A DNA stretch of 64,000 nt, taken from positions 3,720,001-3,784,000 of the forward strand of contig NZ_CP097289.1 of NCBI RefSeq assembly GCF_023498005.1. Direction: 5' to 3'. Under the pieces are notes generated by a model that was not told where the DNA came from, did not search any database, and saw only the letters and a list, made by a program, of their open reading frames with translations. The first letter of the stretch is position 1. Every line of letters begins with the position of its first letter. A program made the position numbers and the translations under genes. Positions 1-64,000 of the stretch are shown one piece after another. The DNA comes from Streptomyces durmitorensis (lineage in GTDB: Bacteria; Actinomycetota; Actinomycetes; Streptomycetales; Streptomycetaceae).

Positions 1-112
1 GCGCTCGCGGGCGTACGCCGTCACCGGCGACCACCTGGCCGAGGACCCGTGGTGCGCGTATGAGCCGCCTGCCCGTCCTCCCGTCCCCGAGGAGTCCCCG
101 TGCGCTCAGTGA
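1..112 (+). CDS. 3' end of an unidentified gene (partial)
   Basis: The frame starting at base 2 is open from the window edge to a TGA at 110-112 and encodes about 36 residues (including GDHLAEDPWCAYEPP). Its first 19 codons nearly all end in G or C, as expected of Streptomyces coding sequence, whereas the competing frame from base 1 (stop at 61-63) has poor third-position bias. It overlaps the first codons of hemY, which suggests translational coupling. Too little is present to name the product. It does not resemble the end of HemE, the usual haem-pathway neighbour, as I remember it. Confidence 0.5.
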   Translation, partial: RSRAYAVTGDHLAEDPWCAYEPPARPPVPEESPCAQ

Positions 113-1515
113 TCGTCATCGGCGGAGGCATCAGCGGACTCGCCGCGGCCTGGGAACTGCGCGGCAAGGCCGAGGTCACCGTCCTGGAGGCCGGCGACCG
201 CGTGGGCGGCAAGCTGCGCACGGGCTCCCTGGCCGGGACGCCCGTCGACGAGGGTGCGGAGTCCGTCATGGCGCTGCGCCCCGAGGCCGTACGGCTCGCG
301 GAGGAGGTCGGCCTCGGGGACAGCCTGTGCGACCCGGCGCCCGCCCCCGTCACCTTCTGGACCCGGGACGCCCTGCGCCCGCTGCCCGCGGGTCACGTCA
401 TGGGCATCCCCGCGGACCCTGCCGCTCTCAACGGCACCGGTCTGCTGTCCGCGGAAGGGCTCGCCAGGCTCGCCCAGGAGGAGGCGATCCCCGCGAGCCC
501 CGCTCTCACGGACGGAGGGGACATCAGCATCGCCGGTTACCTCGTTCCCAGGATCGGCCAGGAGGCGGTGGACCGCCTCGTGGAACCGCTCCTCGGCGGG
601 ATCTACGCGGGCCGCACCGACCAGCTCTCCCTGCGCTCGGCCATGCCGTTCCTCGCTCCCGTCGCCGCCTCTGGCGACTCCTTGCTCGCCACCTTGCGCC
701 GCCGCAGGGACAGCCAGGGGGCGGCGTCGAGCCAGGGCCCGCGGCCGAGCGTGGTCCGCGGGATCGTCGGAGGCACCGGCCGGCTGCCCCGCGCGGTGGC
801 CGCCGCGAGCGGCGCGCGTGTCCTCACCCACAGCACCGCCCTCGCCCTGGAACGCACCCCGGGGAACTGCACCCCGGGGAACCGCTGGCGGGTGCACGCG
901 GCGACCGGCCACGGCCCGGCGACGCTGGACGCCGACGCGCTGATCGTCGCGCTGCCCGCGCCCGCCGCTGCCACGCTCCTCGGCCCGCACTCCCCGGCCG
1001 CGCGGGCCGAGCTCGACACGGTCCGGTACGCCGGATCGGCCGTGCTCACCATGGCGTTCACGCGCACGCGGCCCGGCCCCGCGCCGGACCTCAACGGATT
1101 CCTCGTACCCCCGGTGGACGGCCGCACGATCAAGGCGGCGACCGTCCTCTCCCACAAGTGGGCCTGGCAGCGTGACGAGGCGCCTTCGAGACTGATCCTG
1201 CGCGCTTCGGTGGGACGGGTGGGCGAAGAGCACCTGCTCGACCTCGACGACCGCCACCTGACTGCGCTCGCTACAGCTGAACTGACGGCCGCGATAGGCC
1301 CGTTGGGCTCCCTGCTGGCCTCGAAGGTCACCCGATGGCCGCAGGGGCTTCCGCAGTACGAGGTGGGCCACGCCGACCGCGTGGCCGCCGTCCGCGAGGC
1401 GATCGGCAAGCTGCCCGGCGTCGAACTGTGCGGGGCGCTCTACGAGGGAGTGGGAGTCGCGGCCTGCGTCGCGACGGGGCGGGCGGCGGCGGAGCGGGTG
1501 CTGGCGAATGGGTGA
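100..1515 (+). CDS. hemY: Protoporphyrinogen/coproporphyrinogen III oxidase
   Basis: This FAD enzyme oxidises a porphyrinogen to a porphyrin late in haem synthesis; in actinobacteria the family normally acts on coproporphyrinogen III (HemY/CgoX). The 471-residue product starts with a dinucleotide-binding fold (VIVIGGGISGLAAAWEL, residues 4-20) followed by the E-A-G-D-R-V-G-G-K turn near residue 30, typical of the amine-oxidase-like FAD family. The C-terminal GVGVAACVATGRAAAE segment is the second FAD-binding motif. GTG at 100 is chosen because GAGGAG lies at 89-94, five bases upstream; GTG at 109 would overlap the previous stop but lies too far from that site. The partner gene hemQ is not next to it here. 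The function is well supported; the exact substrate is inferred from the phylum. Confidence 0.9.
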   Translation: MRSVIVIGGGISGLAAAWELRGKAEVTVLEAGDRVGGKLRTGSLAGTPVDEGAESVMALRPEAVRLAEEVGLGDSLCDPAPAPVTFWTRDALRPLPAGHVMGIPADPAALNGTGLLSAEGLARLAQEEAIPASPALTDGGDISIAGYLVPRIGQEAVDRLVEPLLGGIYAGRTDQLSLRSAMPFLAPVAASGDSLLATLRRRRDSQGAASSQGPRPSVVRGIVGGTGRLPRAVAAASGARVLTHSTALALERTPGNCTPGNRWRVHAATGHGPATLDADALIVALPAPAAATLLGPHSPAARAELDTVRYAGSAVLTMAFTRTRPGPAPDLNGFLVPPVDGRTIKAATVLSHKWAWQRDEAPSRLILRASVGRVGEEHLLDLDDRHLTALATAELTAAIGPLGSLLASKVTRWPQGLPQYEVGHADRVAAVREAIGKLPGVELCGALYEGVGVAACVATGRAAAERVLANG

Positions 1516-1583
1516 GCCGCGAGCACCCGGTGAGCCGCCCGTACCCGCCGAGCGGGTACGGGCGGCCTGCGGGATGAGGCCGC

Positions 1584-4500
1584 CTACCGGTGGGTGAACG
1601 CCCGGGTGGCGGACTTCTTGGCACCCCCTCCGTTGATCACGAACTGCGACCCGGGCTCGATCAGGATGTTCCCGTCGCGCGAGTCGCTGATCGTCACGTC
1701 CGTGAGCGTCGCACTGCCGCGCGCGCCGCCCATGGCGAGGATGCCGGAGCCGTTGTTGGACTTGGAGATCGTCACGTCGGAGATCTTCACGTCCGGCATG
1801 GCACCGCCACCCGTCTTGAACTGGATGCCGTCGTACGTCGAGTCATGGATGTCGGTGTCGCGGATCGTGACCCCGGGGATGGACGGACCCTGTGCGAACA
1901 GCGTGATGGCGCCGAACTCCTGATCCTCGTTCCAGAACGCGCCGCCGGTGCGGTAGAGCCCGTTGTTCGCGATCAGCGTCTGCCCGGTGAAGGGGATCGG
2001 GTCGTGGTCGGTCGCGAGCATGATGCCGGGGTAGTTCATGGTGTCGTACACGAGATTGTTCTCGATCTTGTTGCCGTAACCGCCGTACACAGCAATGCCG
2101 TTGGCGCGCCAGGGCAGCTGCACGGTGTTGTTGCGGAAGGCGTTGTCGTGGCCGACGTCCACCGACGTGTCCTTGACGTACTTGCTGGCCCACACGGCGA
2201 GCGCGTCGTCGCCGGTGTTGCGGAAGGAGGAGTTGAAGACGGTGGAATTCCGCGTGCCGTTGGTGAAGTTGACGCCGTCCGCGTACGTGTTGCGGATGCG
2301 CATCCCGTTGAATTCGAGCCCGTCGCCGGGGCCCCACAGCTCCGGGATGTTGCTGTAGTCGCGGCCGACCCAGGCACCCACATTGGCGTGCTCGATCCAC
2401 ACGTCATTGATCTTCGTGTTCTTGCCGAATCGCCCGTTCAGACCCACACCCCCCTCCGCGTTGCCGTCGCCGCCGCGGATCGCGCCCGAGCCGAAGATGG
2501 CGATGCCGGAGATCTTGGTGTTGTCGTCGATGTCGAAGCCGAAGTTGCCCTCGTGCGGATGGTTGATGCCGCCCGCCTCGTGCGGCGGGGTCAGCGTGTA
2601 GAGCTGGGAGTGCCACATGCCGGCGCCGCGGATCGTGACGTCACGGATGCCCACCTGGTTGAACTGCCCGCGGTTCAGCGGGTCGTCGGTGAGGATCTTC
2701 TGCTCCTGGCGCCACTGTCCCGCCGGGATCCACACGCACGCGATGTCGCCGTTCTGGTCGGCGGTCACGGCCCGCTGGATCGCGGCCGTGTCATCGATGC
2801 CGTCGTTCGGTACGGCTCCGTACGTGGCGATCGATGTGCACTCGGCGGGCTTGCTCGCCGCGGGTGCCACCTGCTCCAGGTCGATCAGGTCGACGATGTA
2901 GAACGCGGCGTCGTCACCGGCGTCGCGCTGCAGCTTGAACTTGGTGCCCTGCGGATACGTCTGCGTGAGCAGCGCGTGCGACTCGTCGAAGAGCCGCCGG
3001 GCGTCGCCGCCCGGGGTGTTGGTCAGGCCCTCGGGCTGGTCGGTGTTGCCGTACAGCCAGCTGTGCTTGGAGGAGAGGTTCAGCTTCTGCACGAACTTGC
3101 CGTCCGCGTAGAGACTGAGGGTCTTGTCCTGGCCGCCGCCGCCCGGCGCGTCGGGGATGGAGTTGCGTACGACGATGGAGTTGGCGGCGCTGGTGGAGCT
3201 GAACTCCACATACTGACCAGTCGAGTTGAGCCGAACGGACTTCCGCCCCGAGGACTCGGTGGCGTAATTGGTGTGCCCGAAGGTGCGCACGGCGTCGGCT
3301 TCGAGCAAGGTGCCTTCGTACTTGGCGTCCTCCGCCTCGTACTCGACGTACGGCACGGCGGCCCCGCGCCCGACCACGATGGAGCGCGCGAAGACGTTGT
3401 TGTTCTCGTTGGTCTCGGTGACCGTGTTCGTGGCGTCGGCGGTGGCGGTGAGCGTGGCGCCGCCGCTGGCAGCGGTCCAGTCGCCGCCGATGGCGACCGT
3501 GGCCGTCTCACCGGCGGCGATGGCCGGAGTGGTGCCGTTGAGGGTGGCGCCGCCCACGGTCAGCCGGGTCACGGACCCGGCGCTCACGCCGGTGGTGCCG
3601 CGGTTGTGGACCTTGGCGGTGAAGGTGACCTTCGCGCCCACGGCGGGGTTCGCCGGGTTCGATGTGATGCCGGTGACCTCAAGGTCGGGCCCAGGACTCT
3701 GACGGACGGTCAACTTATCTGTGGCAGTACGGCTGTTGTTGTCATCATCCTGCTCGTCGATGGTGTCGCTGGGGTCGACGACCGCGGAGACGGTGTAACT
3801 CCCTTGCGCCCGCTTGCCAATGCCGACCTTGACGGTGGCGGACTCGCCGGCGCCAAGCGCGGGCACGGGGGCGGTGCCCGCGACCGTGCCGCCGAGGCTG
3901 ACGTTCACGGTGGTGGCGCCGGAGGCGGCACTGCCACTGTTGCGCACAGTGGCGTTGACGCCGATCTCATCACTCTCGGAGGGATTGGCGGGATCCCAGG
4001 TGAGGTTCGAGACGGTCAGATCGGGATTGGGCGCGGGGGTCCCCATCACCTGGAACTCAGCGGCCTGGGCCCCGTATCCGGAGCTGTTGCTGAAGACCTT
4101 CAACTGGACGTCGGCGTACCGCCCCGTGACGGGGATGGTAACGGAGTTCCGTTCACCCCCGGAGGGATTGAAGACGTAATCAGCGCGCGCCTTGAGCGAC
4201 TTGAAGCTGCCGGCGGCCTGCTCACGCCCGAGCACCTCGATGCTCTGCGTACGGGTCGACCAGGCCGCATCGGGATTGAGCTTGACGACGACGGACGCGA
4301 GATCGGCGTTGGCACCGAGCTTCACGGTGAGCGTGGACGGGTGACCGCTCGACTCCCAGTAGGTGCTGGTGCTGTTGTCGTTGGCGTTCGGGGCGAAGTA
4401 GTTCTGCGTCGACGAGGACGCCTCGATGGGCTTGTTGAGGGCGAGGTTCACGGGTTCGGCGGCGGGTTTGGCGACGGGCTCGGGCTTGGCCGCGGGCCGC

Positions 4501-4604
4501 GCGGCGGCCGATCCGACACCGACGGGCACAAGCCCGAGGGCTATCAGACCAGCACTGAGCGCGCCGGTGATCAGCCGCCGCCGACTGCGTTGCTTCCATC
4601 TCAT
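1584..4604 (-). CDS. Secreted GH87-type alpha-1,3-glucanase with discoidin and CARDB modules
   Basis: The 1006-residue protein has a basic start and hydrophobic signal segment (residues 9-35), a discoidin/F5-8C-like module (about 50-190, starting NLALNKPIEASSS), two CARDB domains (about 195-405), a second carbohydrate-binding-like module beginning YVEYEAEDA, and a C-terminal right-handed beta-helix (about 620-1000). The helix contains ADGVNF near residue 775 and NTGDDALAVW 23-24 residues later. This Asp-(23)-Asp-Asp spacing equals the catalytic trio I recall for GH87 enzymes such as Agl-FH1 (D1045, D1068, D1069). GH87 enzymes cut alpha-1,3-glucan of fungal walls or mutan, so a secreted role against fungal polymers is likely. 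A plainer label would be secreted pectate-lyase-like beta-helix protein. A promoter candidate lies at 4728-4755. Confidence 0.75.
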   Translation of the reverse strand: MRWKQRSRRRLITGALSAGLIALGLVPVGVGSAAARPAAKPEPVAKPAAEPVNLALNKPIEASSSTQNYFAPNANDNSTSTYWESSGHPSTLTVKLGANADLASVVVKLNPDAAWSTRTQSIEVLGREQAAGSFKSLKARADYVFNPSGGERNSVTIPVTGRYADVQLKVFSNSSGYGAQAAEFQVMGTPAPNPDLTVSNLTWDPANPSESDEIGVNATVRNSGSAASGATTVNVSLGGTVAGTAPVPALGAGESATVKVGIGKRAQGSYTVSAVVDPSDTIDEQDDDNNSRTATDKLTVRQSPGPDLEVTGITSNPANPAVGAKVTFTAKVHNRGTTGVSAGSVTRLTVGGATLNGTTPAIAAGETATVAIGGDWTAASGGATLTATADATNTVTETNENNNVFARSIVVGRGAAVPYVEYEAEDAKYEGTLLEADAVRTFGHTNYATESSGRKSVRLNSTGQYVEFSSTSAANSIVVRNSIPDAPGGGGQDKTLSLYADGKFVQKLNLSSKHSWLYGNTDQPEGLTNTPGGDARRLFDESHALLTQTYPQGTKFKLQRDAGDDAAFYIVDLIDLEQVAPAASKPAECTSIATYGAVPNDGIDDTAAIQRAVTADQNGDIACVWIPAGQWRQEQKILTDDPLNRGQFNQVGIRDVTIRGAGMWHSQLYTLTPPHEAGGINHPHEGNFGFDIDDNTKISGIAIFGSGAIRGGDGNAEGGVGLNGRFGKNTKINDVWIEHANVGAWVGRDYSNIPELWGPGDGLEFNGMRIRNTYADGVNFTNGTRNSTVFNSSFRNTGDDALAVWASKYVKDTSVDVGHDNAFRNNTVQLPWRANGIAVYGGYGNKIENNLVYDTMNYPGIMLATDHDPIPFTGQTLIANNGLYRTGGAFWNEDQEFGAITLFAQGPSIPGVTIRDTDIHDSTYDGIQFKTGGGAMPDVKISDVTISKSNNGSGILAMGGARGSATLTDVTISDSRDGNILIEPGSQFVINGGGAKKSATRAFTHR

Positions 4605-4727
4605 GGCGTCCTCTGTTCCACGGGGGGGCGGTGCCGTGACACGCCTAGCCGACGCGTCACGGGGAGGAGCGGGGCATCATGCGGAATTTGCTGAGTACAG
4701 TCGATTTCTTGCATCAACCGCAGCACA

Positions 4728-4755
4728 GATTTACCGCACACCCCAGGAATGTCAA
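4728..4755 (-). promoter_or_regulatory. Sigma-70-type promoter for the glucanase gene
   Basis: On the minus strand a perfect -35 hexamer TTGACA (4750-4755) is followed after 16 bases by TAAATC (4728-4733). The predicted 5' untranslated region to the ATG at 4604 would be about 115 bases. The call rests on motif match only. Confidence 0.45.
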
Positions 4756-4899
4756 CGCTTAGCGCACACCACTCAACTCGACCCTCTACCAAGGCAGTTC
4801 AGCCCTCACGCCCACCACCGAAGCAACTGAGCTGCCCAGCAGGGCGGCACGCCTCAGCAACAGGCCCCTGCACAGCTGCCCACCCCCGCAAATTTATTG

Positions 4900-4914
4900 C
4901 TCGATTTGATCGAG
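4900..4914. promoter_or_regulatory. Operator-like inverted repeat CTCGAT-TTG-ATCGAG
   Basis: Perfect 6-bp arms separated by TTG lie in an AT-richer stretch about 145 bp upstream of the glucanase -35. It could bind a dimeric repressor, possibly sugar-responsive; no specific regulator is recognised. Confidence 0.3.
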
Positions 4915-4952
4915 ATCTTGCGAGAGAGCCGACTGACCGCAGGCACACAGAA

Positions 4953-4981
4953 GGGGTCGGACTCCACCGGAGCCCGACCCC
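4953..4981 (-). terminator. Second hairpin downstream of ychF
   Basis: GGGGTCGG (4953-4960) pairs with CCGACCCC (4974-4981), with an inner 4-bp stem CTCC/GGAG. It follows the hairpin at 4991-5021 in the direction of ychF transcription, giving a tandem terminator. Confidence 0.55.
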
Positions 4982-4990
4982 TCATGACCG

Positions 4991-5021
4991 CCGCGCGCCC
5001 GGTGGATCACCGGGCGCGCGG
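4991..5021 (-). terminator. ychF terminator hairpin
   Basis: A perfect 14-bp stem (4991-5004 with 5008-5021, arm CCGCGCGCCCGGTG) with a 3-base loop lies 12 bp beyond the ychF stop codon. Confidence 0.65.
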
Positions 5022-5032
5022 CAGTGGAACGA

Positions 5033-6121
5033 CTACACGTTGAAGCGGAACTCCACCACATCCCCGTCCTGCATCACATACTCCTTGCCCTCCATGCGCG
5101 CCTTGCCCGCCGCCCGCGCGTCGGCGACCGAGCCCGTTTCGACCAGGTCCGCGAAGGAGATCACCTCGGCCTTGATGAAGCCCTTCTGGAAGTCGGTGTG
5201 GATCACACCGGCCGCCTCGGGGGCCGTCGCGCCCTGGGGGATCGTCCAGGCGCGGGATTCCTTGGGGCCGGCCGTCAGGTACGTCTGGAGGCCGAGCGTG
5301 CGGAAGCCGACGTGGGCCAGGGTGGCCAGGCCGGGCTCTTCCTGGCCCACCGACTGGAGCAGTTCGAGAGCCTCGTCCTCCTCCAGCTCCACGAGCTCCG
5401 ACTCCAGCTTGGCGTTGAGGAAGATCGCCTCGGCGGGGGCGACCAGGGCGCTCTGGGCGGCCTTGAAGTCGTCGTCCGTCAGCTCGTCCTCGTCCACGTT
5501 GAAGACGTAGAGGAAGGGCTTGGTCGTGAGGAGGTGGAGGTCGTGGAGGAGCTCCTCCTTGCCGGAGCCCTGGACGATGCCCGCCGAGAAGAGCGTGTCG
5601 CCCTTCTCCAGGATCGCCTGGGCCTCCTCCACCGCCTTCACCTTCGGGGCGATGTCCTTCTTGATCCGCGACTCCTTCTGGAGGCGCGGCAGGACCTTCT
5701 CGATCGTTTGGAGGTCCGCCAGGATCAGCTCCGTGTTGATCGTCTCGATGTCGTCCTTGGGCGAGACCTTGCCGTCCACGTGCACGACGTTCTCGTCCTT
5801 GAAGGCACGGATGACCTGGCAGATCGCGTCCGACTCGCGGATGTTCGCGAGGAACTTGTTGCCCAGGCCCTCGCCCTCGCTCGCGCCGCGCACGATGCCC
5901 GCGATGTCGACGAAGTCGACCGTCGCCGGGAGGATCTTCTGGGAGCTGAAGATTTCCGCCAACTTCGTGAGGCGGGGGTCCGGGACGCCTACCACGCCGA
6001 CGTTCGGCTCGATCGTCGCGAACGGGTAGTTGGCCGCAAGGACGTCGTTCTTGGTCAGGGCGTTGAACAGGGTCGACTTGCCGACATTGGGCAGACCGAC
6101 GATTCCGATCGTGAGCGACAC
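5033..6121 (-). CDS. ychF: Redox-regulated ATPase YchF (Obg-related)
   Basis: YchF/Ola1 proteins are P-loop NTPases of the Obg group that prefer ATP and bind ribosomes; they take part in translation and oxidative-stress responses. The 362-residue length is standard. The P-loop [14 protein letters not shown] is at residues 8-21, the [19 protein letters not shown] switch region follows at about 70, and the C-terminal TGS domain ends with [10 protein letters not shown]. The gene is monocistronic with a tandem terminator. Downstream of its start the strand changes to the DUF6542 gene, giving a divergent pair separated by about 200 bp. Confidence 0.95.
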
Positions 6122-6318
6122 GTTGCGACTTCCCGTACGTGGAGGCTGTGGGTGGACGGCCCGGAGGGCCGGAGCGACCGTAGGGCGATCCCCCAGTCTA
6201 CGGCGTGCGTGCCCCGCCCTCGTCGGCGTACCGCTCTCGTATCGAACGCATGGCCAAGGTCGGCCAAAGGGCGTGTCCCAGGCAGGATTATCGGTATGGC
6301 TCGACCTAGGTTGGTCCG

Positions 6319-6945
6319 GTGGAGCAACACAGGACGCGTCCCCCTCAGCCTCCGGCCCGACCGCGACGCACCGCGCCCCTGCCCCCGCAGGGCAGGCCCG
6401 CCGATTCGGCGGCGGTCTACCGCGCCGCGTCCCGTCCCCGCCGCCCTCTCCCGCCCTTCGTCCGCAAGCTGCGCGCGCTGCCGCTCTACCGCACGCTGCG
6501 CGGCATGCCGAACCCGCGGCTCACCGGGCTCGGCAGCGGGCTCTTCTGTTCCGCGACGATGTTCCTGCTGGCCTGTCTGCTGTGGCTGCTCTTCGGCAGT
6601 TCGGTCGTCGCGTACGGCGTGCTCTTCGTGCCCGTGTGCGCGCTGACCGCGTTCTGGGTGCGGCCCGCCGACCTGGTGACCGCGCCGGTGGCCGTGCCGA
6701 TCGCCTTCGCCGTCGGCCTCCTGCCGATCTCCGGGGGCAACGGAGGCTTCGGCGGGCACTTCATGGGGCTCATCACGTCGCTCGCGCTGCATGCGGGCTG
6801 GTTGTACGGCGGGACGCTCGTCGCCGGGCTGATCGTGACCGGGCGCCGGATCAAGCTCATGGGGCAGCGGCGGCGGGCGCGGCAGGCCGCCGTCGCCGCC
6901 GCCGGGCCGCGGGGAGCCAAGCAGCGGCGCGTTCCCACCGCCTGA
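6319..6945 (+). CDS. DUF6542 family membrane protein
   Basis: The 208-residue product has a proline/arginine-rich cytoplasmic start (residues 1-70), three or four hydrophobic segments (about 75-100, 104-120, 124-145 and 155-172), and a basic tail. This layout matches the Streptomyces DUF6542 family next to ychF. Function is unknown. GTG at 6319 is the only reasonable start in frame before the conserved region; no strong ribosome site precedes it. The 9-bp tandem repeat block follows the stop directly. Confidence 0.75.
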
Positions 6946-6950
6946 GGCAA

Positions 6951-7031
6951 GTCAGGTGCGTCAGGTGCGTCAGGTGCGTCGGGTGCGTCGGGTGCGTCAG
7001 GCACGTCAGGCACGTCAGGCACGTCAGGCAC
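6951..7031. repeat. Nine tandem 9-bp repeats
   Basis: Nine contiguous units follow each other: three GTCAGGTGC, two GTCGGGTGC, then four GTCAGGCAC. Because GGTGC and GCACC are complementary, the two halves can pair. The block fills the space between the convergent DUF6542 and ppgK genes and may act as a terminator-like structure. Confidence 0.9.
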
Positions 7032-7063
7032 CTCGCGCGCTCTCGCGCTCTCGCGGGGAGCGC

Positions 7064-7810
7064 CTACGCCTTGCCCGCCGCCGCCATCGCCGCGCCCACG
7101 ATCCCCGCGTTGTTCTGCAGCTCCGCGGGGACAAGATCGGCCTTGATGCCCTTGATCAGCGGCAGGAACTTGTGGGACTTGCGGCTCACGCCGCCGCCGA
7201 TGATGAAGAGCTCGGGCGAGAAGAGCATCTCCACGTGCGCCAGATACTTCTGGACGCGGTGCGCCCAGTGCTCCCAGGTGAGGTCCTCGTCCTCCTTGGC
7301 CTTGGACGATGCGCGCTTCTCCGCGTCGTGTCCGTGCAGCTCCAGGTGGCCGAGCTCCGTGTTCGGGACGAGGCGGCCGCCGGTGAAGAGGGCGCTGCCG
7401 ATGCCGGTGCCCAGGGTGAGCAGGATGACCGTGCCCTTGCGGTCGCGTCCCGCGCCGAAGTGCATCTCGGCCACCCCCGCCGCGTCCGCGTCGTTCAGGA
7501 CGGTGACGGGGGCGCCGCCGCCGAGGCGGTCCGCGACCAGGCTCTGGATGTCCGTGCCGATCCAGCTCTTGTCCACGTTGGCCGCCGTGCGCGCCGTGCC
7601 GTCGGTGATCACACCGGGGAACGTGGCGCCGACCGGGCCCGTCCAGCCGAAGTGCTCGACGACCTCGCGCACCTTGTCGGCCACGCCGTCGGGCGTGGCC
7701 GGATGCGGGGTGAGCACCTTGTGCCGCTCTTGTGCCAGGTCTCCGCGGTCCAGGTCAACGGGAGCGCCCTTGATCCCTGATCCGCCGATGTCCACACCGA
7801 AGATCTGCAT
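7064..7810 (-). CDS. ppgK: Polyphosphate glucokinase (ROK family)
   Basis: This enzyme phosphorylates glucose using polyphosphate and, in many actinobacteria, ATP. The 248-residue protein starts [15 protein letters not shown], the phosphate-binding DxGG motif of ROK kinases, with [12 protein letters not shown] near residue 130 and ELGHLELHG near 150; length and motifs match actinobacterial PpgK. The ATG at 7808-7810 is chosen because it begins exactly at the conserved N-terminus; an open frame continues upstream but without similarity. It is followed on the same strand by no further gene, and lies 35 bp downstream of ispH, so the two may be cotranscribed. Confidence 0.93.
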
Positions 7811-7845
7811 GAGACCGACGATACGGCCAGCGCCTGGCCTCCGCG

Positions 7846-8829
7846 TTACTTCTGTGACAGCTCCGCGGCCTCCGCGCGCAGGTCGCGGCGGAGCTCCTTC
7901 GGCAGCGAGAAGGTGATCGACTCGTCGGCCGTCTTCACCGTCTCCACGTCGCCGTAGCCCCGCTCGGCCAGCCACTCGATGACGCCGTCCACCAGGATGT
8001 CGGGGACGGACGCGCCCGAGGTGAGGCCCACCGTGGTCACGCCTTCCAGCCACGCCTCGTCGATCTCGTCGGCACCGTCCACCAGGTGCGAGGCGGGGGC
8101 GCCCGCGTCGAGGGCGACCTCGACCATGCGGATCGAGTTCGAGGAGTTCTTGGAGCCGACGACGATGACGAGCTCGGCGTCCTCCGCCAGCTTCTTCACC
8201 GCGATCTGGCGGTTCTGCGTGGCGTAGCAGATGTCGTCGCTCGGCGGGGAGATGAGGTTCGGGAACTTCCCCTTGAGGGCGTCGACCGTCTCCATGGTCT
8301 CGTCGACCGAGAGCGTGGTCTGGGAGAGCCAGACGACCCTGTCCGGGTCACGGACCTCTACGTTCGCGACGTCCTCGGGACCGTCGACCAGGGTGATGTG
8401 GTCAGGCGCCTCACCGGACGTACCGATGACCTCCTCGTGGCCCTCGTGGCCGATCAGGAGGATGTCGAAGTCGTCCTTGGCGAAGCGGACGGCTTCCTTG
8501 TGGACCTTCGTGACCAGGGGGCACGTCGCGTCGATCGTCGCCAGTTTCCGCTCGGCGGCCTCCGCGTGGACCGTGGGCGCCACTCCGTGCGCGGAGAACA
8601 TCACGATGGAGCCCTCGGGAACCTCGGCCGTCTGGTCGACGAAGATGGCTCCCTTCTTCTCCAGGGTCTGCACCACGTACTTGTTGTGGACGATCTCGTG
8701 GCGGACATAGATCGGGGCCCCGTACTGCTCAAGGGCCTTCTCGACGGCGATCACGGCACGGTCCACACCCGCGCAATAGCCGCGGGGGGCGGCGAGCAGG
8801 ACTCGGCGGGCAGGAGTCGAAGCAGTCAT
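7846..8829 (-). CDS. ispH: 4-hydroxy-3-methylbut-2-enyl diphosphate reductase
   Basis: IspH (LytB) is the last enzyme of the MEP isoprenoid pathway and forms IPP and DMAPP using a 4Fe-4S cluster. The 327-residue protein contains the three cluster cysteines in [13 protein letters not shown] (about residue 18), [11 protein letters not shown] (about 103) and [10 protein letters not shown] (about 204). The ATG at 8829 is used; a GTG 33 bases upstream would add 11 residues lacking conservation. Together with the prenyl transferase at 40.9-41.7 kb this window covers both precursor supply and polyprenyl carrier synthesis. Confidence 0.95.
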
Positions 8830-8913
8830 GCCCCCATCGTAAGGCCGAGCCCAGCGCGTCAAAGATCGGCTTCTTGGGGAGACTGGAGGCCTGCGTTCAC
8901 TTACGGAGGCTCG

Positions 8914-10305
8914 ATGTCCGGTTACTCCGGCAACTCAGACACGACGGCCGGTGCCCATCCCGGCACAGCGGCCGAAGGCGATGGGCTGCGGCGATCACTC
9001 GGCTTCCGTGATCTTGTCGTCTACGGATTGCTGTTCATCGCCCCCATGGCGCCGGTCGGGGTCTTCGGAACGCTCGACGCCAAGTCGCACGGCGCCGTGG
9101 CGCTCGTCTACATCATCGCCACGATCGCGATGGCGTTCACCGCGTTCAGCTACGCCCAGATGGTGCGGGTGGTCCCCCAGGCGGGCTCGGTCTTCGCCTA
9201 CGCGCGCGTGGGGCTCGGCAACGGCCCCGGGTTCATCGCCGGGTGGATGGCGATGCTCGACTATCTCCTCATCCCGGCCGTCGCCTACCTCTTCTCCGGG
9301 ATCGCGATGGAGGCCCTGGTGCCCTCCGTGTCCCGGTGGGTGTGGACGGCGATCGCGGTCCTGGTGACGACCGCGCTGAACCTGTGGGGGGTGCGGGCGG
9401 CGGCACGGGTCGGGTTCCTGGTGCTCGCGATGGAGATCGTGGTTCTGCTGGTCTTCATGGTCTCGGCGATCGTCGTCCTGGTGCAGGACGGGGCGCAGCG
9501 TGACTGGCTCTCGCCGCTGAGCGGGGACGGCACGCAGGGGGCGTTCGCGCTGGGGGCCGTCGTGGGCGCGGTGTCGGTGGCGGTGCTCTCGTATCTGGGC
9601 TTCGACGCGATCGCCTCGTTCGCGGAGGAGGTGACGGGGGGCTCGGCGAAGGTGGCGCGGGCGGTGCTGTTCTGTCTGGCGCTGGCCGGTGTGCTGTTCA
9701 TCGCCCAGACGTATCTGATCGCGCTTCTCGAGCCGGTGTCGTCCGCCCAGCTCGCCGCCGAGCCGGTCAAGCAGGGGTCCGCTTTCTACGATGCGGTCGA
9801 CTCGGCGGTCGGGGACTGGCTCCACGACCTGGTGGCCGTCAGCAAGGCGATCGGTGCGGCGTTCGCCGCGCTTGCGGGGCAGGCCGCGGCGGGGCGGCTG
9901 CTGTACGCCATGGCTCGTGACCGGCGGCTGCCGGGGGCTCTGTCGAAGACCGATTCCGGGACGCCTCGCGTGGCGCTGCTGTGTGCGGCCGTGATCACGA
10001 TGGTCGCGGCGGTGTGGGCGGCTCGGCGGGACGACGGGATGGATCACCTGGTCTCGGTGGTGAATGTCGGTGCGTTGACGGCGTTCGTGTTGCTCCACGC
10101 GAGCGTGGTGGGGTGGTTCGTCGTTCAGCGGCGAGGGGGTGCGGTCAGCTGGTGGCGGCACTTGCTCGTCCCCTTGCTGGGGGCTGCGATCACTGTTGCC
10201 GTGATCGTTGAGGCTGCGGGGTCCGCGCAGGTGGTGGGTGCGATCTGGCTTGCCGTGGGGCTTGTTGTGCTCTTCGGCCAGCGGGCTCGGCGTGGGGAGT
10301 CCTAG
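8914..10305 (+). CDS. APC-family amino acid permease
   Basis: A 463-residue integral membrane protein with about 12 hydrophobic segments. The start [26 protein letters not shown] followed by a first membrane helix is characteristic of the amino acid-polyamine-organocation superfamily, and [15 protein letters not shown] in the middle is the helix-6 region signature. It probably imports an amino acid or polyamine by proton symport; the substrate cannot be read. The ATG at 8914 follows ACGGAGG at 8903-8909. It is divergent from ispH with an 84-bp gap. Confidence 0.88.
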
Positions 10306-10306
10306 G

Positions 10307-10323
10307 CCGCCGCTTCGCGGCGG
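10307..10323 (+). terminator. Short hairpin after the permease gene
   Basis: CCGCCG (10307-10312) pairs with CGGCGG (10318-10323) across a 5-base loop, immediately after the stop codon. Confidence 0.45.
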
Positions 10324-10572
10324 ATGTCTCCCGCCCGCCCACCCGTGACCCCGCATCAGGCCCTCGGCGTAGGAGCGATGACGGAACAGGCGGGGCGGAC
10401 GAGCGCGACCAGTGCGGGACGGCCCACTGACCGATGCGGGGAGCAGGCCGCTGGCCGATGCCGGGGGGAGGGGGAGGGGGGAAGCAGTCCGCTGGCCGGT
10501 CGTGGGGCAGTCCGGCGCCCCGCGCCTCAGCGGGAACCCTGCCCTGTCAGACCCTGCCGATACGCTCGGCGC

Positions 10573-11781
10573 ATGGCTTTGAACACGTCTGCGGATGCCC
10601 CGCTGCCCGTCGGCGAGGTGTCGCGGCTCATCGGTGGGTGGATCGACCGGCTCGGTGCCGTGTGGGTCGAGGGGCAGATCACCCAGCTGTCCCGCAGGCC
10701 CGGCGCCGGTGTCGTCTTCATGACGTTGCGCGATCCCTCGCACGACATCTCCGTCAGCGTCACCTGCTACCGCCAGGTGTTCGACGCCGTCGCGGACGTC
10801 GTCTCCGAGGGCGCCCGGGTCGTCGTCCACGCCAAGCCCGAGTGGTATGCGCCCCGGGGGCAGCTGTCCCTGCGGGCCGTCGAGATAAAGCCCGTCGGCG
10901 TGGGCGAACTGCTCGCGCGGATCGAGCAGTTGAAGAAGAGCCTCGCCGGGGAGGGGCTCTTCGCCGCCGACCGGAAGAAGGCGCTGCCCTTCCTGCCGCA
11001 GCTCATCGGGCTCGTCACCGGCCGCGCGTCCGCCGCCGAGCGGGACGTCCTGGAGAACGCCCGGCACCGCTGGCCCGCCGTCCGCTTCGAGGTGCGCAAC
11101 GTCCCCGTCCAGGGCGTGCACGCCGTGCCGCAGGTCGTGCAGGCCGTGAAGGAGCTCGACGCCCTCGACGCCGTGGACGTGATCATCGTGGCGCGGGGCG
11201 GCGGCAGCGTGGAGGATCTGCTGCCGTTCTCGGACGAACAGCTCGTGCGCGCCGTCGCCTCCTGCCGTACGCCCGTGGTCTCCGCGATCGGGCACGAGCC
11301 GGACAACCCCCTCCTCGATTACGTGGCCGACCTGCGCGCCTCCACCCCGACCGACGCCGCCAAGAAGGTCGTGCCGGACGTCGGAGAGGAGTACGAGCGC
11401 GTGCGGTGGCTGCGGGACCGGGCCCGGCGCTGCATGGACGCCTTCCTCGACCGCGAGGACCGCGGCCTGGCGCACGCGCTCGCCCGCCCCTCCATGGAGA
11501 ATCCGCACCGCATGATCGAGGAGCGCGAGGAGCAGGTCTCGGCGCTCGTCGACCGCAGCCGCCGCACGCTCGGGCACCTCCTGGACCGCGCCGAGTCGGA
11601 GCTGACGCACACCCACGCACGCGTGGTGGGCCTCTCCCCCGCCGCGACGCTCCAGCGGGGGTACGCGGTACTGCAGAAGGAGGACGGTGCCGTGGTGCGG
11701 GCCCCCGATGAGGTCACCTCGGGCGAGCAGTTGCGGGCCCGGGTCGCCGAGGGCGAGTTCACTGTACGAACCGACATTTAG
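10573..11781 (+). CDS. xseA: Exodeoxyribonuclease VII large subunit
   Basis: XseA is the catalytic subunit of exonuclease VII, which degrades single-stranded DNA from both ends. The 402-residue protein has an N-terminal OB-fold (about residues 10-105, including [20 protein letters not shown]) and the nuclease domain with [16 protein letters not shown] (about 204) and [21 protein letters not shown] (about 240). A long predicted coiled region (300-370) binds the small subunits. The ATG at 10573 starts the conserved N-terminus. xseB follows after 10 bp, an operon seen across bacteria. Confidence 0.95.
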
Positions 11782-11791
11782 GGTGGGGCAC

Positions 11792-12070
11792 ATGACCAGC
11801 AAGACGGACGAGGCCACGGGCCCGGCGGACGCACTCGGCTACGAGCAGGCGCGGGACGAGCTCATCGAGGTCGTACGCCGCCTGGAGACGGGCGGCACCA
11901 CCCTCGAGGAGTCGCTCGCCCTGTGGGAGCGCGGCGAGGAGCTGGCCAAGGTGTGCCGCCGCTGGCTGGACGGCGCCCGCGCCCGCCTGGACGCGGCCCT
12001 GGCGGGGCCGGACGGGGACAGCGACGAGAACGCGGACGCTAACGGGAACGGGAACGGCGACGACGCCTGA
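11792..12070 (+). CDS. xseB: Exodeoxyribonuclease VII small subunit
   Basis: A 92-residue protein with the family core [21 protein letters not shown] and [23 protein letters not shown], two helices that bind the XseA coiled region in several copies. The tail (from about residue 75) is an acidic Asp/Asn/Gly stretch, probably disordered. It lies 10 bp after xseA with GGTGGGG at 11782-11788 as ribosome site. Confidence 0.94.
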
Positions 12071-12140
12071 GGTCGGGGCCCGGTAAGGCCTCACCCCACC
12101 CCGGTGCCTTGTGAAGCGGATCACCAAGCGGCCGATTTGG

Positions 12141-12169
12141 TTGAAACTTAAACCGCAACGCCGTACGGT
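12141..12169 (+). promoter_or_regulatory. Promoter of the RutE-like reductase gene
   Basis: TTGAAA (12141-12146) and TACGGT (12164-12169) are separated by 17 bases, a good match for a HrdB-type promoter. The -35 overlaps a GGTT(8)AACC inverted repeat (12139-12154) that may be an operator. Confidence 0.5.
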
Positions 12170-12187
12170 CGATATCGCAAGCTGATC

Positions 12188-12230
12188 CATGCACGCACCA
12201 CGCACACACACGCACGCACGCACGCACCCA
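12188..12230 (+). repeat. CA/GCAC microsatellite in a 5' leader
   Basis: A run built of CGCA, CACA and GCAC units occupies the untranslated leader of the downstream reductase gene, between its promoter and the ribosome site GAAGG at 12231-12235. Such simple repeats can vary in length and alter leader structure. Confidence 0.8.
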
Positions 12231-12242
12231 GAAGGTTGATCC

Positions 12243-12833
12243 ATGTCTCTCGTCCTTGACCCCGCCGCACAGGACCTGCTCTTCCGCGAGGCCCGCACCG
12301 CGAACTCCTTCACCGACGAGCCGGTCACCGACGAGCAGGTGCAGGCGATCTACGACCTGGTCAAGTTCGGCCCGACCGCCTTCAACCTGTCGTCGCTGCG
12401 CATCACGCTGGTCCGCTCCCCCGAGGCCCGCGAGCGCCTGGTCCAGCACATGGCGGAGGGCAACCAGCCGAAGACGGCGTCCGCCCCGCTCGTCGCGATC
12501 CTCTCCGCGGACAACGAGTTCCACGAGGAGCTGCCGGCGCTGTTCCCGCACTTCCCGCAGGCCAAGGACGTCTTCTTCTCGGAGCGCCCCGCCCGCGAAG
12601 GCGCCGCGCACCTCAACGCCGCGCTGCAGGCCGCCTACTTCATCATCGGCGTGCGCGCCGCCGGCCTGGCCGCAGGCCCGATGACCGGCTTCGACGCCGC
12701 CGGCGTCCAGAAGGAGTTCCTGGACGGCGACCACACCCCGCTGATGGTCGTCAACATCGGCAAGCCCGCCGAGAACGCCTGGTTCCCGCGCTCCCCGCGC
12801 CTTGAGCTCGACCAGGTCATCGAGACCGTCTGA
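12243..12833 (+). CDS. RutE-like nitroreductase (malonic semialdehyde reductase family)
   Basis: A 196-residue flavin-dependent nitroreductase-fold protein. ANSFTDEPVTDEQVQAIYD followed by FGPTAFNLSSLRITLV and the GLAAGPMTGFDAAGVQKEF segment match the family annotated as malonic semialdehyde reductase RutE or HadB/RutE-like proteins. RutE reduces 3-oxopropanoate in uracil catabolism, but no rut genes are near, so the real substrate in this organism is uncertain. It has its own promoter (12141-12169) and a perfect shared terminator (12862-12903). Confidence 0.85.
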   Translation: MSLVLDPAAQDLLFREARTANSFTDEPVTDEQVQAIYDLVKFGPTAFNLSSLRITLVRSPEARERLVQHMAEGNQPKTASAPLVAILSADNEFHEELPALFPHFPQAKDVFFSERPAREGAAHLNAALQAAYFIIGVRAAGLAAGPMTGFDAAGVQKEFLDGDHTPLMVVNIGKPAENAWFPRSPRLELDQVIETV

Positions 12834-12861
12834 GACCGGTAACGGCAGACGGACGAGCAGT

Positions 12862-12903
12862 ACGCGTGAGGGCCCCGGCGACAGCGCCGGGGCCCTCACG
12901 CGT
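12862..12903. terminator. Bidirectional terminator, 19-bp perfect stem
   Basis: The 19-base arm 12862-12880 (ACGCGTGAGGGCCCCGGCG) pairs perfectly with 12885-12903 across a 4-base loop, between the convergent reductase and DUF4245 genes. Confidence 0.75.
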
Positions 12904-12914
12904 GTCCAGAACCG

Positions 12915-13433
12915 TCAGGACGTCTTCAGCGCCTGCGCCATCTCCGTCAGCTGCCCGAACGACGCCGTGCCCGCGACCACCGTCGTCGCGCCCTTGTCCT
13001 CGCGCACGAGGGCGTCGTACGTCTGCCCCTTGTAGCGGTGCCACGTCTGGCCGTCGATCTTCTCGGTGGCCTTCGTCCGCACGGCCCGCTGCGTGGCCTC
13101 CTCGATGAACTTGACCGGCTTCGCCGTGGACTGCTTGACCACCACGTACTCACCGGACGGGTCGAGGAACCCCAGGTGCCAGCTGTCGCCCTTGGTGCCG
13201 TCGAACCGCACCGACGTCGGCTTCCACGCCTTGGCCAGGCCCTCGGGAGCGGCCACCGGGTACGCCGCCGCCCGGCGCGCGGAGAGCAGCTCCACGCGGT
13301 AGTCGACGCGCTTGGCGGGGTTCTTGGAGTCGTCGTGCGGGATGAAGATGTACATCGCGCCGGCGACGAGGGCGATCACCGCCATCGACCACAGCATGTT
13401 CCGTACGGTCTGCTTGCCTTGTCTTCCTGCCAC
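12915..13433 (-). CDS. DUF4245 membrane-anchored protein
   Basis: The 172-residue product has a short basic cytoplasmic start, one transmembrane segment (about residues 13-31, MLWSMAVIALVAGAMYIFI) and an extracellular DUF4245 domain with conserved VDYRVELLSARRAA near residue 43 and DGQTWHRYKG near 124. The family is universal in Streptomyces and sits beside glpX; its function is unknown. It is divergent from glpX, with about 215 bp between the starts. Confidence 0.85.
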   Translation of the reverse strand: MAGRQGKQTVRNMLWSMAVIALVAGAMYIFIPHDDSKNPAKRVDYRVELLSARRAAAYPVAAPEGLAKAWKPTSVRFDGTKGDSWHLGFLDPSGEYVVVKQSTAKPVKFIEEATQRAVRTKATEKIDGQTWHRYKGQTYDALVREDKGATTVVAGTASFGQLTEMAQALKTS

Positions 13434-13648
13434 GCCCCCATGTTCTCAGGCCACGGACGCGGCTCTTCCCCCGGTGGCCCCCTAGTGCCCGATCCGCTCA
13501 TGCGTGGGGCCCTCTGCTCATTTTGTCGGCCTACGGATAGAGTCGAGACACACCCTCATCCGGCCGCCCTCCCGTCTCCCACCCCCGCCCTTCCAAGGAC
13601 GCCCTACGGGCGCGCCACTTTTTTGTATCAGCAGAAAGGTGCTCTCCG

Positions 13649-14680
13649 ATGACCGAGCATCATCTCCCTTCCGAGCTCGAAGTCTCTCCCGAGGCTCCCG
13701 ACCGCAACCTCGCCCTGGAGCTCGTCCGGGTCACCGAGGCCGCCGCCATGGCCGCGGGCCGCTGGGTCGGCCGCGGCGACAAGATCGGCGCCGACGGCGC
13801 CGCCGTCAGGGCCATGCGGACCCTCGTCTCCACCGTCTCGATGAACGGCATCGTCGTCATCGGTGAGGGCGAGAAGGACGAGGCCCCGATGCTCTTCAAC
13901 GGGGAGCGCATCGGCGACAGCACCGGCGCCGAGGTCGACATCGCCGTCGACCCGATCGACGGCACGACCCTCTGCGCGAAGGGGATGCCGAACGCCATCG
14001 CCGTGCTCGCCGCCGCCGACCGCGGTGCCATGTTCGACCCGTCCGCGGTCTTCTACATGGACAAGCTGGTCACGGGCCCCGAGGCCGCGGACTACGTGGA
14101 CATCAACGCCCCCGCCTCCGTGAACATCCGCCGGGTCGCCAAGGCCAAGGGCCGTTCGCCCGAGGACGTCACGGTCATGATCCTCGACCGCCCCCGCCAC
14201 GAGGGCATCGTCAAGGAGATCCGCGAGACCGGCGCGCGCATCAAGTTCATCTCGGACGGCGACGTCGCGGGGTCGATCATGGCCGTGCGCGAAGGCACCG
14301 GCGTCGACATGCTCATGGGCATCGGCGGCACCCCGGAAGGCATCATCTCGGCCTGCGCGATCAAGTGCCTGGGCGGCGTGATCCAGGGCAAGCTGTGGCC
14401 GAAGGACGACGCGGAGCGCCAGCGCGCGCTGGACGCGGGGCACGACCTGGACCGCACGCTCTCGACGACCGACCTGGTCCGCGGGGACAACGTCTTCTTC
14501 GTCGCGACCGGCATCACGGACGGCGAACTGCTCCAGGGCGTGCGCTACGCCGCGGAGACGGCCTCGACCTCGTCCCTGGTCATGCGCTCCAAGTCGGGCA
14601 CGATCCGCAAGATCGACTCGGACCACCGGCTCGCGAAGCTGCGCGCCTACAGCGCCATCGACTTCGACCGCGCGAAGTAG
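13649..14680 (+). CDS. glpX: Class II fructose-1,6-bisphosphatase
   Basis: GlpX removes the 1-phosphate of fructose 1,6-bisphosphate in gluconeogenesis. The 343-residue protein carries [14 protein letters not shown] near residue 70 and the metal-binding AVDPIDGTT motif near 100, the Li-sensitive phosphatase signature. The class II enzyme is the only gluconeogenic FBPase in most actinobacteria. ATG at 13649 follows AGAAAGG. A hairpin at 14741-14770 ends the transcript before the convergent WhiB gene. Confidence 0.95.
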
Positions 14681-14740
14681 GGCCGAAGTAGGACCGAGCA
14701 GCACCAAGTAGGCTCAGGAGAGCGCTAGTTGCGCACACCG

Positions 14741-14770
14741 GAGGGGGCGCCCCGTGCGGGGGACGCCCCC
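14741..14770. terminator. Terminator between glpX and the WhiB gene
   Basis: GGGGGCG (14743-14749) pairs with CGCCCCC (14764-14770); inside, CCCC pairs with GGGG around GTGC, with a two-base bulge. It serves the convergent genes on both sides. Confidence 0.6.
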
Positions 14771-14787
14771 TTCGGCGTACGAAAAAG

Positions 14788-15168
14788 CTATCCGGCGGCG
14801 GCGATCGGCCCGGCGGTCGTGTGCGCGGCCTTCTTGAGCTCCACCTCGCGCCGGCGCCGCCTGGCGAGCACCACGCGGCGCTCCGCGGCCGTGAGGCCGC
14901 CCCAGACGCCGTACGGCTCGGGCTGGAGCAGGGCGTGCTCCCTGCACTCGACCATCACGGGACAGCCGCCGCAGACGCGCTTCGCGGCCTCCTCCCGCGA
15001 CAGGCGTGAAGCGGTCGGTTCCTTGGACGGGGCGAAGAAGAGCCCGGCTTCGTCTCGGCGGCACACCGCCTCGGTGTGCCATGGGGAGTCCTGGTTCCGA
15101 TCGCGCACTGGTTCCCGCTGGGCCGGAACGGCGGCGACCTGCAGGGACTGATGCGACGGCTGCAGCAC
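14788..15168 (-). CDS. WhiB-family transcription factor (WblI-like)
   Basis: WhiB proteins are small actinobacterial regulators holding a 4Fe-4S cluster and usually working with the principal sigma factor. The 126-residue product has the four cluster cysteines C36, C66, C69 and C75 (C-X29-C-X2-C-X5-C), the GVWGG turn at 87-91 and a basic C-terminal helix (about 97-115) for DNA contact. The GTG at 15168 is supported by AGGAG seven bases upstream. Position next to glpX matches S. coelicolor wblI from memory. Targets are unknown. Confidence 0.88.
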   Translation of the reverse strand: MLQPSHQSLQVAAVPAQREPVRDRNQDSPWHTEAVCRRDEAGLFFAPSKEPTASRLSREEAAKRVCGGCPVMVECREHALLQPEPYGVWGGLTAAERRVVLARRRRREVELKKAAHTTAGPIAAAG

Positions 15169-15305
15169 GGGTCTACTCCTGACGACGGCTTCGCGAGCGA
15201 GAGACGATGCAGCAAGCTCTACCCGCTGTGCATGCGCCTATGCACTGAGTTCCGATGTACGAAAGTTCGCGCCGTCAGTGGCCGGATCAGTTCCCCGGTG
15301 GCCGG

Positions 15306-15986
15306 TCAGTGGCCGAGATGCTTGCGCAGGTGCTTGTGCAGGTCACGGACGAGCTTGCCGCGCTTGGGCTTCGCCTCGATGTTGCCGAGGATCGCGAAGC
15401 CGTCGACGAAGACGACCGGGGCGTCCCGCTCGGCCGAATCGAGCGTCTCCACCTCGAAGTTGCCGAGCACGCCCGTGCCGTTGCCCCGCAGCGAGATGTT
15501 CTCCGGAACGCGGACCTCGACGTTGCCGAAGACGGAGACCGCCTTGATGACGACCTGCCGCTGCTCGAAGATCGCCTCGCTGAGGTCGATCTCCACGTTG
15601 CCGAAGATCGCGTACACATGCGTGCGGCGGCCCACGCGCCAGCGGCCCTTGCGGACCGAGCTGCTGAAGACCGCGACCAGGTTCTCGTCGGCGACCGGGG
15701 GCACCACGCCGTCCGACGGCCGGGAGGGGGCGGGCTCGGGCGCCACCGCCGCGTACGCCGCGCCGCCCGCCGCGGGCAAGTCGCTGACCAGCGGCTCCAG
15801 TTCACCCATGGTCTTGGCGCGGTAGACCCCGTCGATCCGCTCGCCGTGCTCCTCGGCGGTCAGCCGGCCCTCGGCGAGCGCCTCGCGCAGGATGTCCGCG
15901 ATGCGGTCCCGGTCGGCGTCCGACGCGCGCAGGCCGGCGGGCCGCGGTTCCGGGTGGGTCTGCTGGGGGCGCTTCTCTAGGTCCAC
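15306..15986 (-). CDS. DUF1707 and DUF2154/LiaF-like domain protein
   Basis: The 226-residue protein starts with the DUF1707 domain (residues about 18-70: LRASDADRDRIADILREALAEGRL), often found at the start of actinobacterial membrane or regulatory proteins. It continues with a repetitive beta-rich C-terminal part (FGNVEIDL, FGNVEVRVP, LGNFEVETL and LGNIEAKPK) like the cell-wall-active-antibiotic response family of LiaF. No membrane segment is visible. GTG at 15986 is preferred because the product then begins VDLEKRP, as in relatives; a TTG 18 bases upstream is possible. It could take part in envelope-stress sensing, which is inference. Confidence 0.8.
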   Translation of the reverse strand: MDLEKRPQQTHPEPRPAGLRASDADRDRIADILREALAEGRLTAEEHGERIDGVYRAKTMGELEPLVSDLPAAGGAAYAAVAPEPAPSRPSDGVVPPVADENLVAVFSSSVRKGRWRVGRRTHVYAIFGNVEIDLSEAIFEQRQVVIKAVSVFGNVEVRVPENISLRGNGTGVLGNFEVETLDSAERDAPVVFVDGFAILGNIEAKPKRGKLVRDLHKHLRKHLGH

Positions 15987-16145
15987 ACCGCTCAGCGTAC
16001 CCAAACGCGATAGATCGCGACTACCCCTGGGGCCGCCCTACTGAGCCTTACCTCACAGGCTTGGCCGTCCTGTGGCGTTCTACGCTGGTTGGCGCGTCGC
16101 CAATGGAGGCCGCGCGCGCCGTCTGCCGAGTGAGGAATGGCCGTA

Positions 16146-17813
<1,668 letters not shown>

Positions 17814-17825
17814 CGCCGTCGCGTA

Positions 17826-17867
17826 CGAAAGGGCCGCCCTCCGCACGGTGCGCAGGGCGGCCTTTCG
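17826..17867. terminator. Terminator between fumB and the esterase gene
   Basis: A stem of about 14 bp (arm CGAAAGGGCCGCCCT with one bulged G, pairing with AGGGCGGCCTTTCG) lies between convergent genes. Confidence 0.65.
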
Positions 17868-17881
17868 CGCGTCCGGTGGGC

Positions 17882-19423
17882 CTACGCGAAGCGCTGGCCC
17901 GCCGACCCGTCGCACTTCTGGAGCTTCAACGGCTCCTTCGGCGACGCGAGTGCCAGGCAGAGCCCGGTGGCGGCGGCCGGGCGCAGGGTCCCCGCCTCAC
18001 GGACGAACTTCTGGTTGGCGCCGCCGTGGCAGTTCCACAGCGTGAGCGCGGTGCCTTCCTTGGCGGTGCCCGGGACGTCCAGGCAGCGGTCCTGGGTCAG
18101 GCCGGTGTGCAGGCTCTGCCGACCGCCGACGCCGCCGTCGTACCACCAGGTCTGGTTGCGGTTGCCGGTGCAGTCCCAGCCCTGCACCTTGGTGCCGTTG
18201 CGGCTCTTCGAGGCGTCGACGTCCACGCACGTACCCGTGCCCTCGTTCTTGAGCGGCTTGTACGCGTCGTCCCATCCGCCCTGGTAGAGCTTGGGGCTGC
18301 CGGTGCTCGCCGGGTCTGCGCAACCGCCTTCGCTCCAGCCCGAGTTGTACAGCTGCGTCAGACAGGAGGCGAAGGCCGCGTGGCCGCGGGCGTTGGGGTG
18401 GAAGGACTGGCGGACGGAGTTGGAGTCCGGCGGGAACGGGTTGGTGAGGTCCACGTAGAGACCGCGCGCCCAGGTGTCCTCCATGCAGACCTCGTGGCCG
18501 TGGAAGAGGCGGGAGTTGTCGAGGTAGGTCGCGCCTGCCGCCTTGGCCGCCCTGCGCATGCCGGTCTCGAAGGTGGGCACCGCGTAGTTGCGGCCCCACT
18601 CGGTGTCGGAGTCGTAGCCGAGACCGCCGCAGGCCAGCTTGCCGGGGAACGTGGGGTTGTCCCGGAAGTCGGGGCCGATCGGGCTCGGGTAGCCCATGGC
18701 GACCAGCTTGTACTCGTCGCCCGCGTATCCCGCGTCCTTCATGACGGTCTTCAGGTCGCGGATGGACTGCTCGACCTTGGGCACGAGGGCGTCCACGCGC
18801 GCCTGCCAGCCGTCGTTGTACTTGCCCGCGCAGGCGCCCTGGCTGAGCAGGAAGCGCGTCACGCAGTCCGTCATCACCGGGGAGAACTGAAGGTCGTCGT
18901 TGGCGCCGATGACCAGCAGGATCGTCTTGATCCTGGTGTTGCGCGCCTTGATGGCGAGGTTGTCGCTCTGCACCAGCTCGTCGGCGTACTGCTTCTGGCC
19001 GCCGATCTTGATGTTGACCGTCTGCGCTCCCGAGCAGGCCACGTTGTACGTGACGTCCGCGGGGATGCCGGTGCGGTGGATCGCGGCGTCCGGGGAGCGG
19101 TGGCACCAGTTGTCGGGGCCGTTCGTGCCCGGTTCGTACGTTCCGACGCCCTCCCCCGAGATCTCGCTGTCGCCGAGCGAGATGAGACCGGTCTTCCGGT
19201 CGGCGAGCGGGCGCTCCGCCGGGTCGCCGTAGAGCTTGGTGGCCTCGTCCGCCCGGATCTTCTCCAGGTCGGCCGGCAGCGGCGTGGACGCCGGTGCCCT
19301 GTTCCCGTCCGCCGCGGCCTGGGCCGGCACGGCGGCTGCCGTGCCGAGCATCGCGGCCATGGCGACGGCCGCCGCGAACGTACATCGCAGCCGGCCCTGG
19401 TGGCCGCGTCTGATGCGCTTCAT
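17882..19423 (-). CDS. Secreted SGNH/GDSL esterase with ricin-type lectin domain
   Basis: The 513-residue protein has a signal peptide (about residues 1-38), an SGNH hydrolase domain (about 75-360) and a C-terminal ricin-B beta-trefoil (about 375-513). Catalytic elements are visible: the nucleophile in LGDSEISGEG (S86), the GANDD block (about 170) and the Asp/His pair in SFHPNARGH near residue 340. The lectin part has repeated Q-x-W-like motifs (NQTWWYDGG, NQKFVRE). It probably deacylates or de-esterifies a polysaccharide or lipid outside the cell, with the lectin holding the substrate. It interrupts the pair of fumarase genes. Confidence 0.85.
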   Translation of the reverse strand: MKRIRRGHQGRLRCTFAAAVAMAAMLGTAAAVPAQAAADGNRAPASTPLPADLEKIRADEATKLYGDPAERPLADRKTGLISLGDSEISGEGVGTYEPGTNGPDNWCHRSPDAAIHRTGIPADVTYNVACSGAQTVNIKIGGQKQYADELVQSDNLAIKARNTRIKTILLVIGANDDLQFSPVMTDCVTRFLLSQGACAGKYNDGWQARVDALVPKVEQSIRDLKTVMKDAGYAGDEYKLVAMGYPSPIGPDFRDNPTFPGKLACGGLGYDSDTEWGRNYAVPTFETGMRRAAKAAGATYLDNSRLFHGHEVCMEDTWARGLYVDLTNPFPPDSNSVRQSFHPNARGHAAFASCLTQLYNSGWSEGGCADPASTGSPKLYQGGWDDAYKPLKNEGTGTCVDVDASKSRNGTKVQGWDCTGNRNQTWWYDGGVGGRQSLHTGLTQDRCLDVPGTAKEGTALTLWNCHGGANQKFVREAGTLRPAAATGLCLALASPKEPLKLQKCDGSAGQRFA

Positions 19424-19545
19424 TGCGCCTCCCCGGTTTGGTGTTACCCACGGTTTTTACTGGTGAGTAAGAGCCTTGGGAATACCTAGAACAAGACAAG
19501 TGCTCAACTTTTCAGCGAGGTTTGACGGAGAGGTAGGTTCGTGGC

Positions 19546-20958
19546 ATGACCAGCGACGCCAGCGCAAGCGACAGCGGTGAGTACCGGATCGAGCACGACT
19601 CCATGGGCGAGGTGCGGGTCCCCGCGCACGCCAAGTGGCGTGCGCAGACGCAGCGCGCGGTGGAGAACTTCCCCGTGTCCGGACAGCGTCTGGAGCGCGC
19701 GCACATCGCCGCGCTCGCCCGGATCAAGGCGGCGGCGGCGAAGGTGAACGCGGACCTCGGGGTGCTGGACAAGGACGTCGCGACGGCGATCGCGGACGCT
19801 GCGGGCGAGGTGGCCGAAGGGCGCTGGGACGAGCACTTCCCCGTGGACGTCTTCCAGACCGGGTCCGGCACGTCGTCCAACATGAACACGAACGAAGTGC
19901 TCGCGACGCTCGCCACCGAGCGCCTGGGCAAGGACGTCCACCCGAACGACCACGTGAACGCGTCCCAGTCCTCGAACGACGTCTTCCCCTCCTCGATCCA
20001 CATCGCGGCCACGGGCGCCGTGACACAGGACCTGATCCCCGCCCTGGAGCACCTGGCGACCGCCCTTGAGCGCAAGTCGGCGGAGTTCGCCGACGTGGTG
20101 AAGTCCGGGCGCACGCACCTGATGGACGCGACGCCCGTGACCCTCGGCCAGGAGTTCGGCGGGTACGCGGCGCAGGTGCGCTACGGCGTGGAGCGGCTGC
20201 GGTCCTCGCTGCCGCGCCTTGCCGAACTGCCGCTCGGCGGCACGGCGGTGGGCACCGGCATCAACACGCCGCCCGGCTTCTCGGCGGCCGTGATCGACGA
20301 GGTGGCGCGCGCCACGGGCCTTCCGCTGACCGAGGCCCGCGACCACTTCGAGGCCCAGGGCGCGCGGGACGGGATCGTGGAGACCAGCGGTCAACTGCGG
20401 ACGATCGGTGTCGGCCTCACGAAGATCGCCAACGATCTGCGCTGGATGGCGTCCGGTCCGCGGACCGGGCTCGCCGAGATCAACCTGCCCGATCTGCAGC
20501 CCGGTTCCTCGATCATGCCGGGCAAGGTGAATCCGGTCATTCCGGAGGCCGTCCTGATGGTCGCCGCCCAAGTCACCGGCAACGACGCGACGGTGGCCGC
20601 CGCGGGGGCCGCGGGCAACTTCGAGCTGAACGTGATGCTGCCGGTCATCGGCAAGAACGTCCTGGAGTCCGTGCGGCTGCTCGCCAACGTGTCGCGGCTG
20701 CTCGCCGACCGGACGGTGGACGGCATCACCGCGAATGCCGAACGGGCCCGCGAGTACGCCGAGTCCTCGCCTTCCGTGGTCACTCCGCTGAACAAGTACA
20801 TCGGGTACGAGGAGGCGGCGAAGGTCGCCAAGAAGTCGCTCGCCGAACGGAAGACCATCCGCGAGGTCGTGCTCGAAGGCGGATACGTCGAGCGGGGCGA
20901 GCTCACGCTGACGCAGTTGGACGAGGCGCTGGACGTGCTGCGGATGACGCGGCCGTAG
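19546..20958 (+). CDS. fumC: Class II fumarate hydratase
   Basis: The iron-free, oxygen-stable fumarase. The 470-residue protein has the superfamily signature [11 protein letters not shown] (about residues 320-330), [17 protein letters not shown] (about 186) and [15 protein letters not shown] (about 140). ATG at 19546 has AGAGGTAGG upstream. The presence of both fumarase classes a short distance apart suggests a backup when iron is scarce or clusters are damaged by oxidants. Terminator at 20977-21008. Confidence 0.95.
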
Positions 20959-20976
20959 GACGGCGTTCCCCTCTGC

Positions 20977-21008
20977 GCCCGGACAGGTTCCCAGGAGCTT
21001 GTCCGGGC
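20977..21008 (+). terminator. fumC terminator
   Basis: GCCCGGACA (20977-20985) pairs perfectly with TGTCCGGGC (21000-21008), 19 bp after the stop codon. Confidence 0.6.
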
Positions 21009-21026
21009 GGCGACTAATATCTCTCC

Positions 21027-21713
21027 ATGACAGACCTCACCACGCCGCCAACGACGAGCAGCGAAGCAGCACGCTGGGCCCCCGGCTCCCATGTGCTGTG
21101 GCGGTACAAGGAGAACGCCGGGAACCGGATCCACATCTGCAGGCCCGTCACGGTCGTGCAGGACACCGAAGAACTGCTCGCCGTGTGGATGGCCCCCGGC
21201 ACCGAATGCGTGAAGCCCGTGCTCGCCGACGGGACCCCCGTTCACCACGAGCCCCTCGCCACCCGCTACACGAAGCCCCGCGCGCTGCGCAGGGACCGCT
21301 GGTTCGGCACCGGCGTACTGAAGTTGGCCCGGCCCGCGGAGCCGTGGTCGGTGTGGCTGTTCTGGGATCCGGGATGGCGGTTCAAGAACTGGTACGTGAA
21401 TCTTGAGGAGCCGCGAGCCCGTTGGGCCGGAGGCATCGATTCCGAGGATCACTTTCTGGACATCTCTGTGCGCCCGGACCGGACTTGGCAGTGGCACGAC
21501 GAGGACGAATTCGCCCAGGCTCAGCGCGCCGGGCTGATGGGCGCGGGAAAGGCGCGGGAAGTGCGGGCCGCCGGGCGGGCCGCCATCGATGTGATCCATT
21601 CCTGGGGACTGCCGTTTTCGGACAACTGGCAGCACTGGCGCCCCGATCCGGACTGGGCGATTCCGCCCCTTCCGGACGACTGGGATCGCACGCCCGCTCA
21701 TGTGACGTCATGA
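21027..21713 (+). CDS. DUF402 (FomD-like) protein
   Basis: The 228-residue product contains a DUF402 domain: WSVWLFWDPGWRFKNWYVNLE (about residues 110-130) and the acidic cluster DSEDHFLDISVRPD...WHDEDEF (about 138-160), which binds divalent metal in FomD and related nucleotide phosphohydrolases. FomD hydrolyses a cytidylylated phosphonate in fosfomycin synthesis, but standalone homologues are common in Streptomyces and no phosphonate genes are near. A hydrolase acting on a nucleotide-linked compound is the best guess. Confidence 0.8.
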   Translation: MTDLTTPPTTSSEAARWAPGSHVLWRYKENAGNRIHICRPVTVVQDTEELLAVWMAPGTECVKPVLADGTPVHHEPLATRYTKPRALRRDRWFGTGVLKLARPAEPWSVWLFWDPGWRFKNWYVNLEEPRARWAGGIDSEDHFLDISVRPDRTWQWHDEDEFAQAQRAGLMGAGKAREVRAAGRAAIDVIHSWGLPFSDNWQHWRPDPDWAIPPLPDDWDRTPAHVTS

Positions 21714-21840
21714 GACCCTTGATGCGCCCCCATGGTTCAAACGTAGGATCGTCCTCCGCAAGGGCGCACAGCAGCAACTCAGCAGCAACTCCCTGAGCTT
21801 GCGCGTTGCCTGACAGGATGTCATCGAAGGGCGGCAGAAC

Positions 21841-22533
21841 GTGAGCGAGGCGAGCGAGTTCGACAGGTACGGCGGGCCATCCGGCGTGCTGCCCGACCGG
21901 ACGGGGCAGGCCGAGGCCTTCGACGCCATCGGACAGCACTACGACGACGCCTTCCCGCACAAGGACGGCCAGCAGGCCGCCGGACGCAGGCTCGCCGACG
22001 CGCTGCCGCCCGGGTCGAGGATTCTCGACGTGGGATGCGGCACAGGGCTTCCCACCGCCCGTCAGCTCACCGACGCCGGGCACCTCGTCCTCGGCATCGA
22101 CCTCTCCTCCGGCATGCTCGACCTGGCCAGGAAGAACGTGCCCTCGCCGAACGCCGAATTCCGGCAGCTCGACGTGGCGGCGCTGCGGGCCGAAGGGCCC
22201 GACGGGGTCGGCCGGTTCGACGGGATCGCGGCATTCTTCGCGCTTCTCATGCTGCCGCGCGCCGAGATCCCGTACGCTCTGCGGCTGCTGCACGGACTGC
22301 TGCGCCCCGGTGGCCTGCTCGCGCTCTCCATGGTCGAGGCCGACCTGGACGACGCGGGAATTCCGTTCCTGGGGCACACAATCCGGGTATCCGGATACCT
22401 GCGAGACGAACTGCGGCAGGTCGTACGTGACGCGGGCTTCGACATCGTCGAGGAGGACACGTACTCCTACGCCCCGGCGAGTACCGACGTACCACCCGAG
22501 CACCAGCTCTTCCTGCACTGCCGACGCGGCTGA
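21841..22533 (+). CDS. Class I SAM-dependent methyltransferase
   Basis: The 230-residue protein has the SAM-binding motif I ILDVGCGTGLPTARQL (about residues 61-76), an acidic end of strand 2 in VLGIDLSSGM (about 84) and a post-motif segment LRPGGLLALSMVE. The substrate is not visible. The GTG at 21841 lies after AGGGCGGCAGAAC. It sits about 55 bp before the phosphatase gene on the same strand and may be cotranscribed with it. Confidence 0.85.
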   Translation: MSEASEFDRYGGPSGVLPDRTGQAEAFDAIGQHYDDAFPHKDGQQAAGRRLADALPPGSRILDVGCGTGLPTARQLTDAGHLVLGIDLSSGMLDLARKNVPSPNAEFRQLDVAALRAEGPDGVGRFDGIAAFFALLMLPRAEIPYALRLLHGLLRPGGLLALSMVEADLDDAGIPFLGHTIRVSGYLRDELRQVVRDAGFDIVEEDTYSYAPASTDVPPEHQLFLHCRRG

Positions 22534-22588
22534 CCAAAGTAGCCACCGGACACCAAGGCGCAGCCCCGGACGGACGGATTCGAAACGC

Positions 22589-24646
22589 GTGACGGAGCAC
22601 TCCATCCCCGACGAGGGCCGACAGCCCAGAGCTGCCCGGCCCGCCGCCCCCGCGGATCCCCGCGGGGCGCAGGCGCGTGCCCCGAAGGCGCGGGACACCC
22701 CGGGCGCGACCGCTTTACCCGCACAGGCCCAGGCCCGGACGGGCGACGCCACCGCGAGCCCCAGCGACGAGCACTCCCAGTCGCACGGGCCCTCGGCGCA
22801 GCAGCCCGACCCGCACCGGCCGCGGCCGGCCGGGCAGGACAGCCCCGACGGCACCCTGGAGGGCGCCCCGGGCGGTGAGGAGCGGCGTACGGGACAGCCA
22901 CGACCGCCGGGCTCAGGCCCCGCGGCGATGCGGCGCGACGGCGACCGGCTGCGCTTCGTGGGCGCCGCGACCCGGCGCATCGCCCGCGGCATCGACCTGG
23001 ACGAGATCGTGATGGGCCTGTGCCGGGCCACGGTGCCGACGTTCTCCGACGCGATACTGGTCTACCTGCGCGACCCGCTGCCGGTCGGCGAGGAGCGGCC
23101 GAGCGGAGCCCTCGTGCTGCGCCTGCGCCGCACCGACCGCATCCCGGAGGAGCCCGACACCGAGGGCGGCACCCTGCCCACCCTCCAGGTGCAGGCCGAT
23201 CTCGTGACGACCGCGGAGCTGTGCGAGGTGCGCCCCGGCGGCGCCCTCGCCGAGGTCCTGCGCGGCGTACGCCCGGTCTTCGCCGACACCCCCGCGGCCC
23301 GCGCCGCCCTGCCCGAGCTGCTCGGCGAAGGCCGCACCGTGCCGGGCGGGCAGCGCACGATCCTCGCCCCGCTGCGGGGCAGGCGCCGGGTGATCGGCGC
23401 CGCGGTGTTCCTGCGCCGCCCCGACCGGCCCGCGTTCGAGGGCGACGACCTCCTGGTCGCCGCCCAACTGGCCACGCACAGCGCGCTCGGCATCGACAAG
23501 GCCGTGCTGTACGGCCGCGAGGCGTACATCGCCGACGAGCTCCAGCGCACGATGCTGCCCGAGACCCTGCCGCGCCCCACCGGCGTCCGCCTGGCGTCCC
23601 GCTATCTCCCGGCCGCCGAGACGGCCCGGGTCGGCGGCGACTGGTACGACGCGATCCCGCTGCCCGGCAGCCGGGTCGCGCTGGTCGTGGGCGACGTCAT
23701 GGGGCACTCCATGACCTCGGCCGCGATCATGGGCCAGCTGCGCACGACCGCGCAGACCCTGGCCGGGCTCGACCTGCCGCCCCAGGAGGTCCTGCACCAC
23801 CTGGACGAGCAGGCCCAGCGGCTCGGCTCGGACCGCATGGCGACCTGCCTCTACGCGGTCTACGACCCGGTCGCGCACCGCATCACCATCGCCAACGCCG
23901 GGCATCCGCCGCCCGTCCTGCTGCATCTGGGCGGCCGTGCGGAGGTCCTGCGGGTCCCGCCGGGCGCCCCCATCGGCGTGGGCGGCGTCGACTTCGAGGC
24001 CGTGGAGCTCGACGCGCCCGCGGGCGCCACCCTGCTCCTCTACACGGACGGCCTGGTCGAGTCCCGGCTGCGGGACGTGTGGACCGGCATAGAGCAGCTG
24101 CGCGAACGGCTCGCCGCCACCGCCCAGTTGACAGGACCGGACCATCCGCCGCCCCTGGAGGCCCTCTGCGACGACGTGCTCGACATGCTCGGCCCCGGCG
24201 ACCGGGACGACGACATCGCGCTGCTCGCCGCCCGCTTCGACGGGATCGCGCCGAGCGACGTCGCGTACTGGTACCTGGAGCCGGAGGACGCCACGCCCGC
24301 CCGCGCCAGGCGCCTGGCCCGCAGCGCCCTGGAGCGCTGGGGCCTTCAGGAGCTGACCGACTCGCTCGAACTCCTGGTCAGCGAGGTCGTCACGAACGCC
24401 GTGCGGTACGCCTCGCGCCCGGTGACGCTGCGTCTGCTGCGTACGGACGTGCTGCGCTGCGAGGTCGGCGACGACGTGCCGCAACTGCCGCGGCTGCGGC
24501 AGGCGCGGGCCACGGATGAGGGCGGCCGGGGGTTGTATCTGGTCAATCGGCTTGCCCGGCGGTGGGGCGCGACGCGGTTGAGTACCGGGAAGGTGGTCTG
24601 GTTCGAGCTGAATCACGGCTCGACCCCGGAATCGAGCCGGAACTAA
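22589..24646 (+). CDS. GAF-SpoIIE phosphatase-HATPase regulatory protein
   Basis: The 685-residue protein combines an Ala/Pro/Arg-rich disordered start (1-110), a GAF-like sensor (about 120-310), a PP2C/SpoIIE phosphatase (about 315-545: LQRTMLPETLPRP, GGDWYDAIPL, DRDDDIALLAARF) and a C-terminal HATPase of the anti-sigma/SpoIIAB type (about 560-680: VSEVVTNAVRYA and DEGGRGLYLV). Such proteins carry both the phosphatase and the kinase halves of a partner-switching circuit acting on anti-anti-sigma factors (STAS proteins). Streptomyces have many; the partner is not encoded here. GTG at 22589 is tentative because the disordered start has no conservation. Confidence 0.85.
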   Translation: MTEHSIPDEGRQPRAARPAAPADPRGAQARAPKARDTPGATALPAQAQARTGDATASPSDEHSQSHGPSAQQPDPHRPRPAGQDSPDGTLEGAPGGEERRTGQPRPPGSGPAAMRRDGDRLRFVGAATRRIARGIDLDEIVMGLCRATVPTFSDAILVYLRDPLPVGEERPSGALVLRLRRTDRIPEEPDTEGGTLPTLQVQADLVTTAELCEVRPGGALAEVLRGVRPVFADTPAARAALPELLGEGRTVPGGQRTILAPLRGRRRVIGAAVFLRRPDRPAFEGDDLLVAAQLATHSALGIDKAVLYGREAYIADELQRTMLPETLPRPTGVRLASRYLPAAETARVGGDWYDAIPLPGSRVALVVGDVMGHSMTSAAIMGQLRTTAQTLAGLDLPPQEVLHHLDEQAQRLGSDRMATCLYAVYDPVAHRITIANAGHPPPVLLHLGGRAEVLRVPPGAPIGVGGVDFEAVELDAPAGATLLLYTDGLVESRLRDVWTGIEQLRERLAATAQLTGPDHPPPLEALCDDVLDMLGPGDRDDDIALLAARFDGIAPSDVAYWYLEPEDATPARARRLARSALERWGLQELTDSLELLVSEVVTNAVRYASRPVTLRLLRTDVLRCEVGDDVPQLPRLRQARATDEGGRGLYLVNRLARRWGATRLSTGKVVWFELNHGSTPESSRN

Positions 24647-24661
24647 GCGCTCGCTGGACTA

Positions 24662-24729
24662 TGCGGTTCTTTTGCCGCGGGCCGGTGGGGGCTGGTCGCG
24701 CAGTTCCCGCGCCCCTTACGGGGCGCGGG
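24662..24729. repeat. Streptomyces dispersed intergenic repeat, ends in a terminator hairpin
   Basis: The block beginning TGCGGTTCTTTTGCCGCGG and including CTGGTCGCGCAGTTCCCGCG matches, from memory, a short element found in many intergenic regions of Streptomyces genomes. It ends with a perfect 10-bp hairpin (CCCGCGCCCC 24706-24715 with 24720-24729, loop TTAC). Confidence 0.7.
24706..24729. terminator. Bidirectional terminator between the phosphatase and PBP genes
   Basis: Perfect 10-bp stem with a TTAC loop, inside the dispersed repeat and between convergent genes. Confidence 0.6.
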
Positions 24730-24731
24730 TC

Positions 24732-26996
24732 TCAATCCCTGCCCGGCCGCCCGTTCGGGTTCTCCGGGATCTCGATCGAGTCCGTCGGGTCCGGCTCGTC
24801 CGGCTCCTCGGTCGGCGGATCCGTGGTCGGATCGTCCGACGGCGGCTCGGTCGTCGGGGTCTCCGTCGGCTTGTCCGTCGTCGGGTCGTCCGTCGGCGGC
24901 TTCGTCGTCGGGTCCTTGGTCTCCGACGGCTCGTCCGTCGGCTCCTGCGGGGCCTGCGTCGTCGGGTCCGGGGGCGGCGCGATGGCCGCACCCATGGACG
25001 TGTCCAGGTCGAACTTGCTGGGCGAGCCCATCGCGTCGAAGGTGTACGCCGCCCAGATCTGCGCCGGGAAGCTGCCGCCGTCGACGCGCGGCAGACCGCC
25101 GGCGCCCTTCATGGAGACCTGCTTGCTCTCCTCGGCCGTGCCCGCCGCGCCCTCGCCGAACAGGCCGACGGAGGTGACCAGCTTCGGCGTGTAGCCGACG
25201 AACCAGGCCGACTTGTTGTCGTCGGACGTACCGGTCTTGCCCGCCACGTCCTGCACGGGGCTGCGCACCGCGCTGCCCGTGCCGTCGTCGACCACGCCGG
25301 TCAGGACCGAGGTGATCGAGTCCGCGGTGCCGCGCTCGACGACCTTCTCGCCGATCGGGTCCGGCAGCTCGATCGTGCGGTCCTTGTGCTCCACGGACGC
25401 CACGACCGCCGGGGTGACCTTCTTGCCGTGGTTGTCGAGCGTCGCGTACACGCCCGCCATCTCCAGCGGGCTCGCGCCCATGGTGCCCAGGGTCTGCGCG
25501 GGCACGGCGGGAAGATCCTCGACGTCCATGCCGAGCTTGCCCGCGGTCTCCAGTACGTCGTCCATGCCGACGTCCACGCCCATCTGCGCGAAGACGGAGT
25601 TGATGGACTTGTTCATCGCCTTCTGGACGTTGACCTGGCCGTAGCTCTTGTCGTCCTCGTTCGGCGGCGCGAAGGCGACGTCGCTGCCCTTGACCGGGCG
25701 CTCGCTGGTGCCGTCGTAGATCGTGTTCGCCGTGATCGGCTGGCCGGACTGCGTCGTGGCGCTCTTCTCCAGGGCCGCGGCGAGGATCAGCGGCTTGAAG
25801 GTGGAGGCCGGCTGGTAGTCACGCCGGGTGGCGTTGTTCGTGTAGTGCTTGACGTAGTCTTGGCCGCCGTACATCGCGAGGACCTTGCCGGTCTTCGGGT
25901 CGACGGACGCGGCGCCCGCCTGCACCCGGGCGTCGGCCTTGCGCTTGTCGGGGTCGAGCTGGTCGTTCAGCTTCTTGTCGACGGCCTTCTCAAGCTGCTT
26001 CTGCTTCTTCTGGTCGATGTTGAGCGTGATCGTGTAGCCGCCCGCGTCGAACTGCTCCTCGCTGAGGTGGCCGGCCTTCATGACCTCGGCCTTGGCCTCC
26101 TTCACGAGGTAACCGGCCTGGCCCTCGAGGCCGGGCGCGGCCTTGGGCGCCTCCGGCTTGTCGAACTTCAGGCCCTCGCGCTCGCTCGCGGCCAGCCAGC
26201 CCTCCTCGACCATGTTGTCGAGCACGTAGTTCCAGCGCGCCTTGACCAGCTTCTTGCTCGCGTCCGTGGCGGAGGTCCAGTCGTACTGGCTCGGGGCCTG
26301 GAGGAGGGCGGCGAGGTAGGCGCCCTGCGTGACGTTCAGTTCCTCGGCGTCGACGTTGTAGTAGGCCTGGGCCGCGGCCTGGATGCCGTAGGCGCCGCGG
26401 CCGTAGTAGCTGGTGTTGATGTACCCGGCGAGGATGTCGTCCTTGCTCTTCTTCTGGTCCACCTTCAGCGAGATGACCAGTTCCTTGAGCTTGCGGGTCA
26501 CCGTCTGCTCCGACGTCAAGTAGTAGTTCTTGACGTACTGCTGGGTGATCGTCGAGCCACCCTGCTTGCCCTTGCCGGAGACGGTGTTGATCAGACCGCG
26601 GGCGGTGCCCTTGAAGTCGACGCCCTTGTCCTTGTAGAAGGACTTGTTCTCGGCGGCCACGAACGTGCGCTGCACGTCCTTGGGCACCTTCTCCAGGTCG
26701 ACGACCTCACGGTTCAGCTCGCCGGTCCTGGCGATGACCTTGCCGTTCTTGTACTTGTAGACGTTGCTCTGGAGCTTGGCCGCCGCGTTGCCCTCGGGCA
26801 CGTCGACCACCATGTAGAGGACGACGAAGGCGAGCATGCCAAGGAGGCAGAGCCCGAAGAACGTACCCAGGATCTTCTTCAGCGTGAAGAAGCGGCGTAT
26901 GCCCGTGCGCTTGGGTTTGCCGCCGCCGGCGGGGCGCCCGCGCGATGCCCGGCGCGCGCCGCGCTGCCGCGCTTGTCGCTCTTCCGCTCGGCCCAT
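24732..26996 (-). CDS. Bifunctional class A penicillin-binding protein
   Basis: This enzyme polymerises and cross-links peptidoglycan. The 754-residue protein has a basic cytoplasmic start, a membrane anchor (about residues 40-65), a GT51 glycosyltransferase domain (about 80-265, AAENKSFYKDKG and GGSTITQQYVKN) and a transpeptidase domain (about 350-640) with the serine motif STFK near residue 396, SIN near 467 and KTGTS near 586. From about residue 675 the tail is a Thr/Pro/Asp repeat (units like DDPTTDKP), probably a disordered spacer running through the wall. Gene order matches S. coelicolor SCO5039 from memory. It is divergent from the PadR operon. Confidence 0.92.
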   Translation of the reverse strand: MGRAEERQARQRGARRASRGRPAGGGKPKRTGIRRFFTLKKILGTFFGLCLLGMLAFVVLYMVVDVPEGNAAAKLQSNVYKYKNGKVIARTGELNREVVDLEKVPKDVQRTFVAAENKSFYKDKGVDFKGTARGLINTVSGKGKQGGSTITQQYVKNYYLTSEQTVTRKLKELVISLKVDQKKSKDDILAGYINTSYYGRGAYGIQAAAQAYYNVDAEELNVTQGAYLAALLQAPSQYDWTSATDASKKLVKARWNYVLDNMVEEGWLAASEREGLKFDKPEAPKAAPGLEGQAGYLVKEAKAEVMKAGHLSEEQFDAGGYTITLNIDQKKQKQLEKAVDKKLNDQLDPDKRKADARVQAGAASVDPKTGKVLAMYGGQDYVKHYTNNATRRDYQPASTFKPLILAAALEKSATTQSGQPITANTIYDGTSERPVKGSDVAFAPPNEDDKSYGQVNVQKAMNKSINSVFAQMGVDVGMDDVLETAGKLGMDVEDLPAVPAQTLGTMGASPLEMAGVYATLDNHGKKVTPAVVASVEHKDRTIELPDPIGEKVVERGTADSITSVLTGVVDDGTGSAVRSPVQDVAGKTGTSDDNKSAWFVGYTPKLVTSVGLFGEGAAGTAEESKQVSMKGAGGLPRVDGGSFPAQIWAAYTFDAMGSPSKFDLDTSMGAAIAPPPDPTTQAPQEPTDEPSETKDPTTKPPTDDPTTDKPTETPTTEPPSDDPTTDPPTEEPDEPDPTDSIEIPENPNGRPGRD

Positions 26997-27230
26997 GAGT
27001 CTGAGTGCTCCGCTTCCGTGTCGTTCGCTCGCTTATGACTGGCAAGTCAGCTCAAGAAGCTAACACCGCACCTAGGGACAAAGGACTGCCGATCCGGTCT
27101 TTTCCGGACGTGACAATCAGCACCTGCACCACAGGAACCGGTGATTGCCCCCAGTAGACCGACGATCCTGGGGCCCAGAAGGTTGCCCGCCTTTCGAACC
27201 TGTGAGCCCGGGGCCGAGGCCGAAACAGGG

Positions 27231-27249
27231 GTATACATGCCACGTATAC
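27231..27249. promoter_or_regulatory. PadR operator-like inverted repeat
   Basis: GTATAC (27231-27236) and GTATAC (27244-27249) flank a 7-base spacer. Because GTATAC is itself a palindrome the site is both a direct and an inverted repeat. It lies 22 bp upstream of the PadR start codon, where autoregulation would place it, and resembles the ATAC/GTAT half-sites of PadR regulators. Confidence 0.6.
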
Positions 27250-27270
27250 ACACGGTGTAGAGTGCTCCGC

Positions 27271-27798
27271 ATGTCCATCGGTCACACCCTCCTCGGCCTT
27301 CTTGAGTCGGGCCCGCGCCACGGCTACGACCTCAAGCGCACCTTCGACGAGAAGTTCGGTCACGACAAGCCTCTGCACTACGGGCAGGTCTACTCGACCA
27401 TGTCCCGCCTCCTGAAGAACGGCCTCGTCGAGGTCGACGGCATAGAGGCGGGCGGCGGCCCCGAGCGCAAGCGGTACGCGATCACCGAAGCCGGCATCAC
27501 CGACGTCGAGCGCTGGCTCGCCACCCCGGAGAAGCCCGAGCCCTACCTCCAGTCGACCCTCTACACGAAGGTCGTCCTCGCGCTCCTGACCGAGCGCGAC
27601 GCCTCGGAGATGCTCGACGCCCAGCGCGCCGAGCACCTGCGCCTGATGCGCATCCTCACCGACCGCAAGCGCAAGGGCGACCTCGCCGACCAGCTGATCT
27701 GCGACCACGCGCTCTTCCACCTCGAAGCCGATCTGCGCTGGCTCGAACTGGCCGCGGCCCGCCTCGGCAAGCTCGCCCAGGAGGTGCGCTCCGCATGA
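27271..27798 (+). CDS. PadR-family transcriptional regulator
   Basis: A 175-residue regulator with the PadR winged helix (residues 1-85: HTLLGLLESGPRHGYDLKRTFDE, YGQVYSTMSRLLKNGLV) and a C-terminal helical dimerisation part (about 95-175). The gene overlaps the ATPase gene by ATGA, so it heads a three-gene operon for an ABC exporter. PadR proteins of this kind usually repress their own operon and release on binding the exported compound; the ligand is unknown. A GTATAC pair at 27231-27249 is the probable operator. Confidence 0.9.
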   Translation: MSIGHTLLGLLESGPRHGYDLKRTFDEKFGHDKPLHYGQVYSTMSRLLKNGLVEVDGIEAGGGPERKRYAITEAGITDVERWLATPEKPEPYLQSTLYTKVVLALLTERDASEMLDAQRAEHLRLMRILTDRKRKGDLADQLICDHALFHLEADLRWLELAAARLGKLAQEVRSA

Positions 27799-28481
27799 CC
27801 CCCGCCGGCTCCCTGCTCACCGCATCCGCCCTGCGCAAGACGTACGGCCCGACGACCGCGCTCGACGACGCCGGGTTCTCCATCCACCCCGGCGAGGTCG
27901 TCGCCGTGATGGGCCCCTCCGGCTCCGGCAAGTCGACCCTCCTGCACTGTCTCGCGGGGATCGTCAAGCCCGACTCGGGCTCCATCACGTACAACGGCCG
28001 CGAGCTCACGGACCTGCCGGACGCCTCGCTGAGCGCCCTGCGCCGCAGCGAGTTCGGCTTCGTCTTCCAGTTCGGGCAGCTGGTGCCCGAACTGACCTGC
28101 GTCGAGAACGTCGCACTTCCGCTGCGGCTGAACGGCGCACGGCGCAAGGAGGCCGAGGCGACCGCCCGCACCTGGATGGAGCGCCTGGAGGTCGAGGACG
28201 TCACCGCCAAGCGGCCCGGCGAGGTCTCCGGCGGTCAGGGCCAGCGGGTCGCGGTGGCCCGCGCGCTCGCCACGAGCCCACGCGTGGTCTTCGCCGACGA
28301 GCCCACCGGCGCGCTCGACTCGCTCAACGGCGAGCGCGTGATGGAGCTGCTCACCGACGCCGCCCGCTCGACGAACGCCGCCGTGGTCCTCGTCACGCAC
28401 GAGACGCGGGTCGCCGCCTACTCCGACCGCGAGATCGTCGTGCGCGACGGCAGGTCGCGGGACATGGAGCGGGCGATATGA
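27795..28481 (+). CDS. ABC transporter ATP-binding protein (LolD/MacB type)
   Basis: A 228-residue ATPase with Walker A GPSGSGKSTLLHCLAG (about residues 40-55), Q-loop in FVFQFGQLVP, signature VSGGQGQRVAVARAL (about 145), Walker B VVFADEPTGALD and the H-loop VTHE. It belongs to the group that pairs with FtsX-like permeases and moves substrates out of the membrane by a mechanotransmission stroke. It overlaps the gene before it and the gene after it by ATGA, indicating tight coupling. Confidence 0.93.
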   Translation: MTPAGSLLTASALRKTYGPTTALDDAGFSIHPGEVVAVMGPSGSGKSTLLHCLAGIVKPDSGSITYNGRELTDLPDASLSALRRSEFGFVFQFGQLVPELTCVENVALPLRLNGARRKEAEATARTWMERLEVEDVTAKRPGEVSGGQGQRVAVARALATSPRVVFADEPTGALDSLNGERVMELLTDAARSTNAAVVLVTHETRVAAYSDREIVVRDGRSRDMERAI

Positions 28482-30934
28482 GTCTCGACACGCGCGCCAC
28501 GGCCGATAACCGGCACGCGCCGCCGCTCGCCGACATCGCCGCGACCGTGCCCAAGGGGGGACCCCGCGCCTTCGTCCGCGACCTCGCGATGGGCATACGT
28601 TTCGCCGTCGGCGGCGGCCGTGAGGGCTGGACCCGCACCCTCCTGACGGCGGTCGGCGTCGGCCTCGGCGTGGCGCTGCTGCTCGGCGCGGCCTCCGTGC
28701 CCACCCTGCTTCAGCACCGCGAGGACCGCGAGGTGGCCCGCGCGGCCACCGACCAGTTCTCGGACAAGAAGGTCGAGCGGTCGAACTCCACGGTCCTCCA
28801 GCGCGACACCCCCACCGACTTCCGCGACGCCACGGTGAGCGGCCGCGTGCTGCGCGCCGAAGGCAGCGACCCGGCCCTGCCGCCCGGCCTGAAGAAGATC
28901 CCGGCCGACGGCGAGATGGCCGTGTCGCCCGCCCTGCGCGAGCTCCTGGACAGCTCCGACGGCGCCCTCCTGAAGGAGCGCTTCGGCGAGTACCGCGTCA
29001 CGGACACCATCGGCGACGCGGGCCTGACCAACCCCAAGGAGCTCTACTACTACGCCGGTTCCGACGCCCTCACCCCGGCGAAGGGCGGCCACCGCGTGGC
29101 GGACTTCGGGTACAAAGAGCCCGCGGAACCCATGGACCCGCTGCTGATCGTCCTGGTCGTCCTGATCTGCGTGGTCCTGCTGACCCCGGTGGTCATCTTC
29201 ATCGGCACGGCGGTCCGCTTCGGCGGCGACCGGCGCGACCGGCGTCTGGCCGCGCTGCGCCTGGTCGGCGCGGACGCGCACAGCGTGCGGCGGATCGCGG
29301 CGGGCGAGGCCCTGTGCGGCGCGCTGCTCGGCCTGGCCGCGGGCGGTCTGTTCTTCCTGGGCGTACGCGAGGTGATCGGCACCCTCGACGGGTGGAAGAT
29401 CAGCGCCTTCCCCTCCGACGTGGTGCCGGTGCCCGGCCTCGCCGCGCTGATCCTGCTCGCCGTACCCGTCACCGCCGTCCTGGTCACCCTGATCTCGCTG
29501 CGGGCCGTCTCCATCGAGCCGCTGGGCGTCGTGCGCAGCACCAAACCCCGCAAGCGCCGCGTCTGGTGGCGCATCGTGATGCCGCTGCTCGGCCTCGGCA
29601 TCCTGCTCGCCTCGGGCCAGGTCGGGGGCGACGTGATCAATGGCTATGTCGGGGGCGACGTGGCCCCGCCGGTCTTCGCCATCGGCACGGGCGCCACGCT
29701 CACCCTGGTGGGCCTGGCCGCGCTGCTGCCCTGGCTCGTCGAGGCGAGCGTGGCCAGGCTGCGCGGCGGAGGTCCCGTGCCCTGGCAACTGGCCATCCGC
29801 AGGCTTCAGTTGAGCAGCGGCACGGCGGCGCGCGCGGTCAGCGGCATCACCGTCGCGGTGGCGGGCGCGGTAGCCCTGCAGATGATGTTCGTCGCGATGC
29901 ACGACGACTTCAACCGGACGACCGACAACGACCCCGGCCGCGCCAAGCTGGTGGTCAGGGCCGACGTCGGCGACGGCGAGCTCGCCGAGCGGATGATCGA
30001 CAAGTTCCGCACGACCAAGGGCGTCAAGAACGTCATCGGCACGGTCTCCACGTACGTCGTGAAGCCGGGCAAGCTGAAGAACCCCGACGACCTCAGGCCC
30101 ACCACGGAGCTGACGGTCGGCACCTGCGCGAACCTGCGCGAGCTGGCCCGGATCGGCGACTGCCGGGACGGCGACACCTTCGTCGTGCACACCGGCGACA
30201 CCGAGATGAACAAGTGGGTCGACGAGTCGGCCCGTCCGGGCAAGCCGATCGATCTGAACGCCATCAGCTGGGACGAGTCCGGCCACCAGCACGTCCCGTG
30301 GACGCTGCCCGCCGACTCCCGCAAGGTCAAGGCCCGCCCCGACCCGGGCGGCGACCTGCACGACGGCATCTACGCGACGCCCGGCGCGATCGACGCCTCC
30401 AAGATGGCCGACGCCTCGACGACCGCGATGATCCAGGTGGACCCGGACACCAAGGACGCCGAGGAGTACATCCGCAACACGGCGGCCCACGTCGACCCGT
30501 TCCTCTCCGTGCAGACGCTGCGCGCGGTCGAGCGCGACAAGCAGTACGCCACCATCCAGAGGGGTCTCCAGGTCGGCGCGATGGCGACGATGGCCCTGAT
30601 CGCCGCGTCCCTGCTGGTCTCGATGATCGAGCAACTGCGGGAGCGCAAGCGCCTCCTGGCGGCGCTCACCGCGTTCGGCACGCGCCGCGCGACGATGGCG
30701 TGGTCGATCCTGTGGCAGACCGCGATCCCGGTCGCCATCGGCCTGGTGCTCGCCGTCGCGGGCGGCCTCGGCCTCGGCTGGGTCATGGTCCGCATGATCC
30801 AGAAGTCGGTCACCGACTGGTGGCTCTTCGCCCCCCTGACGGCCGCGGGCGCCGCGCTGGTCGCGGTCGTGACGCTGCTCAGCCTGCCGCCGCTGTGGCG
30901 CATGATGCGCCCGGACGGACTGCGTACGGAGTAA
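28478..30934 (+). CDS. FtsX-like ABC transporter permease
   Basis: The 818-residue protein has a membrane segment near residues 50-75, an extracellular part, a first FtsX block of three segments (about 222-345), a central pair near 365-430, a second extracellular domain (about 470-690) and a final FtsX block (about 700-805). This is the double FtsX layout of actinobacterial MacB-like exporters. With the ATPase it probably exports an antibiotic or lipid, under PadR control. Substrate unknown. Confidence 0.9.
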   Translation: MSLDTRATADNRHAPPLADIAATVPKGGPRAFVRDLAMGIRFAVGGGREGWTRTLLTAVGVGLGVALLLGAASVPTLLQHREDREVARAATDQFSDKKVERSNSTVLQRDTPTDFRDATVSGRVLRAEGSDPALPPGLKKIPADGEMAVSPALRELLDSSDGALLKERFGEYRVTDTIGDAGLTNPKELYYYAGSDALTPAKGGHRVADFGYKEPAEPMDPLLIVLVVLICVVLLTPVVIFIGTAVRFGGDRRDRRLAALRLVGADAHSVRRIAAGEALCGALLGLAAGGLFFLGVREVIGTLDGWKISAFPSDVVPVPGLAALILLAVPVTAVLVTLISLRAVSIEPLGVVRSTKPRKRRVWWRIVMPLLGLGILLASGQVGGDVINGYVGGDVAPPVFAIGTGATLTLVGLAALLPWLVEASVARLRGGGPVPWQLAIRRLQLSSGTAARAVSGITVAVAGAVALQMMFVAMHDDFNRTTDNDPGRAKLVVRADVGDGELAERMIDKFRTTKGVKNVIGTVSTYVVKPGKLKNPDDLRPTTELTVGTCANLRELARIGDCRDGDTFVVHTGDTEMNKWVDESARPGKPIDLNAISWDESGHQHVPWTLPADSRKVKARPDPGGDLHDGIYATPGAIDASKMADASTTAMIQVDPDTKDAEEYIRNTAAHVDPFLSVQTLRAVERDKQYATIQRGLQVGAMATMALIAASLLVSMIEQLRERKRLLAALTAFGTRRATMAWSILWQTAIPVAIGLVLAVAGGLGLGWVMVRMIQKSVTDWWLFAPLTAAGAALVAVVTLLSLPPLWRMMRPDGLRTE

Positions 30935-30970
30935 CTCCCCGCGCGGGAGCGGAACGTTGCCGGTGCGGGG

Positions 30971-31909
30971 TCACAGCACCCGCACCGGCAACGGCTTCAC
31001 GGCCCCCCTCAGGGCGGCGGCGAGCTCCTCGTGCTCCGCGGCCCGCGCGGCCCCCGTACGCATCGCGAGGGCGATGCGCCGGGTCGGCGCCGGGTCAGCG
31101 AAGTACCCGGTGAGCAGCTGGTTGCTGCGGCTGGTCTCGACACGGACGGCGGTGCGCGGGAGCAGCGTCACACCGAGGCCGCCGGCCACCAGCTGTACGA
31201 GGGTGGAGAGTCCGGCGGCCGTCGTGGTCACCGGGGCGTCCGCGCGCCCGGCCTCCCGGCAGATGTCCAGGGCCTGGTCGCGCAGGCAGTGCCCCTCATC
31301 GAGCAGCAGCAGGTTCAGCTCGCGCAGGGCGTCGCGCGGGATGCCCTCGCGCCCGCCGAGCCAGTGGTCGAGCGGCGTGACGAGCACGAAGTCCTCGTCG
31401 AACAGGGGCAGTTCGGTGACGCCGGGCACGCCGAGCGGCACGGCGAGCAGCAGCAGATCGAGCCGTCCCGCGCCGAGCCCCTCGATCAGCGAGGACGTCT
31501 GCTCCTCGTGCACCTGGAGATCGAGGTCCGGGTACTTCTCGTGGACGAGCCCGATGAGCGTGGGCAGCAGATACGGCGCCACGGTCGGGATCACGCCGAG
31601 CCGCAGCGCCCCGGTGAAGGGGGCGCGCACCGCGTCGGCCTCCTCCATCAGCGCCCCGACCTCGTCGAGCACGGCCCTGGCCCGCACCGCGAGCCGCTCG
31701 CCCGCCGACGAGAGCAGCACCTTGCGGGTCGTACGCTCGAGGAGGGTGACACCGAGTGTCTCCTCCAGGGCCGAGACCGCACCGGAGAGCGCGGGCTGGC
31801 TCATCCCTATTGCTCCCGCCGCATCCCTGAAGTGCAGGTGCTCGGCCACGGCCGAGAAGGCACGCAGCTGCGCCAGGCTGGGCTGCTTGCCCCTATTTGT
31901 TGCTGGCAC
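30971..31909 (-). CDS. oxyR: Hydrogen peroxide sensor OxyR (LysR family)
   Basis: The 312-residue protein has an N-terminal winged helix (about residues 9-68: LAQLRAFSAVAEHLHFRDAA, MSQPALSGAVSALEETLG) and a LysR effector domain. The redox pair is present in EGHCLRDQALDIC, two cysteines nine residues apart, as in E. coli OxyR C199/C208. GTG at 31909 is set by AGGTGG eight bases upstream. It is divergent from ahpC, its usual target. The window order oxyR-ahpC-ahpD is the same as in S. coelicolor. Confidence 0.94.
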   Translation of the reverse strand: MPATNRGKQPSLAQLRAFSAVAEHLHFRDAAGAIGMSQPALSGAVSALEETLGVTLLERTTRKVLLSSAGERLAVRARAVLDEVGALMEEADAVRAPFTGALRLGVIPTVAPYLLPTLIGLVHEKYPDLDLQVHEEQTSSLIEGLGAGRLDLLLLAVPLGVPGVTELPLFDEDFVLVTPLDHWLGGREGIPRDALRELNLLLLDEGHCLRDQALDICREAGRADAPVTTTAAGLSTLVQLVAGGLGVTLLPRTAVRVETSRSNQLLTGYFADPAPTRRIALAMRTGAARAAEHEELAAALRGAVKPLPVRVL

Positions 31910-31933
31910 TGATAGCCACCTCCGATCAACAAG

Positions 31934-31948
31934 ACAGAGTGTAGCTAT
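31934..31948. promoter_or_regulatory. Candidate OxyR-binding site
   Basis: ACAGAGTGTAGCTAT fits the E. coli consensus ATAG-n-T-nnn-A-n-CTAT with two mismatches and lies between divergent oxyR and ahpC. Support is motif and position only. Confidence 0.4.
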
Positions 31949-32038
31949 TTCCCTAATCAATGCACCCTGTGCCACGATCGACAGCAGTCCAACCCCCTGG
32001 AGCCCCTTACCGGGGTTCCTCTGCTGCAAGGAGAGTTC

Positions 32039-32593
32039 GTGCTCACTGTCGGTGACAAGTTCCCCCAGTTCGATCTGACTGCCTGTGTCTCGCTGGAGAA
32101 GGGCTCGGAGTTCCAGCAGATCGACCACAAGACCTACGAGGGCAAGTGGAAGATCGTCTTCGCGTGGCCCAAGGACTTCACCTTCGTGTGCCCGACCGAG
32201 ATCGCCGCCTTCGGCAAGCTGAACGACGAGTTCGCTGACCGCGACGCCCAGATCCTCGGCTTCTCCGGTGACTCCGAGTTCGTGCACCACGCCTGGCGCA
32301 AGGACCACCCGGACCTCACCGACCTGCCCTTCCCGATGCTGGCCGACTCGAAGCACGAGCTCATGCGTGACCTCGGCATCGAGGGCGAGGACGGCTTCGC
32401 CCAGCGCGCCGTCTTCATCGTCGACCAGAACAACGAGATCCAGTTCACGATGGTGACCGCCGGTTCCGTGGGCCGTAACCCCAAGGAGGTCCTCCGGGTC
32501 CTCGACGCGCTCCAGACGGACGAGCTCTGCCCGTGCAACTGGACGCAGGGCGACGAGACCCTGGACCCGGTCGCGCTCCTCTCGGGCGAGTGA
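32039..32593 (+). CDS. ahpC: Alkyl hydroperoxide reductase C (peroxiredoxin)
   Basis: A 184-residue 2-Cys peroxiredoxin that reduces peroxides and peroxynitrite. The peroxidatic cysteine is in KDFTFVCPTEIAAF (about residue 47) and the resolving cysteine is in ELCPCNW near residue 163. The GTG at 32039 is supported by AAGGAGA at 32028-32034. It lies opposite oxyR and is followed after 15 bp by ahpD, which supplies its electrons in actinobacteria. Confidence 0.96.
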   Translation: MLTVGDKFPQFDLTACVSLEKGSEFQQIDHKTYEGKWKIVFAWPKDFTFVCPTEIAAFGKLNDEFADRDAQILGFSGDSEFVHHAWRKDHPDLTDLPFPMLADSKHELMRDLGIEGEDGFAQRAVFIVDQNNEIQFTMVTAGSVGRNPKEVLRVLDALQTDELCPCNWTQGDETLDPVALLSGE

Positions 32594-32608
32594 ACGGAGC
32601 CTACTGAC

Positions 32609-33139
32609 ATGGCACTCGACGAACTGAAGTCCGCCGTACCGGACTACGCCAAGGACCTGAAGCTGAACCTCGGCTCGGTCATCGGCAACTCGGACCTGCC
32701 GAAGCAGCAGCTCTGGGGCACGGTGCTCGCCTGCGCGATCGCATCCCGCTCCCCGAAGGTGCTGCGCGAGCTGGAGCCCGAGGCGAAGGCGAACCTCTCC
32801 CCCGAGGCGTACACCGCCGCCAAGTCGGCCGCGGCCGTCATGGCGATGAACAACGTCTTCTACCGCACGCGCCACCTGCTCTCGGACCCCGAGTACGGGA
32901 CGCTGCGCGCCGGCCTGCGGATGAACGTCATCGGCAACCCGGGCGTGGAGAAGGTCGACTTCGAGCTGTGGTCGCTCGCGGTCTCCGCGATCAACGGCTG
33001 CGGCCAGTGCCTCGACTCCCACGAGCAGGTGCTGCGCAAGGCCGGCGTGGATCGCGAGACGATCCAGGAAGCCGTCAAGATCGCCGCCGTGATCCAGGCC
33101 GTCGGCGTCACGCTGGACTCCGAGGACGTCCTGGCGTAA
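32609..33139 (+). CDS. ahpD: Alkyl hydroperoxidase D
   Basis: The 176-residue protein has the CxxC active site in [11 protein letters not shown] (about residues 129-139) with the Glu and His of the proton relay. AhpD links AhpC to dihydrolipoamide-based reductants. The short gap to ahpC (15 bp) and shared terminator (33158-33191) make this a two-gene operon. Confidence 0.96.
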
Positions 33140-33157
33140 CCGCCCCGCCTCAACAGA

Positions 33158-33191
33158 ACGGCCCCGCCCGGCAGTTGCCGGGCGGGGCCGT
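33158..33191. terminator. Terminator after ahpD
   Basis: A perfect 16-bp stem (ACGGCCCCGCCCGGCA, 33158-33173, with 33176-33191) with a tiny loop lies between the convergent ahpD and phosphoesterase genes. Confidence 0.7.
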
Positions 33192-33200
33192 CCTGCGTCG

Positions 33201-36200
33201 TCAGCCCGTGCGGCGCCCGGCCAGCGCGTGCAACGTGCCGTCGTCCGTGAGCGCGAAGATCCGGTCACCGCTGACGGACAGCGCCGACGTGACGCCCGCG
33301 CCCAGGTCGTAGCGTTGCGTCTGGCGACCGGTCGAACGGTCGAGGACGAGCAGCCGCCCGTCCCACGTCCCCACATACACAAGGGACTTGGTCACCAGCG
33401 GATGCATGGTCGGCGACCCCTCGCCCGCCGTGCAGCCCATGGCAACCCGCCACTCGTCGTCCAGCGGACTCTCCCCGGGCAGATAACCGGCCTTGGTCTG
33501 CCAGAGCGGCTTCGACGGATCGGCCGCGCCCGTGTCGTAGGCGCGTACGACACCGTCGCGCCCCGCCACGTACGCGCTGTCGCCCCACACGGCCGGACCG
33601 GTCAGCGGCGCCGGACCCGGCTCGCAGACACCCGCGCCGCCCGCCTTCGACTCCCACGTCTGCGCGCCCGTCCCGGGATCGAACCCGCGGACCCCTGACG
33701 ACGTGAAGGTCACCAGCTGCGGATCGCCCGTGGCCGGGTCGGTGAGCACGGGCGACGAGTGGCTGTCGATGTCGCCCTTGGTGTCCTTCACCCACAGCTG
33801 CTCGCAGCGCGCCAGGTCCATCGCGATGACGGTGTTGCTCGAACCGGAGTGCAGATAGGCGGTGTTGGAGCCCGGCTCGCGCACCGCGGTGCTGTGGAAC
33901 TGCCCCCACGAGCCGGCGGCGGCGAACCCGCCGGGCAGCTTCTCGCCGGTCTTCGCGTCCCGGCAGCGCACCGTGTCCCAGTCCTGGTGGACGGCGACGG
34001 AACGGTCCCCCGCCGACTCATCGGTGAGCCCGAAGACGCTGACCGGGCCACCGGCCCGCCCATAGCGCCGCACGGTGTCCCCGTGCCGCTCCTCGCGGTC
34101 GACGGCCTCCCAGACGATGTGCCCGTCGTCCGGGTCGAGGGCGTAGATGCGGCCGACGCCCGTCGTCAGGTAGACCTTGCCGCCGTGCAGCGTGGGCGCC
34201 GACTCCGCGTCGCCGTCCAGGTACGTACGCCAGATCTCACGGCCGGAGAACACGTCGTAGGCGAGCATCATGCTGTACGGCGAGTCGAAGGCCCGCGACG
34301 AGACGATGACCTTGCCGTCGGCGACGACCGAGCCGTTGAGGTTGAACTGCTCCCCGGTGTGGCGCGCCCACTTCAGGTCGAGCACCGGGCCGGGATCGTC
34401 CCCGCTCGCGGAGCGCCCGGCCTCGTCGCCGCCCTGCCGGACCCAGTCCTGTCCCGCGCCCACCGCTCCGGCTCTGCGCACCACGGTGAACGGGCTCTTC
34501 ATCGCGGGCCAGGCCTTGCCCCGGGTGTCGTACGCGACCGTCTCCGCCGTGTACGCGCCGGGCCGCAGGCCGCGCAGCCGGTCGCTCGCCCGCGTCCAGG
34601 AACCGCGGGCGTCGGGACAGGGCTCGGGCTTGCCGCCGGGCGGGGTGTAGCAGTTCTCGATGCCGGGCTTCGAAGCACCCTCGCCGAACCGGAGCGACTC
34701 GCGTCGCACGACATGGCCGCGCTCGTCCCGCACGGTCACCTTGGCCCGCCCCGGGGTGCGCCCGTCGTCCTCCGCGTACACCTCGACGGGCACGCCGGCC
34801 TTCGCCGCGTGCACACTGCCCCGCGCGGGGCTGACCAGGGCGGCGTCGTCGTCGACGTCGAACTGCCGGTGGGTTCCGGTGACATGACCGGTGTCCTCGT
34901 CGCGGCCCGTGCGCGGATCGTCGGTGATGGAGCTGAAGTCGAGGACCTTGTAGTCCGGGCGTCCGCCGTCGATCCCGTACGTGCCCTGGTTGTTGATCTC
35001 GACGGAGCGCTTGAAGGCGCCGCGCCGGAACTCCGACTGCTGGTTGTGTCCTGCCGCGACCATCCGCACGTCGTACTTGGCGAGTTCGTCGATGGTCGGC
35101 TGCATGCCCGCGCCCGGACCCCACTGGGTGAACAGCGAGCGGTGCGCGAAGACGAACACCTGCTTGCCGACCGCGTGTTGGGCCAGATCCCGCCGCAGCC
35201 ACTCCAGCTGCGGCTTGAGGCCGCTCGCGTCGTAGTTGTCCTCAAGGACGACGACGTGGCGGCCGTCGCGGTCGAAGCTGTACCACTCGGGGCCGAGGTT
35301 GCGGCGGTAGTACTCCAGGCTGCCCGCGTAGCCCTGGGAGGCCGCGGTGCCGCCGAAGTCGTGGTTGCCCATCACCGGGTAGAAGGGGTGGCCGAGCCGA
35401 CCCTCCTTGAGCCCCTTGCTGAAGAGGTCGTAACCGCCCTGGCGGCGCGGCTCGTCGGCATAGTCGGTGACGGTGAGGTCGCCGGTGGCGATCTGCATCG
35501 TCGCCCCGTCGACCTCGGACATCGCCCTGACCTGACCGGTCCACTGCGGCAGGGCCTTGCGCGCTTCCTCGTCGTTACGGTTGCCGACCTCGGTGTCGGA
35601 GTTCATGACCCACTTCTCGGTGGGGTTCGCCGCGTTCTTGTCGGGGACGAGCGCGAAGTCGGCGCCCGTGGAGCCGCTCTCGGCGATCTCACGGAAGTAC
35701 TTCGGTATGTAGTCATCGCGCAGCGCGGGCGTGTAGCCGTCCGGCGAGACGATGCTGACGAGGTCGGTCTCGCGCCGGGAGGGATCGATGTCCAGGCGGT
35801 ACGAACCGTCGGGCCCCGAGGCCGTCCACACCGCCCCGTCGGTGACATCGACGCCGGGCAGGGGCCGCTCGCCCTTGTCCCGCTCGCCGTTGGCGTTGGC
35901 GTCCCGGAAGACGGTGCCCGTCACGGTGACGGTGTCCGCCGCCTCGGGGGCGCCGGCGAAGGCGGCCTGGGGCGCGAGGCAGGACAGCGCGACCGTCCCC
36001 GCGAGGGCGAGCCTCAGGCGCCGGGTGCGCACAAGGCGTACGAGGAGCGGGAGTTGCCAGGCGGCGAGCGCGAGGAGAGCTCCGGCCGCCGTCACCAGGA
36101 GCACGGTGGCCCAGGGGAAGGAGGGGAGCGCGTGCACGCCGCGGGCGTCCACGACCGGGGTGGCCCCCGTGGCGTCCACCGCGGTGCCGTCGAACTCGAC

Positions 36201-36578
36201 GACGACCTGGCTCAGTCCGCCCTTCTCCAGCAGGGCGCTGACGTCGACGGAGTCGAGACGGCAGCTCCACGTGAGCTCCACGACGACGCCACCGGGCACT
36301 CCGCCGCTGTCCCCGGCGACGCCGGAGCCGCGGGCCGGGCAGTCGGCCGAGAGCAGCCGGGACGCCCAGGCACCGGCCTCCCCGGCGGACACCACGTCGT
36401 GGTGCACGATCAGCCGCCCGCTCGTGCCGCCGTCACCGGGGGCGACGACGAGTTCGGCCCGCTCGCGCGACACGTGCGCGGCGGCGGGCTGGACCCCGAT
36501 GCCCAGCATCAGGACCAGCAGCCCGAGCACGAGCCCGCCCGCGGTGCGTATCCGTCTGTATCTGTGTCGGTGGCTCAT
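33201..36578 (-). CDS. Metallophosphoesterase-PQQ propeller fusion, altered active site
   Basis: The 1125-residue secreted or membrane-anchored protein has a signal peptide (about 1-34), a small extracellular domain, two hydrophobic segments (about 153-172 and 188-210), an SD-repeat-like linker ([22 protein letters not shown], given here from residue 222), a calcineurin-type phosphoesterase (about 325-600), a C-terminal beta module, and a PQQ-like beta-propeller (about 725-1120). Metal motifs GDL (about 367) and GNHD (about 404) are intact, but the first motif reads SDTEVG where D-x-H is expected and the last reads GHNQQS where GHxH is expected. It may be catalytically weak, use other ligands, or be a binding protein. 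Exact role unknown. Confidence 0.8.
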
Positions 36579-36632
36579 GCGCGCGGACTCTAGCCACCGG
36601 AGGTGGCCGTCAGGCCAAGATCCAGGGATCTT

Positions 36633-38012
36633 TCAGTCGGCGGCGGGCGGGCGGTCCACCGGTGCGACGTCCAGGGCGGTGGCGCCCCGCGGTTGGGGCG
36701 ACTGCTTCAGGGCGGCCTCACGTGAGTACGCCCGCAAGTAGCCCACCACGGTGTTGGTGACGGCGACCAGCGGCACCGCGACGACGGCCCCGCCGATCCC
36801 GGCGACGAGCCCACCCGCGGCCACGGACAGCACGACGGCCAGGGGATGCACCCGCACCGCGCGCCCGAGGATGAACGGCTGGAGGATGTGCCCCTCGATC
36901 TGCTGCACGGCGAGGACCACGACCAGGGTCATCACACCGGTGAAGACGCCCTGGGTCACCAGACCCACGACCACGGCGAGCGCGCCCGAGATCACCGCAC
37001 CCACCAGCGGGATGAACGCGAACAGGAAGATGAACACGGCCAGCGGCACCGCCATCGGCACCCCGAGGAAGTAGATCCCGAGCCCGATGAAGATCGCGTC
37101 GATCAGAGCCACTATCACCGTGCCGCGCACGTAGGCCGTCAGCGTGCGCCAGGCCCGCGGCCCCGCGCCCGCGATGCCGGGCCGCGCGGGCGCCGGGACC
37201 AGCTTCAGGACCCACTCCCAGATGCGCTTGCCGTCGTAGAGGAGGAACAGCGTCGAGAACATCGCGAGCAGGATGCCGGTCATGGCCTCCACGATCACGG
37301 TGACCCCTTCGAGCCCCGCCGACGTCAGCTCCTCCGTGTTCGCGCCGACCGCCTCGCGCAGGCTCTTGGCGACGTCGTTGATCTGATCCTCGGTCACATG
37401 GAACGGGCTCGTGAGCAGCCAGTTGCGCAGATCGTCGATGCCGTCCTGGACCTGGCTGGAGAGCGTGTCCACGTTGTCCATGACCTGCCAGACAACGAAC
37501 CAGCCGACCAGGCCGATGACGACGAAGCCGAGTACGGCCGTGACGACCGTCGCGAGCCCCCTCGGAAGACCGAGCCGCTTGAGCCGGACCACCGTCGGCT
37601 GGAGCATCGCGGTGACGAGCAGCGCCGCGACGAAAGCGAAGACGACGAGCTGCACGGCGCTGATGACCTTCATCAACACCCAGAGCGTGCCCGCGAGCAC
37701 GAGGAGACGCCAGCCGGCCTCGGCCGCGACCCGCATCCCCCACGGCACCGCCGCGACGGGGTCGGGCCTGGCCGTTATGTCCGGCGCGTACGTGGGCGGG
37801 GCGGGCACCACGGTCTCCGACTCCGGTGTCGCGGCCGCAGCGGCAGCGGCGTCGCCCTCGGCGGCCGCGGCCTCGTCGGCGCTCGACCGCCGCGCCGCCT
37901 TCACGCCGTCGTCGTCAGGACCGGAGTCGGGGTCGTCGTTTCGCCCCATCCGCTCGCCCATCTGAGACAGTCCGGCACCGAGCCGGCCGATCCACCCTGG
38001 TACTCGCGACAT
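36633..38012 (-). CDS. AI-2E family transporter
   Basis: The 459-residue product has an acidic/alanine-rich cytoplasmic start (1-90) and about eight membrane segments. The family block PFILGRAVRVHPLAVVLSV (about 390-410) and the GTVIVALIDAIFIGLGIYFLG segment identify the AI-2 exporter-like family (TqsA/YdiK). Substrates vary; transport of autoinducer-2 is proven only for a few members. The ATG at 38012 follows AGAGGACGG; a frame extends 66 bases upstream without conservation. Confidence 0.85.
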   Translation of the reverse strand: MSRVPGWIGRLGAGLSQMGERMGRNDDPDSGPDDDGVKAARRSSADEAAAAEGDAAAAAAATPESETVVPAPPTYAPDITARPDPVAAVPWGMRVAAEAGWRLLVLAGTLWVLMKVISAVQLVVFAFVAALLVTAMLQPTVVRLKRLGLPRGLATVVTAVLGFVVIGLVGWFVVWQVMDNVDTLSSQVQDGIDDLRNWLLTSPFHVTEDQINDVAKSLREAVGANTEELTSAGLEGVTVIVEAMTGILLAMFSTLFLLYDGKRIWEWVLKLVPAPARPGIAGAGPRAWRTLTAYVRGTVIVALIDAIFIGLGIYFLGVPMAVPLAVFIFLFAFIPLVGAVISGALAVVVGLVTQGVFTGVMTLVVVLAVQQIEGHILQPFILGRAVRVHPLAVVLSVAAGGLVAGIGGAVVAVPLVAVTNTVVGYLRAYSREAALKQSPQPRGATALDVAPVDRPPAAD

Positions 38013-38086
38013 GATCCGTCCTCTTCCCCCGTCTTTCCCCACCACTCCCCCCTGGAAGTTGTCGGACTGACCGTACACGGCGAAGA

Positions 38087-38111
38087 CCCCCCACCGAAGG
38101 ACGGTGAGGGG
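38087..38111 (-). terminator. Terminator after the SLT gene
   Basis: CCCCCCACCG (38087-38096) pairs with CGGTGAGGGG (38102-38111) with one mismatch, about 28 bp beyond the SLT stop and upstream of the AI-2E gene. Confidence 0.5.
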
Positions 38112-38138
38112 CCTTGAAAAGGTTGAGCGAGCCGCTGC

Positions 38139-38888
38139 TCAGTACCAGTTGTTCGCCTGCCAGAAGTCCCAGGCACCACACGGGCTTCCGTAGCGGTCGT
38201 TCATGTAGCCGAGACCCCACTTGATCTGCGTGGCGGGGTTCGTCTGCCAGTCGGAACCGGCCGAGGACATCTTGGAGCCGGGCAGCGCCTGGACGAGGCC
38301 GTACGCGCCGGAAGAGGCGTTGGTGGCCTTGTAGTTCCAGGTGGACTCGTGGTTGACGATGTTGCTGAAGCACTGGAACTGGTCGCCGGGGACCATCTGC
38401 CGTGCCATCGCCTGGACCTGCGAGACGGAGTACGAGGACTGCGGGGCGAAGTCGGAGGCGTCGCGCGCGGAGGAACGGCTGGCCTTGACCTCGGCCTTCT
38501 CCTCGCGCTCCTTCTTGGCGGCCGCCTTCTCGGCGGCCTCCTGCTTCTCCGCGGCCTTCTGCTTCGCGATGGCCGCCTCGGCGGCCTGCTTGCGGGCCGC
38601 TTCCGCCGCAGTCTTCTTCGCGGCCGTGTCGGCAGCCATGGCCTGTGCGTCGGCCTGCTGCGTCAGGGACGCGGTCTGCACCTGGGCCTGCTGGCCCGCG
38701 GGAATGTCTGCGAGGAGAGTCGCGTCGCTTGCCGCCGCCTCGAAGTCGTTGTCATTCGAGGCGCCCGGGGTGCTGCCCGAGGCGACACCGACGACAGCGC
38801 CAACAGTGGTGACCGCGGTGGCGGATGCCACGGCGAATCCCCGGACCGAAATCCGGCTCACACGGTTTCCTTCCAGCATCGCCCGCAT
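38139..38888 (-). CDS. Secreted SLT-type lytic transglycosylase
   Basis: The 249-residue protein has a signal peptide (about 15-42), a long alanine/lysine/glutamate-rich helical stretch (about 75-140, repeated EAAEKAAAKK-like units, probably coiled coil) and a C-terminal SLT lysozyme-like domain (about 160-249). The catalytic glutamate is in NIVNHESTWN, followed by SGAYGLVQALPGSKM and IKWGLGYMNDRYGSPCGAWDFWQ. It cleaves peptidoglycan glycan strands. The leader is long (about 380 bp); see the region entry. Confidence 0.88.
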   Translation of the reverse strand: MRAMLEGNRVSRISVRGFAVASATAVTTVGAVVGVASGSTPGASNDNDFEAAASDATLLADIPAGQQAQVQTASLTQQADAQAMAADTAAKKTAAEAARKQAAEAAIAKQKAAEKQEAAEKAAAKKEREEKAEVKASRSSARDASDFAPQSSYSVSQVQAMARQMVPGDQFQCFSNIVNHESTWNYKATNASSGAYGLVQALPGSKMSSAGSDWQTNPATQIKWGLGYMNDRYGSPCGAWDFWQANNWY

Positions 38889-39270
38889 AGGTGACCTCGC
38901 GGACGCAATCGTGCCCCTGGACGCTGGCCTCCGCTTGGTTCTCGGTCACGGGAGGCACGGGCCCGGTGGGCAACTCCCGGGAAGGGAGCGCCACGTGGTG
39001 CTCGGGCGGCATGCGACGGCCACTATGAAGTTCTGGTGTTTCCGGTTTGCGGTACCGCTGGGGGTACAGGTGTGTCGCATGCGGGGCCTGACAGGACCCA
39101 GACTCTGCCCCAGCCGGACGCCGCAAGGCAATTCTCCGTGCCGTGTGAAAGCTCACACCTCGTTTGCCCCAGGAGTTTTTCGGAAAAGGGCGAACGCCAT
39201 GACGCCGCCCGGCTAGGCTCCTTCGCTTCGCCGGGCGGCGCCAACTACTGCGTAACCAGGGTGAACTGGT
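38889..39270. other. Long leader/promoter region upstream of the SLT gene
   Basis: This 382-bp gap follows phoH and precedes the SLT gene, read on the minus strand. It contains short GC-rich inverted repeats (for example CTCCCGGGAAGGGAG, 38973-38987) and could hold a structured leader. Streptomyces wall hydrolase genes often have c-di-AMP (ydaO-type) riboswitches, but I could not align the conserved core here. No gene is seen. Confidence 0.35.
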
Positions 39271-40590
39271 TCAGATCGCTCCGTCCTCCAGCATTTCGGT
39301 CACGAGCGCCGCGATCGGCGAACGCTCGGAGCGGGTGAGCGTGACGTGGGCGAACAGCGGATGGCCCTTCAGCTTCTCCACCACGGCAACTACCCCGTCG
39401 TACCGCCCCACTCGGAGGTTGTCGCGCTGGGCGACGTCATGAGTGAGGACGACACGGGAGTTCGCCCCGATCCTGGACAGAACGGTCAAAAGGACGTTCC
39501 GTTCCAGGGATTGGGCCTCGTCGACGATCACGAACGCGTCGTGCAACGAGCGCCCGCGGATATGGGTGAGCGGGAGCACTTCGAGCATGCCGCGCGCCGT
39601 CACCTCCTCGATGACCGCCTTGCCCGCCACCGAACCGAGCGTGTCGAAGACCGCCTGCGCCCAGGGGCCCATCTTCTCGGCCTCGGTGCCGGGCAGATAG
39701 CCGAGCTCCTGCCCGCCCACCGCGTACAGCGGCCGGAAGACCATCACCTTCTGGTGCTGCCGTCGCTCCAGGACGGCCTCAAGTCCCGCGCAGAGCGCGA
39801 GGGCCGACTTGCCGGTGCCCGCCCGGCCGCCCATCGACATGATGCCGATGTCCGGATCGAGCAGCAGATCCAGCGCGATGCGCTGCTCCGCACTCCTCCC
39901 CTTGATGCCGAAGGCCTCACGATCACCGCGTACGAGACGGACGTTGCCCTCGGCCGTGACGCGGCCCAGGGCCTTGCCCTTCTCGGACTGGATGGTGAGG
40001 CCCGTGTGGACGGGCAGGTCGGCCGCCTCGGGGACGTACAGCGTGTCTTCCTCGAAGAGGAGGTCCACCTGTTCCCCGGAGAGGGTCAGTTCGGACATTC
40101 CGGTCCAGCCGGAGTCCGTGATGGCGAGCTCGGCGCGGTACTCCTCCGCGAGGAGGCCGACCGAGGACGCCTTGATCCTCAGGGGCAGATCCTTGGAGAC
40201 GACAGTGACGTCGTACCCCTCTGCCTGGAGGTTGCGCGCTACGGCGAGAATCCGTGAGTCGTTGTCCCCCAACCGGTAGCCGGCCGGAAGCACGCCGGGA
40301 TCGGAGTGGTTGAGCTCGACGCGCAGCGTGCCGCCCAGATCGCCGATCGGGATCGGCGCGTCCAGGCGACCGTGCCGGACCCGGCAGTCGTCCAGGAGGC
40401 GCAGGGCCTGCCGGGCGAAGTAGCCGAGCTCGGGATGGTGCCGCTTCGCCTCGAGCTCCGTGACCACGACGACGGGCAGCACGACTTCGTGCTCGTCGAA
40501 GCGGTACATGGAGTTCGGGTCTGCGAGCAGAACGCTGGTGTCGAGAACATAGGTGCGCCTGTCGGGCATGCGGCGCTTCGTGCTGGTCAC
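39271..40590 (-). CDS. PIN-PhoH family ATPase
   Basis: The 439-residue protein joins an N-terminal PIN RNase domain (about residues 12-135: [25 protein letters not shown]) to a PhoH-type ATPase with Walker [17 protein letters not shown] (about 253) and Walker [11 protein letters not shown] (about 352). In mycobacteria a PhoH2-type fusion acts as an RNA helicase/RNase. GTG at 40590 gives the start [17 protein letters not shown] usual in Streptomyces; the ATG at 40569 is the main alternative. An inverted repeat at 40780-40802 is upstream. Confidence 0.88.
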
Positions 40591-40779
40591 CACGGAAGGA
40601 CGTACCCCCTCGGATGAGGTCGGGGAGCGACGGGAAGGATGCCGGGAGAAGTCCGGACCGGTCTCGTGCCGCAGTGCGCGGGCCGAGCTCCGGCCCTCCA
40701 CTTCGCCCGTACTCACCGCACGGTCGTCCTGGTGCAAAGGGCCTCCCGGGCGGACGGCCCCATGCCGCCCGCTGAGATA

Positions 40780-40802
40780 CGACATCCGTGAATCGGATGT
40801 CG
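40780..40802. promoter_or_regulatory. Perfect inverted repeat CGACATCCG-TGAAT-CGGATGTCG
   Basis: The 9-bp arms separated by 5 bases lie about 190 bp upstream of the PhoH start. The size and symmetry suit a dimeric regulator; no family is recognised. Confidence 0.4.
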
Positions 40803-40878
40803 ACCTGGAAGGCTTATTCCCTCGAACACGTGCAGCCATGCCAGGGCATATGACGGCGCGTCCGTGAACTCTGGGTTA

Positions 40879-40899
40879 CTCGTGCCTCACCAACACGAG
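40879..40899 (-). terminator. Hairpin after uppS
   Basis: CTCGTG (40879-40884) pairs with CACGAG (40894-40899), just beyond the uppS stop on the minus strand. Confidence 0.4.
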
Positions 40900-40912
40900 C
40901 ACCGCGTGGGTG

Positions 40913-41674
40913 TCAGCCGCCGTAACGCCGGTGCCGGGCCGCGTAATCACGCAGCGCACGCAGGAAGTCCACCTTGCGGAACGCCGGCCAGAAGACTTCA
41001 CAGAAGTAGTACTCGGAGTGGGCCGACTGCCAGAGCATGAAGCCGGACAGACGCTGCTCACCACTCGTTCGGATCACCAGGTCCGGGTCCGGCTGGCCGC
41101 GCGTGTAGAGGTGCTTGGAGATCAGGTCGACGTCGACGGTCTCGGCGACGTCCTCCAGGCTCGTGCCCTTCTCCGCGTGGTCCAGGATCAGCGAGCGGAC
41201 CGCGTCGGCGATCTCCTGCCGGCCGCCGTATCCGACGGCCACATTGACCAGTATTCCCTTGTTCCCGTGGGTGGCCTGCTCGGCCTCCTTGAGGACGGCC
41301 TGGGTGCGGGCGGGAAGGAGGTCCATCGTGCCCACGTGGTGCACGCGCCAGCGGCCGTCGGCGGCGAGGCTGCGGACCGTGTCCTCGATGATGCCGAGGA
41401 GCGGGATGAGCTCCTGCTCCGGGCGGTCGAAGTTGTCCGTCGACAGCATCCAGAGGGTGACGACCTCGACGTCCGTCTCGGCGCACCAGCCGAGGAACTC
41501 CTCGATCTTGTACGCGCCCGCCTGGTGGCCCTGTTCGGTGGTCCCGCCGGACGCCTTCGCCCAGCGCCTGTTGCCGTCGAGGATGACCCCGATGTGCTTG
41601 GGCACCTGATCGTGGTCGAGGCGGCCTTCCACCCGGCGTGCGTAAAGTCCGTACACCAGGTCGCGCAGGTTCAC
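40913..41674 (-). CDS. uppS: Isoprenyl transferase (undecaprenyl/decaprenyl diphosphate synthase family)
   Basis: This cis-prenyltransferase makes the polyprenyl diphosphate carrier for peptidoglycan and other envelope polymers. The 253-residue protein has the diphosphate-binding HIGVILDGNRRWAKA (about residues 25-39) and RTSGEQRLSGFMLWQSAHSE near 200. GTG at 41674 is set by GGAGGGG nine bases upstream and gives the usual Streptomyces start MNLRDLVYGLYARRV. Many Streptomyces carry two paralogues, so the chain length made by this copy is uncertain. Confidence 0.93.
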   Translation of the reverse strand: MNLRDLVYGLYARRVEGRLDHDQVPKHIGVILDGNRRWAKASGGTTEQGHQAGAYKIEEFLGWCAETDVEVVTLWMLSTDNFDRPEQELIPLLGIIEDTVRSLAADGRWRVHHVGTMDLLPARTQAVLKEAEQATHGNKGILVNVAVGYGGRQEIADAVRSLILDHAEKGTSLEDVAETVDVDLISKHLYTRGQPDPDLVIRTSGEQRLSGFMLWQSAHSEYYFCEVFWPAFRKVDFLRALRDYAARHRRYGG

Positions 41675-41791
41675 TTCTGTCAGCCCCTCCATGCAGATGG
41701 CAGTCCCCGAAGGCGAAAGCCTACCGCTGTGAGGGCGGGGTTCCGCCCTGGGGTGAGCCCGTTGATCCCGGCCTGAAGTAGCTTCGTACCC

Positions 41792-42829
41792 ATGAACGAC
41801 ACGTCTCTGTACCGAGCGGCAACGGACCGTTACAGCACCATGGAGTACCGGCGCACGGGCCGCAGCGGCCTGAAGCTGCCCGCGGTCTCCCTCGGCCTGT
41901 GGCACAACTTCGGTGACGACAAGTCCCTGGAGAGCCAGCGCGCGATCCTGCGTCGCGCCTTCGACCTGGGCGTCACTCACTTCGACCTGGCGAACAACTA
42001 CGGCCCGCCGGCCGGTTCGGCCGAGCTCAACTTCGGCAAGCTGTTCGCGCAGGATTTCGCCCCGTACCGCGATGAATTGGTCATTTCGACCAAGGCGGGC
42101 TACCTCATGCACCCCGGCCCGTACGGCGAGTGGGGTTCGCGCAAGTACCTGATGTCGTCCCTGGACGCGTCGCTCAAGCGCATGGGTGTGGACTACGTCG
42201 ACATCTTCTACTCGCACCGCTTCGACCCGGACACCCCGCTGGAGGAGACGATGGGCGCGCTCGCGTCCGCCGTGCAGCAGGGCAAGGCGCTGTACGTGGG
42301 CGTCTCCTCCTACAACAGCGAGCAGACCGCCGAAGCGGCGCGCCTGCTGCGGGAGATGGGCGTTCCCGCCCTCATCCACCAGCCCTCGTACTCGATGATC
42401 AACCGCTGGACCGAGGACGACGGCCTGCTGGACACCCTTGAGACCGCGGGGATGGGCTGCATCTCGTTCGTGCCGCTGGCGCAGGGCCTGCTCACGAACA
42501 AGTACCTGAAGGGCATCCCGGAGGGCTCGCGCGCGACGCAGGGCAAGTCGCTCGACCCCGACCTCCTGAGCGACGAGGTCGTGCGCCGCCTCAATGGCCT
42601 GAATGACATCGCGGCCCGCCGCGACCAGTCGCTCGCGCAACTGGCCCTCAACTGGGTTCTGCGCGACGAGCGGATGACCTCGGCGCTCATCGGCGCCTCC
42701 AGCGTGAAGCAGCTGGAGGAGAACGTGGCGGCGCTTGCCGGGCCGAAGCTCACGGACGAGGAGCTCGCCGAGATCGACACGTACGCGGTCTCCACGCCCG
42801 GCACCAACATCTGGGCCGGGCGGGGCTGA
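41792..42829 (+). CDS. Aldo/keto reductase (L-glyceraldehyde 3-phosphate reductase-like)
   Basis: The 345-residue NADPH-dependent reductase has the aldo/keto tetrad: Asp and Tyr in FDLANNYGPP (about residues 64-71), Lys in ISTKAGY (about 101) and His in FYSHRFD (about 137). YRRTGRSGLKLPAVSLGLWHNFG at the start places it in the YghZ/GpsA-like beta-subunit group (AKR14). YghZ reduces methylglyoxal and L-glyceraldehyde 3-phosphate. The gene is divergent from uppS. Confidence 0.9.
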   Translation: MNDTSLYRAATDRYSTMEYRRTGRSGLKLPAVSLGLWHNFGDDKSLESQRAILRRAFDLGVTHFDLANNYGPPAGSAELNFGKLFAQDFAPYRDELVISTKAGYLMHPGPYGEWGSRKYLMSSLDASLKRMGVDYVDIFYSHRFDPDTPLEETMGALASAVQQGKALYVGVSSYNSEQTAEAARLLREMGVPALIHQPSYSMINRWTEDDGLLDTLETAGMGCISFVPLAQGLLTNKYLKGIPEGSRATQGKSLDPDLLSDEVVRRLNGLNDIAARRDQSLAQLALNWVLRDERMTSALIGASSVKQLEENVAALAGPKLTDEELAEIDTYAVSTPGTNIWAGRG

Positions 42830-42870
42830 GGGCTGTTCCTGTGGCTCTGAGGGGTGCCCCTGCGCACCTG

Positions 42871-42891
42871 AGGGGTACCCCTATATAGGGG
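42871..42891. terminator. Overlapping palindromes between convergent genes
   Basis: AGGGGTACCCCT (42871-42882) and CCCCTATATAGGGG (42878-42891) overlap between the aldo/keto reductase and the membrane protein gene. They may act as a two-way terminator or a protein-binding site. Confidence 0.45.
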
Positions 42892-42899
42892 CCGCGCGT

Positions 42900-43394
42900 C
42901 TAGAGGGTGCGCGGGCGCTTGAACCAGGCGCCCGCGCCGCCCTGCGAGAGCAGGATGACCGTGGCGATCGAGCCGAGCAGGCCGATGAGGCCGCCCGGGT
43001 TGCCGGAGGCGAGGCCGCCGAGCCCGAGGGCGATCTGCACGCTCATCAGGACGATGCAGGTCACGCGCACGCCGTTGCCCGCGTTCTGGAACGCGAAGGC
43101 GAAGCCGCAGGTCACCAGGAGGCAGATGTTAGCCCCGAAGGCCGCGCCCGCCGTCTGCGAGTCGCCCGATGCCGCGATCGCGATGGTGCCGAGCAGGACG
43201 AGTCCGCTGAGGACCCAGACCACGATCTGCGCGGCACGGACCATGCCGGGCATCGACTGCGGGGCGACGGGGCCGTATCCGTACCCGTATCCGTTTCCGT
43301 AGGCGGGGTCCTGGGCCGGGCCGGTGTAACTGGGGAGGCCCGGCTGGGGGTTGCCCTGCGGGTCATGGGGCGGCGGAGGGAACTGGTTCGACAT
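42900..43394 (-). CDS. Small membrane protein, proline-rich start
   Basis: The 164-residue product begins with a Pro/Gly/Tyr-rich stretch (MSNQFPPPPHDPQG..., including YGNGYGYGYG) followed by three or four membrane segments (about residues 53-75, 82-105, 108-130 and 135-152). It resembles many Streptomyces integral membrane proteins of unknown function. ATG at 43394 follows CAGGGAC. Confidence 0.7.
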   Translation of the reverse strand: MSNQFPPPPHDPQGNPQPGLPSYTGPAQDPAYGNGYGYGYGPVAPQSMPGMVRAAQIVVWVLSGLVLLGTIAIAASGDSQTAGAAFGANICLLVTCGFAFAFQNAGNGVRVTCIVLMSVQIALGLGGLASGNPGGLIGLLGSIATVILLSQGGAGAWFKRPRTL

Positions 43395-43476
43395 GTCCCT
43401 GACCATATCCGGAGGTCCCGCCTCCCTGATCGGGCGGTGCGGGGCGAGGGCGGCGCGAGGCCCGGCGTCCGGGCAC

Positions 43477-43519
43477 AAAAAATCGGGCCGGTCCGTGGGG
43501 GGGAGACGGACCGGCCCGA
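43477..43519 (-). terminator. Intrinsic terminator with C-rich loop
   Basis: A perfect 14-bp stem (TCGGGCCGGTCCGT, 43483-43496, with 43506-43519) ends in six A on the plus strand, so an RNA read on the minus strand would end hairpin-UUUUUU. Its loop read on that strand is CTCCCCCCC and another seven C precede the stem. It lies upstream of, not downstream of, the nearest minus-strand gene. Confidence 0.7.
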
Positions 43520-43590
43520 GGGGGGGTTTCCACCATAACCCTTCGTAAGTGATGCTGCGCGCATCGGCGTGCCACAACTACTCTCCGAAA
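43483..43590 (-). ncRNA. Possible small RNA ending at the C-rich-loop terminator
   Basis: An orphan minus-strand terminator with no gene ending at it suggests an independent transcript or an attenuated leader of the 42900-43394 gene. Two C7 runs, one in the hairpin loop, recall the actinobacterial 6C RNA class, whose hairpin loops carry six or more C. I do not see the first 6C hairpin clearly, so the class is uncertain; the 5' end is a guess. Confidence 0.35.
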
Positions 43591-43739
43591 CCGGCCGACG
43601 ACTCCGGGCCCCTGTTCCCCCACCGGATTTCGGCCCCGGCGACAGAATCAGGCCTCACAGAGCGGTAGCCCATTGGAGGGACGGGGGCCGGGGCGCCCCC
43701 TTGACGCGGCGGGCGCACGGGCCGCTAGCTTCGGCTCGC

Positions 43740-44099
43740 ATGGCGACGCTTCTGCTCCCGTCCGGCCGGACCCTCCCCCTGGAGATCGCGGACTCCGCCG
43801 GCGCGCGGCGGCGCGGGCTGCTCGGCCGGGACGGGGTCGCCGGGGCGCTGCTGCTGACCCCGGCGAGCAGTGTGCACACGGTGGGGATGCGGTTCGCGAT
43901 CGACGTGGCGTACCTGGACCGGGAGCTGCGGGTGCTGGCCGTGCGGACGATGCGTCCCGGGCGGATCGGGTGGCCACGGGCGCGGGCCCGGCACGTCCTG
44001 GAGGCGGAGGCCGGGGCGATGGCCCTGTGGGGCGTGCGCCGGGGTGCGCGGGTCGAGGTGCGGTCCGCGGACTCCTCCGTCGATCCCGGCGGGAGATGA
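43740..44099 (+). CDS. DUF192 family protein
   Basis: The 119-residue product has the DUF192 core: RRRGLLGRDGVAGALLLTPASSVHTVGMRFAIDVAYLD is the central stretch (seen from about residue 20 to 60), with the GMRFAIDVAYLD strand typical of the family. Such proteins are often encoded near Tad pilus genes; here the Tad genes are about 5 kb away. Function is unknown. The ATG at 43740 gives the normal length. Confidence 0.8.
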   Translation: MATLLLPSGRTLPLEIADSAGARRRGLLGRDGVAGALLLTPASSVHTVGMRFAIDVAYLDRELRVLAVRTMRPGRIGWPRARARHVLEAEAGAMALWGVRRGARVEVRSADSSVDPGGR

Positions 44100-44321
44100 G
44101 GGCGCGCGGGGCCGCGCAGCCCCCTCCGCCGCGCGGCACCGCACACGTGGCTTTGCTCACGCGAATTCGCCTTGGTCTGAACTTACGCGATGCGCACGGC
44201 TGAATCGAGTCAGTGCCGATAACGATGCGGAATCAACGCGGCCTGTTTCGGGATCACTTGGTTAACGATCGTCGCGCGGAGCAACCCTCCGCCCCGTTTT
44301 CCCGTCGCGCGACCATTCCCC

Positions 44322-44735
44322 TCAGGCGGCTTTGCCGTCCTTCTTGCACTCGCGGTTGGCCACCAGCTGCTGCATGTGCTCGTCGCCCCACACGCCCAGC
44401 GGGATCAGCGCCTCGTTCAGGGACTGGCCGAGGGGGGTCAGTGAGTACTCGACCTTCGGCGGGACCTCCCGGTACACCTCGCGGTGCACGATGCCGTCGG
44501 ACTCCAGCTCGCGGAGCTGCTGGATGAGCACCTTCTCGCTGATTCCGGCGATGTGGCGCCGGAGCTCGCCGAAGCGGAGCGTCGCGCCCGCGTACAGCGC
44601 CCAGAGGATCATCGGCTTCCACTTGCCGCCGACGACATCCACGGCCGCGTCGAGCCCACAGGCGTACAGCGTCTTGGTCTCCTTGCCGCTCCCGCCGCCG
44701 CTCTCCGAATTACCCTCCGTGCCGCTCTTCGGCAT
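44322..44735 (-). CDS. HxlR-family transcriptional regulator
   Basis: The 137-residue protein has the HxlR winged helix: ACGLDAAVDVVGGKWKPMILWAL (about residues 25-46), FGELRRHIAGISEKVLIQQLRELESDG... begins near 52, and YSLTPLGQSL near 93. The cysteine in LYACG is at the position used for redox or electrophile sensing in many HxlR proteins. ATG at 44735 is preceded by GAGGAG. It is divergent from the winged-helix protein gene, with the inverted repeat 44765-44780 between. Confidence 0.88.
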   Translation of the reverse strand: MPKSGTEGNSESGGGSGKETKTLYACGLDAAVDVVGGKWKPMILWALYAGATLRFGELRRHIAGISEKVLIQQLRELESDGIVHREVYREVPPKVEYSLTPLGQSLNEALIPLGVWGDEHMQQLVANRECKKDGKAA

Positions 44736-44764
44736 GGTCCACTCCTCAGGTGCGCAGAGCCACT

Positions 44765-44780
44765 TACTGGATCGACAGTA
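44765..44780. promoter_or_regulatory. HxlR operator candidate TACTG-GATCGA-CAGTA
   Basis: Perfect 5-bp arms around a 6-bp centre lie in the 61-bp space between the divergent HxlR and winged-helix genes, 16 bp before the latter's start codon. Its position suggests control of both genes. Confidence 0.4.
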
Positions 44781-44796
44781 CTGAAGGGGAACGCCG

Positions 44797-45972
44797 ATGA
44801 CAGTCGCCGCTATTTCGTGGAGTGCCGCCAACGCCCGGCGCATGGAGCGGCAGTTCCTGCTGAATCCCGCGAAGCCGGGTCAGGCCGGCCCCGGCGAGGT
44901 CGTCGACGCGATGCTGGCGGCGCACGCCCAGGTGATGTCCGCCGCCGAGCTGTCGGTGGGGCTGCGGATGGACGGGGCGACCCGCCTCGACGTACGCGAC
45001 GCGCTGTGGGGCGAGGAGCCGAGCCTGGTCAAGACGTACGGGCCGCGCGGCACGATCCACTTCCTTCCCGTATCCGAACTCCCCATGTGGACGGGTGCGT
45101 TGTCCGCGGTCCCGGGCGGGCCGAGCCCCTTCAAGGCGGGCGACCGGCTGACGCCTTCCCAGACGGACGAGATCGTGGGCGCGATCGGCGAGGCGCTCGA
45201 CGGGGCCTGTCTGACCATCGACGAGCTCAGCGATGAGGTGGTGGCGCGTACCGGGCCCTGGGCGGGCGACCTGGTGCTGCCCGCCTTCCAGGGGATGTGG
45301 CCGCGCTGGCGCTCGGTCATGCATGTGGCGGGCCACCGCGGGGTGCTGTGCTTCGCGCCGAACCGGGGCCGCAAGGTGACCTACACGCGCCCTTCGGCCG
45401 CCGGGTCCGAGGAGCCGCCGCTCTCCGCCGAGGTGGCGGCGGGGCGTCTGGTGCGGCGCTTCCTTTACGCGTACGGGCCCGCGACGTCTCCCGAGTTCGC
45501 CAAGTGGGCTGCTGCGCCGGCGCGTTGGGCGGGCGAGGTGTTCGCCTCGCTGGCTTCCGCCGGGGAGATCGAGGCAGTGGAGATGGAGGGGGTGCCGTCC
45601 TCCTGGGTGGTCGCGGGCGACACGGAGTTCCCGGCGGAGCCGGTGCGGGGCGTCCGGCTCCTCCCGTACTTCGACGCGTACGTCATCGCCTCGCACCCGC
45701 GCGAGCGGCTCTTCCCCGGTCGGGCCTACGAGCGTGCGCTGGCCGGGGGCCAGGCGGGCAACTTCCCCGTGCTGCTGGTCGACGGGATCGTGGCGGGGGT
45801 CTGGCACCAGCGGCGCTCCGGGCGGCGGATCACCGTGACGGTGGAGCCGCTCGGCTCGCTGAACGCGGGGCAGGAGCGGGAGCTCGAGGGGCAGGCGGAG
45901 CGGGTGGGGGAAGTGCTCGAGGGGTGGGCGGAGCTGGTGGTGGGGCCGGTGGCGGTGGGGGCGCACGCGTAG
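44797..45972 (+). CDS. Winged-helix DNA-binding domain protein (HTH_42, YcaQ/AlkX group)
   Basis: The 391-residue protein has the HTH_42 family layout: RQFLL near the start, SLVKTYGPRGTIHFLP (about residues 75-90), WPRWRSVMHVAGHRGVLCF (about 168-186), and RLLPYFDAYVIASHPRERL (about 286-304). Relatives include DNA glycosylases that unhook interstrand crosslinks (YcaQ, AlkX/AlkZ), but the catalytic Gln pair cannot be assigned by eye. AAGGGGA precedes the ATG at 44797. A DNA repair or DNA-binding role is likely. Confidence 0.8.
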   Translation: MTVAAISWSAANARRMERQFLLNPAKPGQAGPGEVVDAMLAAHAQVMSAAELSVGLRMDGATRLDVRDALWGEEPSLVKTYGPRGTIHFLPVSELPMWTGALSAVPGGPSPFKAGDRLTPSQTDEIVGAIGEALDGACLTIDELSDEVVARTGPWAGDLVLPAFQGMWPRWRSVMHVAGHRGVLCFAPNRGRKVTYTRPSAAGSEEPPLSAEVAAGRLVRRFLYAYGPATSPEFAKWAAAPARWAGEVFASLASAGEIEAVEMEGVPSSWVVAGDTEFPAEPVRGVRLLPYFDAYVIASHPRERLFPGRAYERALAGGQAGNFPVLLVDGIVAGVWHQRRSGRRITVTVEPLGSLNAGQERELEGQAERVGEVLEGWAELVVGPVAVGAHA

Positions 45973-46017
45973 GTCTGCAAGTCTGCAGGTCCCACCGGAC
46001 CTCGCCCCTCCGCGTTG

Positions 46018-46779
46018 CTAGCGCTTCCTGGCGTCGAAGAGATGCCTCGTGCTGTGGGCCACGAACGGGCCCTCGGTCTGGATCTGCTCGTGCAGTTCAA
46101 GGAGCCGCGGCCGGTACTTCTCCACCGAGAAGTCCGGCACCATCCACACGACCTTCCGCAGGAAGTGGACGACGGCCCCGATGTCGCGGAACTCGATCCG
46201 AAGCCGCTCGGCCCGCAGGTCGACGATCTCCAGGCCCGCCGCCTGCGCCTCGGCGCGCTCGCCGTCGGGGTGACGTCCGTTGCGTACGTCCTCGGGCTGC
46301 GGCCCGAGGAAGTACTCGACGACCTCGAAGACGCTGGCGGGGCCGACATGCTGGGCGAAGTACGTCCCGCCGGGACGCAGCACGCGCGCGATCTCGTCGA
46401 AGTGGGCCTTCACCGGATGCCGACTGGTGACCAGGTCGAACGCCTCCGCGGCGAACGGCAGCGGCGCGTCCTCGGGCGAGGCCACGACCACCGCGCCGCG
46501 CGGATGCAGCAGGGCGGTGGCCTTGGCCACGTTCGGCGGCCACCCCTCCGTGGCGACGGCGAGCGGCGGCAGCGCGGGCGCGGAGGCGAGGACTTCGCCG
46601 CCGCCGGTCTGGATGTCGAGGGAGGCGGTGGCGCGCCCGAGCCGCTCGCCCATGACGTGGGCGTACCGCCAGGAGGGCCGCTCTTCCGTGGCCCGCCCCT
46701 CGAACCAGGAGAAATCCCAGCCTTCGGTGGGGGCGGACTCGGCTTCGGCCACGAGTTCATCGAAGGTGAAGCTGCTCAT
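46018..46779 (-). CDS. Class I SAM-dependent methyltransferase
   Basis: The 253-residue protein has a weak motif I LDIQTGGGEVLA (about residues 56-67), an acidic/aspartate loop in LPFAAEAFDLVTSRH (about 105-120) and RVLRPGGTYFAQHVGP (about 133-148). It belongs to the ubiquinone/menaquinone-type methyltransferase group by layout; substrate unknown. The ATG at 46779 begins MSSFTFDELVAEAES. It is divergent from the secreted protein gene with repeats between (46849-46881). Confidence 0.82.
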   Translation of the reverse strand: MSSFTFDELVAEAESAPTEGWDFSWFEGRATEERPSWRYAHVMGERLGRATASLDIQTGGGEVLASAPALPPLAVATEGWPPNVAKATALLHPRGAVVVASPEDAPLPFAAEAFDLVTSRHPVKAHFDEIARVLRPGGTYFAQHVGPASVFEVVEYFLGPQPEDVRNGRHPDGERAEAQAAGLEIVDLRAERLRIEFRDIGAVVHFLRKVVWMVPDFSVEKYRPRLLELHEQIQTEGPFVAHSTRHLFDARKR

Positions 46780-46849
46780 GGAGCGATCTTCGCATCGGGT
46801 GGCGCCTTTGGCTGACCGGACCAGAACGTGCAGGTCAGAGTCGCTGTAC

Positions 46850-46881
46850 CGTCGAGTACGGTCGAAATACGGTCGAGTACG
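46850..46881. repeat. Three direct repeats of about 11 bp between divergent genes
   Basis: GTCGAGTACG (46851-46860), GTCGAAATACG (46861-46871) and GTCGAGTACG (46872-46881) are contiguous in the 137-bp space between the methyltransferase and the secreted protein genes. Spacing of one helical turn suggests cooperative binding of a regulator. Confidence 0.75.
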
Positions 46882-46916
46882 ATCTTCGGCGACCAAGATT
46901 ATTCATGGGGGAACGC

Positions 46917-47462
46917 ATGCACCTCAGCTCGACGACTCGCATCGCCGGAGCCGTACTCGTCCTGTCCGCCACGCTGGTGGCCACCGCCGCCCACGCGAAC
47001 GCCGCACCCGCGAACGACGGAGCCTCGCCCACCGCGAAGCCCGACGTTTCGACCAGGGCCGCGGTCGGCAAGTACAGCAAGCTCATCAACAAGTCGAAGC
47101 AGAGCAACTACACGAACCAGAAGGACGAGATCGCCCGCTGCACGGCCCAGACCAAGGGCATGACGTGCATGATCAACAAGACGGCGTCGGCGACGCGCAC
47201 CATCGACGCGGGGTTCGGTCTCAGCCGCGGTGCCGTCGCGGGCAGCCTGAACATCAGCCAGGCCAAGACCCAGTCCGTCGCCGTGACGTGCAGCTCGCCG
47301 GTGAAGAAGGGGCACTCCCTCGTCGCCTACCCGATCGGCACCCGGTACAAGTACAAGATCGAGAAGCACATCACCACGCCTCTCGACTACAAGGCCGGTA
47401 CGAGTGGGTGGAAGCACGCCTTCAACCCGGCTCCGGCGAAGGTGAGTTGCAAGGTCAAGTGA
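46917..47462 (+). CDS. Small secreted protein, function unknown
   Basis: The 181-residue product has a signal peptide (about 1-30, ending near AAHANA) and a mature domain with four cysteines (in ARCTAQ, MTCMIN, VTCSSP and VSCKVK) that could form two disulfides. No known family is recognised. ATG at 46917 is preferred because GGGGGA at 46907-46912 is its ribosome site; the ATG at 46905 would place that site inside the gene. It overlaps the following lipoprotein gene by four bases if that uses GTG. Confidence 0.75.
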   Translation: MHLSSTTRIAGAVLVLSATLVATAAHANAAPANDGASPTAKPDVSTRAAVGKYSKLINKSKQSNYTNQKDEIARCTAQTKGMTCMINKTASATRTIDAGFGLSRGAVAGSLNISQAKTQSVAVTCSSPVKKGHSLVAYPIGTRYKYKIEKHITTPLDYKAGTSGWKHAFNPAPAKVSCKVK

Positions 47463-47917
47463 GTGCCTTTCCTGACCGAGCCATGCCCCGCCGCGCCACG
47501 GCGGGGGCCGTTGCCGTGGCCCTCTCGGCCTTCGCCGGGGGCGCGATGCTGCTGAGCGGGTGCGGTACCCACTCCGACTCCGACTCCGACGCGGGCGAGC
47601 CCGGCCCTGTGCCTGTCTCCTCTTTCGTCGGTCAGACCGTGGCCCAGGTGGAAGGGGGTCTGCCGCCGGCCTCGTCGATGGTGTCGTACGACCTGTCCAA
47701 GCCGGTCACCGGCGCCGAGGCGACGTACGGCACCGCGAAGGACAAGGGGACGCACGCCGATTGGATCGTGGTGGTGGCGTGCGCGGACACGAAGAACCTT
47801 GAGGACGACACTCGGCTCGCGGCCGGGGTCCTGCGGGCGGATGCGTATACGGATGCCGTTGCGCGGAAGGCCAAGGAGCATGCCTTCGAGCGCTACTTGG
47901 CGGAGTGCGGCAAGTAG
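47459..47917 (+). CDS. Lipoprotein with PASTA-like motif
   Basis: The 152-residue product (from GTG at 47459, which overlaps the previous stop) has a lipobox LLSGC near residue 33. The mature part starts with a serine/aspartate run (THSDSDSDAGE) and then PVSSFVGQTVAQVEGGLPP, which resembles the start of a PASTA repeat (P-x-x-x-G-x-x-x-x-A-x-x-x-L). The rest is not recognised. An alternative start is the ATG at 47483, but it has no ribosome site. The pair with the gene before it is likely translationally coupled. Confidence 0.65.
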   Translation: MSAFPDRAMPRRATAGAVAVALSAFAGGAMLLSGCGTHSDSDSDAGEPGPVPVSSFVGQTVAQVEGGLPPASSMVSYDLSKPVTGAEATYGTAKDKGTHADWIVVVACADTKNLEDDTRLAAGVLRADAYTDAVARKAKEHAFERYLAECGK

Positions 47918-47950
47918 CTTGCTGCTTGTGGTTGCCGCTCGCCGCTTGCC

Positions 47951-47988
47951 GCCGGTGCCGGTGCCGGTGCCGGTGCCGGTGCCGGTGC
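47951..47988. repeat. Hexanucleotide repeat (GCCGGT)6
   Basis: Six exact copies of GCCGGT (47951-47986) followed by GC lie 33 bp after the lipoprotein stop codon and 27 bp before the left inverted arm. Copy number may vary between strains. Confidence 0.9.
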
Positions 47989-48014
47989 TTCGGGTGGCCT
48001 GCGTCGAGTTGGTT

Positions 48015-48350
48015 GCCGGGGCCGCCCGGTTGTCCTGAGGTTGGCGGTTCCGGGCCGGGTGTAAAGGGCGCTCCTGCGTCGCGTCGGCTGCGCCGATTCC
48101 GCTGCGCTCCACCCTTGACACCCAACCCTCCACCGCGCGAAGCGATATGACCGGGCGGCCACGGGGTGGGACTCTCGACCACTCCCGTCAAATCAGGGGG
48201 TCTCGCTGCCGGGTGCGGCCCGGCTCATTGCGCGTGACCCCTACGAGGACATGGGCGAGCGCCCGGTCCGCAGCCGCTTCGGGGGTGGGCGCCGGTCTCG
48301 TCAAGCGACTACCGACCGGATCTTCCGGCGTGACCGTCACGGGGAGAAGG
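48015..48350 (+). repeat. Left arm of a long inverted repeat
   Basis: The arm starts GCCGGGGCCGCCCGGTTGTC and is matched in reverse complement by 48842-49177. The first ~105 bases are identical; after that mismatches and a few small length changes appear, and overall similarity is about nine in ten by eye. The inner end enters tandem units of about 90 bp (48262-48354, then a diverged copy at 48360-48450) with the shared core CGTCAAGCGACT. Confidence 0.9.
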
Positions 48351-48592
48351 GGCGGGTGCCCAGTCCGCAGCCGCTCCGGTGGGGGTGCCGATGTCGTCAA
48401 GCGACTGCGGACCGGCCCAGCGCGTGCGGCCGTCGCAGCCGTCACGGGCAGGGTGCGCGGAGGGCGGTTCGCAGGAAAGTCCCACCCCACGACGCGCATT
48501 CCGGCGGGCTTGGCGACACATTCCTGCGATCCACGTGACGCACCTACGGGCACCTACTTTCGCAAAGTTGTGTTCTGGCAGAAAGGGGGCGC

Positions 48593-48610
48593 GCGCGTTG
48601 CGTAACGCGC
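48593..48610. other. Small palindrome near the centre of the inverted repeat
   Basis: GCGCGTT (48593-48599) pairs with AACGCGC (48604-48610). It is near the middle of the element next to the AT-richer stretch and could be a terminator or a binding site. Confidence 0.4.
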
Positions 48611-48841
48611 CTTCTCGGAATTAGGTGCCGGACCCCCACCCCCTCGGAGCCGACCGACCCACGTCAGCCGCGACCTGCACACCCCCACCGCCACCGGTCG
48701 CCAGGCGCTCGACCACCCCGCACCCACCAGCAGGCCCTCGCCCACCCCACCCCTGACGACCACCCCGGAAGATCCGGTCGACAGCCGCCTGACGAGACCG
48801 GCACCCATCCCCGGAGCCATCGCGGACCGGGCGGCTCCCCC

Positions 48842-49177
48842 CTTCTCCCCGTGACGGCCGCCCCGGAAGATCCGGTCGGTAGTCGCTTGACGAGATCGGC
48901 ACCCACCCCCGGAGCGACGGCGGACCGGGCGCCCGCCCTTCTTCCCGTGGGGGTCACGCGCAATGAGCCGGGCCGCACCCGGCAGCGAAAGGGTGATGGC
49001 CTGACGGGAGTGGTCAAGAGTCCCACCCCGTGGCCGCCCGGTCATATCGCTTCGCGCGGTGGAGGGACGGGTGTCAAGGGTGGAGCGCAGCGGAATCGGC
49101 GCAGCCGACGCGACGCAGGAGCGCCCTTTACACCCGGCCCGGAACCGCCAACCTCAGGACAACCGGGCGGCCCCGGC
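48842..49177 (-). repeat. Right arm of a long inverted repeat
   Basis: Reverse complement of the left arm (48015-48350). Further inside (about 48750-48840) lies another diverged unit of the ~90-bp internal repeat, with CGGAAGATCCGGTCG as marker. The arm ends 59 bp before the OmpA-protein stop codon, so OmpA transcripts may run into it. Confidence 0.9.
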
Positions 49178-49235
49178 GCCGATCAAAGCCACCGGTACAG
49201 CGAAGCCCGGTGGGGCCGGCGTCCAGGGCCACAGG

Positions 49236-49901
49236 TCAGTCCTGGCTCTCGGAGCCGGAGGGGGCTGTCCCCGTGTCCGCCCCGGCTCCCCGGGGGAAGG
49301 ACACCTCGACGCGGCGGTTCTTCTTGCGGCCCTCTTCGGAGCCGTTGTCCGCGATCGGGTAGTCCTCGCTGTAGCCGCGTACGGAGTACGTGACCTCGGG
49401 GCCCAGATAGCTCGCCATCTTGTCGTGCACCGCCTCCGCGCGTTCGCGGGACAGCTTCTTGCCGTGGCTGTACGAGCCGAGGTTGTCCGTGAAGCCGAAC
49501 ACCCTGACGTTCGTCGCCTGTTGGGCCTTCGCCTCCTCGGCGATCGCCTTGATCCGCGCGTTCGCCTCCGGGTTCAGCTTGGGGCTGTTCTTGGCGAACA
49601 ACACCTCCGCCTGCAGCGCGAACTTCACGTCCGTGTTCGTGTCCTCGCGGCGCTCCTCACCACCGAGGTCCTCGACCACCGACTTGATGTCCAGGACCTT
49701 CGCGGGGGCCAGGGTCGCCCCGTCGGCCAGTTTCAGGCCGGGGCTGTTGGAGTCCACCTCCTGGGGGGCGGTGGAGGTGGTGCTGCCGGGGGGTGCGCTG
49801 GGGTCCTCGTCGTCGGCGAAGGCGGGGGTGCCTGTCAGGAGGACCAGGGCCGTGAGGGTGGCCGTGGCTGTGGCGAGGGTGCGGGAGCGTGGGTGGCCCA
49901 T
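49236..49901 (-). CDS. Secreted OmpA-domain protein
   Basis: The 221-residue protein has a signal peptide (about 1-29), a low-complexity linker, and a C-terminal OmpA domain (about 95-210) with the peptidoglycan-binding signature FGFTDNLGS...LSRERAEAVHDKM (about 138-165). In a Gram-positive wall it would anchor to peptidoglycan by this domain. It is the last gene of the Tad-type cluster on the minus strand; three bp separate it from the lipoprotein gene. A role in holding the Tad machine to the wall is inference. Confidence 0.85.
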   Translation of the reverse strand: MGHPRSRTLATATATLTALVLLTGTPAFADDEDPSAPPGSTTSTAPQEVDSNSPGLKLADGATLAPAKVLDIKSVVEDLGGEERREDTNTDVKFALQAEVLFAKNSPKLNPEANARIKAIAEEAKAQQATNVRVFGFTDNLGSYSHGKKLSRERAEAVHDKMASYLGPEVTYSVRGYSEDYPIADNGSEEGRKKNRRVEVSFPRGAGADTGTAPSGSESQD

Positions 49902-49904
49902 GGG

Positions 49905-50501
49905 TCACTCGCTCTCGGAGAGCTCTATGGCGGCTGGGGCCATCCCGCCGACTTGGAACGTCAACTTGTTCGTTCCCTCCGGCGGAGAGGGGAACTGCGC
50001 GAACCAGTCGGCCGTGTTCCCCGAGTCGATGCCACCCTCGAACTTGGTGCAGAGGCAGCGCCCGGTGGTGTCTCGCAGGACCAAGTACCGCTTCTTCCCC
50101 TGTTCATCCACAAGGCTTGCACCGGCAATTGAGCCACCGTTCTTCTGCAACTCCTTTTCGTCACCGCGCCATTGACCACCGGTCCAAAGGCCACCAGAGG
50201 TGTTCGTCACCTTGCCCGAAACGGTGAGGAAGCCGCCCTCATCGCGCTTGGCTGAGTTGATGACCAGCGTCACCCCGTCCCCCTTGGATTCGGCCAGCGT
50301 CTCGTCGGCAGGGGGTGCCTGCGACTCCTTCTTGTCATCCCCGCCGTCGTCGCCCTTTGCTGACGCCGAAGACTTGGATCCCTGGTCGGACTTGTCATCG
50401 TCCCCACCGCCGCCGCAGCCAGCGACCGTGAGGACCAGCCCAGTCGTGATCGCCACAGCGGTCATTGCCCTGCGAGTCTTCATGGTGCGCCGAATGTTCA
50501 T
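49905..50501 (-). CDS. Lipoprotein, Tad-associated, function unknown
   Basis: The 198-residue product has a lipoprotein signal with a lipobox at VAGC (about residues 26-29), a Ser/Asp/Lys-rich spacer (about 30-68), and an immunoglobulin-like beta domain (VTLVINSAKRDEGGFLTVSGKVTN from about 76). CLC in GRCLCTKFEGG is a vicinal cysteine motif. It lies between the TadG-like and OmpA genes with only 33 and 3 bp spacers, so it is probably part of the same operon. Confidence 0.8.
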   Translation of the reverse strand: MNIRRTMKTRRAMTAVAITTGLVLTVAGCGGGGDDDKSDQGSKSSASAKGDDGGDDKKESQAPPADETLAESKGDGVTLVINSAKRDEGGFLTVSGKVTNTSGGLWTGGQWRGDEKELQKNGGSIAGASLVDEQGKKRYLVLRDTTGRCLCTKFEGGIDSGNTADWFAQFPSPPEGTNKLTFQVGGMAPAAIELSESE

Positions 50502-50534
50502 CGCTACGGCTTCCTTCTTTCGTCGTTCGCTTGG

Positions 50535-51146
50535 TCAGTCGGCCAGGTGTACGGAGAAGAGGGCAGATGCGTCCGGAAGATCCTCAAGATCGAAGTCGTC
50601 GGGATCGATCTCGAAGGAATCGCCGCCGTCACACTCGAACTCGACCGCTTTCTCCGGGTCGGAAGCGGGGGTGATGCCGCAGAGCGGCTTGATGACAGCG
50701 GTTGCCGAAGCCTTGGCATGCTGGGACTCCGTGCCGGGAATGATCGAGTCGCCGACGGTGTAGTTGGTCTCGATCTCCACCCGGTAACCCGGGTACCCGT
50801 TCACTTCTTCCGGGCCAAAGCCGGTTACGGCCGAGTCGTTGTCGGCGGCCAGCGCATCAGCCGCCCCCTGGGCTCCATCGCCGGTGAACTTGTCACCGTC
50901 CAGCCATTCGAGCCAAGCGTCGCCATCACCGATCGACTGGCCCAGGCCATCGACCAGCTCAGCCCTGGAGTCCTGCGCAGCGGCCAACGCTGCGGCATCG
51001 GCCGCTGATTGGGCGCCGTTACGCGCAGATGCCGCTTGGGCGAACGCAAAGAAGGCGAACGCAACGAAAAGCAGAATCCCCGTCATCCAGATATAGATGG
51101 GGAGAGTCTGCCCTCGGTCGCTTCGCAGAGATAGGCGTGCTGTCAC
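50535..51146 (-). CDS. TadG-like pilus assembly protein
   Basis: The 203-residue protein starts with the segment DRGQTLPIYIWMTGILLFVAFAFFAFAQA, followed by ARNGAQSAADAAALAAAQDSRA. This is the N-terminal block of TadG/TadE-like pseudopilin proteins in Streptomyces, here lacking the Glu at position five after the glycine that typical Flp and TadE proteins carry. The remainder is an acidic extracellular domain (about 60-203). GTG at 51146 overlaps the 3' end of the pilin gene by four bases, giving translational coupling. Confidence 0.8.
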   Translation of the reverse strand: MTARLSLRSDRGQTLPIYIWMTGILLFVAFAFFAFAQAASARNGAQSAADAAALAAAQDSRAELVDGLGQSIGDGDAWLEWLDGDKFTGDGAQGAADALAADNDSAVTGFGPEEVNGYPGYRVEIETNYTVGDSIIPGTESQHAKASATAVIKPLCGITPASDPEKAVEFECDGGDSFEIDPDDFDLEDLPDASALFSVHLAD

Positions 51147-51361
51147 CCGCCGATGACGTCGCCCACCGCGTTGCCGATTGCGGTGGAGATCTTGTTGTCC
51201 AGGGCCAAGCTGTCGATCAGCGTATAGATCCCCGCGATAAGAATCATGAGCCCCGCATACTCCACAAACCCAGCCCCCGCATCCCGCTCCCTCCCCCGAA
51301 CCCGGGAAGTCACGGTCACGGTCCAGTCCACCCAGACTCTGAGTACGCGATCTTTCAGCAC
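51143..51361 (-). CDS. Flp-type pilin (prepilin)
   Basis: The 72-residue product has a 29-residue leader ending ERDAG, then AGFVEYAGLMILIAGIY. Glutamate at +5 and tyrosine at +6 after the glycine fit the Flp prepilin cleavage motif G|xxxxEY, and a hydrophobic helix follows. The mature form would be 43 residues. GTG at 51361 is supported by AAGGGG five bases upstream; the frame continues upstream without a good start. Its size and neighbours make it the likely major pilin of the Tad system. Confidence 0.75.
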   Translation of the reverse strand: MLKDRVLRVWVDWTVTVTSRVRGRERDAGAGFVEYAGLMILIAGIYTLIDSLALDNKISTAIGNAVGDVIGG

Positions 51362-51829
51362 GACGGCCCCTTCTCTCCCACCCGATACACGCACACGCAC
51401 ACGCACCGCTGGCGCAACCAATTCCGACGCCGCTGTCGTCATAGGCAACGTACGCGAGATCATGTGACCCAACAGCCACTCTCCGCAACCAATGCCGTTT
51501 GTGACGCGCAAGTTGGCGAGTTCCCTTCCCCGGCGGCGAAGTCATCACGCACCCCGGAGGCGTGCGGCAGTGGTGCGTGACCGGATCGTCGGCGGTTCAA
51601 TGCGTTCCACGACTTCCCCTCCCGCGAATACCGTGAACTCGGCTTTTGCAAAGGCTGGTTGGGGCGAGTGGGGCTGACCAGCCCCGGCAGGGGCCACCCC
51701 CGGGGTCAATCCGCCCTTCCCGTCCTCGGGGTGACTGTCCCACACTGGGTTGCAGCCGCGAAGAGTTTTCGCTGACTGGCTTGATACCTGCTCCGGCCGC
51801 GAGGCCCACCGCACCGTTCATCGCCACCC
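51362..51829. other. Gap between tadC and the pilin gene
   Basis: This 468-bp gap on the minus strand probably holds the tadC terminator (hairpin GGGGCT/AGCCCC, 51670-51685) and a separate promoter for the pilin gene, which would let the pilin be made in larger amounts than the machinery. No coding frame is convincing. Confidence 0.5.
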
Positions 51830-52720
51830 TCACTTCCCCAGGATCGAGCCGAAGTCCGAACCCGAGCCCAGGAACATGCCCGCCGCGATCAGAATCATCG
51901 TGGCCGGAAGCATGAAGACCAGCGTCACCATCGTTGCCTTGGGGATCGTCTTGGCCGCCCTGCGGCGCGAGTTCTGCGCGTCCGTGCGCCTCATGTCCGT
52001 GGCGAGCTGGATCAGCGTGTCCGCGATGGGCGAGCCCAGTTCCTCGCCCTGCTGGAGGGCCGAGACGAACTGTGAGACCTGTTCCGACGCGTTCCTGCGG
52101 CGCAGTTCGTCGAACGCCTGGCGGCGGCTGACTCCCATGTCCATCTGGCGCAGGGTGATGCGTAGTTCGTCCGCCCACGGGCCCTCGTAGCGTTCCGCGA
52201 CCCGGTCCAGTGCCTGGCGGAAGCCCAGACCCGCCGACACCACCACTGCGAGTACGTCCAGGAAGTCCGGCAGCGTGCGGTCGATGACCTCGCGGCGCTC
52301 CCGTATCGCCTGCCAGATCAGCGCGTCCGCCGCCGTCACGCCGAAGGCGAACGTGAGCAGGCCGAAGAGCGAGGAGCCGTTCGAGAGGAAGACCAGGCCC
52401 ATCACGAGGCCGAAGATGCCGTAGACCGCCCTGCGCGCCGCATAGCGGTCGATCGTCAGGCCTCCCGGGTTTCCCGCCATGTCGATCCTGCGGCGCTTGG
52501 CGTCCACCCGTTTCGGGCCCATCAGGCGCAGGACCAGCGGCGCGAAGCGCATGCCGATGCGGTCCACCGCCGAGCCCGCCGTCGAGACACGGGTGGCCCC
52601 GACCTCCAGGGCGATCGCCAGGTCCGAGGGGAGCTTCGCCTCCGCGCGGTACATGCGTACGCCTTGGCAGACGCCCGCCACCGCGAGTCCCATCACCGCT
52701 GCCAGAGCCAGTGCCAGCAA
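51830..52720 (-). CDS. tadC: Tad secretion inner-membrane protein TadC
   Basis: The 296-residue protein has the type II secretion F domain (about 145-270: LPDFLDVLAVVVSAGLGFRQALDRVAER, EELGSPIADTLIQLATDMRR) and about four membrane segments. With TadB it forms the inner-membrane platform on which TadA drives pilin assembly. The TTG start at 52720 is preferred because AAGGAGGGGG lies seven bases upstream. It is followed by a long gap before the pilin gene. Confidence 0.88.
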   Translation of the reverse strand: MLALALAAVMGLAVAGVCQGVRMYRAEAKLPSDLAIALEVGATRVSTAGSAVDRIGMRFAPLVLRLMGPKRVDAKRRRIDMAGNPGGLTIDRYAARRAVYGIFGLVMGLVFLSNGSSLFGLLTFAFGVTAADALIWQAIRERREVIDRTLPDFLDVLAVVVSAGLGFRQALDRVAERYEGPWADELRITLRQMDMGVSRRQAFDELRRRNASEQVSQFVSALQQGEELGSPIADTLIQLATDMRRTDAQNSRRRAAKTIPKATMVTLVFMLPATMILIAAGMFLGSGSDFGSILGK

Positions 52721-52756
52721 CTTGGCTCCCCCTCCTTTCAGGTTGGGTTGGTTTTT

Positions 52757-53701
52757 CTAGACTTCGATCTTGCCCAGGCGTCTGATCACGAAGAAGCCCA
52801 CCGCGTACAGGCCCAGCGCGATCAGGATCAGCATCTGGCCCATCGGTGAGCCCGTCACCCTTGCCAGCGCTCCCTCATTGGAGGAGTTGATCAGGAGCAG
52901 GGAGCCCAGGCCCAGGAGCGGGACCGTGAACGCCGTCGCGTGGACCTCCGAGAGCATCGTGCGGACCTCCCTGCGGGTCTCCTTGCGGTCCTCCAGGGTC
53001 TGGGTGAGGTTCCGGAGGGAGTTCACCACCGAGCCGCCCGCCTTGTTGGAGAGCACCAATGTCGTGACGAGGACCATCAGTTCGCGGGACGGGAGGCGTT
53101 CGGCCAGTTCGCCCAGCGTGTCGTCGATCGAACGGCCCAGTGTCAACTGGTCTGCCACCATGGAGAGTTCCTCGCCTGCTGGGGCTTCCAGTTCCTCCGC
53201 CGCCATCGCGAGTGATGTGCGTAGTGCCAGGCCCGCCGCCGTCGCGTTCGCTAGGATGCGGGCCACGTCCGGGAGTTGGTTGATGAAGGCCTCGATGCGC
53301 TTCTGGCGTTGCCAGTTGAGGAAGACGACCGCGCTCCAGACCGCCACGATGCCCGCGATCGGGCCGAAGAACGGGGCAAGGGTCGCCGCCGCCATCAGCC
53401 AGAGCGCGGCGACGACCGCCACGACGTAGACGAAGAACTCGCCTGCCGTCAGGTCGAGTCCCGTCGCCGACAGGCGCAGGTGGATGGAGCGGCCCAGGCG
53501 GGTGCGGCGCAGACGGCGGTCGACGGCCGTGAAGCGGCGGCCTCGGTGGCCCGCGTCGCCCGTGCCGGGGCCGATCGACAGGCGGTCCACCAGCGCCTGG
53601 CGCTGGGCGCGGCCGGACGCGTAGGCATGGATGCCCGCGACGGCGAGTGTGCCGGTCAGGATCGTGGCGCCGAGGGCCAGGAGGGCGGCTTGGTTCTCCA
53701 T
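52757..53701 (-). CDS. tadB: Tad secretion inner-membrane protein TadB
   Basis: A 314-residue platform protein with about four membrane segments and a type II secretion F domain (about 145-275: LPDVARILANATAAGLALRTSLAMAAEE, TLGELAERLPSRELMVLVTTLVLSN). Separated from tadC by 36 bp. It should contact the TadA ATPase from the membrane side. Confidence 0.88.
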   Translation of the reverse strand: MENQAALLALGATILTGTLAVAGIHAYASGRAQRQALVDRLSIGPGTGDAGHRGRRFTAVDRRLRRTRLGRSIHLRLSATGLDLTAGEFFVYVVAVVAALWLMAAATLAPFFGPIAGIVAVWSAVVFLNWQRQKRIEAFINQLPDVARILANATAAGLALRTSLAMAAEELEAPAGEELSMVADQLTLGRSIDDTLGELAERLPSRELMVLVTTLVLSNKAGGSVVNSLRNLTQTLEDRKETRREVRTMLSEVHATAFTVPLLGLGSLLLINSSNEGALARVTGSPMGQMLILIALGLYAVGFFVIRRLGKIEV

Positions 53702-53771
53702 CAGGCCGTGGCCTCTCTCGTACCCGGCCTCGTACCCGGCCTCGTACCCGGCCCTGTACGCGCCCGCGTGC

Positions 53772-55130
53772 TCATCCGATCGCCTCTCTCGTGTTCAGTG
53801 CGTCTATGGCCTGGGCCACGCCGAAGCCTGGCGGCACCGGCTCGCCCGCCACGTAGAGGCGCTCGGCGACGGAGCGCGGCAGCGGCAGGTGCTCGAAGTA
53901 GCCGTGCACGCGGCGGTCCAGGCCGCCGCCGCCCGGCCGGTTGGCCACGAAGCGGGTCACCGGGGCGATGCGGAACTGTTCGCGGCCGTGCGAGACGAGC
54001 AGAACGATCTCGGCGATCTTGCGGGAGCCGTCCGCGTGCCGGGCGAGCTGGACGACCACGTCCACCGCCGAGTTGATCTGGTCCTTCAGGGCCTCGAAGG
54101 GGATCTGGACCTCCGACATCGAGCCGAGGGTCTGGAGGCGCATCAGGGCGTCCTCCGCCGTGTTCGCGTGGACCGTGGCGAGTGAGCCGTCGTGGCCCGT
54201 CGACATCGCCTGGAGCATGTCGAGCGTCTCGCCGCCCCGGACCTCGCCGACGATGATGCGGTCGGGGCGCATGCGCAGGCTGTTGCGGACCAGGTCGCGG
54301 ATGGTGATCTGGCCCTTGCCCTCGACGTTCGGGGGGCGCGATTCGAGGCGGATCACGTGGTCCTGCTGCAGTTGCAGTTCGGCCGAGTCCTCGATGGTGA
54401 TGATGCGTTCGTGGGACGGGAGGAGGCCGGAGAGGGCGTTCAGGAGGGTCGTCTTCCCTGAGCCCGTGCCGCCCGAGACGATGATGTTGAAGCGGGCGCG
54501 CACGAAGGCGGAGAGCAGGAGCAGCATGTGCTCGTCGAGCGAGCCGAGGCCGATGAGCTCGTGCAGCGTGTACGCGCGGGGGAAGCGGCGGATGGTGAGG
54601 GTCGCGCCGGTGAGGGCAAGCGGCGGGATGATCACGTTCACTCGCTCGCCGGTGGGCAGGCGCGCGTCGACCATCGGGTTCGACTCGTCCACGCGGCGGT
54701 TGACCGTGGAGACGATGCGCTCGATGGTCTGCATGAGCTGGTCGTTCGACGCGAATCGGAGGGGCAGTTGCTCCACCCTTCCGGCTCGCTCCACGAAGAT
54801 CGAGTCCGGGCCGTTCACCATGATTTCCGTGATGGACGCGTCGGCGAGGAGCGGTTCGAGTACGCCGAGTCCCAGGGCCTCGTCCACCACGCGGCGGATG
54901 AGCTGGGAGCGCTCCGACGTCGAGAGGACGGGGCCCTCTCGGCTGATGATGTGCCCCATGACGCGTTCCAGGCGGACCCTGCGGTCCGCCGTGGTGAGGG
55001 ACGACATCTCGGCGAGGTCGATCTCTTCCAGGAGCTTGGCGCGGTAGACGGCCACGAGGCTGTCGTCGCGGCTGGGGTCGCTCCCCTTGCCGTGGTCGTG
55101 CGGGGTCGCCATGCGGTCGCGGAGGCTCAT
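53772..55130 (-). CDS. cpaF: Tad pilus assembly ATPase TadA/CpaF
   Basis: The motor of the Tad system. The 452-residue protein has the N-terminal CpaF region (LADASITEIMVNGPDSIFVE), Walker A SGGTGSGKTTLLNAL (about 223), and the Walker B/His box DRIIVGEVRGGETLDMLQAM...HDGSLATVHANT (about 290-320), standard for type II/IV secretion ATPases. The ATG at 55130 follows GAGAGAACAG; a frame continues upstream but overlaps the TadE gene. Confidence 0.94.
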   Translation of the reverse strand: MSLRDRMATPHDHGKGSDPSRDDSLVAVYRAKLLEEIDLAEMSSLTTADRRVRLERVMGHIISREGPVLSTSERSQLIRRVVDEALGLGVLEPLLADASITEIMVNGPDSIFVERAGRVEQLPLRFASNDQLMQTIERIVSTVNRRVDESNPMVDARLPTGERVNVIIPPLALTGATLTIRRFPRAYTLHELIGLGSLDEHMLLLLSAFVRARFNIIVSGGTGSGKTTLLNALSGLLPSHERIITIEDSAELQLQQDHVIRLESRPPNVEGKGQITIRDLVRNSLRMRPDRIIVGEVRGGETLDMLQAMSTGHDGSLATVHANTAEDALMRLQTLGSMSEVQIPFEALKDQINSAVDVVVQLARHADGSRKIAEIVLLVSHGREQFRIAPVTRFVANRPGGGGLDRRVHGYFEHLPLPRSVAERLYVAGEPVPPGFGVAQAIDALNTREAIG

Positions 55131-55140
55131 CTGTTCTCTC

Positions 55141-55533
55141 TCAGCTCCCGTCTTCGTCTTCGTCGTTGGGCATGGTGGCCGACTTCGTGACGGACCAGCC
55201 TCCGTCCACGAAGGGGAGGAGGGTGGGGACCTGGACGGTGACCTCCGCCGTGGTCGTGTCGCCGCCCCCGCTGAGGGCGACCTGCGCGTCGAGGCTGCCG
55301 TCCATCGCCGCCAGACCCGCGGCCTGGCCGCCCTCGCCCTGGGACGCGACACGTGCTGCCGCGCGGGCGCCTGATCCGGCCTGGTTGACGGCGTACCCGA
55401 CCAGGCCGAGCTGGATCGCGGCCAGGCCGATGAGGAGCAGGATGGGGAGGAAGCCGGCGAATTCGAGCATGGAGACGCCGCGGTCGTTCCAGCGGGGGCT
55501 CTCGCGCCGGGACCGATGTGCACCGTCAGTCAC
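55141..55533 (-). CDS. TadE-like minor pilin
   Basis: The 130-residue protein contains a TadE domain: DRGVSMLEFAGFLPILLLIGLAAIQLG. The Glu at +5 and Phe at +6 after the glycine match the pseudopilin cleavage motif. GTG at 55533 is chosen so the dispersed repeat at 55545-55580 stays outside the gene; a GTG at 55590 overlapping the previous stop by GTGA is possible and would translate the repeat into the leader peptide. Confidence 0.75.
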   Translation of the reverse strand: MTDGAHRSRRESPRWNDRGVSMLEFAGFLPILLLIGLAAIQLGLVGYAVNQAGSGARAAARVASQGEGGQAAGLAAMDGSLDAQVALSGGGDTTTAEVTVQVPTLLPFVDGGWSVTKSATMPNDEDEDGS

Positions 55534-55544
55534 CGGCTTCGCCG

Positions 55545-55580
55545 CGTTCGTCCTCAAACGCCGGACGGGCTGGATCCTCA
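55545..55580. repeat. Streptomyces dispersed repeat between cpaE and tadE
   Basis: CCTCAAACGCCGGACGGGCT (55552-55571) and flanks match, from memory, an element very common in Streptomyces intergenic DNA. It lies between the CpaE-TadE stop and the preferred start of the next TadE gene. Confidence 0.7.
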
Positions 55581-55586
55581 GCCCTC

Positions 55587-57197
55587 TCACTGGTCCTCAC
55601 CCTCCTTCGCCGCCCCCGCCTCCCCGCTCACGCTCCACCCCGCGTCGATCCCGGGGAAGAACAGCGGCACGTCCGCGTCCACGTGGGCCTTCCAGACCGC
55701 CCCGTCGTCCGTGCAGGACACCTCCGCGCCCTGCCACGCCGACGGCAGATGCTCCTTCGCGGCGGACTCGCACGCCGCGGCCCCGCCCTCGCCCACCGCG
55801 TACGCGGCCGTCGCCGCCCGCGCCGCCTCGTCCGCGGCGTTTCCCGCGAGGGAGAACGTGTAGCCGTACAGCGCGCACTGCCACAGGAGGCCCATCACGG
55901 CGAGCAGCAGCGGGAACATCCCGGCGAACTCCAGGGTGACCGCGCCCCGGTCGCCGCCGATCCGCTTGCGGAGGGTCAGCGCACCGCGCTTGCTCGTGCC
56001 GGACGCCTCGGGGTCCACCAGGCCGAGCTCGCCCGCGAGAGCCCACAGCGCCTGCTTCACCGTGGACTTGCTGTCCAGGTCCTGCATGCGGCCGGCGTCG
56101 ACCGCGCCCTGGAGTTCCTTGAAGTTGGCGGGGACGGTGGTGCGGGCCACCCGTGTCCCCGTCACCCGTTCCACCAGGGAGGGCTGGATCTCCGCGCCCT
56201 TGCCGTGCCGGTTGACGACCGTGAGCGTCTCCTCCGCCTTGCGGATCTGGAGGCGGTCCCACAGGCGGACCATGCGCTTGGCGGCGCGTACGGAGACGAC
56301 GTCCGGGGTGACCAACAGGATGGCCTGGTCGGCGAGTTCGATGGCTGCCGCGCTCGCCCCGGTCACGTACGTACCGCAGTCGACGAGCACGATGTCGTAG
56401 CGGCTGCGCAGCGCGCCGAGCGTCTGGCGGGCCACCCGGTCGGTGATCTCCTCGCCCCGCTCGCCCTCGCCGGGGGCCAGGAGGAGGCCGATGCCGGTCT
56501 CGTGGGTGTAGACGGCGTCCTGGAGGACGCGGGGCGTGATGTCGGTGATGGCCGCGAGGTCGGCGATGGAGCGGCGGAACTGGACGTCCAGGTAGGAGGA
56601 GACGTCACCGGACTGGAGGTCCAGGTCGAGGAGGGCGACACTGCGGCCGGACGCGCGTGCGGACAGGGCGAGTTGGACGGTGGCGAGGGTGGTCCCGACC
56701 CCTCCCTTGGCGCCGCTCACCGCGACGACATGGCCGCCGCCGGGGGTCTCCCCCTGCCCGGCGTAGAGCTCCATTCCTCCGCTGCCGAGGTGCCGGCGCA
56801 TACCGGCCGACCAGGCCGCCGCCGCGTGCACCCGCTCGGCGAGCGCGTCGTAGGCGAGCGGGAAGCCGACGATGCCGCGTGCGCCGGAGTCCATCGCGGC
56901 GGTGAGCAGGCCGGGGCTGGTGTCGGCGGTGATGAGGACGACGCCCACCGCGGGGAAGCGGAGAACGAGGTCGCGGATCAGGTCGAGGGCGGGGACGGGG
57001 CCGATGCGCTCATGGATCAGGACGACTTCGGGCAGCTCGTCCAGGGACTCGGACGCGAGCCTGGCCAGGGTGTCCAGGAGCGCGGTCGAGTCGGCGAGGG
57101 GCAGCGCGGGTTCGGCGTCCGGCAGCTGCCCGATCAGCGTCGAGAGCGCGCGGGCTGCGTCCAGGTCCCCTACGGCGGGGAGGATGCGGGTCGTCAT
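55587..57197 (-). CDS. CpaE/TadZ ATPase fused to a TadE pseudopilin domain
   Basis: The 536-residue protein has a receiver-like N-terminal domain (about 1-135), a ParA/MinD-type ATPase (about 150-385; deviant Walker A SGAKGGVGTTLATVQLAL near 160, LLDLDLQSGDVSSYL) as in CpaE/TadZ, and, after a basic linker, a TadE domain (about 412-536: DRGAVTLEFAGMFPLLLAVMG, cysteine pair in the extracellular part). CpaE localises the Tad machine at the membrane; TadE is a minor pilin. The two are encoded as a single chain here, without a stop or frameshift. If the TadE glycine were cleaved, the ATPase would be released. Confidence 0.88.
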   Translation of the reverse strand: MTTRILPAVGDLDAARALSTLIGQLPDAEPALPLADSTALLDTLARLASESLDELPEVVLIHERIGPVPALDLIRDLVLRFPAVGVVLITADTSPGLLTAAMDSGARGIVGFPLAYDALAERVHAAAAWSAGMRRHLGSGGMELYAGQGETPGGGHVVAVSGAKGGVGTTLATVQLALSARASGRSVALLDLDLQSGDVSSYLDVQFRRSIADLAAITDITPRVLQDAVYTHETGIGLLLAPGEGERGEEITDRVARQTLGALRSRYDIVLVDCGTYVTGASAAAIELADQAILLVTPDVVSVRAAKRMVRLWDRLQIRKAEETLTVVNRHGKGAEIQPSLVERVTGTRVARTTVPANFKELQGAVDAGRMQDLDSKSTVKQALWALAGELGLVDPEASGTSKRGALTLRKRIGGDRGAVTLEFAGMFPLLLAVMGLLWQCALYGYTFSLAGNAADEAARAATAAYAVGEGGAAACESAAKEHLPSAWQGAEVSCTDDGAVWKAHVDADVPLFFPGIDAGWSVSGEAGAAKEGEDQ

Positions 57198-57239
57198 ACG
57201 TCACGCTGCCGGGCAGTCGGGTGGGTGGGCAGGAGAGAT

Positions 57240-57256
57240 CCGCCGTGAAGCGGCGG
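57240..57256 (-). other. Small hairpin between cpaB and cpaE
   Basis: CCGCCG pairs with CGGCGG across a 5-base loop in the 91-bp space between the two genes. It may stabilise or attenuate the operon message. Confidence 0.35.
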
Positions 57257-57288
57257 TTCGGACGTGCGTCGCCTCATCCGCTGGCCCC

Positions 57289-58002
57289 CTACTTGTCCTC
57301 GTCGAGTGTGTAAGTCCGGTCGCCCCGCGGGATGGCGCTCTCCCCGCCCTGGCCCACCAGGGCCAGGCGGACGTGCGTCGCGAACGACTCCGCGTACGCC
57401 ACGCGTTGCGCGTCCGCCGTGTCCAGGGCGAACGTGATCGGCACGGCCTCCGTCGCCGTACGACGGCTGCTGCGGTCGTCCTGGTCGGGGTCGAGCGCCG
57501 TCAGCCTGCCCACGTCGATCACCTTCGCGGACTCGACGATGACCTTCGACTGGTCCTTGGCGTTGTCGGTCTCGCCCTTGAAGGTGGCGTAGATGTTCAC
57601 CGTCGAACCGGGCGTGATCTTGCCCGCGACGCCGGTCGCCGCGTCGATCATGATGGCGATCTCCTGCTGCCCCGGGTCGAGTTCCGGGCGCTTCACGATC
57701 ATGTCCGTCTGGAGCAGCGATCCCTTCCGCAGCTCCGTGACCGCGATCTTGCCGCGCACCTGGCGCAGGTCGGTGACCGCGTTCTCCGAGAGCCACCGCT
57801 CCGGCATCTCGACCTTCTCGAACTGGTCCGCGCTCAGCTCCTTGTAGGGGGCGATGTCCCCCTTGAGCTTGTACGCGGCCACCTCCGGCCCCACCTTCGA
57901 GTTCACGTCCCGGATCACCGAGAGGACACCCGCGAACGCGCCGAACGCGGCCAGGACCGACAGGACCAGCAGGATGACGCCGCGGCGCTGGCGTGAGTTC
58001 AT
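57289..58002 (-). CDS. cpaB: CpaB/RcpC-like SAF domain protein
   Basis: A 237-residue protein with one N-terminal membrane segment (about 9-27: GVILLVLSVLAAFGAFAGV) and a SAF domain (about 45-110: YKELSADQFEKVEMPERWL, VRGKIAVTELRKGSLL) followed by a RcpC/CpaB C-terminal domain (ITPGSTVNIYATF). In Gram-negatives this protein links the pilus to the outer membrane secretin or pilot; here no outer membrane exists and the protein likely acts at the membrane or wall side. Confidence 0.85.
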   Translation of the reverse strand: MNSRQRRGVILLVLSVLAAFGAFAGVLSVIRDVNSKVGPEVAAYKLKGDIAPYKELSADQFEKVEMPERWLSENAVTDLRQVRGKIAVTELRKGSLLQTDMIVKRPELDPGQQEIAIMIDAATGVAGKITPGSTVNIYATFKGETDNAKDQSKVIVESAKVIDVGRLTALDPDQDDRSSRRTATEAVPITFALDTADAQRVAYAESFATHVRLALVGQGGESAIPRGDRTYTLDEDK

Positions 58003-58109
58003 GAACCGGACTACCTCGATCGGGTGCGGACGGCTACGGACAGTGAGCGGGGTGGCGCGCGTTCAGTTCGGAGTCGTGCACAGTCGTGCACAAGGGCAGA
58101 GGGCAGGCC

Positions 58110-59018
58110 CTACGTCGCGCCTCGCGGCAGCACTCGTACGAGGGAAGCGGCAGATGAGGCGGACGCCGGCGCCGAGCGTTCAGGAGGCGGCGGCAGCGGC
58201 GCGGCGCAGAAGCCGCAGCGGTCGCCGATGAGTTCGAGGCCGCACCAGTGGCAGTCGTCCCGCCGGACGGACGCGACCAGTTGGTAGAGCACGGAGATGT
58301 CGGGGATCGCCGCGGCGAACTCGACGAGCTTGCCCGTCGCCCACCAGCGCGCGGACTCCCCCGGAAGGCGCGTCTCCGAAACCCCCTGGGCCCGCCAGGC
58401 GGGAGCGAGCGTTTCGGTGACCCAGGCGGCCGACCCCAGCTGCCCGGTGGCGTACAGCATCTTCGTGCCGAATCCGGGCCCGGGGAGCGTCGCGTCGCCC
58501 GTCACCTTGATCAGCTCGGGGCGTGGGGTGGCCAGGACGGCGAACTGGGCGCCCGGCACCCACGACTTGGCGTGGGACTGGAGGGTGACCGGGACCCGGT
58601 CGAGCTTCGCCACCGAGCCGAGCAGCGCGCCCGCGTAGATGTAGTGCGACAGGAGCCGGGCCGCCGACGCGAGCACGCCGGGGCTGAAGTCGCAGATCGA
58701 CAGCTGGCGGAGCTGGAGCGCGAGGACCGCGAGACCCAGCGGTGGCAGGTCGGGGCGGAGGATCGCGATGCGGTCGCTCTCCAGGACGGAGCGGATGGCG
58801 TGCAGGCGCTGGGCGACGGCGGGCGGCGCCGACGCGGGGCACAGGACGATCACATAGCCGTGGTGCTCGATGAGCGTGTGCATCTCGGTGAGCGCCTGGT
58901 CCAGGGAGTACGTCCGCGGTGACTGGACGGCGCTCTGGAGGACGGCCGCCGACGGGGTGTGCCGGTCGGGCGATGGCAGCACCAGGTCAGGGCCGGTGAC
59001 GGCTATGGCGGTCGGCAT
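58110..59018 (-). CDS. Tad-associated protein with C-terminal zinc ribbon
   Basis: The 302-residue product has no known domain in its main part (LIEHHGYVIVLCPASAPP, ILRPDLPPLGLAVLALQLRQL) but ends in a zinc-ribbon-like motif CHWCG...CGFCAAP (about 255-275). It is located first in the Tad-type operon by strand and order, 107 bp upstream of cpaB. ATG at 59018 is preferred over GTG at 59024 by the GGGGGG ribosome site. The function is unknown; linked to the Tad system by position only. Confidence 0.75.
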   Translation of the reverse strand: MPTAIAVTGPDLVLPSPDRHTPSAAVLQSAVQSPRTYSLDQALTEMHTLIEHHGYVIVLCPASAPPAVAQRLHAIRSVLESDRIAILRPDLPPLGLAVLALQLRQLSICDFSPGVLASAARLLSHYIYAGALLGSVAKLDRVPVTLQSHAKSWVPGAQFAVLATPRPELIKVTGDATLPGPGFGTKMLYATGQLGSAAWVTETLAPAWRAQGVSETRLPGESARWWATGKLVEFAAAIPDISVLYQLVASVRRDDCHWCGLELIGDRCGFCAAPLPPPPERSAPASASSAASLVRVLPRGAT

Positions 59019-59150
59019 ACGCACACCCCCCGGTCTTCGTGCACTTCTGCCTCAGCACCTTATCCAGGTCAGCGCCACCTCAACACCCAACTTCCCACTG
59101 TTCACATTGAGGTTGGCCGGACTGGCGGGATCCGGGTGACGCCAGAGGTC

Positions 59151-59177
59151 TTGACAACTCAATTGGTCTGGACCAGC
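59151..59177 (+). promoter_or_regulatory. Chitinase promoter with DasR-like operator
   Basis: TTGACA (59151-59156) is a perfect -35 hexamer. Just after it ATTGGTCTGGACCAGC (59162-59177) matches the DasR consensus ACTGGTCTAGACCAGT at 13 of 16 positions. DasR represses chitin and GlcNAc genes and is released by phosphorylated glucosamine; a site between -35 and -10 would block the promoter. Confidence 0.7.
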
Positions 59178-59234
59178 TTGTACGACCAAGTGAGAGCTCT
59201 CCGAATGCCCCAACTCCCCCCACCGGAGGCAGAA

Positions 59235-60248
59235 GTGGACCACGTACGCGGCAGGACACGCAGGAAGGCAGGTTCCGTCATCGGTCTGACAACGGCACTC
59301 GCCCTCGCGCTCACCGGCCTGCTCACCGGCGGCGCCGACGACGCGGACGCCCAGACCCGCGCGGTGCCCAAGCACGCGGTGACCGGCTACTGGCAGAACT
59401 TCGACAACGGTGCCACGGTCCAGAAGCTGAGCGACGTACAGGACGAATACGACATCATCGCGGTCTCGTTCGCGGACGCGACCGCCACGCCGGGCGAGCT
59501 CGCCTTCAACCTGGACTCGGCCGGGCTCGGCGGGTACACCGTCGACCAGTTCAAGGCCGACATCAAGGCCAAGCAGGCGTCGGGGAAGTCCGTGATCCTC
59601 TCGGTCGGCGGCGAGAAGGGCGCGGTGGCCGTCAACGACGGGGCCTCCGCGACCGCCTTCGCGGACTCGGCGTACCAGCTCATGCAGGAGTACGGCTTCG
59701 ACGGCGTCGACATCGACCTGGAGAACGGGCTCAACTCGACCTATATGTCGCAGGCGCTGAAGTCCCTTGCCGGGAAAGCCGGTTCGGGGTTCGTCCTGAC
59801 CATGGCTCCGCAGACGATCGACATGCAGTCGACGTCGAACGAGTACTTCAAGACGGCGCTCGCCGTGAAGGACATCCTCACGGTCGTCAACATGCAGTAC
59901 TACAACAGCGGTTCGATGCTGGGCTGTGACGGCAAGGTCTACAGCCAGGGCTCGGTCGACTTCCTCACCGCGCTCGCCTGTATCCAGCTGGAGGGCGGCC
60001 TCGCCCCGTCGCAGGTCGGCATAGGCGTCCCGGCCTCGGCGAAGGCCGCGGGCGGCGGCTATGTCTCGCCGTCCGTCGTGAACCAGGCCCTGGACTGCCT
60101 GGCGAAGGGCACCAGCTGTGGTTCCTTCAAGCCGTCCAAGACGTACCCGGACATCCGGGGCGCGATGACCTGGTCGACGAACTGGGACGCCGCCGACGGC
60201 AGTTCCTGGTCCAAGGCGGTGGGCCCCCACGTCCACGGCCTGCCGTAG
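59235..60248 (+). CDS. GH18 chitinase
   Basis: The 337-residue secreted protein has a signal peptide (about 1-40) and one GH18 domain. The catalytic motif DxxDxDxE is present as FDGVDIDLENG near residue 156, and SxGG-type ILSVGGEKG lies at about 117. It hydrolyses chitin with retention through substrate assistance. GTG at 59235 is set by GGAGG at 59225-59229. No lectin or chitin-binding module is attached. By order it corresponds to S. coelicolor chiA (SCO5003) as I recall it. It is convergent with the transporter gene, with a strong shared terminator. Confidence 0.92.
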   Translation: MDHVRGRTRRKAGSVIGLTTALALALTGLLTGGADDADAQTRAVPKHAVTGYWQNFDNGATVQKLSDVQDEYDIIAVSFADATATPGELAFNLDSAGLGGYTVDQFKADIKAKQASGKSVILSVGGEKGAVAVNDGASATAFADSAYQLMQEYGFDGVDIDLENGLNSTYMSQALKSLAGKAGSGFVLTMAPQTIDMQSTSNEYFKTALAVKDILTVVNMQYYNSGSMLGCDGKVYSQGSVDFLTALACIQLEGGLAPSQVGIGVPASAKAAGGGYVSPSVVNQALDCLAKGTSCGSFKPSKTYPDIRGAMTWSTNWDAADGSSWSKAVGPHVHGLP

Positions 60249-60266
60249 GCGCAACCCCTCCCTACC

Positions 60267-60296
60267 GCAGCGCCGCCGCTCCCCCGGCGGCGCTGC
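60267..60296. terminator. Terminator between chitinase and transporter genes
   Basis: GCAGCGCCGCCG (60267-60278) pairs perfectly with CGGCGGCGCTGC (60285-60296), loop CTCCCC, between convergent genes. Confidence 0.7.
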
Positions 60297-60314
60297 CGCA
60301 TGCGTGGCCGGCCG

Positions 60315-61646
60315 TCAGAAGAAGCTCGCCCAGTCCTGGTCCGTGATCTGCTTGACGCACAGGACCAGGAAGACCAGGCCCGCGATCGCCAGCATGCCGT
60401 TGCTGAGCCAGCCGTTGCGCCATTCGGCGGGCGTACGCGATGAGTTGAGCAGCCAGACCAGGGTGAGCGCGAGGAACGGCATGAAGGCCGCGCCGAGCAC
60501 GCCGTAGATGATGATGAGGCGGAACGGCTGCCCCTGGAAGAGCAAGATCATCGGCGGGAACGTCATCCAGAGCAGGTAGGCGCGGAACGGCACCGACTTC
60601 TCGCGGGCTCCGGAGGCCACCTCCTCGCCGCTCAGGGACTTGTCGTCGGCGCCCGCCCGCTGCTTGCGGTAGCGCTCCACGAAGTCGGCGAACATCAGGC
60701 TCACGCCGTGCCAGACGCCGATGAGCGAGGTGAAGGACGTGGCGAAGAAGCCGATCAGGAAGAGTTTGGCGGTGGCGTCGCCGTACTCCTTCTCCAGGAT
60801 GCCGGAGAGCTGCACGAGGCCCTGGTCGCCGCTGGCGATCGCGACGTTCGCTGAGTGCAGCAGCTCGGCACCGACGAAGAGCATGGAGACGACGAAGATG
60901 CCGGTGGTGATGTACGCGACGCGGTTGTCGAGCCGCATCACCTTCATCCAGCCCGCGTTCGTCCAGCCCTTGGCGTTGACCCAGTAGCCGTACGCGGCGA
61001 GCGTGATGGTGCCGCCGACGCCGCCGATCAGGCCGAGCGTGTTGAGGATGGAGTCCTTCTCGTCGGGCAGCACCGGCAGCAGGCCCGCGAAGGCGTCGCC
61101 GAGGTGCGGAGTGACACGGATGGCGAGATACACGGTGACGACGAACATGATGCCGACGAGCACCGTCATGACCTTCTCGAAGACGGCGTACTTGTTGAAC
61201 CAGACGAAGACCAGGCCGACGACGCCGGTGAGCATCGCCCACCACTTGAGCTCCATGACGTCCGGGAAGAGCGCCTGGAGCGGGAGTCCCGACGACGACA
61301 TGGCCGCGGCCCCGTAGACGTACCCCCAGATCACCACATAGACGACGAAGAACCACGTCGTCCAGCGGCCGATGCTGGCCCATCCGTCGAAGAGGGTGCG
61401 CCCCGTCGCCAGGTGCCAGCGTCCGGCCGCCTCGGCGAGCGAGATCTTGACGACGCAGCCGATGACAGCGGCCCAGAGCAGGGTGTAGCCGAAGTTGCTG
61501 CCCGCGATGAGTGTGGCGACGAGGTCGCCCGCGCCGACGCCGGTCGCCGCGACGACGATGCCGGGTCCGATGTATTTCCAGCTGGACTTGCGGGGCTGGG
61601 GAGCCGCATCTCCCGTGGCAGTGCCACTGCCTGTCGTTTCAGCCAT
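60315..61646 (-). CDS. Nramp-family transporter lacking canonical metal ligands
   Basis: The 443-residue protein has about 11 membrane segments and the general Nramp fold (GPGIVVAATGVGAGDLVATLIAG in helix 1, GGTITLAAYGYW in helix 6). The canonical helix-1 DPGN motif is replaced by G-A-G-D and the helix-6 MPH motif by A-A-Y, so the manganese/iron site is not conserved. Such members form the Nramp-related groups for other ions or organic substrates. Start at 61646 gives MAETTGSGTATG; the upstream frame is not conserved. Confidence 0.78.
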   Translation of the reverse strand: MAETTGSGTATGDAAPQPRKSSWKYIGPGIVVAATGVGAGDLVATLIAGSNFGYTLLWAAVIGCVVKISLAEAAGRWHLATGRTLFDGWASIGRWTTWFFVVYVVIWGYVYGAAAMSSSGLPLQALFPDVMELKWWAMLTGVVGLVFVWFNKYAVFEKVMTVLVGIMFVVTVYLAIRVTPHLGDAFAGLLPVLPDEKDSILNTLGLIGGVGGTITLAAYGYWVNAKGWTNAGWMKVMRLDNRVAYITTGIFVVSMLFVGAELLHSANVAIASGDQGLVQLSGILEKEYGDATAKLFLIGFFATSFTSLIGVWHGVSLMFADFVERYRKQRAGADDKSLSGEEVASGAREKSVPFRAYLLWMTFPPMILLFQGQPFRLIIIYGVLGAAFMPFLALTLVWLLNSSRTPAEWRNGWLSNGMLAIAGLVFLVLCVKQITDQDWASFF

Positions 61647-61793
61647 GCCGATCAAGAAACCGCATGGCGGCGCGCGGCACAAGGGGTTGGCCGAAGACAG
61701 CATTGACCGGAGCATGCCAGGCCTCCACGATGGGGCCGCGCAACCCGCACCGCTCGCGTCGCACTGGACCACCCCCACCCCCCAGGAGACTTC

Positions 61794-63134
61794 ATGCGAC
61801 TTCACATACGCGGCAGAAGATCCGCGGCCCTCGCCGTCCTTCTCGCCCTCGCCGTCGCGGCACCCATCACCGCCAACGCCTCACCGGACTCCGCCGACCG
61901 GACCGCACGGACCACGCCGGCGGCCGACGACACAACGCGCCAGTACGAGATCCCCCTCGGCGACGACCCCGCCGCGCGCACAGCGCTCGCGCGCACCGGC
62001 GTCGCCATCGACGAGGTCGACGCCCGCTCGGTGGTCGTCTCGGCCGACGGCCGCGAGGCGGCCGGGCTCCGGGACGCGGGCTACCAGCTCAAGGCCTTGG
62101 CCGGACCCCCGAAGCGTACGAACGGCGAGCCCGTGGAGGCCAAGGACTTCCCGCCCGCCGACGCGAGGTACCACAACTACGCGGAGATGAACGCGGAGAT
62201 CAACCAGCGCATCGCGGCCCATCCGACCCTGATGAGCAAGAGGGTCATCGGCAAGTCCTACTCGGGCCGGGACATCGTCGCCATCAAGATCAGTGACAAC
62301 GTGGGCACCGACGAGGCCGAGCCCGAGGTCCTCTTCACCCACCACCAGCACGCCCGCGAGCACCTGACCGTCGAGATGGCGCTGTACCTCCTTCGCGAAC
62401 TCGGCGACGACTACGGCACGGACGCGCGCATCAAGAAGATGGTCGACGAGCGCGAGATCTGGATCGTGCCGGACCTGAACCCGGACGGCGGCGAGTACGA
62501 CATCGCGACCGGCTCCTACCGCAGCTGGCGCAAGAACCGCCAGCCCAACAGCGGTTCGTCGAACGTCGGCACCGACCTGAACCGCAACTGGGCCTACCGG
62601 TGGGGCTGCTGCGGCGGCTCGTCCGGCTCCACGGGCTCCGAGACCTACCGCGGCCCGCGCGCCGAGTCGGCACCCGAGACGCAGGTCGTCTCCAACTTCG
62701 TGCGCAGCCGCATCGTCGGCGGCAAGCAGCAGATCAAGGCCTCCATCGACTTCCACACGTACAGCGAGCTGGTCCTGTGGCCGTACGGCTACACGTACAG
62801 CGACACGGGCCCCGGCCTCACCCAGGACGACCGCGACGCGCACGCCGCCATCGGCCGGAAGATGGCCGCGAGCAACGGCTACACGCCGCAGCAGTCCAGC
62901 GACCTCTACATCACGGACGGGTCGATCAACGACTGGCTCTGGGGCAACCAGAAGATCTTCAGCTACACCTTCGAGATGTACCCGTCGTCCGCGGGCGGCG
63001 GCGGCTTCTACCCGCCCGACGAGGTGATCGAGCGGGAGACGAACCGCAACAGGGACGCGGTTCTGCAGCTCCTGGAGAACTCGGACTGCATGTACCGGTC
63101 CATCGGCAAGGAGCAGCAGTACTGCACCAGTTGA
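61794..63134 (+). CDS. Secreted M14 zinc carboxypeptidase
   Basis: The 446-residue protein has a signal peptide (about 1-29), a propeptide-like region (about 30-125) and an M14 catalytic domain. Zinc ligands are seen in [13 protein letters not shown] (His and Glu of HxxE near residues 184-187) and [15 protein letters not shown] (His near 319), with the catalytic Glu in FTFEMYP near 392; [11 protein letters not shown] is the substrate-binding Arg block. It removes C-terminal residues from extracellular peptides. It is divergent from the transporter and has a terminator at 63155-63181. Confidence 0.92.
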
Positions 63135-63154
63135 GGTGCGTGAACTGTCAGGAG

Positions 63155-63181
63155 CGGGCAGGGAGACTCGTTCCCTGCCCG
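63155..63181 (+). terminator. M14 peptidase terminator
   Basis: CGGGCAGGGA (63155-63164) pairs perfectly with TCCCTGCCCG (63172-63181), 20 bp after the stop. Confidence 0.65.
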
Positions 63182-63248
63182 AGCCGTACCCCCGTCCCCC
63201 GTGTGCTGCTAGCCTCGCGAGACAGGCTCACGGGGGACGAGGGCCATC

Positions 63249-63725
63249 ATGAGGACACCACGAACTGCCTTACGCACCTTGGTAGTTGCCCTGATCTCCG
63301 GTGCGCTGTTCCTGGGTGGAGCGGCGTGCTCGGGTGGGGCCGGGGACTCCGGAGGTCCGGGAGGTCCGGGAGGCCCCGGAGTGTCGGACGGGCCGGAAGC
63401 ACCGCCGGGCGAGAATCCGCCGGACTCCGGTGCGGCGACCTCGCATCAGGACACGGCGGGCCAGGACACGGCGGGCCAGGGCAGCGGGAAGCCGCACGGG
63501 GACGACGTGCCGCCGGTGGCGTCTCCCTCCGTGGACACCGGAAAGCCGGTGCCGCCCGGACCGGGTACGACACCCACCCACGAGCCGCCCTCCTCCCCTC
63601 CGGGCTGCACCGATCAGACCCCGGGGCCGGGCGAATCGGGCCCCTTCCAGTGCCCGCCTTCCCCCTCCAGCGTCTCCCCGCAGGTGCCTGGCATCACCCC
63701 ACCGGGCCCGACCCCCGCGCCGTGA
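63249..63725 (+). CDS. Small secreted Gly/Pro-rich protein (possible lipoprotein)
   Basis: The 158-residue product has a signal segment (about 8-25) followed by AAC, which may serve as a lipobox, then a Gly/Pro/Ser-rich disordered region with short repeats (GGPGGPGGPG; HQDTAGQDTAGQGSG, encoded by tandem DNA repeats) and a C-terminal PP-rich part with a cysteine near residue 118. No family is recognised. It overlaps the next gene by GTGA, indicating coupling. Confidence 0.7.
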   Translation: MRTPRTALRTLVVALISGALFLGGAACSGGAGDSGGPGGPGGPGVSDGPEAPPGENPPDSGAATSHQDTAGQDTAGQGSGKPHGDDVPPVASPSVDTGKPVPPGPGTTPTHEPPSSPPGCTDQTPGPGESGPFQCPPSPSSVSPQVPGITPPGPTPAP

Positions 63726-64000
63726 CCGGCCCGGACGACCGCACGGCGGCCCGGCGGGCCTCCCGGCAGCGGCGCAGAACGGCGGCCTCCACGCGCCGGG
63801 CACCGACAGCGAGCCGCCGCGTCCACATCCGCGCCCGCCCCGGTCCCGGCCCCGCCCCACCCGATCCGCCGAAGCCCGCGTCCGGCCTGATGGAACTGGT
63901 CAACGGCGCCGTCGGGGCAGGCACGTTGATCGCGGCACTGATGTTCTACGCGGGCATCATCCACAGCAGCTCGTACTACGCGTACTTCCGCCTCAACGTC
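63722..64000 (+). CDS. Membrane protein, N-terminal part (runs off the window)
   Basis: GTG at 63722 overlaps the previous stop by four bases. The first 60 residues are basic and proline-rich, followed by one hydrophobic segment (about 65-83, VNGAVGAGTLIAALMFYAGIIH) and SSSYYAYFRLNV at the edge. The frame is open to base 64000. Probably an integral membrane protein; no family is named. Confidence 0.6.
   Translation, partial: MTGPDDRTAARRASRQRRRTAASTRRAPTASRRVHIRARPGPGPAPPDPPKPASGLMELVNGAVGAGTLIAALMFYAGIIHSSSYYAYFRLNV

Follow-up and report, generated by a model that had tools for sequence, protein, structure and literature searches.

The question raised by this locus is what kind of element occupies positions 48015-49177 of the window, the 64,000-nt stretch of Streptomyces durmitorensis DNA analysed here (coordinates are positions within it; its genome is denoted G000), where a 1.2-kb (1163-bp) inverted repeat with ~97-bp tandem units mirrored in both halves lies between two genes that converge on it. 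An earlier note on the same DNA had described the inverted arms and their tandem units, and had suggested recent arm conversion or a mobile, non-autonomous element. The reading judged probable here is that of a dispersed, non-autonomous, non-coding composite palindrome of foldback/BIME-like build, homogenised by gene conversion. The element and its neighbours comprise the following features:

47483..47917, plus strand: left neighbour gene, called by codon usage, without a Pfam match; a lipoprotein-like signal is visible by eye, and the gene runs towards the element
48015..48190, plus strand: outer left arm, conserved terminal part, 98% complementary to 49002-49177, with 14 matches in its own genome
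48053..48127, plus strand: 75-nt cloverleaf hairpin of the left arm, from model R2 (G000:C1:3768053-3768127) and covariation
48261..48348, minus strand: tandem unit L1, outer, left half (unit HMM, E 2.2e-25)
48358..48436, minus strand: tandem unit L2, inner, left half (unit HMM, E 2.8e-14)
48466..48532, no strand: module B, a small imperfect palindrome, GCAGGAAAGT...ATTCCTGC (inverted repeat I15, fold z -2.1), with likes in other elements by eye
48549..48629, plus strand: core, ~81 bp, asymmetric, in either orientation in other elements; boundaries by eye
48752..48832, plus strand: tandem unit R2, inner, right half (unit HMM, E 4.3e-20)
48843..48930, plus strand: tandem unit R1, outer, right half (unit HMM, E 1.2e-23)
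49002..49177, minus strand: outer right arm, from complementarity to the left arm and own-genome matches
49065..49139, minus strand: 75-nt cloverleaf hairpin of the right arm, from model R2 (G000:C1:3769065-3769139)
49236..49901, minus strand: right neighbour gene, OmpA family (codon usage; Pfam OmpA, 8.6e-14); ends towards the element

The outer inverted arms (48015-48190 and 49002-49177; 176 nt, 98% complementary, 811 nt apart) are accompanied by a second pair (48203-48352 and 48839-48988; 150 nt, 91% complementary), a combination that cannot be chance; BLAST gives an arm length of ~401 nt at 89% identity. The mirrored arms of the earlier note are therefore real, and the outer ends that it put at ~105 identical bp are identical over the first 109 nt of both arms (by eye). 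Its diverged tandem units and their mirror copies resolve, with the unit HMM, into exactly two units per half (left units minus, right units plus), the right-hand pair having a period of 98 with 84% matches (TRF) and the left-hand pair a spacing of 96-97 nt with 72-83% identity over two stretches. The AT-richer centre with a small palindrome was likewise recovered, as the least GC-rich part of 47900-49300 (62-63% vs 68-78% elsewhere, in 100-base windows) and as inverted repeat I15, the fold of which is equalled by 4 of 200 shuffles. None of 200 shuffles folds as well as the 150-nt arm hairpin, whichever strand is taken (z -3.4 and -4.8); for the unit and the core, folding is not better than in shuffles (z 0.1 to 1.8). 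Between the left gene and the element, at 47951-47988, the 6-bp sequence GCCGGT is repeated perfectly in tandem (6.3 copies).

Inside the element, a gene caller based on codon usage and trained on the retrieved loci found no recognisable protein, and five ORFs of 120-180 aa in or overlapping it have no Pfam match; a coding element was rejected on these two results, and the description of the repeat as non-autonomous holds as far as tested.

Searched for separately, arm and centre both recur in the genome. The outer arm has 14 matches in G000 (13 at E 1.6e-62 or better, the last at 3.7e-41), the same 14 with deeper scoring, and model R2 also finds 14 hairpins; complete inverted-pair elements number six (the window's, L031, L032, L033, L034 and L035; 1163-2408 bp), besides two one-armed remnants (L036 and L037). 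The core (query 48560-48645) has 7 copies in G000 and 4 in its relative G139, in either orientation; matches to the core occur in 3 of 199 Streptomyces genomes, one of them by 29 bases only, and an exact 20-mer search of the genome contigs collection returned 0 matches. The repeat is thus multi-copy and dispersed, as had been proposed; the reservation that it might occur only here, with no independent arm copies, is contradicted by the 14 arm matches, and an assembly artefact as the source of the second arm is excluded by the five further complete copies in the genome and the copies carried by the relative. Unit number varies (1-7 left and 2-8 right; left/right counts of 2/2, 3/5, 4/3, 1/8, 1/3 and 7/8 across the six complete elements) and unit orientation is constant, the 48 nearly full units in G000 being without exception minus in the left half of an element and plus in the right (unit HMM). 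No target duplication was seen by eye in the flanks of the six complete copies, in agreement with the earlier reading of the window's edges. As to foreign sources, a phage origin was rejected with no match in the phage collection, and a plasmid origin with matches in 3 of 72,556 plasmid records, each covering only 6-7% of the query; a tRNA as insertion target was likewise rejected, the single ARAGORN match, in L036, overlapping a called gene and being probably false.

The units themselves record how elements are related. Aligned by core polarity, units L2-L4 of L032 correspond to R6-R8 of L035 (98.9, 96.3 and 98.9%); L031.R5 and L035.R8 are 100% identical, and L033.R8 with L035.L7, and L031.L2 with L032.R2, each 98.8%. 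For the 47 units in the six complete elements, the closest unit of another element agrees in core side in 33 cases and in chromosomal side in 19. Agreement of core side holds for 10 of the 12 innermost units and for every one of the 12 best matches at 95% identity or above; the 14 units that break core polarity are mostly outer ones. Since inner units correspond by core polarity, whole elements appear to have been copied and set down in both orientations, and near-identical adjacent units (L035.R5/R6 and L033.R5/R6) point to later tandem duplication. The best-match partner of the 48 units lies in another element for 35, in the same arm for 12 and in the opposite arm for 1, vs 4.2 opposite-arm matches expected for random partners.

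Corresponding sites in relatives bear on mobility. G139, the nearest relative examined (OmpA 91% identical; 86% by tblastn), has an element at the window's site with OmpA directly to its right (L106); the two genomes that follow in OmpA similarity, G109 and G179, have OmpA adjacent to the methyltransferase gene with no element, so that the presence/absence difference looked for at the OmpA gene was found, and the 13 loci L107-L119 show no element match and no inverted repeat. On the left side in G139 the methyltransferase gene stands ~1.1 kb from the element (L145, a contig ending in the arm); the left neighbours of G000 and G139 differ, similarity ending at the methyltransferase gene, and the window genes at 46905 and 47483 have no tblastn match in L145, L106 or L107-L119. 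In the place of 46905-47917 G139 has two other called genes, and the spot seems to change genes often. Elsewhere, G000 and G139 share the L032 and L037 sites on the evidence of both flanks and the L035 site on that of the right flank only; the L031 site is unoccupied in G139 (411 bp between flanking matches), as is the L034 site (34 bp between flanks, inside a hairpin by eye), and G000 is without an element at the place of G139's L061. The unoccupied L031 and L034 sites show no target duplication, and their junctions are not clean, the flanks differing beyond the element; no clear junction emerged at the L033 site. The suggestion of a mobile element is therefore borne out indirectly, by occupied and unoccupied corresponding sites and by apparent copying in both orientations, but not by a transposase partner or a target duplication.

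Elements of G139 look longer, judging by L060 and L062, both cut at a contig start: arm, units, module B and core are followed by a ~46-bp repeat middle and then by the mirror order, and the G000 copies, with their single core, may represent a reduced state. The mid-element array of L060 (604-1265; ~46-bp tandem repeats) consists partly of 94-bp higher-order copies. Eight G139 contig ends fall in or at elements (both ends of C4 and C22, one each of C5, C53, C40 and C43), so short-read assemblies tend to hide them.

Within each of these two genomes the arms resemble one another more than they resemble those of the other genome. In G000 the two arms of one element average 91.1% identity (6 pairs) and arms of different elements 92.5% (60 pairs), with L036 and L037 omitted; in G139 eight arms average 92.2% (28 pairs), with the cut or short arms (L144, L145 and the right end of L061) omitted; between the genomes, orthologous loci average 81.2% (8 pairs) and non-orthologous loci 80.9% (88 pairs). 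A tree of 22 arms splits G000 from G139 by one branch (support 96/93), the L037 remnant is the sole drifted G000 copy (75-81%), and variant blocks are shuffled among arms, as expected from short conversion tracts. Because the two arms of an element match each other no better than arms across elements do, homogenisation is genome-wide, and because several sites were occupied before the species split, each genome's copies have been homogenised since; the sequences thus show within-genome homogenisation in G000 and G139, read as concerted evolution, for which gene conversion is the likely means. A possible alternative, repeated insertion at the same sites, would need strict site choice. The recent arm conversion of the earlier note accordingly survives as homogenisation, not as a chiefly local, arm-to-arm process, which was rejected on the 91.1% vs 92.5% identities and on the single opposite-arm best match among 48 units.

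The 75-nt cloverleaf near each end is the most widely shared part of the element. Pairing holds in 91.9% of 802 cells (33 sequences, ten genomes), 8 pairs and 68 cells change on both sides against 1 cell on one side, and the covariation score is 0.187 vs 0.051 +/- 0.008 in shuffles (0 of 500 reach it) and at most 0.067 for slid partners, numbers which, the slid control included, lean towards the structure because the rows are related and the structure was drawn on the same alignment. That alignment (A1) holds 33 of 38 hairpin sequences, four near-copies and L133 (cut) having been dropped; an incomplete first RNAalifold structure and its model R1 were replaced by R2, with the structure drawn by eye. 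Further pair types are no higher than in shuffles (10 vs 9.8; 289 of 500); pairing in one helix reaches just 79%, and 14 of the 25 pairs are invariant. G-U steps are usual in RNA evolution; here they are almost absent and compensatory changes are almost all Watson-Crick, a pattern that fits a DNA palindrome, or else a structure that both strands must form.

The hairpin is found in 71 of 199 Streptomyces genomes (model R2, E 1e-5, stricter large-search filters), with at least 24 places in each of two genomes and no match in 128. In ten of the 71, chosen for long contigs and many copies rather than at random and including G000, 137 hairpins form 52 close pairs (<4 kb) and 33 singles; all 52 pairs are inverted in the same order, 772-3143 bp apart (median 1296). 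One G117 single, at 3934781, lies <4 kb from a pair whose right member it matches in strand, and was left unpaired by the greedy pairing. Of the 85 elements so defined, 76 lie in the central half of the chromosome and 1 in the outer 15% at either end, with positions taken along the contig and seven of the ten lengths being rounded values. A public-genome scan, among the matches listed (at least 111 stretches, 80 examined), returned mostly Streptomyces, partly the same strains as above, together with Nocardia, Actinokineospora and Asanoa; among the matches listed, the hairpin HMM gives at least 25 close pairs in the usual order, all Streptomyces, and at least three of the opposite inverted order, all Nocardia. 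In Nocardia L269, L300 and L304 the same hairpin is thus seen in another arrangement of the module, with pairs 706-866 bp apart. In the copy-rich genome G006, a 45-bp-period tandem array (L045:5923-6417) adjoins one element end.

Gene contexts lean towards gene ends. Among 39 elements (8 of G000, 14 of G006 and 17 of the 19 pairs from eight further Streptomyces genomes), 16 contexts are convergent, 21 tandem and 2 divergent, where a quarter each convergent and divergent is the assumed expectation and the home-made gene caller is rough; 6 of 8 are convergent in G000 and 2 of 14 in G006. The count omits L222 and L225 (no right-hand gene), L046 and L067 (convergent) and L047, L048 and L120 (tandem), and takes the L034 site as tandem, as called; its G139 counterpart reads convergent by eye.

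Genes between paired hairpins were considered as potential movers. Of the 19 pairs from the eight further genomes, 16 hold no called gene and 3 do, and the genes within the 19 include one transposase, of the Mutator family, in L210. That gene (L210:4121-5359, G117) sits mid-element and is apparently a nested insertion with its own ends (by eye). Between inverted arms 6.6 kb apart in G016 (L049:4023-10670) lie one DUF6551/DndB-like and one regulator-like gene together with most of a large PLD-ResIII-helicase-DUF3427 gene, which looks like a defence locus, and a hairpin pair in G197 (L221:3493-4840) surrounds NUDIX and aminoglycoside adenylyltransferase-like genes (Pfam E 7e-7). As mover candidates these three, L120 (DUF3089 between the arms) and L228 (weak PH-like) were all rejected as unconvincing.

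As a composite repeat, the element would run from an arm with its end hairpin through a mirrored ~97-bp unit array to the asymmetric core and small palindrome, and out again through array and hairpin-bearing arm. Whole copies would have been scattered in both orientations into intergenic spaces, mostly at the 3' ends of genes, with copying by a trans-acting enzyme or by recombination; copies within one genome would exchange sequence by homologous recombination (gene conversion), and unequal exchange would alter unit number. The terminal cloverleaf is probably the recognised part and, as its pairs change almost only from Watson-Crick to Watson-Crick, it would be recognised or repaired as DNA (a cruciform or single-strand hairpin), or be needed on both strands, rather than act as one RNA.

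This composite, foldback/BIME-like reading with gene conversion is favoured, as the probable one, by the six complete copies and two remnants, the 48 consistently oriented units and their core-polarity correspondence, the presence or absence of elements at corresponding sites, the split between G000 and G139 arms, the covariation and the 52 of 52 pairs in one inverted order. Against it stand the lack of target-site duplications and of clean junctions at unoccupied sites, the lack of an autonomous copy, Y1 transposases that occur independently of the hairpin, outer units that often break core polarity (14 of 47), the differing left neighbours and one-flank orthology of L035, and the limits of the covariation (pair types, the 79% helix and the 14 of 25 invariant pairs); moreover, central location and common sites could mean a selected function rather than mere dispersal. 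That last point leads to the chief rival, a possible but unlikely one: a working chromosomal element of BIME type, kept by selection in the chromosome core, which would end transcription from both sides and/or bind gyrase or a nucleoid protein at places where supercoils accumulate from convergent transcription. The central bias (76 of 85, against 1 in the outer 15%), the 16 convergent and 21 tandem contexts against 2 divergent, the 6 of 8 convergent in G000, the nearly Watson-Crick-only covariation and the sites common to two species all agree with it; yet such contexts would also arise if insertion were tolerated only away from promoters, and such a map if old elements persisted best in a core that changes slowly; G006 has only 2 of 14 convergent, 128 of 199 genomes have no match, and no T-run terminator lies within the element. 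More speculative, and rather doubtful, is the picture of a satellite-like element of the central linear Streptomyces chromosome, in which cruciform-forming, hairpin-capped palindromes would be bound by a host factor recognising DNA structure, with arrays turning over by unequal exchange and evolving in concert, and would serve core organisation or two-way transcription ending.

The remaining explanations fare less well. A MITE, derived by deletion from an ordinary insertion sequence whose terminal inverted repeats are long, and mobilised by the transposase of that sequence, would account for the inverted ends, the lack of coding, the many copies and the presence/absence between relatives, but is improbable given 300-900-nt arms with tandem arrays and no target duplication seen, unlike MITEs, and only one transposase among 19 pairs, central and beside what look like its own ends. 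Very improbable is a REP/BIME whose mover would be a REP-associated Y1 transposase (IS200/IS605-like) working on the hairpin in single-stranded form: hairpins near the ends, extragenic location and the absence of visible duplications, which single-strand action would explain, are in its favour, but Y1_Tnp has no match in the own genome or in G006, and the association with Y1 transposases was rejected (present in 25 of 71 hairpin genomes vs 41 of 128 others, p 0.75), so that this explanation was already weakened. A gene for a large structured RNA would fit the covarying hairpin and the arm folds (z -3.4 and -4.8), and is given equally little credence: unit and core fold like shuffles, G-U intermediates are almost lacking, the core occurs in both orientations, an Rfam search of 45000-52000 gave one match only (E 0.41, below the gathering score and outside the element), and no promoter-like site was found in 47800-49350.

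Among known systems, the REP/BIME repeats of enterobacteria are dispersed, extragenic and palindromic and often lie between convergent genes (PMC1525189). The family resembles them as dispersed extragenic palindromes in many copies (14 hairpins in G000; 71 of 199 genomes). It differs from them in its 75-nt cloverleaf, which sits close to the ends of palindromes 0.5-3 kb long that also contain ~97-nt unit arrays and a core, in having no Y1 (RAYT) transposase association, and in its centre-of-chromosome bias. REP units are ~35 bp with a conserved head tetranucleotide, and BIMEs are arrays of such units in opposite orientations; membership of REP/BIME fails on unit size and on Y1 association. Titles and abstract openings searched, in a coverage mostly outside subscription papers, gave no description of such an element, and this hairpin-ended, non-coding Streptomyces repeat family is apparently undescribed.

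Similar in architecture are the foldback (FB/TU) transposons of eukaryotes, mostly non-coding elements with long inverted repeats, a variable tandem inner part, a variable middle and a 9-bp target-site duplication: the present elements share long inverted repeats of variable tandem arrays (2/2 to 7/8 units), a variable middle and the lack of coding, but are bacterial and have no target-site duplication found. With MITEs and ERIC/NEMIS-type repeats they share non-coding sequence, inverted ends and dispersed intergenic positions, but they are much larger and have internal satellites, with no target duplication seen and no parent insertion sequence found. The BOX elements of Streptococcus are similarly modular with a variable number of a middle module, and the present elements are unlike them in being palindromic on this scale. 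Bacterial repeats of the dispersed palindromic kind are known chiefly as short units. In this family the palindromes reach kilobase scale and have several levels, with internal arrays that resemble satellites; the copies are homogenised in each of two genomes and concentrated in the chromosome centre. The family provides a natural setting in which to study how dispersed repeats undergo gene conversion, and to ask which factors tolerate or require long palindromes in a genome of high GC content.
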